Part shown: in pieces, positions 1 to 64,000 of the stretch
Numbering within the stretch: position 1 is the first letter of the stretch
How the letters are laid out: the number at the start of each line of letters is the position of its first letter
From: Aequorivita sp.
GTDB taxonomy: Bacteria > Bacteroidota > Bacteroidia > Flavobacteriales > Flavobacteriaceae
NCBI GenBank assembly: GCA_024637015.1
Contig: JAGXGE010000015.1
Span: 186,001-250,000 of the forward strand
DNA: 64,000 nucleotides
Direction: 5' to 3'
The notes under the pieces: generated by a model
What the model was told of the DNA's origin: nothing
What the model saw: only the letters and a program-made list of their open reading frames with translations
Database searches by the model: none
Program-made: the position numbers and the translations under genes

Positions 1-1361
1 ATACAGCGGCATTAACGGGCGAAAGCAAACCAGATACCATTGCAAAGGGCGAAAAAGTGTTTGCCGGAAGCATTAACTTGAGTGGTGTTGTTGAAATTGA
101 AACTACCAAAGAATTCAAGGACAGTTCCATAGCGCGAATTCTAGATATGGTGCAGAACGCTACGGCGCGAAAATCGAAAACAGAATTATTCATCAGGAAG
201 TTTGCACGAATCTATACGCCCATCGTGGTTTACTCGGCAATTGGCTTGACATTTTTGCCATACTTTTTTGTGGATTCGTATGTCTTTAACGATTGGTTAT
301 ATAGAGCATTGATTTTCTTGGTCATTTCTTGTCCGTGCGCCCTTGTAATCTCAATTCCCTTAGGTTATTTCGGTGGCTTGGGAGCAGCTTCAAAAAATGG
401 TATTCTGTTTAAAGGTGCCTCCTTTTTAGATGAAATGACTAAGATTAATACCGTAGTTATGGACAAAACGGGAACCGTGACCAAAGGGGTTTTTAAAATA
501 AAGGATATAAAAGCAATGGATTGGGAAGAACCTGAATTGATGAAGTATCTAGTGGCGATGGAAAAACAATCTACCCATCCAATTGCCAAAGCCATAATGG
601 AGTACAAAACCACGGGTGACGATTTTAAGGCTACCAACGTGTCCGAAGTGGCAGGAAAAGGACTAAAAGGCACTGTAAACCGCAAAGCCGTATTGGTGGG
701 GAATAGTGCATTAATGACTTCCAATAACATTCAAGTACCCACCGAAACCGACGGTATAGTAGCATCTATAGTAATGATTTCCATTGAAGGCAAATTTGCC
801 GGTTATGTTACCATTGCAGACGAATTGAAAGCCGATGCGCACCAAGCCATTGCGGAAATTAGAAAATCAGGAATTTCCAAAATCATCATGCTTTCAGGCG
901 ATAAGGATTCCATCACCCAACAAGTGGCAAAGGAAATGGGTATTGACTGGGCTAAAGGTGGCCTGCTTCCGGAAGATAAATTAACCGAAGTTGAAAAATT
1001 AATGTCTGAAAATGACAATAAGGTAGCTTTTATAGGTGATGGTATAAATGATGCGCCCGTATTGGCAGCTAGTGATGTTGGCATAGCAATGGGCGGCTTG
1101 GGTAGCGACGTAGCCATAGAAACCGCTGATGTTATTATACAAACAGACCAACCCTCAAAAATCGCCAAGGCAATAAAAATAGGCCGTTCCACACGTCATA
1201 TTGTTTGGCAAAACATTGGTTTGGCCTTTGGTGTAAAAGCTGTGGTTCTTATTTTAGGCGCATGGGGCCTGGCCACCATGTGGGAAGCTGTATTTGCTGA
1301 TGTTGGCGTGGCTCTTTTGGCTATTTTGAATGCGGTTCGACTTCAAAAAATGGATTGGTAA
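1..1361 (+). CDS. Heavy-metal translocating P1B-type ATPase (partial, 5' end outside window)
   Basis: Frame is open from the window edge (TALTGESKPDTIAKGEKVFAG); CPC metal motif (SCPCALVIS), DKTGTVT phosphorylation motif, GDGINDAPVLAASDVGIAMG hinge. Confidence 0.95.
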   Translation, partial: TAALTGESKPDTIAKGEKVFAGSINLSGVVEIETTKEFKDSSIARILDMVQNATARKSKTELFIRKFARIYTPIVVYSAIGLTFLPYFFVDSYVFNDWLYRALIFLVISCPCALVISIPLGYFGGLGAASKNGILFKGASFLDEMTKINTVVMDKTGTVTKGVFKIKDIKAMDWEEPELMKYLVAMEKQSTHPIAKAIMEYKTTGDDFKATNVSEVAGKGLKGTVNRKAVLVGNSALMTSNNIQVPTETDGIVASIVMISIEGKFAGYVTIADELKADAHQAIAEIRKSGISKIIMLSGDKDSITQQVAKEMGIDWAKGGLLPEDKLTEVEKLMSENDNKVAFIGDGINDAPVLAASDVGIAMGGLGSDVAIETADVIIQTDQPSKIAKAIKIGRSTRHIVWQNIGLAFGVKAVVLILGAWGLATMWEAVFADVGVALLAILNAVRLQKMDW

Positions 1362-1951
1362 TTCGCACTCGAGTGAATGTCTTTTTGCAGCGCATCCTTA
1401 GCTTTATAGCGAGGAAGGTAGCCTTCTGGTGGGCGGAAGGAAAAGAACAAATAAAGAAAGAGACTACTTTGAACGTTCTTGGAGAAAGCTGATTATAAAC
1501 AACACCAAAAACAAGATAACAGTATAAACAAATATATTTCCAGCACCCATAATAAAACGGTTTTAAAAAATTTATAAAAAGTTAAAGAAATAGGCGGAAA
1601 TGTAAGGGGTCGTGGTTTTAAAAATATAGGAAGAGTAATGCGTGAACGTAAAAAAGGAAGCAGCTGTATTGGTTTAGAGGAGGATTGTGAATTTGTGAAT
1701 TTGTGAGTGTGTGAATCTGTGAATTGAGGTGCTAGGGGTGAAGTGTGAAGCTCGGGAATGGCTTTGCAAATGCAGTAAAAATAGATACGCTTTACCCTCG
1801 GCTCTACTCAGTGCAGGTAAAAGAACGCCAGAGAGGGACCTTTTTCACTTTTTATAGATAAACTACTGTTAAGTGTGCGGTGTATGATGCTTAGTTTAAT
1901 TATATTAGAAAGGAATGGTGAATAAACTATTTAAAGTAACATCTAAAAATT

Positions 1952-2812
1952 ATGAAAAGATTCTTGATTCTAGCACTTTGTTCAAGTTTTGTTCTTACTT
2001 CTTGTATATCAAAAAAGAAGTATGTAGAACTTGAAACAAAACAAAAAAACACGCAAGACTTATTGAACACAGCAACGGTTAAACTTAATGACTGCCTGGC
2101 GGAAAGAGCTGTCTCTGTAGCTCGTGCCACGGAGCTTGAGGGGCGTTTAGCCGATATGAAAAAAACAAATTCTGATCTTATACAAAGCTCCAAAGACCTT
2201 ACCATGTTAACTTCAAAAGGAGCTACCAATTTAGAAAAATCATTGGAAAGCTTAAGAGAAAAAGACCTCAAAATCACTCGTTTGCAAGATGCCCTTAATA
2301 AAAAGGACAGCGTTACCCTTGCACTTGTTACTAGCCTTAAGCGTGAAGTGGGTGTAAACGATCCCGATATTGAAATAAATGTTGAAAAAGGGGTAGTATA
2401 CATTTCACTTTCAGACAAAGTATTGTTTAAAAGCGGAAGCTATCAAATTTCAAACAGAGCAACTGAAATCTTAGGTAAAGTTGCTAAAGTAATAAACGGC
2501 AAACCTAACTTTGAGGCCATGGTAGAAGGACATACAGACAATGTGCCTTATAGCAACGGCTTGTTATTGGACAATTGGGATTTGAGTGTGAAAAGAGCCA
2601 CCGCCATTGTTAGGGAACTTCAAAACTTAGGCGTGGAGCCTTCTAGATTGATTGCTGCCGGTCGTGGCGATTACGTGCCATTAGTGCCAAATGATACTGC
2701 AGAAAATAGAGCAACCAATAGACGTACGCGTATTTTGGTACTCCCAAAAATCGATCAATTTTATGATATGATTGAAAAGGAAATGAAAAACCTTGAAGCT
2801 GGAGGAAAATAA
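1952..2812 (+). CDS. OmpA family lipoprotein
   Basis: Lipobox-like signal (LTSCISKKKY), coiled-coil centre, C-terminal OmpA motif (VEGHTDNVPYSNG...LSVKRATAIVREL...GRGDYVPLVPNDTAENRATNRRTRI). Confidence 0.9.
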   Translation: MKRFLILALCSSFVLTSCISKKKYVELETKQKNTQDLLNTATVKLNDCLAERAVSVARATELEGRLADMKKTNSDLIQSSKDLTMLTSKGATNLEKSLESLREKDLKITRLQDALNKKDSVTLALVTSLKREVGVNDPDIEINVEKGVVYISLSDKVLFKSGSYQISNRATEILGKVAKVINGKPNFEAMVEGHTDNVPYSNGLLLDNWDLSVKRATAIVRELQNLGVEPSRLIAAGRGDYVPLVPNDTAENRATNRRTRILVLPKIDQFYDMIEKEMKNLEAGGK

Positions 2813-2835
2813 GTTGCCCTAGTTTAAAACAAATG

Positions 2836-2861
2836 ACCCGGCTCTAAAGGCTGGGTTTTTT
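2836..2861 (+). terminator. Rho-independent terminator after OmpA-like gene
   Basis: gacccggctctaaaggctgggttttttt: stem plus T-run just after the stop. Confidence 0.7.
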
Positions 2862-3186
2862 TATTTGCTTAGTAGTGAGTAGTGAGAAGTTCAATCCTTG
2901 TTCTTAAAACCAAATACGAAATACTTGTGGTATTTTTATAGCATTCAACTCAGTCTCCTCTTCAATTTTTAATTATCTAACGCTAGAGAAGTTATAGCTT
3001 AAGTAATAATACCTATTTTATAAATAGGTTGGTTGTACTTTAATATAAATTACAATTTTGTCAGAAATTTGTAAGTTAGCCTAAACAAAATATTCGAATA
3101 AATAGTTTTAATATTGTTTTGATAACGACGGCGATATCTGAAAAGCCAATTTAAAATAGAGTAAGAATAATTAAAAAATTAAAGTT

Positions 3187-3420
3187 ATGAGTTCAGTAGA
3201 CGAAGACATCAAACAAATGCAAGAACAAATCAAAAAATACGGTTCTGTAACACAATCCAATATTCAAGTACAAATAATTGAAGGACCAGGTTCACAAGAA
3301 GGGAATAGAGGTTCTATAACTGCTAGTTCTGGAGGGAAAGTTGAAGGATATGGAATTTTGTATAATGCTGAATGGGAAGTTGGTAATTGGGGAGACACAA
3401 TGACTTTTACGAGGAGATAA
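3187..3420 (+). CDS. Small hypothetical protein (77 aa)
   Basis: Isolated ORF, AT-rich leader, Gly/Ser-rich product; no family recognised. Confidence 0.5.
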   Translation: MSSVDEDIKQMQEQIKKYGSVTQSNIQVQIIEGPGSQEGNRGSITASSGGKVEGYGILYNAEWEVGNWGDTMTFTRR

Positions 3421-3558
3421 ATTACTCGTAATCAATTTTCTATCGATAAAATTGATGTGCTAAACATATCGGTTTTATCGTTTTAATTTTTAATAGCAAT
3501 GTGATAATATAATAACGGTCATATTGTTCTTGAATACGCAAGACGTTCTTAAAATTGG

Positions 3559-3700
3559 GCCTAACGTTTTGTGTATGATTAGTTGCGTGTGCAGCAACTA
3601 ATTTAGTAAACAAATACTTGCCAGAGAAAATTCCGCAGCCCCGATGCTTCGGGGTTCCAGATAAGCACTAGCCATAGCAATTAATTATACACGGTGTGGA
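3559..3700. repeat. Imperfect palindromic intergenic element with terminal inverted repeats
   Basis: gtgtatgattagttgc (3571-3586) against reverse complement of gcaattaattatacac (3677-3692), 14/16 match; inner hairpin ccccga-tgct-tcgggg. Confidence 0.6.
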
Positions 3701-3931
3701 CAACTATGGTTTATTTTAAATTACCGCCAACGTGTTATAAAATACAATTTATGCATTATATACGGAAAATAAATCCTGTTATCGCTATAAGTCAATGCGC
3801 GTTTACGGGAATGAAAAATAACTATAAATTGATATTTCTCTAAAATGTAAAATGCACTTAAAATTTCCGAAGTACTCATTTCAGAATTTTTAAATGCATT
3901 AAGTATAACAAAGCTATCAGGATTTTAAAAC

Positions 3932-6900
3932 CTATTTCTCTACATAAGGTGCTCCCGCTGCTTTTAATTGGGTGTACATACTCTCCAGTTTTTGCTGGAT
4001 GGCATTCAATCTATTCGTTGCACCCGTCAATTGTGTGGTTATAATTTGTAATTGGTTTTTATGCGTATTGGTGGGGCCGTACGTAGAGCGCTCAATCCCT
4101 CTATACACGGCAAAAAGTCTTTCTCCCAGCTGGGGCGCAGTCTTTTCACCAATGGATAATTTTGCTGGATTTCCGTAGATATCAGCGTTCAATGCGTTCA
4201 GGTCATTACGGATGGCATTGAATTGAGTCTCCAAACTTCCGGGCTCGAGCTTGGTTTTATTCGCAGCTTTTTCCATTGCGGTCAATCGTTGTGCGGTCTT
4301 TTTCATTTCAATATTAAATGCTGAAATTTCTCGGCTTGTAGTTTCGTAGCTTCTCCAAAAATCTGCCGTAACAGAAGGACTCGAACCTTTTAGTGCGCCT
4401 TCGTATAAAGGTTTTACATTAAAGGTAATGGTTTCATCCAGTTTTTTAATAGTTCCGTTTTCTTGGAGATACATGGTTGCTTTGTAAGTGCCCGGAGGCG
4501 CCATCAATCCTTTCGGCGCATCTTCGTTTTCCTCCAAGGGTTCTTTTTCATCGAGCATGATGGGTTCTAAGGTAGGGTATCTTAAATCCCAAGCAATACG
4601 GTTGAATCCAGCTTTTGGAGTTGTGGTCAATTTTCGTATAATTTCGCCACTGCTATCTTCAATAGCAAAAATTAATTGGGGTTGTTCCGTCAGACTTTCA
4701 GCCGATAAAGCATCATACCCAGGAAAGGGAACATCTGAGTCTTTATAATTTTTTTCAGATTCTTTTCGTTTTGCTTCGGCAGTTTTTGGAGCTTCTTTTA
4801 AATAATAGGTAAATACAGCGCCAAAATCAGGATTGGGAGCAACAAAGTGGCTATCGCCTTGACTTCCTTTACCACTCTCAAAACTCAAATGAGGTCGTTC
4901 CACATACCACCACGCATCGCGTGTAGAAAACAATTTGGCATCCTGCTGAAGTGTTGAATTTGTTAATTCGCGCAAAGGCGTAATATCATCAAGAATATAA
5001 AATCCGCGACCAAACGAAGCGCCCACAAGGTCATTTTCTCTTCGTTGAATGGTAATGTCTCTAAACGAAATGGTAGGCACACCGCCTTCCAATTTAGTCC
5101 ATTGACCACCGCCGTTTATGGTGAAATAAATTCCGAATTCAGTAGCAGCAAAAAGCAAGTCTTTTTTTACGTGGTCTTGCACCAATCGCCAAACCATAGT
5201 GCCTTGCGGAATATTGCTCGAGATAGAACTCCACGTTTTTCCTTTATTCGTACTCTTTAATAAATAAGGTGTAAAGTCGCCATATTTATGATTATCCATA
5301 GCCACATAAACCGTATTGGCATCAAAAAGGTCAGCACGAATATCGTTTACAAAAGCAGTAGCGGGAACACCGGGAATTGAACCCACAGATGTTTTTGTCC
5401 AGTTCTTACCGCCATCTTCGGTCACTTGAATGATGCCATCATCTGTGCCTGCGTATAATAAACCTTGTTGTTTTGGAGATTCAGCTAAAGAGGTAATCGT
5501 GTTGTAATTACTCATGGCATATACATCCCAAGCTTCATTATAGGATTGCTTTTTGCCCATTATGGGGAGCTCAATTCGGTTTTGGTTCTTTGTCAAGTCT
5601 CCCGAAATTGCTGTCCAATCATCACCTCGATTTTCAGATTTCCAAACACGTTGCGAAGCAAAATAAATAGTAGTAGGGGTGTGGGGGCTCACTAAAATAG
5701 GGGCGTCCCAATTAAACCGCTCATAGTTTTCATTCGCGCCAGGTTGTGGTTGGATATCAATAACTTCTCCTGTGCTCATATCTACTCTTGATAATGTTCC
5801 TTCTTGACGCTCGGCATAAACGATGTCTGGATTTCCAGGTTCGGTTGCGGTCTGATGACCATCCCAATCCAAGATTACCTTCCAATCGCTATTTTGTATT
5901 CCGTGTACATTATCTGTACGCGATGGGCCACCTTCAGAGCTATTATCTTGAGTTCCCCCGTAAATATTATAAAAAGGTTTGGCATCATCAACGGCCAGTT
6001 TGTAGAATTGTGTAATGGGTAAATTTTCAATGTATTTCCATGTTTTTGTCAAATCAAAACTTTCATAGACTCCGCCGTCACTTCCTACTAATAAATAGTC
6101 CGGGTCATTTTGTCTAAAAGCAATCGCGTGATTGTCTCCGTGTTTATTCTTTTCATTCATGCGGTAAAAAGTCTTTCCACCGTCTTCTGAAATTTGCAAA
6201 TTACTATCCATCAAATACAATCGCTCTTCGTGATGTGGTGAGGTATATAATTCCTGATAATAATGAGGCCCCGTTGCACCAGTTACAGTATTTGATTGTT
6301 TTTGCCAAGAATTACCTCCATCATCGCTGCGCCAAAGTCCGCCCGTTCTGCGTTCCAATTCAATAGCTGCATACAAAGTATTTGGATTAAAGTGTGACAT
6401 AGCAAGCCCAATTTTACCCATATTTTCTTTAGGGAGTCCATTGGTTAGTTTCGTCCACGTTTCACCTCCATCCATACTTTTATGAAGCCCAGAGCCAGGG
6501 CCACCTCCCATGTAAGCTGCGACGGTGCGATGTCTATCCCACGTAGCGGCGATAAGCATGTCTGGGTTTTCTGGGTTGAGAACAACTTCGGTTACGCCCG
6601 TCCATTCATTATTGCCCAATGTGTTTTTCCAAGTTTTTCCACCATCTGTGGTTTTGTAAAGTCCGCGGTCACCTCCTTTGTTCCATAAAGGTCCCTGCGA
6701 TGCCACCCAAACCGTATTGCTATCCTCTGGATGCACAATAATTTTTGAAATATGTTGCGAGTCTTTAAGCCCCATATTTTCCCAAGTACTACCGCCGTCC
6801 ATACTTTTATAAATACCATCGCCATACGCAATGTGGCGGCCACCAACATCTTCACCCGTCCCTACCCAAATAGTATTATGGTTATTAGGGTCAATGGTCA

Positions 6901-7210
6901 CTGCGCCAATGGCAAACGTGGGTTGATCATCAAAAATAGGAGTCCAAGTAGTACCAGAATTCACAGTTTTCCAAACGCCACCCGAAGCAACTCCCACATA
7001 CCAAGTATTTTCATTTTCTGGGTGAATAGCAATCGCTGCAATACGTCCGCTCATAAACGCTGGGCCTATACTTCGTAGTTTTAATCCGTTAAAAACAGTA
7101 TCTTTTGAAACTTGTTGCGTATCGTTATTTTTATTTTTTTGTGCCGAAATATGTAGGGTGCAAAAAATAAGTAATAAGAAAGAAAAGAGGTAGCGTAATT
7201 TACTTTTCAT
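3932..7210 (-). CDS. VPS10/sortilin-like BNR-repeat (glycosyl hydrolase-like beta-propeller) secreted protein
   Basis: Signal peptide and many S.DGG.TW / T.DGGKTW Asp-box repeats. Confidence 0.9.
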   Translation of the reverse strand: MKSKLRYLFSFLLLIFCTLHISAQKNKNNDTQQVSKDTVFNGLKLRSIGPAFMSGRIAAIAIHPENENTWYVGVASGGVWKTVNSGTTWTPIFDDQPTFAIGAVTIDPNNHNTIWVGTGEDVGGRHIAYGDGIYKSMDGGSTWENMGLKDSQHISKIIVHPEDSNTVWVASQGPLWNKGGDRGLYKTTDGGKTWKNTLGNNEWTGVTEVVLNPENPDMLIAATWDRHRTVAAYMGGGPGSGLHKSMDGGETWTKLTNGLPKENMGKIGLAMSHFNPNTLYAAIELERRTGGLWRSDDGGNSWQKQSNTVTGATGPHYYQELYTSPHHEERLYLMDSNLQISEDGGKTFYRMNEKNKHGDNHAIAFRQNDPDYLLVGSDGGVYESFDLTKTWKYIENLPITQFYKLAVDDAKPFYNIYGGTQDNSSEGGPSRTDNVHGIQNSDWKVILDWDGHQTATEPGNPDIVYAERQEGTLSRVDMSTGEVIDIQPQPGANENYERFNWDAPILVSPHTPTTIYFASQRVWKSENRGDDWTAISGDLTKNQNRIELPIMGKKQSYNEAWDVYAMSNYNTITSLAESPKQQGLLYAGTDDGIIQVTEDGGKNWTKTSVGSIPGVPATAFVNDIRADLFDANTVYVAMDNHKYGDFTPYLLKSTNKGKTWSSISSNIPQGTMVWRLVQDHVKKDLLFAATEFGIYFTINGGGQWTKLEGGVPTISFRDITIQRRENDLVGASFGRGFYILDDITPLRELTNSTLQQDAKLFSTRDAWWYVERPHLSFESGKGSQGDSHFVAPNPDFGAVFTYYLKEAPKTAEAKRKESEKNYKDSDVPFPGYDALSAESLTEQPQLIFAIEDSSGEIIRKLTTTPKAGFNRIAWDLRYPTLEPIMLDEKEPLEENEDAPKGLMAPPGTYKATMYLQENGTIKKLDETITFNVKPLYEGALKGSSPSVTADFWRSYETTSREISAFNIEMKKTAQRLTAMEKAANKTKLEPGSLETQFNAIRNDLNALNADIYGNPAKLSIGEKTAPQLGERLFAVYRGIERSTYGPTNTHKNQLQIITTQLTGATNRLNAIQQKLESMYTQLKAAGAPYVEK

Positions 7211-7300
7211 AGTGTGTGAGGTTTTAATGGTTAGCGTTTTTATTGATTCATCTAAAAATAACGATAATTTTCGCAGATTTTGTTAAAACAAAATAAGAAG

Positions 7301-7618
7301 TTATTTACTTTTTAAAATAAAGGAGAATTTTGATTTTAGGATTGTGTCGAATTTTAAAGTCCGATTGAATTTTAATCCGAGTTCTTTGTCTATTACTTCA
7401 GTCGTTTTAAAAGTTCCAGCAACTCTAAATTCATTTCCGTTTACATAAATGGTTGAGTTTTTTGAAATTCCCCACTCAAAAATCATATCTATATTATGGT
7501 TCCAAAGTCGGATTGAATCATTCACTTTCAAATTCAGAGTGTCATTTTCAAACGCTGAATGAAAAGAAATTGCTGATTGTCCTTTTTTTAGATTCTTATA
7601 GGAATTACAAGAAATCAA
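7301..7618 (-). pseudogene. Probable 5'-truncated lipoprotein gene
   Basis: Reading frame begins *GTLISCNSYKN: a lipobox with no signal peptide, stop directly upstream, abutting a low-complexity tract. Confidence 0.5.
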
Positions 7619-7649
7619 AGTACCCTAAAAATACGTCTCTATAAAATAC

Positions 7650-8100
7650 TCTCCAAATCCCAAATCCCAAAACCCAAAACCCAAAAAAACTCACAAACTC
7701 ACAAACTCACAGATTCACAAACTAACTTTCCCAATCAGCCTAAAGCCTAAAGCCTAAAGCCTAAAGCCTAAAGCCTCCCATCAACCCAAATCCCAAACCC
7801 CAAATCCCAAATTCCAAAAAAACTCACAAACTCACAGATTCACAGATTCACAAACTCACATACTCACAAACTCACACATTCACAAACTCACACATTCACA
7901 AACTCACAGATTCACAAACTAACTTTCCCAATCAGCCTAAAGCCTAAAGCCTAAAGCCTACAGCCTCCCATCAACCCAAATCCCAAACCCCAAATCCCAC
8001 AACCGCCAAAACACGTTTCACGCTTCACGTCTCACGTCTCACGTCTCCCGTCTCACCCCCAAAACCCCCAACCCACGCCTCACAAATCAAGCCTCACACA
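7650..8100. repeat. Degenerate short tandem-repeat tract (CCCAAAT, CCTAAAG, TCACAAAC, GTCTCAC units)
   Basis: Direct reading: repeated cctaaag x4-5, cccaaat, actcacaa/attcacag blocks, tctcacg blocks. Confidence 0.9.
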
Positions 8101-8175
8101 TCACTATAAATGTTATAAAAAACACCAAAAGAAATGCCTATTATAGTCTAACTTAGTAAAAAAATTAAGCAGCTA

Positions 8176-9432
8176 ATGAACACCATTATTCTTATTGTTT
8201 TTTGTCTTGGCTATTTATTAATTGCACTAGAAGCCAAGGTTAAAATCAATAAAGCAGCCATCGCTCTTTTTACGGGAGGTTTTATTTGGTCTACTTATAT
8301 ACTATTTAAAACAGATACAGAAGAAATCGTTCAACAGTTGGTTGAACACATTGGCAGCATATCCCAAATTATATTCTTCCTAATTGGAGCAATGACAATT
8401 GTGGAATTAATCGATTCGTATAATGGGTTTGATGTAATCACAAGGCTTATCAAAACAAATAAAAAAAGGATGCTGCTATTTATTTTAGCTTTCATCACTT
8501 TTTTCCTTTCCGCGGTACTTGATAATCTTACCACTACCATAGTGATGGTTACCCTTATCCAAAAATTATTACACGACAAAAATGAAAGGCTATTGTTTGT
8601 TGGGATGATAGTAATTGCTGCAAATTCAGGAGGAGCCTGGACCCCAATAGGCGATGTAACCACAACCATGCTTTGGATTGGAGGGCAAATTACAACACTT
8701 AATATCGTACAGAAATTATTTTTCCCAAGTCTGATAAGTATGCTTATCCCCCTTATATTAATTTCATTTATGGTAAAAGGTGATTTTAAGAGAGTAGCTA
8801 TTTCCAATCAAGAATCACTTGTTTTAGGTTTCGAGAAAAGACTTGTATTTTATATTGGAATAGGGGCATTAATATTCGTTCCTATTTTTAAATCCATCAC
8901 ACATTTACCACCCTTTATGGGCATACTGATAGGCCTATCCGTATTATGGATAGTAACAGAAATTTTAAATAAGGGTAAAGCCTTTGAGCATAAAATTACG
9001 GTCACAAATGCTTTGCAAAAAATAGACACCCCAAGTATATTATTCTTTTTGGGAATTCTGATAGCAGTTGCAGCCCTTGAAGCAACCGGCATGCTATCAA
9101 GCCTAGCAACAATGCTTAGCGAATCGGTAGGTAATCTTAAAACCATAGCTATATCTCTGGGTATTCTTTCAGCAATAATAGATAATGTACCCTTAGTAGC
9201 CGCCACTATGGGGATGTACGACTTACAAACATTCCCCACTGACCATTATTTTTGGGAGTTTATTGCTTATTGTGCCGGAACAGGAGGTAGTATTCTTATC
9301 ATTGGCTCGGCAGCTGGAGTTGCCGCAATGGGAATTGAGAAAATCGACTTCTTCTGGTACGTAAAAAAAATAAGCTTAGTGGCACTTATTGGCTATTTGG
9401 CGGGAGCTCTTTTGTTAATATTACTACTTTGA
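8176..9432 (+). CDS. nhaD: NhaD-type Na+/H+ antiporter
   Basis: Hydrophobic 418 aa with NhaD/ArsB-like signatures (FFLSAVLDNLTTTIVMVTL; AANSGGAWTPIGDVTTTMLWIGG; GTGGSILIIGSAAGVAAMG). Confidence 0.9.
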   Translation: MNTIILIVFCLGYLLIALEAKVKINKAAIALFTGGFIWSTYILFKTDTEEIVQQLVEHIGSISQIIFFLIGAMTIVELIDSYNGFDVITRLIKTNKKRMLLFILAFITFFLSAVLDNLTTTIVMVTLIQKLLHDKNERLLFVGMIVIAANSGGAWTPIGDVTTTMLWIGGQITTLNIVQKLFFPSLISMLIPLILISFMVKGDFKRVAISNQESLVLGFEKRLVFYIGIGALIFVPIFKSITHLPPFMGILIGLSVLWIVTEILNKGKAFEHKITVTNALQKIDTPSILFFLGILIAVAALEATGMLSSLATMLSESVGNLKTIAISLGILSAIIDNVPLVAATMGMYDLQTFPTDHYFWEFIAYCAGTGGSILIIGSAAGVAAMGIEKIDFFWYVKKISLVALIGYLAGALLLILLL

Positions 9433-9613
9433 TTATAGCTGTTAAAATCCCAAATCCGTATAAGATACTGGCGCTCATGTGTGCCATATATACAATAGGT
9501 AGGTTGAATATACATAGGTAATCATAGCAAAGCATCGCGCTCTCAATCTTCAACCCTCAGGTAGAGTGTTTTTCCGTATAGCCATGCGCTGGAAGTCGTA
9601 TTATTGGGTATAA

Positions 9614-11191
9614 TTAACTTTTGATCAGTTTAACTGTTTGTAAATTTCCATTCAACTGGATTTGACAGAAATACAAACCCTTATTCAGACCAGTTAAGTC
9701 AAGTTCTATTTTACTAATTCCAGGTTGTAATTCTTTGGTAAGTATATCAATCACTTTTTTTCCTAATACATCAAAAACGGTAATTAGAATAATTTGGGAT
9801 TCGTTTACATCAAACTCCAGAGTTGTGAACTCGGTGACCGGATTTGGATAAATCTTTATAGAAGCGGGATTTTGTATATTGTCAGTTACTCCTAACGGCT
9901 CGCCGTTATAATGATAAACAGTCATATCACTCGAACTAATTGCATAAAGACTTCCATCGCTCGCGAACATAGTTGCCAAGCCCCACCCGCCATAAATATT
10001 GGGTAGGTCTATCCATATTTGGTTTCCAGTATTACTGTATTCAACAATTGGCATCTGAATGAAAGATGGGTTATTGGGATCGGGTGATGGGCCTCCTTTT
10101 CCAGTTACAATTACCTCCCCAGTAGGCTTTGCCAAAATAGAATAGGGTTCTTCATCATTAAAGGTTGTAGCATCATAAATTGCATGCCAAAGCAACATAC
10201 CATCTGTATCGGTTTGAATTGTTTTCCAGTCAAAATAAGCAGAAGATGGGGTAGATCCGCCGTAGCCAATTGCGCTAATCCGGTTGTTCAGATAAACAAA
10301 TTTTCTAGAAATTTCAGTACCGCCAAAATCATAATCATGATCCCATAAAAAGGTTCCCGCCGAATTGTACTTTGTGATTCTCATATCTACTCCACTGGAA
10401 GGCGATACGGCATTTTCCAAGCTGCTTAAAACATACACATTATAGTTTTCATCAATTTCAATATCTGAAGCAATAAACCCTTCTGCTGCTGCTGTCCATA
10501 GCAAAGCTCCCGATGTGTCATAGACAAAAACAGGTGCAACATTTGCAGTTGGGCTGCCCGTAGCCATTACGATTCTATCGTCTTTAATTCGCATTGAACT
10601 AAAGTTTCGGGGTAAGTTTTCAAGGCTGGTAGTAGTAGAAAGTAAATTGCCGTTCGGATCGATTTTGAATAGAACTGCTCCCTCCGGGACGTTTATTGCT
10701 GTACCAATATACAAATTGCCTGAACTGTCCACCACACTTCGGGTGTTAAACCTGTTCAAAGAAGTAATTGTAATCGAGATAGGAATGACTGTTTTCCAAA
10801 GTAGTGTGCCAGAAGGGCTATACTTTAAGGCTACAATAGCATTAGGATAGTCCCAGCCTGTTGATGAATTATAAGAATATATGTTACCAACAACAAGAAT
10901 ATTGTTGTTTACATCACTATTTATCCAATTTGGTTTTTCGTACAATCCGGATATCCCCGAAGCATCAGACATTTCCCAAAGCAGGCTTCCAGAAATATCA
11001 TACTTCCGGGTGTAGGTTTCAAAATTCTGCCAGTAGCCTGTAACAATTAAATTGTCCTCAGAATCAACTGTGCTCATAACCGAATTTTTTGAATAATTTC
11101 CGGCACCTTGCATCCAGTCAAAAGTATATTGAGCCCTTAAATTTATTGATATAAACAGAATGAATATGGCAAGAGTGATTAGTTTTTTCAT
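9614..11191 (-). CDS. T9SS type A sorting domain-containing secreted protein
   Basis: Signal peptide, beta-propeller-like repeats, C-terminus IKIYPNPVTEFTTLEFD...GLYFCQIQLNGNLQTVKLIKS. Confidence 0.9.
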   Translation of the reverse strand: MKKLITLAIFILFISINLRAQYTFDWMQGAGNYSKNSVMSTVDSEDNLIVTGYWQNFETYTRKYDISGSLLWEMSDASGISGLYEKPNWINSDVNNNILVVGNIYSYNSSTGWDYPNAIVALKYSPSGTLLWKTVIPISITITSLNRFNTRSVVDSSGNLYIGTAINVPEGAVLFKIDPNGNLLSTTTSLENLPRNFSSMRIKDDRIVMATGSPTANVAPVFVYDTSGALLWTAAAEGFIASDIEIDENYNVYVLSSLENAVSPSSGVDMRITKYNSAGTFLWDHDYDFGGTEISRKFVYLNNRISAIGYGGSTPSSAYFDWKTIQTDTDGMLLWHAIYDATTFNDEEPYSILAKPTGEVIVTGKGGPSPDPNNPSFIQMPIVEYSNTGNQIWIDLPNIYGGWGLATMFASDGSLYAISSSDMTVYHYNGEPLGVTDNIQNPASIKIYPNPVTEFTTLEFDVNESQIILITVFDVLGKKVIDILTKELQPGISKIELDLTGLNKGLYFCQIQLNGNLQTVKLIKS

Positions 11192-11629
11192 GGCATATTA
11201 TGTTTAAATGAAATTGAATAAATTTAAAATGAATAAAAGCAATAAAAAATGATACCTATCAATATAACTATGTAAACAACTCTGAGAAAGAATACCCTAA
11301 TCTAACGTAAATGTATGCAATTTCCATTATTTTATTTCAAATTACATTTAAGAAATAAATAAGATTTTGAACATAGATATAGGGTTCAATTTTCTCAATA
11401 CAATAATGTAGAATAGTACTAGAAAAATATTAATAATAACCTGGGAATATAAATTTTAGAATGCGGTCTCAATGTGTGGTAACATATGGATATACAACAT
11501 TCGAGTGACGCATATACCGCACATACACACCCTGCTATGTTTCACTATATCTATTTCAAATATCCCCCATTTATACAGACTAACCAATGGCTCTAAAAAT
11601 GTATCGAAGCCCAAATTCCACCTCTCTTA

Positions 11630-12012
11630 AAAAACAACCCAAAACCCACAACTCACAACCCAAATCCCAAATCCCAAATCCCAAATTCCAAAAAAAACTC
11701 ACAAACTCACAGATTCACAAACTAACTTTCCCAATCAACCATCAACCATCAACCAACAACCATCAACCAACAACCAACAACCCAAATCCCAAATCCCAAA
11801 TCTCAAATTCCACAACTGAGAACCCACAACTCACAACTCACAACTGACAACCGACAACCGACAACCGACCTCCCAAATCCCAAATCCCACAACTGAGAAC
11901 TGACAACTGAGAACCGACACCCCACAACTCCCGTCTCCCGTCTCCCGTCTCCCGTCTCCCGTCTCCCGTCTCCCGCTTCATCACTAAATCGAGAAAACCA
12001 TTTTTAACAGTG
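11630..12012. repeat. Degenerate short tandem-repeat tract ending in GTCTCCC heptamers and a conserved 25-bp flank
   Basis: cccaaat, accatca/accaaca, caactga/caaccga, gtctccc arrays; ends atcgagaaaaccatttttaacagtg (11988-12012). Confidence 0.9.
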
Positions 12013-12064
12013 TCGGATTTTCTTTCGGAAGAAGGATGAATCTATTAAATGTTTACAATCATTG

Positions 12065-15000
12065 TTAATTAGTTACCGCCTCGTTTTTGTGCTTTACAGT
12101 CCAACGCTCCTTCACATAAAGTCTTACATCTTCTAAGGTGAGATACAAACAAGGAACAATCACCAGAATGATAGAGGTTGCAAAAATAATCCCGAAGCCC
12201 AGAGAAATCGCCATAGGAATTAAATAGAATGCCTGACTGGACGTTTCCAGAATAATAGGCGTAAGTCCACCAAAAGTAGTCAACGTTGTGAGCATGATTG
12301 GCCTAAATCTTCTTAAGCCAGCCTCATGAATCGCTTCGTAAATGGAATGGTCCTTTCGTTTTTTATTAGCATAATCAATCATGATCAAAGAGTCATTAAC
12401 CACCACCCCTGATAGGGCAATAACACCCATTAAACTTACAAGTGACAAATCGTAACCCAAAAGTATATGCCCCAAAACTGCACCTACAATACCAAAAGGG
12501 ATGGCGGTCATTACAATTATCGGTTGTAGATAATTTGAAAACGCCATGGCCAATAAGGCATAAATCAATAACATCGCCATACTGAAGTTGCCCCATAAAG
12601 ATTGTGTTGATTCGCGCATATCTGCCTGTCCACCTTCAAAGGTCCAAGTGATGCCAGGATAATCGGCACGTAATTTTGGCAATTCTTCCTCCTTTACTTT
12701 TGCAAGCACTTGACCCACAGCATTTGAAGGCTCTACATCAAAACCTACATTAACAACGCGACGACCATCTCTGCGGTTGATACTCGTAAAGGCTTCCCGC
12801 TGACTGACCTCAACAACATCCATAAGCGGAACCTCAACGCCTGCCGGAGTCCGAACGATAAAATTTTCGAGATTTTGAATGTCTCGGCGCTCATCCAAAG
12901 GAAGTTTCACACGCACTTCAATCTCATTAGTGCCTCGCAACTGTCGTAACGCAAGTGCACCAAAAAACGCATCACGCACTTGTTGCCCTACCTCATTAGA
13001 GGTTAATCCTAAATTACGTCCTTCAGGTAGAATCTTGAAATCATATTGCAATTTTCCCTTGTCGTAATTATCACTCACATCACGAGAGTTTTCGAAGGCC
13101 TTCATTCGATCATAAAATGCCATACTTGCACGTTCTAGCACATCAATATCTGAATGGCTTAGGTCTACACTTATATCCTGCTGGTAACTTCCGGGACCAC
13201 GCTCGGCCTCAAAGGTAATTTGATCTACCCCTTTTATATCCCCAATATTATCTCGCCAAAGCGCAATGACTTCAGCCGCTGACATATCCCGCTGATCGGG
13301 TGGCAACAGAACGATTTCAGTATCAATGAAATTTTGCCCTCGGATGTTGGTTTTTATCCCTTCAGCAATTTCGTAGAGATTATGTTCCTCAAACATGCGT
13401 TGCGTGGCGGCCGTGATTTCTTCAGCCACTTCTTCAGCCTGTAAACGTGTGGTTCCTACTGGGAGTCGCACACCTGCCTCTATTTCTTCCGCAGCGACTT
13501 GAGGCATTAAAATCATACCCATATGATCGCTATAGGCGTATCCTCCTACAATAAGTAATAGCGCAACCGCAAGACTTAATGTGATATATCTATATTTTAA
13601 ACATCGGTCGAGAAAAGGGCGATAATAGGTTTCTATAACATGATCAAAACCCTTAGCAAATGATTGCTGATAGCTTTCGAACTTTACGATATATTTATTC
13701 TTCTTTTTAGTGGAAAGATGAGCCAAATGAGACGGAAGGATAAATAGTGCTTCAAACAAACTCACAGCAAGAATGACAATAACAACAGCTGGAAGTGGCC
13801 ACCAAAACTTCCCTGTTTCGCCTGGAATAAACAATAAGGGTAAAAAGGCAATAATAGTTGTAAGAATACTGAATATTACTGGTTTGGATACATCCTTTGT
13901 TCCTTCAATAGCAGCTTTCATATAGCTCATGCCTTGTTGGCGCTTTTCATAGATGTTTTCTCCTACCACTATAGCATCATCCACCACGATTCCTAAAACC
14001 ACAAGGAATCCAAACATCGAAATCATATTGATGCTCACGCCAATTAAGGGCAATAAAATCATACCACCAATAAACGAAATCGCCATCCCCAGCATGACCC
14101 AGAATGCCAATCGGTATTCTAAAAATAGCGTCAAGATGACCAATACAATAATGATTGCCAAAAATCCATTTTCGGTAAGAAGCGAAAGTCGCTCGCGGTA
14201 ATCTTCTGCTCGATTGCTATCTATTCTGAAATTAACACCTGGAGGAAGCGGAAATTCTTTCATGGTTTGCTGAACCGTTTCCGCAATAACCAATGGAGAC
14301 TGATCTCCTATTCTGAAGATTTCCAATTCTACGGAAGGTGTCTGATTGAACTTTCCATGAAACCCACTTTCTTCAAATGTATCGGTAATTACGGCAAGAT
14401 CTCCCAAAGTAACTTTAGCTCCGGAATCTGAGGTTAGAATCGTAATATTTTCAAATTCGTCAGCCCATTGCTTGCGCTCTTTCATGCGGAGCAGAATCTC
14501 ACCCGAATTCGTTTCTACAGCTCCAGCTGGAACATCAAGACTGCTTTGCGCTATGAGGTCTGCCACTTGCCCTAATGTAAGTCCGTATTCCTGTAATTTA
14601 TACCTAGGGATTTCTATACTCGTCTCATAGTCTGGAACTCTGCCGATTTCCACCTGTGTAATGTTAGGATTACTTAACAGCGTATTTCGCATTTGTTCTG
14701 CGAGTTTACGCAAGGTCCAGATATCCGCATCACCATAAATACCAATTTCCATGACGTCGCGTTGACGATCTTGAAGACTTACTTGAGGTTGTTCAATATC
14801 GTCAGGAAAGGTATTGATTCTGCTTACTGCCTGATCAATATCCTGAAACGCTTTCATACGATCTGAACCTGCAACCAATTCTATTGCTATTTGACCGGAA
14901 CCCTCGTTGGCCGTGGAAACGATTTCTTTAATTCCTTGAATACCACGTATGGCTTCTTCTACAGGTAATAAAATACCTTGCTCCACCTCTGCAGGTGCCG

Positions 15001-15193
15001 CTCCTGGATAGGAAACGTTGACATTCACAAAATCAAGCTGGAACTGTGGAAATACTTCTTTCTGAATGTTGACCATGGTGTAAATACCACCGCCAATTAG
15101 AAGAATCATGAGCAGGTTTGTAATCACAGAATTACGTGCCATAAAAGCTATGGCGCCTTCTTTGCGAGGTGTATTTTTATTCTCCTTCGCCAT
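12065..15193 (-). CDS. RND efflux transporter permease (AcrB/MMPL-like)
   Basis: 1042 aa, 12-TM RND organisation with [26 protein letters not shown] and [18 protein letters not shown]. Confidence 0.95.
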
Positions 15194-16381
15194 CTATTGT
15201 TCAGAATTTTTAGATTTATCCTCTTTAGACTCTTCTCTTAAAGCCACGCCTTCTGCCACGGTGCTTAAATTGGATATTACAATTTTATCACCATCCTCAA
15301 GACCCTTATTCACATAAGCGTATTCTGAATCTGTGAGCTCTATTTGAAGTTGGCGTATTTCTAGTTTTCCATCCTTCATCACCCAAGCTGTATTATTCGG
15401 CCTTATGAAATCCCGGTTTAATCGTACAACATTAGCAACCGGTTTCCCTTCAATATTTACTTCTACGAAGGAACCAATCATCAAGTCCGGCTTGTCAGCA
15501 TCTGTTTTACTATTTAACGGATCTGGTACTTTTACAAGCACACGAGCCAAGCGTGTTTGACCTTCCAATGCGCCAATTTGTTTATCTAAAAACCCTTCGC
15601 GTGTGGCATCTTCAGACCAAGATGATTTATTACGCAAGATGACAGAAGAGCCTTGTTTATTTTCGTCCGGAAACGTTAACCAACGTAATTTTGACACAGG
15701 AATGGTCACCTCAACCCAGTAATACTCCGTTCCTACCAATCGCCCTAGATCATCTCCTGGAGCTACTTGCGATCCTACGGTTACATTCTGACTTAAAATA
15801 TGCGCATCAAAAGGCGCTCGTATGCTTGTACGGTTCAAATTAAGGGCGGCCTGGTCTACATTTGCTTGAGCGGATTGAATCGTTGCCTTTACCGCATTGA
15901 GCTGTGGCTGGCGTAACACTAAATTGCGCTGATTGTTAGACAAACTATCCAAACCTATTAAGGCTAGATCTTGCTCGGCCACCTCTTGTCGGCCCATTTC
16001 GATATTCAAATTTGTTTGTTGCTGTTTTAAATTTCCGCGTTGTAATTCTAGAGCATTCCTATAATCAGCAGGGTTTATCTGAAGTAACAATTCACCTTTT
16101 TTGACAAAACTACCCGGAATAAATTTTGATGAACGCTTTATCACAGGACCTGCAACCAAAGGACTGATAATAACATCTTCTACAGGACGCACTGTTCCCG
16201 TCGCCTGTATATTCGGCGTGTAATTTTTACGCTCTGCTATTGTTAAACTTACCAACATCGCACTTTCCTTAACACTGCCCTCACTTTTTGCCGTAGGCTC
16301 CGTACTGAATATAACTACCATGGCCACTACAGCAACAAGCAGAATTCCTGCACATATTAAAAGTATTTTTTTTGTACTCAT
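15194..16381 (-). CDS. RND efflux periplasmic adaptor subunit
   Basis: Membrane-fusion architecture (VEDVIISPLVAGPVIKRSSKFIPGSFVKKGELLLQINPADY); adjacent to permease. Confidence 0.95.
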   Translation of the reverse strand: MSTKKILLICAGILLVAVVAMVVIFSTEPTAKSEGSVKESAMLVSLTIAERKNYTPNIQATGTVRPVEDVIISPLVAGPVIKRSSKFIPGSFVKKGELLLQINPADYRNALELQRGNLKQQQTNLNIEMGRQEVAEQDLALIGLDSLSNNQRNLVLRQPQLNAVKATIQSAQANVDQAALNLNRTSIRAPFDAHILSQNVTVGSQVAPGDDLGRLVGTEYYWVEVTIPVSKLRWLTFPDENKQGSSVILRNKSSWSEDATREGFLDKQIGALEGQTRLARVLVKVPDPLNSKTDADKPDLMIGSFVEVNIEGKPVANVVRLNRDFIRPNNTAWVMKDGKLEIRQLQIELTDSEYAYVNKGLEDGDKIVISNLSTVAEGVALREESKEDKSKNSEQ

Positions 16382-16399
16382 AATTTCAAGTTAACTTCT

Positions 16400-17902
16400 T
16401 TATTCTTGTTCGCGTTCCGTTTCAAAACTGCCCGCTAAAGATCTGTAGAGACCTATTCTGAATTCCAGTAATTGCTGTTCTGCAGTTATTCTATCGCGTT
16501 TTAATTGTTGTTGCCCATCCAGAGCCAACAATACATCTAGATACTCACTTAAGCCATTTAAAAATTCAAAATGTAGTTGTTTATTGGTTTTTTCCGTCAA
16601 ATCGAGCTGACTCTCTAAAACCACTATACGTTCTTTTTGCTTCTGCTCATTAATTAAGGCATCCTCAACTTCTCTAAATGCTACCAAAACAGTCTGGCCA
16701 TAATCAAATAAAGCACTTTGTTTAAAGGCTTCAGCCTGATTTGCTTCAGCCTTTAGGCGACCACCATAAAATAAAGGCGCCACAAGATTCCCAGCAATAG
16801 AATAGGCCCATTCCTGAAATAAATTGGTATAGGTATTCGATCGCGCTTGAGTAGAAATATTTAGGGAAAGTCTAGGGTATTTATTTCTTAAGGCTACAGC
16901 ATAATCACGATCTGCAGCGAGTACACGTTCATGTGCATTTTTAATATCTGGTCTACGGCGGGCCAATTCGAGCGGAAGACCAGTTTGAGGGATTTGATCT
17001 AATACAGGTAGCTCAACTTGGGTGATATTAAGATCATTTTGAGCTGGACTACCTATGAGCACCGAAAGTTGATTTTTTGCCAGTTGCAGATTTCGCTCAA
17101 ATGTAATTTGTAATTCACGAGTAGACTCCAGTAATTGTTCTTGCCTTAAAATATCAACAGCCCGTATCTGACCACCGCCAAAACGAGCGCGTATTAAAGT
17201 CATTATTTTTTCATTAATTCCAACTTGCTCCTTAACTAGTTCTACTTGGCGCATCGCGTTAAGAACCCTAAAATAGGCAATACAAATCTCGGCGGAAAGA
17301 CTCATAGCTCCAGCTTGATAATCATAAAAACTTGCTTTAGCTCTGAATACTTCGGCTTCTTTTGCAGCACTTAATCTTCCCCATAAATCCACTTCATAGG
17401 AAGCAGAGAGTCCAACTTGACTGTTTTCTCCTCCTGCAAAATCGGGTTGTGGCCTGCTGATACCGCTTCTTAAAGACGCTTCTATTTGTGGCCAGAGATT
17501 AGAACCTTGAATTCGGACATTAGCTTTGGCTGCCTGAAACTGTTCCCAAATTGAAGCCAGATTTAAGTTTTTGGCAAATGCGGTATCTATCAGTCGGTTT
17601 AATTGCTCATCTTCAAAAGTGGTCCACCAACGTTCAGGTATGGCTTGATTTCCGGTATAATTGAAAGATTCTGGCGCAGGAATGGGTGCCTCTGCTTGAG
17701 ACATTCGTGGTGCACAAGCGGTTAAGGCCAAGCACATTATACCCAAGCACCATTGAATACTTAAGGAAGAATAAGAACGACTTAAAGCGTCAATTCTTCT
17801 AAATTTTAATAGATGATTATTTTTCAGCTTTCTCTTTTTATAGCTTGAAATACAAGATGTTAATTTTGTAATTTTCTTAAAGTTAATTATCTTAAATAAC
17901 AC
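16400..17902 (-). CDS. TolC-family (NodT-like) outer membrane efflux lipoprotein
   Basis: WWTTFEDEQLNRLIDTAFAKNLNL, RRPDIKNAHERVLAADRDYAVALRNKYPRLSL. Confidence 0.93.
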   Translation of the reverse strand: MLFKIINFKKITKLTSCISSYKKRKLKNNHLLKFRRIDALSRSYSSLSIQWCLGIMCLALTACAPRMSQAEAPIPAPESFNYTGNQAIPERWWTTFEDEQLNRLIDTAFAKNLNLASIWEQFQAAKANVRIQGSNLWPQIEASLRSGISRPQPDFAGGENSQVGLSASYEVDLWGRLSAAKEAEVFRAKASFYDYQAGAMSLSAEICIAYFRVLNAMRQVELVKEQVGINEKIMTLIRARFGGGQIRAVDILRQEQLLESTRELQITFERNLQLAKNQLSVLIGSPAQNDLNITQVELPVLDQIPQTGLPLELARRRPDIKNAHERVLAADRDYAVALRNKYPRLSLNISTQARSNTYTNLFQEWAYSIAGNLVAPLFYGGRLKAEANQAEAFKQSALFDYGQTVLVAFREVEDALINEQKQKERIVVLESQLDLTEKTNKQLHFEFLNGLSEYLDVLLALDGQQQLKRDRITAEQQLLEFRIGLYRSLAGSFETEREQE

Positions 17903-18184
17903 AAATAAGGGATTAAGAATTTTTTAACTCGTGAAATCTGAGTTTATGTGTGCAATTCGAATGAATAGCTTAATTTAAACCATTATTTTTTTATCCAATA
18001 ATATCTTACCAGTGTCAAGCATATTATTGAATTGGATTTAATCTAACTATGACCTTTAAAAATTACATTTTTTTCAATTATTGCTATTAATTAGTTCTAG
18101 TGTGTTTGCCCAATAAAATGCCAATTTGATATAACAAGCTTCAGATTCTGGAGGTAATTGCTATGTAGTTACACAAGACCAGCT

Positions 18185-18385
18185 CAATCAGGCAAGCTCA
18201 AATCTCAAACCCACAACCCATAACCCCCGTCTCCCGTCTAACTTCTCACGTCTCCCGTCTAACGTTTCCCGTCTCACGTCTCCCGTCTCACGTCTAACTT
18301 CTCACTTCTCCCGTCTCCCGTCTCCCGTCTCCCGTCTCCCGTCTCACGCTTCATCCTTTCATCGAGAAAACCATTTTTAACAGTG
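18185..18385. repeat. Degenerate short tandem-repeat tract with the same 25-bp flank as 11988-12012
   Basis: gtctcccg/tctcacg arrays followed by atcgagaaaaccatttttaacagtg (18361-18385). Confidence 0.9.
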
Positions 18386-18509
18386 CAGTGTTTTAAGTAT
18401 TTAATATATTTGATGCTCTCCCCTTTTAATTTGCCCCAATGCGGAATCCCGTAATGGGATGAATATGTATTGTTTTATATTTGAAAAAGTAAAAAACCCC
18501 AAAAAAATA

Positions 18510-19328
18510 ATGACAAAAAAACTACTTCTCTTTCTCTTTGCACTTTCTTTATTTGGCTGCAAAACCACAACTTACGTTCAGGTTATTGAAACCAAGGCCG
18601 ACAACGTAAAAATAGTTGATGATACTTATGTATTTGAAAATGATTCACTTAAAATAACTTATAATCTTTGGAGAGAAAGAGGATTAATGCAATTTAATAT
18701 TTATAATAAGCTAAATGTACCATTGTATATAGACTGGCGGAAATCTTCTTATATAGATAATACCTTTAAGCTTAATTATTGGGAAGATGTAGAGCGAACA
18801 AATGCGCTTTACAAAAGTTATTATTTTTATGACTTGCCCTATAATACGACGGCTTCAGTAGGTAATTCTGGCACTAAGATGGTTAAAGAAGAAAGAATTA
18901 CATTTATACCTCCAAAAGCAAATTACACCCGTACCAAATTTTATATAATTCCGAGAAGCTTTATTGTTTTGGACAAAAATGGTCCTTATACAGAGATTCC
19001 CCTAAGTAATGATACACAGCAAACAACTAAGGTTTTCTATAAAGAATTTAGTAAAGATGCAACACCGCGAACATTCAGAAATTTCTTGACTTTTTCATTA
19101 ACAGAAGATTTTGTTGATGAATTTTACATAGATAATGAGTTTTATATCAGTAAAATTTTAGAAATGGAAAGTAAAAATTTTTATGGAATTAGGGAGCATT
19201 ATACCAGACCGGCATATAATGCGGAAGAATTGCCGTATAAGGATAATCGTTATTTCTATATAAATGTAGGGGAACGAAAAGATGAGCCCAAGGCTAAAAA
19301 AGTTATTAAAGTAGATTTTGATGATTAA
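18510..19328 (+). CDS. Hypothetical lipoprotein
   Basis: MTKKLLLFLFALSLFGCKTT signal/lipobox; ends 20 bp before hsdM. The ORF track start at 18459 is upstream of the likely start. Confidence 0.7.
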   Translation: MTKKLLLFLFALSLFGCKTTTYVQVIETKADNVKIVDDTYVFENDSLKITYNLWRERGLMQFNIYNKLNVPLYIDWRKSSYIDNTFKLNYWEDVERTNALYKSYYFYDLPYNTTASVGNSGTKMVKEERITFIPPKANYTRTKFYIIPRSFIVLDKNGPYTEIPLSNDTQQTTKVFYKEFSKDATPRTFRNFLTFSLTEDFVDEFYIDNEFYISKILEMESKNFYGIREHYTRPAYNAEELPYKDNRYFYINVGERKDEPKAKKVIKVDFDD

Positions 19329-19348
19329 CCACCAACTAATAAATATAC

Positions 19349-20959
19349 ATGGCAAAAAACACGACCAAAGCTGATATTAATTTTGAACAGGAACTTTGGA
19401 AAGCAGCAAACGAACTTAGAGGCGCTGTTGCTGAAAATCAATATAAAGATTACGTACTTCCCTTAATATTTTTAAAGCATATATCGGAACGTTATGAGTT
19501 GCGAAGAGATATACTACGCTCACTTCTTAATGACCCGAAATCTGAATACTACACACTAGACACTGAAGAACAAAACTATGTTTTGGAAGATCCAGACGAG
19601 TATCTTTCTAAAAATACCTACATCATACCAGAAGAAGCAACTTGGCAGTTTTTGCAGGACAATGCCGAACAGGATAATATAAAAGTATTGGTAGATGATG
19701 CTTTTGACCTTTTGGACAAAACTTTGGCTAACTATCGCCCAGATTTAAAAGGCATATTGCCCCGTATTTTTGTAAAAAGCCAATTGACCGCCAAACAGGT
19801 GGCAGGACTTATTAACCTCTTGGCAAACCCCAAACTTTCCGAAAAAGAGAACCCCGAAAGTGATATACTGGGTAGGGTCTATGAATATTACATAGGCAAA
19901 TTTGCTATTGCTGAAGGTTCTGGTGCGGGACAGTTTTTTACGCCTGGGAGTATAGTGCGCCTAATGGTGGAAATGATAGAGCCCTACGAAGGTAAAATAT
20001 TTGATGCCGCCTGTGGTTCTGGCGGTATGTTTGTACAAAGCCTTAAGTTTTTACAAGCACACGGAGGCGATAAAAGAAACATCTCTATATACGGACAGGA
20101 ACGCTATGACGGGACGCTGCGATTGTGCAAAATGAACCTAGCCTTGCGCGACCTTTCTTTTGATGTACGCCTTGGAGACTCTTTATTGCAGGATAAGTTC
20201 CCAGACTTAAAAGCGGACTTTATTATTGTAAACCCACCTTTTAATGTGAGCCAATGGCATCCTGAGGATTTGCCAGAAAACGACCCTAGATTGTTTGGCC
20301 CAAAAGAAGAATTTACCACAGATGGCAGTGCAAATTATATGTGGATGCAAACCTTTTGGAGCCATTTAAGCGATACGGGTACTGCCTCTATCGTGATGGC
20401 AAATGGGGCTATGACTAGCAATAATCGTGGCGAACGCAATGTGCGGGAGTTTATGGTAAACAACAATATGATAGATTGTATAGTGCGCCTCCCAGACAAG
20501 TTATTTTTAACTACAGGAATACCTGCTTGTATTTTTATTTTAAGTAAAAATAGAGATGGCAAGGACGGCACTCATCGTGAACGTAACAACGAAATACTTT
20601 TTATAGACACCAGTAAAATGGGCACGATGGAAAGCCGAAAGCTTCGCGTGTTTACCGATGATGATATTGAAAAAGTAACCAACGTTTACCACAACTGGCG
20701 CAACGTCATTGCGAGTGGAGCGAAGCAATCTGCCAATTATGAAAACCAAGACGGCTTCTGCTACAGCGCCACTCTTACAGAAGTACAAAAACAAGATTAC
20801 AAACTTACCCCTGGAATATACGTAGGCAGCGAAGCCATAGAAGATGACGGAATACCCTTTGATGAAAAAATGAAAGGTTTAAAAGCTCAGTTAAAAGAGC
20901 AATTTATAAAAGGGAATGAATTACAAGGAAGAATTTTAGAGAATTTTGGAAAATTTTAG
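19349..20959 (+). CDS. hsdM: Type I restriction-modification DNA methyltransferase, M subunit
   Basis: AEGSGAGQFFTPGSIVRLMVEMI, DAACGSGGMFVQS, ADFIIVNPPFNVSQW (NPPF). Confidence 0.95.
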   Translation: MAKNTTKADINFEQELWKAANELRGAVAENQYKDYVLPLIFLKHISERYELRRDILRSLLNDPKSEYYTLDTEEQNYVLEDPDEYLSKNTYIIPEEATWQFLQDNAEQDNIKVLVDDAFDLLDKTLANYRPDLKGILPRIFVKSQLTAKQVAGLINLLANPKLSEKENPESDILGRVYEYYIGKFAIAEGSGAGQFFTPGSIVRLMVEMIEPYEGKIFDAACGSGGMFVQSLKFLQAHGGDKRNISIYGQERYDGTLRLCKMNLALRDLSFDVRLGDSLLQDKFPDLKADFIIVNPPFNVSQWHPEDLPENDPRLFGPKEEFTTDGSANYMWMQTFWSHLSDTGTASIVMANGAMTSNNRGERNVREFMVNNNMIDCIVRLPDKLFLTTGIPACIFILSKNRDGKDGTHRERNNEILFIDTSKMGTMESRKLRVFTDDDIEKVTNVYHNWRNVIASGAKQSANYENQDGFCYSATLTEVQKQDYKLTPGIYVGSEAIEDDGIPFDEKMKGLKAQLKEQFIKGNELQGRILENFGKF

Positions 20960-20964
20960 AAAAC

Positions 20965-31800: not shown

Positions 31801-32530
31801 TAATGTTGTTTTTTCAGGTATAGATTCAGACGAATCTTTTGGCTATAGGTCTCAAGGACAAGCAGAAGTTGATGAAACAAATATCGAGTTAGCATATTCC
31901 ATTACGGTACATAAAAGTCAAGGCAGTGATTTTGAGTATGTTTTCTTAATTGTGCCGAAAAAAGGAAGAATCATATCCAGAGAATTAATTTACACAGCCC
32001 TAACAAGAGCAAAAAAGAAATTGATTTTAATTTTAGAAGGTGATAATCCACATTGGTTCATTAATTTATCAAAACCACAATACTCAGAAACGGCTAAAAG
32101 AAATACAAATCTATTTAGCGAAGCAGTAAGAGAAGAAGCATCAACAATACCTTTTGTGGAGGGATTAATTCATAAAACGAAAAAAGATGGATTGCTTGTA
32201 AGAAGTAAATCAGAAGTAATTATAGCTAATGAATTAGTCTATAGAGGGCTAGAATTTGAATATGAAAAAGAGTTTGAGGCTGAAGATGGTCAAAAAAGAA
32301 TACCAGACTTCACTTTTATAGATGCTGCTGGTGAACGAATTTTATTAGAACATTTGGGGATGTTGTCAATACCTAGTTATAAACATGACTGGGAAAAGAA
32401 ATTAAAATTCTATAAAACAAATGGGTTTGAATTAAATGAAAACTTGTTTTTAACAACAGAAAGTGAAAAGGGAGGTATAGATTCCAAAGAAATTGAAAGA
32501 GTAATCGATATTATTCAGGAATTATTATAA
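28874..32530 (+). CDS. RecD-like superfamily 1 DNA helicase with C-terminal nuclease-like domain
   Basis: Walker A LHGPAGTGKTT; VIIDECSML; ILVGDPYQLPPIGPG; TVHKSQGSDFEYV...YTALTRAKKKLIL; C-term RSKSEVIIANELVYRGLEFEYEKEF...RIPDFTFIDAAGERILLEHLGM. Confidence 0.85.
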   Translation: MKHLSIRIAWHDNKWNGTICQHPSKNTYCIHLPRIKKEKDDVLENSYSGKLWNELPNSFLPPCKAEGGSFMNTLSYNRIFDHPYKKNSNESAPHYHLKETSVKVPPFTSFAVPFWWMLKENQPKIREEYPSVPYDKNPPFRSSWVYSNTTQNALLNIFFDPIKENKSLAIYYVKGANPLDENVNRLIAGVGTILKKSPIIEYGTNNEVTFPLWDRMITHGIKPNDSKSEGVLLPYHEYLELPDDYIHKTKDGRKTKYQLIDEIKLTLNDIGGRKEVIDEFAYGSKWVNNNSALIILSKLRAIVNRIIDHGIVQGHWIENLKWIDRQIGNVKAGMGPFPSFANAITALGFQFSNELEEDLRNDYGLGVKDNPWEFWEDVLFGTITINRKQYSKEFTQFKDIWLSESQERLNLLQLLSRFELTVSQIKKWFELPLRNKIAFGVSNKDILINPYIIAEEDNGDKNHYPIAVETIDDGLFADVAIQGEYIPEKPQVVDSPLDNRRVRALIISLLKEAALNGDTLMSITEITEKLNLLNLQRSSHFPTSYIKANMAYLIEQLVSLDSGKIPSLQLKLYNEIEKFLSKVLLARGKKDLEPLNEQWDILVKNVIATTNITFNPLNKKHIAALEDQSLALNKITNKKLAILHGPAGTGKTTVLGTLFGNKTLRSEGILLLAPTGKARVKLGKMANAEAFTIAQFLSKQKRYDWTHMEPLFHGKETYKGERNVIIDECSMLTVKDIFAIFKALDLAHVKRIILVGDPYQLPPIGPGRPFADLCNYLENLEPTDTNYNAKDCLARLNEVVRTVEGENSDALTLASWFSGVKPLKNADEVFSKLGDNSLLNDLQIELWNNEVTLYERLNSSLDKIMINEFQEGGELGMNAMLGIKGDLIDTDKIESFQVLTPVKAPFWGNNNINNIVQKKFRINKRETINIGDYNIGLLDKVIQTKNEWKTSYSSSLDYQLSNGQLGLVKEMAKGYANVVFSGIDSDESFGYRSQGQAEVDETNIELAYSITVHKSQGSDFEYVFLIVPKKGRIISRELIYTALTRAKKKLILILEGDNPHWFINLSKPQYSETAKRNTNLFSEAVREEASTIPFVEGLIHKTKKDGLLVRSKSEVIIANELVYRGLEFEYEKEFEAEDGQKRIPDFTFIDAAGERILLEHLGMLSIPSYKHDWEKKLKFYKTNGFELNENLFLTTESEKGGIDSKEIERVIDIIQELL

Positions 32531-32712
32531 GATAGTGCTTTAAAATATAATTATACAGATCTGTCCTAGAATTTATAGTTGCATTTTTTCTGAAATTATA
32601 AAACAGTTCCGAAATTTGCTGTTTGCTTTCTAATGCCTGTTCATTGCTAAGCCCTTAATATTTATAATTACTAAGAAATGAATTATAATTCAAAGATTTG
32701 GCAGTAAATAGA

Positions 32713-32859
32713 CATTATTGCCAAATCTTTACCTCGCTATTTATAATAGGTGGCTGGGCTAATGCCGTGCTCACGGCTGATCTCATCAAGACTCTTTCCG
32801 TTGTCGAATTCTTTTAAAATCTTTGCAATCTGTTACGGTGAGAATTTACTTCGTCTCAG
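32713..32859 (-). pseudogene. IS3-family OrfA transposase remnant (in-frame stops)
   Basis: Minus-strand translation LRRSKFSP*QIAKILKEFDNGKSLDEISREHGISPATYYK*RGKDLAIM matches the typical OrfA helix-turn-helix start with two stops. Confidence 0.8.
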
Positions 32860-32970
32860 AATACTGTTTAAAATTAAGATAATTACCCTACTTTTAAACA
32901 GTTTGGTTTTAAGGGAAGCTTACAACTTAATCTTTCAAAGTGGCACAAATCGAACCGAATTATCAAGTAA

Positions 32971-33270
32971 TCAAATTGACATTATTTTTTTTCCAAAAGC
33001 CTTCTCAATAGCAGCAATAAGCTCAATGCTAAAATTAACCTTGCCTTTAACGATTTTGCTCACCTCCTTTGGACTAATATTCATTATTTGAGCCAATTGC
33101 TCTTGAGACCATTTTTTCTCCTCCAATAAGGTTAAAACATTTATAGCTACCATTGCGCTGTCTTGCCCCAAACTGTTTGATTCTTTTTTAGCCTTATGTT
33201 TTTCGGCCCATTTGGAAGGGGTTCGGGAAAGAATTTTCTCGAATTTCTCTCTGTTATATTTAATACTCAT
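32971..33270 (-). CDS. XRE/HigA-like helix-turn-helix regulator
   Basis: EEKKWSQEQLAQIMNISPKEVSKIVKGKVNFSIELIAAIEKAFG; start taken at MSIKYNREKF rather than ORF-track 33309. Confidence 0.8.
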   Translation of the reverse strand: MSIKYNREKFEKILSRTPSKWAEKHKAKKESNSLGQDSAMVAINVLTLLEEKKWSQEQLAQIMNISPKEVSKIVKGKVNFSIELIAAIEKAFGKKIMSI

Positions 33271-33432
33271 AGTCAGATTTGCTAAAAATTTAATCGGGGA
33301 GAATACCAAATATAAAGATTTTTTTTTGGTTCTATAAAATCAGACGTTTCGCATTACAAATGCAACAAAAAATAGACACGCTTTTCAAAAGTGCCAAGGG
33401 AATACCAATTTTAAAGTATAATAAAATAAAGC

Positions 33433-33460
33433 TATATCGCATATTGCAATATGCGATATA
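33433..33460. promoter_or_regulatory. 28-bp perfect palindrome (possible operator)
   Basis: TATATCGCATATTGCAATATGCGATATA, self-complementary throughout. Confidence 0.7.
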
Positions 33461-33563
33461 CAGGTTTAATAACAAACAATTCTACAAATCAATTTAATGT
33501 TAGCAAAACCCAACATTAAGCTCCTTTTTAAGCTATAATGTTGGGAAATACCAACATTAAGCT

Positions 33564-33596
33564 AAAAAAACCCTCCAAAAATTTGAAGGGTCTTTA
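33564..33596 (-). terminator. Terminator after cassette copy 1
   Basis: aaaaaaaccctccaaaaatttgaagggtcttta. Confidence 0.6.
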
Positions 33597-33613
33597 TGCT
33601 ACACCAAAATAAA

Positions 33614-33811
33614 TTAGTAACGTCTTTTAAGTTGCTTGCATATCCATTTAAGAAGCACGGTAACCAAAAAACTGGTCACGGTACCAAAAGTAGCCATACA
33701 AAGTGTGACCATGATATCTTCTATAGGCAGGTTGGGCAGTATGCCAAACACAGTTCCTCCAAAAATACTGACGCGATAATTATCCATAGCCATCCGGTTA
33801 ACGATCAGCAT
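33614..33811 (-). CDS. Cassette copy 1 gene 4: small membrane protein
   Basis: 65 aa with hydrophobic segment; GTVFGILPNLPIEDIMVTLCMATFGTVTSFLVTVLLKWICKQLK aligns with copy 2 gene 4. Confidence 0.75.
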   Translation of the reverse strand: MLIVNRMAMDNYRVSIFGGTVFGILPNLPIEDIMVTLCMATFGTVTSFLVTVLLKWICKQLKRRY

Positions 33812-34088
33812 CCAGCAGCGGATTGCTATTTAATTGAATCACCCTGCCGTCTATATTTGGAGTATCATCATCATCGTTTTCGTTCAGATCTTTTATTACC
33901 ATTTGGCTCACTACAGTAGCCACAGTCCCCGCCACCATAAGATACCCGCCAATGGTAATGACAACAGTGGGCATCAAAACGGGCACGGTTACTATAGCTC
34001 CTCCAATTGCCGTTAACCCAAACCCGAGATTCCGCAACTTTTTGAAAAACTTTGGTGTAGGTTCTTTCAGTCGATTATATAAATTCAT
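33798..34088 (-). CDS. Cassette copy 1 gene 3: small membrane protein (holin-sized)
   Basis: MNLYNRLKEPTPKFFKKLRNLGFGLTAIGGAIVTVP...GGYLMVAGTVATVVSQ aligns with copy 2 gene 3; overlaps gene 4 by 14 nt. Confidence 0.8.
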   Translation of the reverse strand: MNLYNRLKEPTPKFFKKLRNLGFGLTAIGGAIVTVPVLMPTVVITIGGYLMVAGTVATVVSQMVIKDLNENDDDDTPNIDGRVIQLNSNPLLDADR

Positions 34089-34169
34089 AACCTCAAATTT
34101 TAATTAATACTAGTCCGATAAATATTCCCACCAACCACCACCAATCGCCAACCATCAATTGAGAACCCT

Positions 34170-34580
34170 TCACCTTCCCGAAAACTCCGAACTAACTGTC
34201 AAAAACACAAGTTCGCCGGGCTCTCGAAAAGCTTCAATACGCAAAATAAGAAGGTCAAGTGCTTTTCTTGATCCTAATCCCTTGCCAATTCCCGTAAGTT
34301 GTGAAACCGGAGCAATGCAACTACCTAGTTCACTCGCGGCATCACTAGCAGGATGAATTAATATCCCACTTTGGTCTTGCACCCCTTTCACTAATAAATG
34401 ATGTTTAAACTGCAGTGAATAAAAAGGCTGCAGCTTATAAATACCGTCAGGAATACACGAAATATTGCGCTTGTTCGCACGCCAGGGTAGTTCAATGCTG
34501 AAGCACAAAAATTGACTTTTATGAAACAGCGAACCATTGGTCCCCGCTCTGAAATGTGTTCTATGTAGAAATAAATCCAT
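34170..34580 (-). CDS. Cassette copy 1 gene 2: DUF5675-like protein
   Basis: HRTHFRAGTNGSLFHKSQFLCFSIELPWRANKRNISCIPDGIYKLQP...LIHPASDAASELGSCIAPV. Confidence 0.8.
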   Translation of the reverse strand: MDLFLHRTHFRAGTNGSLFHKSQFLCFSIELPWRANKRNISCIPDGIYKLQPFYSLQFKHHLLVKGVQDQSGILIHPASDAASELGSCIAPVSQLTGIGKGLGSRKALDLLILRIEAFREPGELVFLTVSSEFSGR

Positions 34581-34594
34581 TGCTCCGTTTTAGG

Positions 34595-35350
34595 TTAAAC
34601 TTGGTCTACGTCCACAACACCAAGGGCATTGAATGATCCATTTCGCAACGGATACATTTCGCCGTTCACTTCTTGAAAAAAGCTTACACCAAGTACCTGC
34701 ATTACAGGCAAAATTCCTCCTCCAGTAATAGTTGGACTAAGAGTAAGGGCTGGTTGCGGTGTTGCATCCCAGAGGATAATAGGGGAAAATGCGTGATCCT
34801 CCTCAAATTTTCTACCTGCAAAGTCAAGTGCACAAACACCCGCTACCAACTGTACGTGCGTCGTTCCCTTTGGTGCATCAATGGTTTCGTTCGGCACAAA
34901 GGCATCAACATCCACGTCAAATACCCCAGTGGCTCTGTCAAAATTTGGCGTATAGCCACTAAAGAAAACCGTATTTAGCTTCCCTTTTTCGTTAAAGTCG
35001 AACTCATTCAACAAGCTCATATCGCCATCTTGAACCGTACGTTTACCACGATTGTTCAAAGGATCACTTTTTACAATACTCATCAAGACCTTTACCAGTC
35101 TTGATGTTACTCGGTAGTCGCTTGCCTGGCGCAATAAAATACGCTCTGCCTTTCTGATCAATTGACCTCCTTTTCCGGCAGTTCCAAATTCCATCCCGTT
35201 CTCTCGGGTACGCTTAAAAGCAGGATCGTTTAAAATGCGGTTCTTTTCAATACCGCCCTTCTCACGGGCCAAATACCCGTCTCTTGTTTTGTAAAAGGTA
35301 TAATCTCCAATTGTACCTTTTAGCTTTACAATTCCTTTTTGTTTTGCCAT
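34595..35350 (-). CDS. Cassette copy 1 gene 1: conserved 251-aa protein
   Basis: MAKQKGIVKLKGTIGDYTFYKTRDGYLAREKGG...TRENGMEFGTAGKGGQLIR...GVSFFQEVNGEMYPLRNGSFNALGVVDVDQV; start set at MAKQKG. Confidence 0.8.
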   Translation of the reverse strand: MAKQKGIVKLKGTIGDYTFYKTRDGYLAREKGGIEKNRILNDPAFKRTRENGMEFGTAGKGGQLIRKAERILLRQASDYRVTSRLVKVLMSIVKSDPLNNRGKRTVQDGDMSLLNEFDFNEKGKLNTVFFSGYTPNFDRATGVFDVDVDAFVPNETIDAPKGTTHVQLVAGVCALDFAGRKFEEDHAFSPIILWDATPQPALTLSPTITGGGILPVMQVLGVSFFQEVNGEMYPLRNGSFNALGVVDVDQV

Positions 35351-36441
35351 AATAACAAATTTTAATGTTAAACAATACCCCAAACCTACAACCGAGTATT
35401 GCCCAATCAATGACTCAAAACGCAGACTGCACATTCTTGCTCCATTTTGCAGTAAACTGCACATTTGCTCCTATTCCTTCATATAATTGCACAATAGCTA
35501 CCTTCTTTTCCAATTAATGGGACTTAAGGTCACAGTTGCATGAGGCTACTAAGAATGAATTAAGGATCATACTGTAGTGACTTGGAAAATGATAGAATTG
35601 AAGTTTATGTGGTAATCTTAAATGAGGCCAAGAATTGGGGACGGTCTATACGTGGTTGGGAAGATTAATTTTATTTTTACACATTACGGAAAACCGTACC
35701 TGCCTGCATTTTAAACGCCCTCCTACGCATAAAGCTTCGGTGGCCAAAGGGAGAGAATACCAAATATAATTAATTTGTCGGTTTCAAAGGTTCGTGAAGA
35801 ACATTACAAATGCAACGATAAAGAGACACGCTTTTAAAAAGCGCGCCAGAGGGTAATAAATAACACTTCAACTATATGGTTAACGATTACACAATGATGG
35901 TATATAAATTAAAAGTATAGTAACTTACTTAAAATTAGCAAAAAAATATAAACCTTAAAACTCTTCCAAACCCTGTTTTTATTGGGTTCAAAAAGATTTT
36001 CTGATTTTATGCGATAAGATTTTTTTTTACTGTCAGCAATATTCAAATATTTTTTTAAAATTTTTCATACTAAATAAATAAATTAATGTTATTGATTTTC
36101 AGCAAGTTAAAGTCTCTTTGGGCATATTACTCCTTAATATTGCATCAATTAAGACATTAAAATAGCCACTTAACTATGCCACTAAACGTTGCAATGTTAA
36201 ATAGTTTAATGAAACTGTGCTAAGTATGTGTGTGTAAAAAAACCTAAAAAATATTCAATTTTTAATTTAGAATGAATAGGGGTGGGTTAAAATAATCAAT
36301 TTCCCCCTCGATAATAATGTTTGATATGCTTCATACTAAGCCGTAGTATATAAATGAATATATTTTAAGTAAGAATGAATGGGTTAGCATATGAATAATT
36401 AATTTTAAAAATAAATATGAATGAATAGAGGAAATAATAAA

Positions 36442-38304
36442 TTAGTTGAAATTTAGCAAGGATTCGTTCAGTTTTTTTAAAATATTTTCAAGAGCAAATT
36501 TTGTTAATTCTGATGCTTTTTCTTTTTCATGATTTATTTTTTTTATCCATTTTTTGACGAATTGTTTTTCCTGCATAATATCAGGAGAAATTTCCTCATT
36601 ATATCTGTTTTCAATCTCAGTAGCAAAATCAATAATTTCTGAATTTTTTAAATTTATAAATACCTCCCAAAATTCGTCAAAATTAAATAATGAAAATATT
36701 GGTGTATATCGATACTGAGATTGAAGTGGATATGTTTGATTTAAAAACTCCTTAAAATCTGTTTTAAATAAATGAAAAAGGTTTGAAATTTCAGTTTTAA
36801 AATTATCATTTTTTAGCTTTTGATTTAAATTAAAACAATACTCAATTATTTTCTTTACTTCATTAGTGGTCTTTATATAAACACCTAAATTTTCCGTATA
36901 ATTATATTGAGGTATTCCCTTGTCAATTCCTTTTATGAATCTATGACTTAATTTTTCGATGTCAAATCCCAAGACATTATTCATCCTTGTTGCTAAAACA
37001 AATAAATATGGATACCTGCCAAGAGCGAAACTTCCTTTATCAACGAATTTCAACATTCGTAAGGTCAATTCTTTATATTTTTTAAATTCCATGTCAATGA
37101 AATCTCGTTGGGATAATTTTCCAACAATATCTTCTGCTTCCGAAAATTTCTCCTCTTTAATATTGAATTTCGTCTTTAATTCTTTCAAAAGTTCTTTTGG
37201 GAAAAATTGCGATTCACCAATTATAAAATCAAAAATTGATTTAAAAAAATAATTTGAAAATTGATTATCTCCTAAATATTTTGTTTTGTAAATATCAATA
37301 TATGTTTGTTCTTTTTTAACCGAATTAGAAGTGGAATTTTTAGCTAGAATGGCTTCTATTAAAAATCTACTACCACTATACAAATCGGAAATGTCCTTGT
37401 GGCTATGGGAATTAATTTTTCCCATTTTGTATTCCACTGAAATGGGTAAGGCGAAACTTAATACAGTTTTGAAAACAATATCCTTTACAGATAAAAGTAA
37501 TTTTTCTTCCTCTAATTCCTTTACAAGTCCCTTATATATGATTTTAAAATTCTCTAAAAAGAAAACTAAATTTCTAATATTCCCTTTATTGAGTAATATA
37601 ATTTCTAAAATAAAATTTTTGTTCTCTGTCAAATATTCAAAATATTCTAAATCGTGATCATTATTATATTTATTATTGATAATATGGTTAAAGATTGCTT
37701 CTACATCAGTTTTAAAATTCATAGACACTCCAATAACCTTTTCACGCAACATCGAATATGATTGATTATTCGTATTTTTTTCCTCTTTAAATAAAATTTC
37801 TTCGTTAGCAATTATGATAACTTTTGTATTTGAGTTTTCTACTAAGTTATTAATGAAACCGAACAATTCCGTGCTTTTTAAATCTTCGCTCTTTCTGTCA
37901 ATGTCATCAAAACATAACAACAACTTGTTATAGTTTAAAATATCTTTTGGAGAAGTATTTATATTGCTTATATACTCGTCTATATCAATGCCAGAATATA
38001 CTTTAAGCAAACTTTTGCCAATATCTGAGGCTATCTTGATCTTTTTTCCTTTTAGAATAGGGTACAATTCTAAGAAAATCATTTTTTGAATTTCCTCCAC
38101 CGTTTTAATACCAAATAGGGAAATTAAAATAGGCGTAAACTTGGAATCTTTTTCACTTGATACTTCAATTCCCTTGACTATTGGAAATAATTCATGTTTG
38201 AAATAATATGTTTTTCCTATTCCATATTCACCTCTAATTATAACTGCATAGTTGGTTTCTAATTGGAGATATTGAATAATTCGGTCTGTTAAAACTTCAT
38301 TCAT
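36442..38304 (-). CDS. KAP-family-like P-loop NTPase
   Basis: Walker A IIRGEYGIGKTYYFKHELFP; Walker B LLLCFDDIDRKSEDL; sensor-like VIIIANEEIL. Confidence 0.8.
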   Translation of the reverse strand: MNEVLTDRIIQYLQLETNYAVIIRGEYGIGKTYYFKHELFPIVKGIEVSSEKDSKFTPILISLFGIKTVEEIQKMIFLELYPILKGKKIKIASDIGKSLLKVYSGIDIDEYISNINTSPKDILNYNKLLLCFDDIDRKSEDLKSTELFGFINNLVENSNTKVIIIANEEILFKEEKNTNNQSYSMLREKVIGVSMNFKTDVEAIFNHIINNKYNNDHDLEYFEYLTENKNFILEIILLNKGNIRNLVFFLENFKIIYKGLVKELEEEKLLLSVKDIVFKTVLSFALPISVEYKMGKINSHSHKDISDLYSGSRFLIEAILAKNSTSNSVKKEQTYIDIYKTKYLGDNQFSNYFFKSIFDFIIGESQFFPKELLKELKTKFNIKEEKFSEAEDIVGKLSQRDFIDMEFKKYKELTLRMLKFVDKGSFALGRYPYLFVLATRMNNVLGFDIEKLSHRFIKGIDKGIPQYNYTENLGVYIKTTNEVKKIIEYCFNLNQKLKNDNFKTEISNLFHLFKTDFKEFLNQTYPLQSQYRYTPIFSLFNFDEFWEVFINLKNSEIIDFATEIENRYNEEISPDIMQEKQFVKKWIKKINHEKEKASELTKFALENILKKLNESLLNFN

Positions 38305-38313
38305 TTGCTTAAT

Positions 38314-41300
38314 TTATTTATTATATTTTTCATATAAATCCCTTAAAAAGTACTGTCCATTCTTTGCAAACTCATTACAAATTTTATTAGATTTTTCAGA
38401 TAATAATAAATCATTCTGTAAATAAAGAAATTCTACAAATTCAAGTATCTCTTTTTGCATTATGGATGCATAATAAAAATCTTTAAAAAATGAATCAATA
38501 AATATTTCACAAGCATAAATGCAATTTTGTCTTACGTTCCCAATTATTTTTAGTCGATTAAGATTTTTAATTAGTTCGTCCAGATCCCTTCCATGACGTG
38601 CGTACGAAGAACTTTTAAGGATTAATTGAGTTGATTCTTCATTAAGTTGATCTATATATTTTATAAGATAAATTAAGGAAGGAAAGTCTTTGGATTCTAT
38701 TCCTTCCATCGTATCCAGTAATTTTAAAATGTATCGCCATAATTTTAAAATTTTATCTTTAAATTTTATTTTCTCCTCAGTAATAAGTCCATCTCTATAA
38801 CTAGAAAACTTGAACGAAAGAGAATGTACAATACTCTTAATACTATTAATCTCTTTTTTGTTGAGCAAAAGGGTTAATAATTCACCCTCATTTAAGTTTT
38901 CATAATTATAAATATAAAAGATAAGAATATGTGTTTCTAAAGGAGTATTACCCATACTTGAATCGACGATTTGCCAATTAGAAAGAATATGCTTTTTATA
39001 AATGTCCTTTAAAGTATTATATTCAAAAATAGAAGTAGGGTAATTTAATAAATGCCCTCCAAAAAAGGACATGATAGATTGATCGTTTTTTTGAGGTATT
39101 GATTTTAATTGCTTTTTTGTCCATTCAAAATCTAGGAAGTAAAAGTTGTTTATGTGCCAACCCAAAAGAACTAAAACCTCTTGAATATTATTGTTTATTA
39201 GTTTATCAAAAGCACTCTTTTCTTCTAAAGACCAAATTGGAGTTTTATCTTCCAATAATTGTTTTTTTAACCTCCCTTTTCTTAAAGAGTAATCAAGTAA
39301 ACATCCTATAATTACTCCTGTTCTCGAGTTTACAACTTGCATTGCTGAACCTAATTTGCCAACGTGTTTGTCATCTAACTTATTAGATATGTATTTTTCT
39401 AATAATAAAAATATATTTTTCTCAGCCATAGGTAAAAATTCTTCGGGAAATGCTATATCATCATTTCTCATTCCTTGGCTCATTAACCTACAAAAACTAA
39501 TTATTGTAGATGAGTAATCATAATCATATGGATCGTTTTTAAACTGTAACTTATCTGTAGAAAATTCGCTTTGGGATATATATTGGTAAATGAAATCTAA
39601 AGTATTTTTCCAATCAATTAGAATACCTGTTTTATGTGCATCTGATAGAGAATAAAATATTGTTGAAATATGTTTATAAGGTACTTTTAAAAATTGTAAA
39701 TGATTTAAATAAAAAATTTCAGGTTTTTCTTTAATAACGATACCTAAATTATCTGCCAATCCGTCAACGCTTGGATTTCTGAAACTCCTTTCGGGGTCAA
39801 ACTCCTTTAAATAACTTATTAACTCGTCTATTGGAAGACTCTTAATTTTTTTTGAACTAATTGGAGACGTACTTCCAAAAATGATACCTGACTCAATCTT
39901 GGGTCTAACTTGTTTTTTTGTTAGTTTTAATTTCTTTGATAATTGATTATAGGGCTTTTTAAAAAAGATATTTTCACTCAAAGCCGAATACCATAGTAGT
40001 CTAAAATTATCAAAATATTCTTTCTTATTATAATAATGTTCATCTTGCGATCCACGCTCTATAATATCTTTAAAAATCATAGCCTCGTCTTCATTTAATT
40101 TTTCTGCAATCTCTTCTATCAGGAAGTATAGGTCATCACCCCAATAATTGCTCGAAAATAATTTTCGCTCATCTTCATTTTCAATTAATTGAAAAAATAT
40201 TTCCTTAGTATTCTCCCAAGTTTTAGCGAATAGAAATAAGGATAGCTTTATAAAATGCCTGTGAGAATATTTTTGACTTAAAAAACTATGAATTACTTCT
40301 TGAATCCTTTCAGGTGATTCATCAGAAATTTTTACACATACATTTTTCAAAAATGTCGTGTATATACTTTTGACAGAATATGAGTGACTTTGAAGTTCGT
40401 TTGGGTAGAATATACTATTGATTATTCCATCAAATTCGGATTTAAGAGAAATCAATAATTTGTTGGCAATATGGAATATAACCTCATTTGAACAATAATT
40501 GGCAATTCCAGAATAAAAAGTATCGTTTTCGCACGCTTCTCTTAATCTATACGCCCGAATTATTGGATAGTGATTTCCTGTTTCATAAGTTGAAGTATCT
40601 CGAAATCTTTGGTCATTTGATACTTCAAAGACTAATTTTATTATCTTTTCTATTCGGGACTTATTATGCTTGGAAACTTCTTCATTTTCAAAATAAGTAT
40701 TAATAAAATTGAAAATTTCATTACTGGTAAGAACATTTTGAGGTTCAATTGTAAAATAAATAGGAAGCTGATTAATAATAATATCATTTACATATTTCTT
40801 TGGTAGATTGGTTAGAATTACCAAAAGAGTATACCAAATTCGATAATTTTTTATCGGCTGAATATTAATAGAATAAGTGCCTATATCTTCAACAATTTCA
40901 ACTAATAGTATGCTTAATCCTTCTTCAATTTTTCCTTTATTAATTTCTATGGCTAAGAACTCTAAGTACTCAGATTGATTCCAATAAGATTCATCTTTAA
41001 TTGTTTCTGGCGAAAAAAAGCCGTTTTCATATAGTGCTATAAACCAAGAATCTTTAATTAGATTTTTAAAAAAGTAATGCTCCTTTTGATTGTCTAAAAG
41101 AATATTCTTTAAAGTAAAAAGAATTTCTTCTGAAGGATTTTCATATTTTATTATTCTTTCTAATTGTTTAATTTGCTTTATAAAGTCCCCTAACAGTTTT
41201 AAAAGAATATCTTCATATCTTGACCATAGACTCGATATTTCTTCTGCATTTCTGGAAGTTTTGTATCCACCTCTCCTATGTGTATATTCAACAAACTTAG

Positions 41301-41625
41301 TCGCTACATCTATATATTCTCTTGCGAATGGTTCATCAACAGGTAAGTCCAATGCAGTCAAAATGGAGGCAATATGTCCTTTCCTCTTTTTTAAGTCGGA
41401 GTCTAATGACAGTGTTTTTTCAAGTTTCTTTTTTTCATCATCTGGGGCTAAAAAGTCTCGAAGACTTCCGTCAATTTCTCTTGCTGAATGAGCAATCATA
41501 TAAGACCTTGATGGGATAGATTCAGTCTCAATAAGCATTAACCCACTTTTATAAAAACCTGAGAGCTCCTCGCCAATATTTTTAAGTCCCTGATAAATTG
41601 CCTTTTGCTTTGCTAACATCTCCAT
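38314..41625 (-). CDS. Large helical protein of unknown function (1103 aa), KAP operon
   Basis: Long Leu/Lys/Glu-rich ORF, no motif recognised; 9 bp from the KAP gene. Confidence 0.7.
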   Translation of the reverse strand: MEMLAKQKAIYQGLKNIGEELSGFYKSGLMLIETESIPSRSYMIAHSAREIDGSLRDFLAPDDEKKKLEKTLSLDSDLKKRKGHIASILTALDLPVDEPFAREYIDVATKFVEYTHRRGGYKTSRNAEEISSLWSRYEDILLKLLGDFIKQIKQLERIIKYENPSEEILFTLKNILLDNQKEHYFFKNLIKDSWFIALYENGFFSPETIKDESYWNQSEYLEFLAIEINKGKIEEGLSILLVEIVEDIGTYSINIQPIKNYRIWYTLLVILTNLPKKYVNDIIINQLPIYFTIEPQNVLTSNEIFNFINTYFENEEVSKHNKSRIEKIIKLVFEVSNDQRFRDTSTYETGNHYPIIRAYRLREACENDTFYSGIANYCSNEVIFHIANKLLISLKSEFDGIINSIFYPNELQSHSYSVKSIYTTFLKNVCVKISDESPERIQEVIHSFLSQKYSHRHFIKLSLFLFAKTWENTKEIFFQLIENEDERKLFSSNYWGDDLYFLIEEIAEKLNEDEAMIFKDIIERGSQDEHYYNKKEYFDNFRLLWYSALSENIFFKKPYNQLSKKLKLTKKQVRPKIESGIIFGSTSPISSKKIKSLPIDELISYLKEFDPERSFRNPSVDGLADNLGIVIKEKPEIFYLNHLQFLKVPYKHISTIFYSLSDAHKTGILIDWKNTLDFIYQYISQSEFSTDKLQFKNDPYDYDYSSTIISFCRLMSQGMRNDDIAFPEEFLPMAEKNIFLLLEKYISNKLDDKHVGKLGSAMQVVNSRTGVIIGCLLDYSLRKGRLKKQLLEDKTPIWSLEEKSAFDKLINNNIQEVLVLLGWHINNFYFLDFEWTKKQLKSIPQKNDQSIMSFFGGHLLNYPTSIFEYNTLKDIYKKHILSNWQIVDSSMGNTPLETHILIFYIYNYENLNEGELLTLLLNKKEINSIKSIVHSLSFKFSSYRDGLITEEKIKFKDKILKLWRYILKLLDTMEGIESKDFPSLIYLIKYIDQLNEESTQLILKSSSYARHGRDLDELIKNLNRLKIIGNVRQNCIYACEIFIDSFFKDFYYASIMQKEILEFVEFLYLQNDLLLSEKSNKICNEFAKNGQYFLRDLYEKYNK

Positions 41626-41643
41626 ACCCTTTCTTTTGTCAAT

Positions 41644-42729
41644 TTAATCTACCCAAATTAATTCCCTTTTCACTAAAGAATAAAGATTTACAACAAAGAA
41701 GAATAGAATCCCAAAATTTAATGAGATTAAAATTTCCGCTACAATAAGTCTTGTTTCAGGGTTAGTTAAACCAAAATATGCATAAAAAGGTAATAATAGA
41801 CCAAATACAGTGCTACACAGAAACATAATAAATATTAATTTTGTTGTTCCTGATAAACCAAACTTTAAATCTTTTTGAATGTCGTATAATTCAGTTAAAT
41901 AATACTCTTGCATATCATTACATAACTCAGCCATTAACTCATTGTTCAATTCTCGCCCAAGAAACTTTTTGTCTATACGTCCAATAGCACTTAGTATTTC
42001 CCCTTTAATTCTTCTACCTAAACTATAATATTTAATTAAAGAATAGTTTTTGTCAAAGAAATACCACATAGTACTGAAATATTGAATCTCCATTGCTCTT
42101 TGAACAAATTTTGAAGTGTAAATTCCTTTTCTTTGATAATCTCCATATAATTCGCTATTAGGAATGATTTGATCGCTTTTACGGTCTTTAACCAAGCTGG
42201 ACATTGCCAAATACATTCCCGACATTCCTTCTTTAAAATTTTTATGTTCGTATAACTCATCAATCAATTTTTCATCGACAGGCTTATAATCACTAAATGA
42301 CATTAATTTGTAATCGTAGTAGTCTATGTGCTTAAACCTTCCGTAATCAAACAAATTTTTAGTAGCATCTTCATCTTCCCAAATTCCCCAACGATTTGTT
42401 AGCTTTAAACAGACCCTTCTAAAATCTGTTATTTTTTGTGAAAAATGAGTTGCTTCGTCGTATAATTCTTTCTTTACAGTCCATATTTGAGATAACCTAT
42501 TAAAAAAGAAAGTGATTAGAATCGCAGAAAATAATCCATTTATTGTGAGAATGATTTCGAGACCATTATCAGGTTGAAAATTATTTGAATAGAAATGTAA
42601 TTTTGCAAACATTATTAGTACAAGTTCAAGGGAGATTAGAAATAATAATATCATAACCCAATCCCATTGAAGAATTTTCCGCCACAAAATTTTCGCTTTA
42701 TGGGATATTTTTTTTCGAGAAAATTCCAT
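41644..42729 (-). CDS. Membrane protein (about 4 TM), KAP operon
   Basis: Two N-terminal and two C-terminal hydrophobic segments (VMILLFLISLELVLIMF; GLFSAILITFFF; LIFIMFLCSTVFGLLLPFYAYFG; ISLNFGILFFFVVNLYSLV). Confidence 0.75.
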   Translation of the reverse strand: MEFSRKKISHKAKILWRKILQWDWVMILLFLISLELVLIMFAKLHFYSNNFQPDNGLEIILTINGLFSAILITFFFNRLSQIWTVKKELYDEATHFSQKITDFRRVCLKLTNRWGIWEDEDATKNLFDYGRFKHIDYYDYKLMSFSDYKPVDEKLIDELYEHKNFKEGMSGMYLAMSSLVKDRKSDQIIPNSELYGDYQRKGIYTSKFVQRAMEIQYFSTMWYFFDKNYSLIKYYSLGRRIKGEILSAIGRIDKKFLGRELNNELMAELCNDMQEYYLTELYDIQKDLKFGLSGTTKLIFIMFLCSTVFGLLLPFYAYFGLTNPETRLIVAEILISLNFGILFFFVVNLYSLVKRELIWVD

Positions 42730-42787
42730 CTTGAATAAGTTTATTAATTTAGTGCTAAGTTAGCAAGCATTTTAAGAAAAAAACGAG

Positions 42788-43642
42788 TTGAAAGAAATAA
42801 ATCAAATAATACATTTAACCGAATCAATAGATATTTTGAAGTCTATTATCAAAAACGGATTTTACACATCTTATGCAAAAGAAACTTTCAATGGGAAAAA
42901 TATTTTGATTCCTATGATAAGCTTCTCAAATATTCTTTTTCGTGATATTGGAAAGAATGAGGTTGTCGATTATGGTAAATACGGAATTGTATTTGACAGA
43001 GACACAATCATTAAAAAATTTGATTTAAACCCAGTTTTTTATGTGAAAAATGAAAGTGATTTAGAAACAACTTTTAAAACAAATTTTGAAAATTCAATAA
43101 TACCACAGACCTTAAAAGTCGCTAAAGATTTTTATACTGATTGTAATTGTGAAAAATTTACTGACCATATCAACATCAATCCAATAAGTAACGAAGTTAA
43201 GGACTTGTTGAATACATTAGATAAAAACGTGAATGACGACTTTATAAATTCATTAAAAACAATTTTTGAAAATTACTTTGTTAATTCACTCAAACAAATG
43301 TTGGTTTTAAAACCATATACTGTTGAGAACAAATCTAGTGAAACTAAAATAGCTTACAACGAACGTGAATGGAGAAAAAGTTATTTTGAATTGAACTTTA
43401 TTTCTGAGTTTACACCAAAAGGGGAAATAAATAAGGAATTCCAAAAGTGGATAAATACGTCTAAACCACACTACACAGAAAAATACGTACAGAAATTTGA
43501 TCTAAGTGACGTAAAATTAATATATGTTGAAAATGAAAACGAAGTAAAAGACCTAAATAATTTTATAAAATTAAATTTCTTAAATCAGTCAATTCATATC
43601 AAAACATTGTCTGAATGTATAGAAATTGAAAATGCAATCTAA
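42788..43642 (+). CDS. AbiGi-like abortive-infection family protein
   Basis: IIHLTESIDILKSIIKNGFYTSYAKE...ILIPMISFSNILFRDI...YGKYGIVFDRDTIIKKFDLNPVFYV pattern recalls AbiGi; TTG start. Confidence 0.65.
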   Translation: MKEINQIIHLTESIDILKSIIKNGFYTSYAKETFNGKNILIPMISFSNILFRDIGKNEVVDYGKYGIVFDRDTIIKKFDLNPVFYVKNESDLETTFKTNFENSIIPQTLKVAKDFYTDCNCEKFTDHININPISNEVKDLLNTLDKNVNDDFINSLKTIFENYFVNSLKQMLVLKPYTVENKSSETKIAYNEREWRKSYFELNFISEFTPKGEINKEFQKWINTSKPHYTEKYVQKFDLSDVKLIYVENENEVKDLNNFIKLNFLNQSIHIKTLSECIEIENAI

Positions 43643-43883
43643 CAGTTTGTAAAGGAAATAGCTGGTTCTTTTCTAAATGACAGGTCTATACTTTTATAAA
43701 GGTCAATGCTAAACCAAAAGAGAAACGCTTGACAATGCACTGCTTCTAATACACTCATTCAGAAAAAGTTCAAATTGTTTTAATTTTTCTATTTTCATTA
43801 ATGAAGATTATCGGTAAAAATATTAGAGTAGAAAGGCGTTGGAATTGATTAATAATACAATAGCCGTACAATATTAAAAATAC

Positions 43884-43925
43884 AAAAACCTCAACATCTT
43901 GATTAAAAGATAGTTGAGGTTTTTT
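43884..43925. terminator. Strong hairpin terminator next to tRNA fragment
   Basis: aaaaacctcaacatcttgattaaaagatagttgaggtttttt. Confidence 0.75.
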
Positions 43926-43926
43926 G

Positions 43927-43951
43927 TGGCGGAGAAAGAGGGATTTGAACC
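43927..43951 (-). other. tRNA 3'-end fragment (putative att-site remnant)
   Basis: Reverse complement GGTTCAAATCCCTCTTTCTCCGCCA = T-loop/T-stem/acceptor/CCA of a tRNA (Ser-like); remainder of tRNA absent. Confidence 0.75.
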
Positions 43952-44104
43952 TTCTAGTGTATGAAATTAACAATGGTTTATGCTAATGTACTTCTGATTA
44001 AGCATCTCTTTAAATGGACACATGATTATTTTTTAAATCTATAGTTCTTTAAGGGTCAATTTATTATATTTGAATATTCTCCCCAGTTTTTTAAAATATG
44101 TGCA

Positions 44105-44329
44105 ATGAAAAAAAGTAAAAATTTATTTCTCGGGGGATTGGTATTTCTATTTCTTACCTCATTTTCTTACGATGTTCCAGAGGTTTATATCTGCAAAGGC
44201 CCTCAAAGCAAAAAATACCATTATAAAAAGGATTGTAGAGGTTTATCGAGCTGTTCTACAGATACCTATTCGGTAACGTTAAGCGAGTCTAAAAAACTAG
44301 GGAGAACCCTTTGTGGTTGGGAAAAATAA
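44105..44329 (+). CDS. Small secreted Cys-containing protein
   Basis: Signal peptide then VYICKGPQSKKYHYKKDCRGLSSCSTDTYSVTLSESKKLGRTLCGWEK. Confidence 0.65.
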   Translation: MKKSKNLFLGGLVFLFLTSFSYDVPEVYICKGPQSKKYHYKKDCRGLSSCSTDTYSVTLSESKKLGRTLCGWEK

Positions 44330-44355
44330 AGTGAAAAGATTTAAATTGGTAAAAG

Positions 44356-44469
44356 GTGGATAACTACGAAAAATTCTATCGAGAACAATTTAAATTCTCA
44401 CTATTGATGGTTGCAATAGCAGCAATTGTAATTTTCTTTTTATGGCTTTTTGGGATTATTGAAATGTAA
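44356..44469 (+). CDS. Possible 37-aa single-TM protein, GTG start (not in ORF track)
   Basis: VDNYEKFYREQFKFSLLMVAIAAIVIFFLWLFGIIEM*. Confidence 0.4.
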   Translation: MDNYEKFYREQFKFSLLMVAIAAIVIFFLWLFGIIEM

Positions 44470-44489
44470 AATAAAGCTTAAGAGAAGTA

Positions 44490-44741
44490 TCAATCCATCT
44501 TACCATATTTTCCTATTTCAAAATTAAAATCACATAATTGCTTAGGATGGACATTTAGAGCCTGTGCGAATTTTAAAAAGGTGCTTATTGTCATATTAAT
44601 TTTTCCTTGCTCATACCGACTTATCTCAGAGTTCTCAATTCCCGTCAGGAAACTAATGTCGTTCTGTGTTTGGTTATTTTCATCTCGGAATTCTATAATC
44701 TTACTTCCAATTCCCTTCAAAAAATCGCTATTGATATTCAT
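44490..44741 (-). CDS. XRE-family helix-turn-helix regulator
   Basis: IIEFRDENNQTQNDISFLTGIENSEISRYEQGKINMTISTFLKFAQALNV. Confidence 0.85.
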   Translation of the reverse strand: MNINSDFLKGIGSKIIEFRDENNQTQNDISFLTGIENSEISRYEQGKINMTISTFLKFAQALNVHPKQLCDFNFEIGKYGKMD

Positions 44742-44788
44742 AATAAATTTTGTTTCAAAGCAATTTCTTTTTATTCCTATAAAATTTT

Positions 44789-44806
44789 ATTGGGATATAT
44801 CCCAAT
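44789..44806. promoter_or_regulatory. 18-bp perfect palindrome upstream of XRE gene (putative operator)
   Basis: ATTGGGATATATCCCAAT, 48 bp upstream of the start codon. Confidence 0.65.
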
Positions 44807-44920
44807 TTTTAAAAATTATTATTATATTTGTTTTAATAACATAAATTTGCGATTCTTCTATAGCAATAATTAGAAGCATTCGCTTTGAATCTCGCTTTTG
44901 AAAACTGGTAATTTTTAAAT

Positions 44921-45035
44921 GGGAACGAGATGATAAGTAAGATGCTCACGTCTATATCGGCGTGGGCTCACTTATTGTTCCCAAGGTATACCAGTACCTC
45001 AAAGGCAGTAAGCTGAGTTCCGCGCCTTTTTGTAT
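44921..45035 (+). ncRNA. Candidate structured RNA/long hairpin upstream of susC
   Basis: GGGAAC/GTTCCC, ATAAGTAAG/CTCACTTAT and GCTCACG/CGTGGGC pair co-linearly around loop tctatatc; terminator-like ggc...gcctttttg follows. Confidence 0.45.
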
Positions 45036-45349
45036 TTGGCTTGGTCGTGTTTTCTTCCCTCAACTTTCTTTCAAGGCAACTGTTTCTTCCACCAAGAAGC
45101 TTCGCATTTGTATAGTATTGAGTATTGAGTAGTTAGTATTGAGTGTTTTCAACTCCTAATGAGGTCTCTCCCGAAGCCTCGGGAGCGCTCGACCAGACAT
45201 TCATGTCTTAATGCTTAAAGCTTACAGCTTACAGCCTAAAGCCTAAAGCATAAAGCTTTAAAAAAAAAGACCCGCTCCACGTTTTCGACGACCGTTGGAG
45301 CAGGCCAGTAGTTTAAAAAAGATATTAACCCTTAAACCAATGCAAAATT

Positions 45350-48349
45350 ATGAAAAATAATTACAGGTATAGGCTTGCACTTGCAAGTATTTTTGCCCTC
45401 TTCTTCACTTACAACTCCCCACTTTTTTCTCAGAACCTTCCACTAAAAACCATTAGTGGAATCATTACCGATGCCGAAGGTCCGCTCAGCGGAGTCAATG
45501 TATTGGTAAAAAACACCGCCCGTGGGAGCATCAGCGATCTGGAAGGCAGGTATGCCCTAACCGCCACTGCCAAGGATACACTTGTATTCACCTATTTGGG
45601 GTATAAGTCCCAAGAAGTGGTTGTGGGCAGTAGCAGTATTATGAATGTTGTTATGCAGGTTGATGCCACTGCCTTGGATCAAGTGGTTATTAATGCGGGG
45701 TATTATAAGGTTACTGAAAAAGAAAAAACAGGAAGTATCTCCCGTATTACAGCTGAAGATATTGAGGAACAAATAGTAATGAATCCTGTTGCTGCACTAC
45801 AAGGGAGGGTTTCAGGTTTACATATTATCCAAAACTCGGGGATTGCAGGAAGTGGCTTTATGGTCCAATTGCGTGGCAAGAACAGTTTAACGGCTGGTAA
45901 CCAACCATTATATGTTATTGATGGCATTCCTTTTAGTTCCGATGGAATGGGCACCCGTAACGTTTCCGGTACTATCCTGCCCGGCGCAGACTATAGCCCT
46001 TTTAGTTTTTTAAGTCCTTCCGATATTGAGAGTATTGAGGTGCTGAAGGATGCCGATGCCACGGCCATTTATGGCTCCCGTGGTGCCAATGGGGTTATTT
46101 TGATAACCACCAAAAGGGAGCAGAGGGGAAGCACTACATATTCCATTACCGCAAAGAGTAGCCTCGGGCAAACCGCAAAAAAACAAAAACTACTGAATAC
46201 AGAACAATATCTGCAGCTACGGGAGCAGGCTTTTGGCAATGATGGCTTCACTGAGTATCCTCCTTATGCGTACGATATTAACGGCACCTGGGACCGAAAC
46301 CGTTATTCCGATTGGCAGGAGGAACTATTGGGTGGGACGGCCTATATACGGGAATATCAGGCCTCGGTGGCCGGGGGCAGCAATTCCACTTCCTTTTTTT
46401 TCAGTGGTGGTTACCATAATCAGACTACAGTATTTCCCACCGACGACCGTTACCAACGCGCCAATGGCCTTGCCAAGCTTTCCCACAGTTTGCCCAACGA
46501 TAGCTTTAAGATAACCCTGTCCACAGCCTATGCCCATGAAAACAATCAGCTCCCGAGTTCCGATTTAAGCTATCAGGCTTTGATCTTACCCCCAAATGCA
46601 CCCCAATTATACAATGAGGACGAAACCCTCAATTGGGAGGACGGAACCTTTAACAATCCGTTGGCTTCCCTTCAAGGTGAGTTGTTGTCCAAACGAAACA
46701 GCCTGCTTGTAAATGGTTTATTGGAAATCAAGCTGCTGAACAATCTCACGCTACGCACCACCTTGGGGTATCAGGATACCAAACTATCTGAATATCGTAC
46801 AAGTCCCCACACCATTTATCCGCCACAGTATGGTTTTGACAGTAGTTTTTCTGGCATCTATACTAACGACGGAACCCGAAATTCGTGGATGGTGGAACCT
46901 CAATTGAATTATAACTATAGCCTTGGGGACCACAAGCTGGATGTATTGTTGGGCTATTCCGCACAAAACGAAACATCAAGCGTCTTTTCCCAATACGCAG
47001 AAGGTTTTGCCACGAACTCCCAAATTAGGAACCTAGCGGCGGCCAATTATATCAGGGTGATGAACGATGCCGAACAGGTATATAAGTATCAGGCGCTATT
47101 CGGAAGGGTAAACTATACTTTTATGGATCGGTATATCATCAACCTAACGGGGAGGAGGGATGGCTCCAGTCGCTTTGGCCCCAACAACCGTTTTGCCAAT
47201 TTCGGGGCGGTGGGTGGCGCCTGGTTGTTTTCAGAAGAAGCGGGAGTTGAGAATGCCCTACCCTTTCTTTCTCATGGAAAGCTTCGCGGTAGTTATGGCA
47301 GTACTGGCAACGACCAGATTGGCGACTACCGCTATTTAAACTCCTATGGCAGCACTGGTATATCTTTTAATGGAACTATTGGGCTCTACCCCACCGCCCT
47401 CTACAACCCCAATTTTGGGTGGGAGGAAAACCGAAAGGCTGAGCTGGCGCTAGAACTGGGCTTGTTTAATAACAGGATTACAACCAACATCAACTATTAC
47501 AGAAACCGTTCCTCCAACCAACTAGTAGAAATTCCCCTTCCAGGCACCACAGGCTTTCCTAGTATTTTGGGCAACCTCGGCGCCCTAGTGGAAAACAGGG
47601 GCTGGGAGTTTGAGCTGAATACCGTAAATATCAATCGAGGTAACTGGAAATGGAACACCTCCTTCAACTTTAGCCTCCCACGAAACGAACTACTTGAGTT
47701 CCCCAATCTGGCAAGTAGCACCTATGCCAACAGTTACGTAATTGGGGAGCCAATTACCATTGTAAGGGTGTTGCATTTTACGGGAGTTGATTCCGAAACG
47801 GGCGTCTATACATTTGAGGACTATAATGGCGACGGGCAGATAAGCGCCCCCGAGGATAGGAAGGCCATTATAGATACCGCTCCCGAATGGTACGGCGGGT
47901 TGTCTAATACTTTTGCCTATGAAAATCTGGAGCTGGATATCTTCTTCCAGTTTAGCAAGCAAATGGCACAGAATATAAACCGTTGGGGTATCACCCCCGG
48001 CGCCATGGCTAACCAGCCTGTTGAAGTATTAGATGCCTGGACTGCTCCTGGCGACCAAACAGATACCCAAGGCTATACCGCAGGCGGAAGCTATGAGCGC
48101 TCAGTAGCCGCCTATAATTTGGGGCAAAGTGATGCCGCTTTCAGTGATGCCACCTATTTACGGCTAAAGAATATCTCGCTTTCCTATAACATTCCAAATT
48201 TTCTCCACAGCACATCAAATGCTAAGGTATTTATCCAGGGACAAAACCTATACACCCTTACGGAATATAAAGGGCAAGACCCTGAACAGACGCAGGGTTT
48301 TATTCCTGCCCTACGATGGTTGGGTGCAGGACTTACATTAACCTTTTAA
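45350..48349 (+). CDS. SusC/RagA family TonB-linked outer membrane protein
   Basis: Carboxypeptidase-like N-domain (ISGIITDAEGPLSGVNVLVKN), plug (VDATALDQVVINAGYY...LYVIDGIPF...IESIEVLKDADATAIYGSRGANGVILITTK). Confidence 0.96.
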   Translation: MKNNYRYRLALASIFALFFTYNSPLFSQNLPLKTISGIITDAEGPLSGVNVLVKNTARGSISDLEGRYALTATAKDTLVFTYLGYKSQEVVVGSSSIMNVVMQVDATALDQVVINAGYYKVTEKEKTGSISRITAEDIEEQIVMNPVAALQGRVSGLHIIQNSGIAGSGFMVQLRGKNSLTAGNQPLYVIDGIPFSSDGMGTRNVSGTILPGADYSPFSFLSPSDIESIEVLKDADATAIYGSRGANGVILITTKREQRGSTTYSITAKSSLGQTAKKQKLLNTEQYLQLREQAFGNDGFTEYPPYAYDINGTWDRNRYSDWQEELLGGTAYIREYQASVAGGSNSTSFFFSGGYHNQTTVFPTDDRYQRANGLAKLSHSLPNDSFKITLSTAYAHENNQLPSSDLSYQALILPPNAPQLYNEDETLNWEDGTFNNPLASLQGELLSKRNSLLVNGLLEIKLLNNLTLRTTLGYQDTKLSEYRTSPHTIYPPQYGFDSSFSGIYTNDGTRNSWMVEPQLNYNYSLGDHKLDVLLGYSAQNETSSVFSQYAEGFATNSQIRNLAAANYIRVMNDAEQVYKYQALFGRVNYTFMDRYIINLTGRRDGSSRFGPNNRFANFGAVGGAWLFSEEAGVENALPFLSHGKLRGSYGSTGNDQIGDYRYLNSYGSTGISFNGTIGLYPTALYNPNFGWEENRKAELALELGLFNNRITTNINYYRNRSSNQLVEIPLPGTTGFPSILGNLGALVENRGWEFELNTVNINRGNWKWNTSFNFSLPRNELLEFPNLASSTYANSYVIGEPITIVRVLHFTGVDSETGVYTFEDYNGDGQISAPEDRKAIIDTAPEWYGGLSNTFAYENLELDIFFQFSKQMAQNINRWGITPGAMANQPVEVLDAWTAPGDQTDTQGYTAGGSYERSVAAYNLGQSDAAFSDATYLRLKNISLSYNIPNFLHSTSNAKVFIQGQNLYTLTEYKGQDPEQTQGFIPALRWLGAGLTLTF

Positions 48350-48359
48350 TGCTTAAACT

Positions 48360-49769
48360 ATGAAAAATTCTATACAGAAATACAATTACCGCTCCCTCAT
48401 GCTATTACTACGGCTAATGCTCTTGGTGCTATTGGGAGTGCTACTCTCCAGTTGCGAAAAGGCACTGGAACCGGATTATCCAGATTTTTTGCTCTCGGAA
48501 GAGGCTCTATTTGAAAACGGAACTACGGTTAACGCCGCCCTTGCCAATATATATAACGGTCTTCGGGATATTAGTCCCGTTAGTGGGGGTGTTGACGGAA
48601 CGGGTATACTCCTGGGGCTCTATGCGGATGAACTGGACTATTATCGGGAAAATGCCCCGGTTGACAATGCCTTTTATAATCATACGATACTTCCTAACAA
48701 TACTGCGGTGGGCAATTTTTGGAACAACAGCTATTCCCTTATATACAGTGCCAATAAAATTGTGGAAGGACTTGAAGATGCCCCCTTGGAGGAGGAAGAG
48801 CGGAATGGCTTTATGGGGGAAGCACTTTTCCTTCGGGCTTACCTCCACTTTTACCTTGCCCAATTGTTTGGGGACATACCCTATATACAAAGTACCGATT
48901 ATTCCGAAAATGCTTCGGTTTCGCGTATGCCCCTAACGCAGGTATACCAAATTGTGGAAGAGGATCTACTCTCTGCCAAGAACCTGTTGCCAGCTATGGA
49001 AACCAGTGGCGAAAGGCTTAGGGTTTCCAATGGCGTGGCCAGTGCGATGCTCTCACGATTATACTTAGTTACACAGCAATGGGAAAAGGCAATTAGTGAA
49101 AGTACAGCAGTCATTACGGAGGGGACATATACTTGGCAACCCGATTTAAATTTGGTCTTTCTAAAAGAGAGCCCCTCCACTATTTGGCAATTAAAACCCG
49201 AATTTGAGGGTTCGGGAACCAAGGAAGGGGAAACTTTAGTATTTGACTTTGGGCCGCCTTCCCTCTATGCACTTTCAGATAGTTTTATCGAAGGCTTTGA
49301 AACAGGAGACCTACGAAAGGAAGCTTGGACCCGAGAGCTATCGGACGGAGTACAAAGTTGGTACCACCCCTATAAATACAGGCAAAATTATTATGACGGT
49401 AGTAGTTCCGAATATTCCATTCTCTTCCGTTTGGCGGAACAATACCTCATCCGAGCGGAGGCATCCCTGCAAATGGGAAATTTACAGGAAGCAAAGGACG
49501 ACATAAATGGAATTAGACTTCGCGCAGGACTAACGCCCACCCTTGCCAGCAACCCAGAAGAAATCATAGATGAGTTGCAAAACCAATGGCGTTATGAATA
49601 TTTTACCGAGCAGGGCCACCGTTGGTTTTACCTAAAAAGATCGGGGACCGCCGATGAGGTATTGGGGCCCGTTAAATCGGGTTGGAAAGCCACCGATGTG
49701 CTTTTCCCGTTGCCGGCAAACGAACTCATACTAAACCCAAACCTCAACCCACAAAACCCAGGATATTAA
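48360..49769 (+). CDS. RagB/SusD family nutrient uptake outer membrane protein
   Basis: Lipobox LLSSCEKALEPDYPD; FLRAYLHFYLAQLFGDIPYI; FRLAEQYLIRAEASLQMGNLQEAKDDIN. Confidence 0.95.
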   Translation: MKNSIQKYNYRSLMLLLRLMLLVLLGVLLSSCEKALEPDYPDFLLSEEALFENGTTVNAALANIYNGLRDISPVSGGVDGTGILLGLYADELDYYRENAPVDNAFYNHTILPNNTAVGNFWNNSYSLIYSANKIVEGLEDAPLEEEERNGFMGEALFLRAYLHFYLAQLFGDIPYIQSTDYSENASVSRMPLTQVYQIVEEDLLSAKNLLPAMETSGERLRVSNGVASAMLSRLYLVTQQWEKAISESTAVITEGTYTWQPDLNLVFLKESPSTIWQLKPEFEGSGTKEGETLVFDFGPPSLYALSDSFIEGFETGDLRKEAWTRELSDGVQSWYHPYKYRQNYYDGSSSEYSILFRLAEQYLIRAEASLQMGNLQEAKDDINGIRLRAGLTPTLASNPEEIIDELQNQWRYEYFTEQGHRWFYLKRSGTADEVLGPVKSGWKATDVLFPLPANELILNPNLNPQNPGY

Positions 49770-52372
49770 TGAAACAAAATATTAAATTAAATGAACAGTC
49801 AATTAGCCACCTCCTCATACTTTTTTTCATGTTTGTTTTGGCCTCCTGCCCCATTTTGGGGCAGCAAGGGCCAGCAAAATCACTATTGCAACCAAATGAT
49901 TACGATATGTGGCACCACTTGAGAATCACCCAAATTTCTGGGGATGGTCTATGGACTTCCTATAAAATGGACTATGAAATTGAAGCAGACACCTTATTTG
50001 TTTTAAGCTATGACGGCAAGACGGAATATCAGTTTCCCAATGCCCACAGCGGCCAATTCCAACCCAATAAAAAAACGGAATTTTTTGCCTTTAAGGATGA
50101 TCAAAAAGGAATAGGCGTCCTCAATCTATCCAAAGGCGAGACGGTATGGGAAGCGGAAGCGGACCGCTTTGAGTTTGATAGTCAGGGGAACTTTCTTGCA
50201 CTTTATAATCCTCAGTCAAACGAGGGATTTTTGAAATTATGGGATCTGGAAAGGGATCAGACCACCGAATTAAAAGGAATTCAAAATTTTAAATTTGGTC
50301 CTTTGGGAAAAAGAGTCGTTGTAATAAGCAAGGATTCTACTGAAACGACGGTATCACTACTGCGACTAAAGGACATGCTACAGTCTGTTATCATAAAAAC
50401 CAAAAATTCAGAATTCATATACCCCACGTGGAACGATACAGGCGATGGCTTGGTTTTTATGGAAAGCACTCCAAATTCGGGACAGCGGCTCTATTATTTT
50501 GAGGATAAAAAAACACCGATGCTCAGGGAATTGGACGAAATTGATTTAAGAACGCTCGAAAGTTTTGCTATAAGCAAAATTCCACTTTCCTTTTCCAGGG
50601 ATGGGGAAAGGATATTCTTTTGGACCCATAGCCCAGACAATGATTCACTTAACAAAGAGAAAGACAGTGTAAACGTGCAGGTTTGGAAGGGCACAGACAA
50701 ATGGATATACCCTAGGCAGCAGGTGGATTGGGAATTCAACCATGCCGATAAACTGGCGGTATGGTGGCCCAAAACAAAAAAAATAGTTCAGATAGGTACG
50801 GAGGAAAGACCCGAGGTAATTCTTGTCGGGGATGAAAAGTATGCACTTACTTATAATGTTTTGACGTACGAACCGCAATTCAGACAAGCCCCGCGAACAG
50901 ATTTTTATATTACCGATTTGGATACAGGGGAAACATCCTTATTTGCCAAGGAATTGGAAACAGCCTTGGGCTACCTTAGCATTGATCCCAACGGAAAATA
51001 CATTGCATATTTCCTTGAAGGAACATGGTGGTTATATGATATTGAAAACAAAAAGCATTTAAATAGTACCGGACAAACCCCAAACTCCTTTACTTATAAA
51101 TTTCCACCGCATACTTTAGATAGCACTCCTTATGGAAACATGGGCTGGACCACCAAGGGTGAATTCTTGGTTTATGACGAATTCGATATTTGGAAAATAG
51201 GGGCAGGAACTAAAAACCCAAAACGACTTACAAACGGACGGGAGAGAGATATCCGTTATAGGGAATACAAAGGTCTTTATAATGGTTTCCGTTCCCTTTC
51301 AGATATTTCTCGGGATAAGCCAATTGATCTCGCTAAGCCTATTATCCTATCTACGCAGGATTCCCTCTTCATTCAAGGTTATGCCTTATTGGAGCCGGGT
51401 GGCAAGGTAAAGGACTTATTAAACGAAAACGGAAGAATTACGGAATTGCGAAAGGCAAAATTCACCGATAATTATATTTATGTAAAGCAGAAAAACGATG
51501 CACCTCCTTCACTCTGGAAAAAAGCAGGAAAAGATGCCAAGCTTTTGGTACAATCAAATGAACAACAGCATAGGTTTCTTACTGGCAAAACAGAATTGAT
51601 TTCTTACACAATCGATCAAGGGCAAAAACTGCATGGAATTCTTCACTATCCTGATAATTTTGAAGCCGGAAAACAATACCCTATGATAGTGTATGTTTAC
51701 GAAATGATAGGTTATAAATACCAAAAATATAATAATCCAAGTTACTATAATGGCACTGGTTATAACTACAGGAATTTTACGGCGTCGGGGTATTTTGTTC
51801 TGGAACCGGATATTTTGATCCAAAAGGGCAATCCTGGTGGCTCCGCTACCGATTGTGTAGCAAGGGCAGTTAATAAAGTTTTGGAAAAGGGGTACATAGA
51901 TAAAGACGCCATGGGACTGATTGGTCATTCCTTTGGAGGCTATGAGAGCGCTTTTATTATCTCACAGACCAATATATTTGCTGCAGCCGTAGTGGGCTCA
52001 GGTATTTTTGATCTTACAGCATCCTATCATAACATTAATAAAGATACCGGCAGGCCGGAGCATTGGCATTATGAGGACCATCAGTGGCAGATGGGCAAAA
52101 GTTTTTATGAGGGCAAGGAACTGTACAAGCGAAACTCCCCAGTGGAGTTTGCCCAGAACATAAAGACCCCAACCTTAATATGGACTGGAAACAAGGATTA
52201 TCAGGTAAATTGGCATCAAAGTGAGGCCATGTATCTAGCCTTGCGTCGTTTACATGTGGAAGTGGAATTACGAATTTATGAAAACGAAAGCCATTCCCTT
52301 GCAATACAAAAAAACCAAAAAGATCTTACAAAAAGAATTCAAGATTGGTTCAATAAATATTTAAAAAAGTAA
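49769..52372 (+). CDS. S9 family prolyl oligopeptidase-like peptidase
   Basis: C-term alpha/beta hydrolase: GLIGHSFGGYESAFIIS, PTLIWTGNKDYQVNWHQSEAMYLALRR, ENESHSL; start ATG overlaps susD stop (TAATG). Confidence 0.9.
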   Translation: MKQNIKLNEQSISHLLILFFMFVLASCPILGQQGPAKSLLQPNDYDMWHHLRITQISGDGLWTSYKMDYEIEADTLFVLSYDGKTEYQFPNAHSGQFQPNKKTEFFAFKDDQKGIGVLNLSKGETVWEAEADRFEFDSQGNFLALYNPQSNEGFLKLWDLERDQTTELKGIQNFKFGPLGKRVVVISKDSTETTVSLLRLKDMLQSVIIKTKNSEFIYPTWNDTGDGLVFMESTPNSGQRLYYFEDKKTPMLRELDEIDLRTLESFAISKIPLSFSRDGERIFFWTHSPDNDSLNKEKDSVNVQVWKGTDKWIYPRQQVDWEFNHADKLAVWWPKTKKIVQIGTEERPEVILVGDEKYALTYNVLTYEPQFRQAPRTDFYITDLDTGETSLFAKELETALGYLSIDPNGKYIAYFLEGTWWLYDIENKKHLNSTGQTPNSFTYKFPPHTLDSTPYGNMGWTTKGEFLVYDEFDIWKIGAGTKNPKRLTNGRERDIRYREYKGLYNGFRSLSDISRDKPIDLAKPIILSTQDSLFIQGYALLEPGGKVKDLLNENGRITELRKAKFTDNYIYVKQKNDAPPSLWKKAGKDAKLLVQSNEQQHRFLTGKTELISYTIDQGQKLHGILHYPDNFEAGKQYPMIVYVYEMIGYKYQKYNNPSYYNGTGYNYRNFTASGYFVLEPDILIQKGNPGGSATDCVARAVNKVLEKGYIDKDAMGLIGHSFGGYESAFIISQTNIFAAAVVGSGIFDLTASYHNINKDTGRPEHWHYEDHQWQMGKSFYEGKELYKRNSPVEFAQNIKTPTLIWTGNKDYQVNWHQSEAMYLALRRLHVEVELRIYENESHSLAIQKNQKDLTKRIQDWFNKYLKK

Positions 52373-52398
52373 TATAAATTAATAATTACAAATTGAAA

Positions 52399-52427
52399 GA
52401 TGCCCCAAATGGGGCATCTTTTTTTTT
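52399..52427. terminator. Terminator downstream of S9 peptidase
   Basis: AGATGCCCC-aaat-GGGGCATCT-T8, perfect stem. Confidence 0.9.
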
Positions 52428-52434
52428 AAGGCAA

Positions 52435-52698
52435 TCAAGGTTGCCAGTTCATAAATAAAGGTAAGGAACAACTCGTTGGTCCATTCTTACCAAAAACAAT
52501 TCTACCTGTGTTGTCTGTACAAGTTGCGGTACTTGACAGATCACATTTCCCGTGGGGAACGCAGACACCGTTTTGGTAAATGTAACCCTGCACAAGGGCC
52601 ATTTCTTCCTTACCATCATCCTGTGAGGCAAAAGCTGCCGCAATAGCAAGCATAAAGGCCGCCACAGGTAACAAAAACTTGAATTTTAAATTTCTCAT
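52435..52698 (-). CDS. DUF6520-like small exported Cys-containing protein
   Basis: MRNLKFKFLLPVAAFMLAIAAAFAS leader; C-terminal four-cysteine segment. Confidence 0.8.
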   Translation of the reverse strand: MRNLKFKFLLPVAAFMLAIAAAFASQDDGKEEMALVQGYIYQNGVCVPHGKCDLSSTATCTDNTGRIVFGKNGPTSCSLPLFMNWQP

Positions 52699-52784
52699 GA
52701 TTTCTAAAATTTAAATTTATAAATATGACCTACTCTCTTCTACAGGTTTTCGGTCTCATCCCTGTTCTTGCAAGAAAAAATCTT

Positions 52785-54275
52785 CTAATAAAAATGGCTA
52801 TTAACTATTTTATAGGCTACTAAGTAATTCCCTTGGAGCGCATATAGCATCCTGTTTTTTATAATAAACTCCCGCGCCTTACTTTTTTCGTGTTTATATA
52901 AATAGAAGCTAAACCGATAGCTTTGGTCGCTAAGGTCATATACGTCTATTAGGTTAGCTTCCTCCATCATATTTTCAGGTTCAAGTTTTCCAAGTCGCGG
53001 GGAATCTATCAATAAGAGCTCTTGTGTAGTAGCACTATTTTTATTTACCAAAACGGTATTGCCGCCAAGTTTTCTTTGGTCTTTGGTATTGTTTTCTGCT
53101 ATATGGAGTTGGGCCTTACTAACAGTATCAATAGTTCTTCCCCGAAACTCCAATTCCAAATTTTGTTTTGAAACTATATACTGGTTTCTGTAGTAATAGG
53201 TAAAAATTAATTTATCGAGGCTGGAATTATAAATTAACCTTCCATCTGTATCAAACACACCATCAAACTGTTTTTCCAAAAGTTCCTCACTGAATATCCC
53301 TTTTAGGGAATCTTCAATGTCAATAGTCCCAATTATATTTTCACGGTTAACGCCGCTACTGGATTGAACGGCCAACTTATGGTTATTGATAGGGTAAGCG
53401 TGGTTAAAATAATAATCTCCCTGCATTTTGGTTGAAGCTTTCCAAACGGTGATATCGCCTTGAAGTATTATGGGCACAGTACCATCGGTAACATAAAATT
53501 TTGGAGGTACCACCCACACCTTAACGGTACGGTAAGGCAGATCCATTTGGTCCAATTTTATCATTGAGGTTGTGGTGTCCCTAAGACTGCTGTCGATGAC
53601 CGTCATTAATAGTGGAGCCGTACTATTTCCCAAATAGATTTTCCCATTTCCAACCCCTGCAAAATAATAGGAACTGTACTTTAAATCGAAACTGTGGATT
53701 TTTTCTATTGCGTGGGGCATATACCTTCTCTGAAACGCATTATTCCGATGCATCTTCTTCTCCGAAAATGCAAACAGCAAGGCAACAATACTAATCCCAA
53801 TAATGGCAAGGGTGGTGAGCAAAAGCAATTTCTTTTTTGGGTTCCTGTACGCTAAGAAAAAAATAGCCAATGCGGCCAACACGATAAAAACAATATTAAA
53901 GATGAGGTGCTGCGTCCAGCTTAGTTTTTCCAAAACGCCCCCGCAGGAGCAGGGGATAAAGTCGGAGAAATTAAGGATGATATAGATATAGGCCGTAAAC
54001 ATTACCATAAGGGTAAAGGCAGCATGGAGAGCCAAGGTTCTATACTTTGGCACCATCAACAAAAGGGCAATAGCTATTTCTATCCCCGGTACCAGCCAAG
54101 CAATTACCCCAGCATAAGCACTGAGCAGGGGAGATTGTGCCAGTTGGATGGTGAAGGTTTCAAAGTCGAGGAGCTTGCTAGTGGCTGCGTATATAAAAAG
54201 CAATACAAAAGATAATCCAACAGTAGTTATAACTAGAGTTGCCTTTTTTCCTTTTTTAGAACTGTCCCTATGCAT
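52785..54275 (-). CDS. MauE/DoxX-like redox membrane protein with extracytoplasmic C-terminal domain
   Basis: N-term FIYAATSKLLDFETFTIQLAQSPLLSAYAGVIAWLVPGIEIAIALLLMV...CSCGGVLEKLSWTQHLIFNIVF (MauE-like). Confidence 0.8.
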   Translation of the reverse strand: MHRDSSKKGKKATLVITTVGLSFVLLFIYAATSKLLDFETFTIQLAQSPLLSAYAGVIAWLVPGIEIAIALLLMVPKYRTLALHAAFTLMVMFTAYIYIILNFSDFIPCSCGGVLEKLSWTQHLIFNIVFIVLAALAIFFLAYRNPKKKLLLLTTLAIIGISIVALLFAFSEKKMHRNNAFQRRYMPHAIEKIHSFDLKYSSYYFAGVGNGKIYLGNSTAPLLMTVIDSSLRDTTTSMIKLDQMDLPYRTVKVWVVPPKFYVTDGTVPIILQGDITVWKASTKMQGDYYFNHAYPINNHKLAVQSSSGVNRENIIGTIDIEDSLKGIFSEELLEKQFDGVFDTDGRLIYNSSLDKLIFTYYYRNQYIVSKQNLELEFRGRTIDTVSKAQLHIAENNTKDQRKLGGNTVLVNKNSATTQELLLIDSPRLGKLEPENMMEEANLIDVYDLSDQSYRFSFYLYKHEKSKAREFIIKNRMLYALQGNYLVAYKIVNSHFY

Positions 54276-54495
54276 ATCATAATTTCAATTACATAAAATT
54301 AATGCACCTCCCTAAGAAGGAAGTAGGGTTGAAGGATACAATGAGTAAGGGTAAAACCTTACTATGAAAAGTAGTAAGTGCTAATTGAAATTTCAAAGAG
54401 TAATTAAGAACTATATAAATTGCTGGCGCGTTCGTCTCGCCCATGGCTGCAAAGCTGTATCCTCCAATAGAAGGTGTATTATATCCGAGCCAAAC

Positions 54496-54708
54496 CGTCA
54501 TTGCAAGCACAGCGCGACAAATCGAAGATTCAACGGAGTTAACCTCATGACCCAAACCGTCATTGCGAGCGCAGCGCGGCAATCCCATGAGGCTACTTGC
54601 CATCATGATTAAAACTACACCACAACAGATTGCTTCAGTCGTAAACTCCTTCGCAATGACGTTAATCAATCATGACCCAAACCGTCATTGCGAGCGCAGC
54701 GCGGGAAA
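54496..54708. repeat. Cluster of CGTCATTGCGAG...GCAATC interspersed repeats (3 forward, 1 inverted)
   Basis: Copies at 54496-54523, 54558-54584, 54683-54708 and inverted 54628-54661. Confidence 0.85.
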
Positions 54709-54730
54709 TTAGTATCGAGGCCACCGCCCT

Positions 54731-55410
54731 CTATATAAACCCCTTATCCCTAGCACGCATTACCAGATCAATATCATTACCTTCCTCTACATCAAAAATT
54801 TCCTTTAATCTTTTTTTCCGTTTCTCAATACCCGCTATGGAAAGTGGAATAAAATTGGGCAGATCTTTGGTAAGCTTCCCCACAGAAATGTAATATAGCA
54901 TTAACCGATCCCACCTGTCTAAATGGTATTTAATGAATTGTTGCTTTCTTAAATACTTGGTAACGGTTTTACTGTAATAAGGTGGGTCTTCCATTACGTC
55001 CAGTACAGCTTGCGGAAAGTTGGAAGGCGTTACATCACTCTTTATCATCAGCCCTTCCGGATTGATGCTCTCCAATAAATTCTGGATGAGCAAGTTGTTG
55101 TCGAAGGTGGTAATAACAATAAGCTTGGTGTTCGGAAACGTTTCCTGATTTCAATGCCCAAGTCTTCTCCTGTTTGATATTTTTTATCCGTGTGCTTGGG
55201 TAATTGGATATCCAAAAACACCAAATGTAGGGGTCGGTAATTAAAGGTTTCATCCAGCTTGTGGAGGGCCTCTTCAAAAGTGGTTGCATGGTGTATTTTA
55301 AAAGTATAATCTGAATCTTCCTTGTTGATTACCTCCAGCGCACTGGAATAGCCCACCAAGGTCATTTTGTGATCGTCTACCATTAAAACATGTATTTCTT
55401 TTCGTTCCAT
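54731..55410 (-). pseudogene. NarL/LuxR-type response regulator split by a 1-nt frameshift
   Basis: 55048-55410 encodes REC domain; frame continues in 54731-55093 as ...(P)NTKLIVITTFDNNLLIQNLLESINPEG... plus output domain; one missing C near 55131-55137 restores the frame. Confidence 0.75.
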
Positions 55411-55413
55411 TTT

Positions 55414-57444
55414 TTATACATTTTTTGGAAATTGAATCCCTATAGTGGTGCCAATACCAATCATGGAGTTTACTGTTAATTCCCCATTCAGTTTTTTTGC
55501 TCTGGCTTTCAGGTTTTTTAAACCGATACCTTTTCTCGCCAATCCTTTGTTGAATCCCTTTCCATTATCGGTAACGGAAATAACAAAATTGTCCTCCTCC
55601 ACCAAAAAGGAAATAGCTACGTTTGTGGCACTTGCATGCTTAATTACGTTTTGAAGTATTTCATCCAGCATTCTGCAGATATTGATTTTGTACAGATAAT
55701 CTAAATGCTCCCATTCCTCCGAATTTTTATAGGTTAGGGTAAATTGGAAGTTTCCAATTTCGCTGCGCTCTTTAATACTATTTTCAATTTCATTCTTAAA
55801 CCCAAGCTCATCCCAAATAAGGTCATTCCTAAGATCGTGGGAAATATTGCGTATCTCAGATTCAATTTCGGTTAGCAGGTCGATGGAGTTCTTGTGCTGT
55901 TCAAGACTTTCAGTACTACCTTTTAATGCTATAAATGACCACTTAAAACGAATGGCAAATAAGCGCGCCAAAATGCCATCGTGCAATTCCTCCGATATGC
56001 GAAGTCGCTCCTGACTTCTGCCGCGTTCCAAAGTGGTTTTGTTTTCCATGGCCATTAAAAACATGTCTTCATTGTACTGTTGTTGCTCCCGTTCAAAGAG
56101 CAGTTCCTTGTTTTTTACCCGCTGCCTTGTGTTTAGATAAATGAGCAATAGCAGTAGGGTAACCGTGGCTGCACCAATAGTTATCCATAGTCGTTGCCTA
56201 AAAAGTCTTTTGTTTACACGGATATACTTATTGGTCTCATATTTAATGGCCGTGAATTTGTTCCTCAGGTTACGGTCACGTGCATTAAGGGCCTTATCTA
56301 GCGCGATGTGATTTTGTAGATAGGATAAACTATTTGCTTTGTCAAGGGCTGCCAAAAGTTCTAACGCGTTGAGCACATCTCGTGTTAATTGGTTTGCTTC
56401 TGCGCGTTTATAAGCTTCTTTAGCATAAGTTATTCCCCTAACGGTATCGCCAAGCTTGGCGTAGTAGGAGGCAAAACGTAACCTGCTTACTACACCTCCA
56501 GCAGTATCACCTATACTGTCGCGAAGGGCTAATGCCGTTTCCATGGATGCCTTAATATTTACTGCGGCTCCCGAGGCTAAAAGGCTAAAAGCTTTGTTGT
56601 CCAATAATTTGGCATATAGGGAAGGGTGGGAGTTGAGAGTTTCTATACGACTTAAGGCCTTATCAAAGTAAGTGACAGCCTGCTTAAACTGCCCTAATTT
56701 ATGAAGCCGAACGCCCATATTATTCCAAAGTTCCAGTTGATAGTATTCTGAATTTTCAATCTTGGTTAGGATCGCTGCTGCTTTTGTGTAATAAACTAAT
56801 GCCTTTTCGTATTCTTCCATATCGTCCGCATTGGTTCCCAATAAATTGTAACACAAATAGAGTTGTTTGTGTTTTTCTGCTTTCTCAAAATTTTTAATGC
56901 TGCGGAACAATAGAATTTCTGCTCCTGTAAAGTCATTGGTCTGGCTGGAGATATAGGCCATATTGTATAACATCTTTCCGGCGTAATAGGTATTTTTGAT
57001 GGATGAAAAGAGTTTGAAAGCACTATTGTAATGGGAATAGCTGCTCTCAAATTTTTTCTCCCTTAAATAATACGCCCCATAATTCCAATGTGCATCTGCG
57101 AGCAGGGACGGGTTTTCTAATTGTTGCGCAAGCATAAGGCCTTCTGAGGCTACGCTATTGAAAAAGGCCGAATCTTGAAGGTGTGAGGACGCTTCAACTA
57201 TTTTACTGATTTGGGAGTACTTAAGGCTATCCTGATAGGTGTGCTTTAAAACTTGGTAGGAAATTTTTAGGAGCCGTATTCTTGTTTGTGGGGAAAGGGA
57301 ATCTTCTTGCGATTTATTGTAATACTTCTCAAAATCGGAAAGTTTTTTAATGCTTTGGGCAGGACCGGGCGAAGAAAATAAAAGGAGTGTTAGTGAAACC
57401 ACCAATGGAAACTCCCGCCAATATGATTGCTTGTAGGTAAACAT
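55414..57444 (-). CDS. Sensor histidine kinase with TPR-type extracytoplasmic domain
   Basis: TPR-like repeats, one TM segment, RISEELHDGILARLFAIRFKWS (HisKA_3), HATPase GKGFNKGLARKGIGLKNLKARAKKLNGEL. Confidence 0.9.
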   Translation of the reverse strand: MFTYKQSYWREFPLVVSLTLLLFSSPGPAQSIKKLSDFEKYYNKSQEDSLSPQTRIRLLKISYQVLKHTYQDSLKYSQISKIVEASSHLQDSAFFNSVASEGLMLAQQLENPSLLADAHWNYGAYYLREKKFESSYSHYNSAFKLFSSIKNTYYAGKMLYNMAYISSQTNDFTGAEILLFRSIKNFEKAEKHKQLYLCYNLLGTNADDMEEYEKALVYYTKAAAILTKIENSEYYQLELWNNMGVRLHKLGQFKQAVTYFDKALSRIETLNSHPSLYAKLLDNKAFSLLASGAAVNIKASMETALALRDSIGDTAGGVVSRLRFASYYAKLGDTVRGITYAKEAYKRAEANQLTRDVLNALELLAALDKANSLSYLQNHIALDKALNARDRNLRNKFTAIKYETNKYIRVNKRLFRQRLWITIGAATVTLLLLLIYLNTRQRVKNKELLFEREQQQYNEDMFLMAMENKTTLERGRSQERLRISEELHDGILARLFAIRFKWSFIALKGSTESLEQHKNSIDLLTEIESEIRNISHDLRNDLIWDELGFKNEIENSIKERSEIGNFQFTLTYKNSEEWEHLDYLYKINICRMLDEILQNVIKHASATNVAISFLVEEDNFVISVTDNGKGFNKGLARKGIGLKNLKARAKKLNGELTVNSMIGIGTTIGIQFPKNV

Positions 57445-57529
57445 AATCAATACATAGGGGGAGTTTACAAATGTAAGAAAAGCCTTTCTATTACAAAAGG
57501 CTTCTCTTAAAATCAGGCTGTTATGGATT

Positions 57530-57691
57530 TCAATCCTTTTCATTATCGGGTTCGGCACTGTGCTCCCCGCCAGTACCATAAATGGGTGGAGTTTTCTGCG
57601 ATTTGCTATCCACAGTTAGTAAGTCTGGCGTACAAGAAGTAAAGAGGCTAGTTAATAAAACTAGACCCAAGAAGGTGATTTTTGTTTTCAT
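57530..57691 (-). CDS. Small lipoprotein (53 aa, not in ORF track)
   Basis: MKTKITFLGLVLLTSLFTSCTPDLLTVDSKSQKTPPIYGTGGEHSAEPDNEKD*; lipobox FTSC. Confidence 0.6.
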   Translation of the reverse strand: MKTKITFLGLVLLTSLFTSCTPDLLTVDSKSQKTPPIYGTGGEHSAEPDNEKD

Positions 57692-57885
57692 CGTGAGCGT
57701 TTTTTTGAGTTAATAAAAATTTAACCCCTCCATATTGAGGGCGCTCATTGTGCACAATGAAACTGGTTTTTAAACCAGAAGGAGAAGCAAACTCCTTAGT
57801 GCTAAGGTAATTTCGAAATGGTAAAAACTGCTTTTATTTATGGGCTATTCAGTGAAGTGCCCAATTGTACAAGTGAAGAAAACCC

Positions 57886-58629
57886 CTATGGCAGTAAATG
57901 AATGGATTTTAATCCAAAAACGGGGTTTTGTGGTTCCGCCAAAATTCGTTTTACTGTTTCTATACGGTCTATATAGGTTTTTGAAAACTGGATCGCCTTT
58001 TCAAAATAGTGTAACATGATTTCCTTTTTCCCATAATCAATCCGCTTTATATAGTACGAGTTTATAACATAACTTCTATGGATTCGCTGGAAGTTATGCG
58101 GTAATTGTAAATGGGTGTGTTTAAGGGTCTCAAACCCATTTATAACGGTACCATCCTTAAGATAAAAATCGGTGGTATAATTGTCTGCCTTTAAGAATAG
58201 AATATCGTCCAAATGAAGATATTGATACTTGTAATAATAGTGAATGCAATGTAGTTTTGTAGGGGAGTATACCGAGTGATAACGACAGATTGCCCTTTCA
58301 ATTTCCATTGGTTTTTCCAATTTATCAACTACATCAACAACCCCTTTTTTATAGGCTTTGAAAGCTTTCTGATAGCAAGTGGTTAGGACAATATATTTGG
58401 GGGGAATACCCAGGATTTTATTTATAAGGGTAATGGTCTTGAAAGGACTTGCTGTTATCGAATCAAAATTTATTAAAACCAGTTCAGGGGCAAACTTTAA
58501 ACTTTTGTTCACTTTTAACGAAAAGCCATCGGTAACGCCCACACAGCTATAGTCCGATAAAGCACAAAAAGCCTTTTGAATAAACTCAATTGTTTTTGGA
58601 TTGCTATCGATTATTAAATAGTATCTCAA
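57886..58629 (-). CDS. LytTR-domain response regulator-like protein with atypical receiver
   Basis: C-term DDILFLKADNYTTDFYLKDGTVINGFETLKHTHLQLPHNFQRIHRSYVINSYYI (LytTR); receiver has VLINFDS at the usual phospho-Asp segment. Confidence 0.85.
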   Translation of the reverse strand: MRYYLIIDSNPKTIEFIQKAFCALSDYSCVGVTDGFSLKVNKSLKFAPELVLINFDSITASPFKTITLINKILGIPPKYIVLTTCYQKAFKAYKKGVVDVVDKLEKPMEIERAICRYHSVYSPTKLHCIHYYYKYQYLHLDDILFLKADNYTTDFYLKDGTVINGFETLKHTHLQLPHNFQRIHRSYVINSYYIKRIDYGKKEIMLHYFEKAIQFSKTYIDRIETVKRILAEPQNPVFGLKSIHLLP

Positions 58630-58770
58630 CTGGAAAGATTTGTAACCGAATATTAAGTATTACAATTGGTATAATAGTAAGGTTCAACCGTACTCTTTGT
58701 ATGGAATATAGTACGTTTAAAGAATAGCCCAATTACTAACTTCACGGTATTAACCAAAATTTGCCCCAGC

Positions 58771-59601
58771 ATGAAGTTTTATATAGAAGAGCTTTCACGT
58801 GTGGAAAGTGAGTTGGAACAACTGGAGCTAGACACTCCAATAATCTATAATAAAGCCGAGAAGGCAATAACACTTTGTAGGGATTCGCTAGGAATAATGC
58901 GGCAAAGGGTTTTAAAAAAAGGGTTTAAGGATACCAAAGCTGAATGCCATTTTTTTAAGGCTGTAAAACCCAAAGTAGTTGGCTATCTCATTCACTTTGT
59001 TAATCTGGGGGCAATTGAGTGCCATAGACCCATAGGGAGTGGGAAGGAAGAGCATAAATTTTATATAGAACAGATTGCTGTTTTAAAGAATTACTTTGTT
59101 GAGCATCGCGAGTTTTATGAATATTACATGCGGGGACTTTCCCATCATGACCTTTTGTTTTTCACCCGAAATACCCCTTCCCCGGAATGGTTCCGTGCTA
59201 ACATTACATCCATAGTGGACACCAACTTTTCAACCTCAAAGGACATGGTACTCGCCCAAATACTAGGTAATACCCTTACCATAAATTACCTAAAGCATAA
59301 ACTATCACGAAAAAAAAGAAAAGCTTTCGGCAATAAGGAAATAATAGCTCCCCTAAAATGGACCGGTTCAAAAGTAGATCTGGTTGAATTGGTATATGCG
59401 CTCCAAGCTAGTAATATGATTAATAATGGGAATGTTGGAATCAAGGAATTGGCCAATAACATGGAGAAGCTTTTTTCAATCGAACTTGGAGATTACTACC
59501 GAACCTTTCTCGAAATAAGGATGCGTAAAAACAACCAAACTAAATTGCTGGATTTTCTAAAGACCTGCATTGAAAATAAAATTATTGAAGCAGATGGGTG
59601 A
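58771..59601 (+). CDS. RteC-domain protein
   Basis: RteC-like (AECHFFKAVKPKVVGYLIHFVNLGAIECHRP...HREFYEYYMRGLSHHDLLFFTR). Confidence 0.85.
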   Translation: MKFYIEELSRVESELEQLELDTPIIYNKAEKAITLCRDSLGIMRQRVLKKGFKDTKAECHFFKAVKPKVVGYLIHFVNLGAIECHRPIGSGKEEHKFYIEQIAVLKNYFVEHREFYEYYMRGLSHHDLLFFTRNTPSPEWFRANITSIVDTNFSTSKDMVLAQILGNTLTINYLKHKLSRKKRKAFGNKEIIAPLKWTGSKVDLVELVYALQASNMINNGNVGIKELANNMEKLFSIELGDYYRTFLEIRMRKNNQTKLLDFLKTCIENKIIEADG

Positions 59602-59721
59602 AGTGAAGTACGAAGTGCGAAGGACGAGGGACGCTGTTATTGTCTGTTGTGGGTTGTCAATTATCAGTTTTTGGTTATGGCCTTGACGCTAATTTCAGCT
59701 GGTTAGCAAAAAAAATAGCAT

Positions 59722-59766
59722 AATTAAACTTTGGCATAACTTCCTATTTTTTGCCATAGTTTAATT
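59722..59766. repeat. 15-bp inverted repeat hairpin downstream of rteC-like gene
   Basis: AATTAAACTTTGGCA / TGCCATAGTTTAATT, 14/15 complementary. Confidence 0.6.
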
Positions 59767-59964
59767 GATTAGTTTTCCACTTTTAAGGTGGTCAACCTAT
59801 ATCAGGGACGTACACAACTCCCGTCTCACGCTTCACGTCTCACTTCTCACAACTCACAACTGACAACTGACACCCCATTCACGGATACTCCATAGTAAAG
59901 CCATAGATACTTCATTAAATTGTAAGAAAACAAGCATTTTTTCCTACAAAATTGAATTCATTCT

Positions 59965-59990
59965 TTCACAACTTGGGTCCAACTTGTGAA
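59965..59990. promoter_or_regulatory. 26-bp near-perfect palindrome upstream of cassette copy 2
   Basis: TTCACAACTTGGGTCCAACTTGTGAA; half-site CCAACTTGTGAA again at 60239-60250. Confidence 0.55.

Positions 59991-64000: not shown

Follow-up and report, generated by a model that had tools for sequence, protein, structure and literature searches.

The locus described here lies in a 64,000-nucleotide stretch of Aequorivita sp. DNA (the window) and consists of three minus-strand genes between positions 36442 and 42729. The first gene of the operon, P3 (41644..42729), encodes a 361-aa protein with two predicted transmembrane (TM) segments, a soluble middle part of about 220 aa and two further TM segments. 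It is followed by P2 (38314..41625), which encodes a 1103-aa all-helical protein with a DSR1-type sensor solenoid and no SIR2 domain, and by P1 (36442..38304), which encodes a 620-aa KAP-like P-loop NTPase of the PADLOC family PDC-S49 with its Walker motifs. The ORF calls give gaps of 18 bp between P3 and P2 and of 9 bp between P2 and P1, in agreement with the tight packing stated in an earlier note on this DNA, and TM prediction places four segments in P3 and none in P1 or P2, so that the membrane segments and the ATPase are indeed on separate proteins. GC content is 26-29% in the operon genes and in P4, their divergent neighbour, and 42-47% in the immediate flanks on both sides. Together, the short gaps and the evenly low GC suggest that the three genes were acquired and are expressed as a unit.

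P4 (42788..43642, plus strand) lies in the same AT-rich block, outside the operon, and encodes a 284-aa AbiGi-like protein (PADLOC AbiGi, E 1.6e-16, residues 4-106; GC 25.7%); it diverges from P3 at a distance of 58 bp and has no recognised AbiGii partner. The edge of the AT-rich block holds the gene of a small XRE-type HTH protein (44490..44741, minus strand; Pfam HTH_3, E 1e-8), and the right edge of the variable island falls at 44816, where synteny with the congener G975 resumes (blastn 44816-52497, 81.5% identity over 7.7 kb). Left of the synteny break, the congener carries unrelated genes, including QatABCD, PDC-M49A and a methyltransferase, while a type I restriction operon and the PADLOC candidates PDC-S26 and PDC-S68 are found left of the operon in the window (19-32.5 kb). 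Because the congener carries other defence genes at the same site, the operon is placed at one edge of a defence hotspot that varies in content from species to species, and the description of the region as defence-rich is borne out. The restriction operon also contains, between its methyltransferase and specificity genes, an extra unexplained gene for a 772-aa protein (20965-23283) with no Pfam or PADLOC match. A segment of 190 bp (32735-32924) is 91.6% identical to a transposase region of the G975 hotspot and is likely an insertion-sequence remnant.

The central protein, P2, had been described in the earlier note as a giant helical protein of unknown function; its family is not wholly unknown, as P2 matches the PADLOC Dsr1 model (PDLC04166) with an E-value of 2.7e-69 over model positions 257-1225 of 1227, i.e. 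over the sensor part only. No SIR2 domain was detected in P2, Dsr1 model positions 1-256 being unmatched, and a search for the SIR2 motifs GAGxS and TTNxD, which were found in SIR2 controls, gave no occurrence in P1, P2 or P3. Relatives of P2 were drawn from genomes, plasmids and one GTDB contig (they include L024, L053, L055, L058, L110 and L112), and none were found in viral contigs or in phage records. Within the same family, P2-like proteins are present in 2 of 271 genomes, namely the window's own and one with a marginal match (G844, E 5e-4), at whose locus the proteins are ordinary. The closest sequence relative, from Leeuwenhoekiella marinoflava (48% identity), is a copy with a frameshift in the N-terminal domain X (see below). 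Genes that by eye encode an IS110-type transposase and an integrase lie upstream and downstream of it, respectively, and both P1 and P3 are missing. An HMM of the solenoid family spans nearly the whole solenoid of P2, of SIR2-fused L027, of PIN-fused L024 and of others, and matches haloarchaeal proteins with E-values of 1e-63 to 1e-89. In controls with shuffled sequences and with the proteins of more than 300 aa encoded in the P1 and P3 neighbourhoods, its matches were known family members only. The AlphaFold model of P2 (three sequences) reached a pTM of 0.39, too weak for function, and its Foldseek matches were of the generic HEAT/karyopherin type only; when solved structures were searched by sequence with P1, P2, P3, alignments A1 and A2 and one relative, nothing meaningful was returned. 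The 338-aa gene upstream of the P2-like gene of L053 was set aside as a candidate membrane partner, because it is separated by 468 bp and its product is unrelated in sequence to P3 and looks exported and anchored.

Various modules stand N-terminal to this solenoid. SIR2 is fused to it in the same protein in L027 and is a separate gene directly upstream of the solenoid gene in L054, L056 and L111. The position is taken by PIN_12 in L024, by domain X in P2, L053, L055, L110 and L112, and by an AAA_16/nSTAND-like NTPase in proteins from haloarchaeal plasmids (L119-L123). Two of the latter, L119 and L123, from the species Haloferax mediterranei and Natronorubrum bangense, carry four TM segments, NTPase (matches under the Pfam cut-offs in both) and solenoid on one chain. 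These are the same three kinds of module as in the operon, but the haloarchaeal NTPase is AAA_16/nSTAND-like where P1 is KAP-like, and the TM parts are likened by kind, which need not mean homology. A single clade of X proteins is rejected in the solenoid tree (ten rows, long branches; AU p 1e-74), both well-supported halves of which contain X as well as SIR2. These domain arrangements indicate, at the level of sequence, that the DSR1 sensor solenoid is probably portable across bacteria and archaea with various N-terminal partners. The position of P3, 18 bp before P2, parallels that of the detached SIR2 gene directly before the solenoid gene. In L024 (5778-9659), a gene of 232 aa whose product probably has one membrane anchor comes before the fusion of a PIN-domain nuclease with the DSR1-type sensor.

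Domain X (41158..41625, minus strand; P2 residues 1-156) occupies the SIR2 position of P2, as seen from alignment A4, a five-protein alignment and a profile search. It comprises about 150 aa, is helical by prediction and is common to relatives from Bacteroidota to Streptomyces, with a conserved RE...R...HR pattern (R49, E50, R56, H116 and R117) aligned in five divergent proteins. No match in Pfam or other libraries, no recognised enzymatic fold and no relative in viral contigs was found for X, and model confidence is mostly below 50 in this part. As X takes the place of SIR2 or PIN in relatives, it may be an effector or a docking part for an effector. The X-type proteins of L055, L110 and L112 are encoded by solitary genes, and neighbours resembling P3 or P1 are absent from the relatives of P2 that share its N-terminal domain. 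Since these other X-type proteins lack a membrane partner, X may itself be the output.

P1 matches the PADLOC model PDC-S49 with an E-value of 7.9e-66 (residues 3-614 to model positions 7-610 of 624), and three PDC-S49 models match over the full length. The Walker A motif GEYGIGKT (residues 25-32) and the Walker B motif LLLCFDD (residues 128-134, in LLLCFDDIDR), already pointed out in the earlier note, were confirmed, and G28, G30, K31, T32, F132, D133, D134 and R137 are invariant in an alignment of P1 with six relatives. P1 itself falls under the cut-off of Pfam KAP_NTPase, and its closest listed relative (L016, 31-32% identity) lies above it, in support of the KAP-like assignment proposed from the sequence; against STAND-type profiles, P1 gave a sub-threshold NACHT match only (E 0.19). 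Relatives of P1 occur in 11 of the 397 other sampled genomes of the phylum and in 151 plasmid records, and three partial matches occur in phage records. The relatives inspected are solitary or stand beside unrelated defence genes (restriction systems, AbiH, DSR2). The DSR2 gene near one of them, on a Bacillus plasmid (L113), was considered as evidence of an independent P2-P1 pair and rejected, given the gap of 782 bp and the lack of detectable homology to P2 by phmmer.

P3 has hydrophobic segments at residues 24-42, 57-75, 298-316 and 329-347, as the four-TM prediction of the earlier note implied, no match in Pfam, PADLOC or NCBIfam and no relative in viral contigs. Its relatives, at 20-25% identity and with E-values down to 1.5e-15, are encoded by 25 further genomes sampled from the same family (about 10%). 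A single conserved core neighbourhood is shared by 19 of the 20 relative loci fetched, one of these being in the window's own genome, and in 17 of the 19 core loci the P3-like gene is followed by a gene of about 946 aa, the product of which we take to be UvrA-like from its start (not by profile). The whole-length alignment (A3) keeps the 2+2 TM layout and the shared residues R104, W117, Y148, Y173, L174, E214, W222 and I245. On sequence comparison, P3 is a diverged cousin of the same-family 4-TM protein encoded beside the UvrA-like gene. A role of P3 as a toxin is weakened, because its sampled kin are nearly all core genes at that locus. The AlphaFold model of P3 (single sequence; pLDDT 55, pTM 0.40) is too weak to show a pore, and Foldseek gave no significant match. 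The loci L087-L105 display an unnamed 4-TM protein conserved beside the UvrA-like gene in flavobacteria. The remaining fetched locus, L106 (6575-8517), lies in a mobile context, where the gene directly before the P3-like 4-TM gene encodes a PLD-type nuclease, possibly a second defence use of the family.

The operon was compared with the known systems that its parts recall. The C-terminal helical sensor region of P2 matches DSR1 over nearly its full length, but P2 carries X instead of SIR2, and its gene is one of three in an operon, the other two being for a membrane protein and an NTPase. As the defining SIR2 domain is absent, the operon is not a DSR1 member, and its match to a named system is thus confined to the sensor half of DSR1, the NADase half being absent. 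Both DSR1 and DSR2 have been described as depleting NAD. DSR2 follows the same logic as P2, a C-terminal helical sensor with an N-terminal effector position, and published structures show that binding of the tail tube protein by its C-terminal helical region releases the N-terminal SIR2 domain (PMC10973363, PMC11263360). P2, however, has no match to the PADLOC Dsr2 model and does not match the DSR2 of L113 by phmmer. P1 matches PDC-S49 over its full length but lies in an operon, 9 bp downstream of P2, whereas its relatives stand alone. Many KAP proteins have TM segments, and P1, which possesses Walker A and a KAP-type Walker B, has none. With Avs/AVAST, the operon shares the division into three parts, namely an effector, an NTPase and a repeat sensor, and the haloarchaeal P2-type solenoids are fused to AAA_16/nSTAND-like NTPases; on the other hand, Avs/AVAST proteins have a STAND NTPase fused to the other parts, whereas the operon has three separate proteins and a KAP-like NTPase. 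P3 shows whole-length homology to the 4-TM family beside the UvrA-like gene but lies in a defence island, and nearly all other members lie in the core locus. QatA is a KAP-type P-loop NTPase, and QatABCD occupies the same chromosomal site in the congener, but the operon has no counterparts of QatB, QatC and QatD, and P1 gave no QatA match in PADLOC.

No PADLOC system has the composition of a SIR2-less DSR1-type sensor with X, a membrane protein and a KAP-like NTPase. The operon is likewise not described in the excerpts covered of the literature on DSR1/DSR2, Avs5 and PADLOC candidates, which is weak evidence, as subscription papers fall mostly outside that coverage. The combination had been called unrecognised, and as a combination it was found in no named system, but P2 (sensor part of Dsr1) and P1 (PDC-S49) are members of catalogued families. 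Each part can be assigned to a catalogued or recognisable family, and what is probably new is their composition.

The best reading of these results is that a DSR1-type sensor no longer acts by NAD depletion but has been rewired to a different output; damage to the membrane via P3 is the most likely one, and P1 would be the regulator. NAD depletion through SIR2 is excluded as the output of the operon because SIR2 is missing. By analogy with DSR2, P2 would bind a phage protein and a change in its shape on binding would release the output, which would most likely be P3, encoded where related loci place the detached SIR2 effector; P3 would then permeabilise the inner membrane, whereby the infected cell would be stopped, and P1 may license or reset the complex through NTP binding and hydrolysis. 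These roles are favoured because P3 is in the detached-effector position, the NTPase gene follows, and such modules are on one chain in haloarchaea. From this we infer a joint action of the three proteins, and that P3-P2-P1 is an anti-phage operon with P2 as sensor, P3 as membrane effector and P1 as NTP-dependent regulator has, in our estimation, a little less than an even chance. The more specific proposal is tentative: a three-component membrane-targeting system in which an NADase-less DSR1-type sensor acts via X with a separate four-helix membrane effector that was taken over from a core family of flavobacteria, while a KAP-like NTPase controls their action. Such a system would be the 4TM-NTPase-solenoid architecture of haloarchaea divided among three proteins.

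The joint-system reading is weakened, because the trio has no second occurrence among the sampled genomes, P1 relatives stand alone or beside unrelated defence genes and the Leeuwenhoekiella copy is without P1 and P3, although this copy is frameshifted and lies between a transposase and an integrase. Given that absence of the trio elsewhere, P1, and perhaps P3, may be neighbours and not partners. The claim of a defence operon therefore stands as to the defence island and the operon-like arrangement but not as to unity as one system, P1 and P2 having relatives without partners. Equal weight is given to an accumulation of independent systems at the hotspot that came to share a transcript. There, P2 would be a single-gene system with X as effector (e.g. 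HEPN-like or another enzyme acting through the RE...R...HR residues), P1 a separate PDC-S49 candidate and P3 an accessory or passenger. Besides the absence of a second trio, this fits the X-type proteins and P1 relatives found alone and the polar residues of X kept in divergent proteins; the gaps of 9 and 18 bp and the uniform low GC, however, favour a single unit, the haloarchaeal proteins show that such modules can cooperate, and X has no recognised enzymatic fold, with no Pfam match and a model of low confidence.

It is rather unlikely that P3 and P2 form a two-gene system of membrane effector and sensor, with P1 as an unrelated single-gene neighbour downstream. Such a pair is consistent with L054, L056 and L111, where a detached effector gene comes right before the solenoid gene, and with the solitary P1 relatives, including the one lying 782 bp downstream of the DSR2 gene in L113 as an apparently independent neighbour, but P1 starts only 9 bp after P2, and in haloarchaeal relatives an NTPase accompanies the solenoid. 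The core relatives of P3 beside the UvrA-like gene, detected in about 10% of the sampled family genomes, would suggest a role in housekeeping or envelope stress outside defence. This is very improbable: the consistent core context is confined to these distant P3 relatives, whereas both P2 and P1 are hit by defence models and have a rare, patchy distribution (P2-like proteins in 2 of 271 same-family genomes), and the site is a defence hotspot.

The operon offers a clean test of whether a DSR1-type sensor can drive a membrane effector. If the solenoid is portable, labelling every such solenoid DSR1 would misname a broader sensor family, and the X-type proteins would be a ready pool of candidate defence genes. 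The haloarchaeal proteins of L119 (3369-7820) and L123 (2318-6850), of about 1500 aa each, are possible membrane-acting Avs-like defence proteins in archaea.
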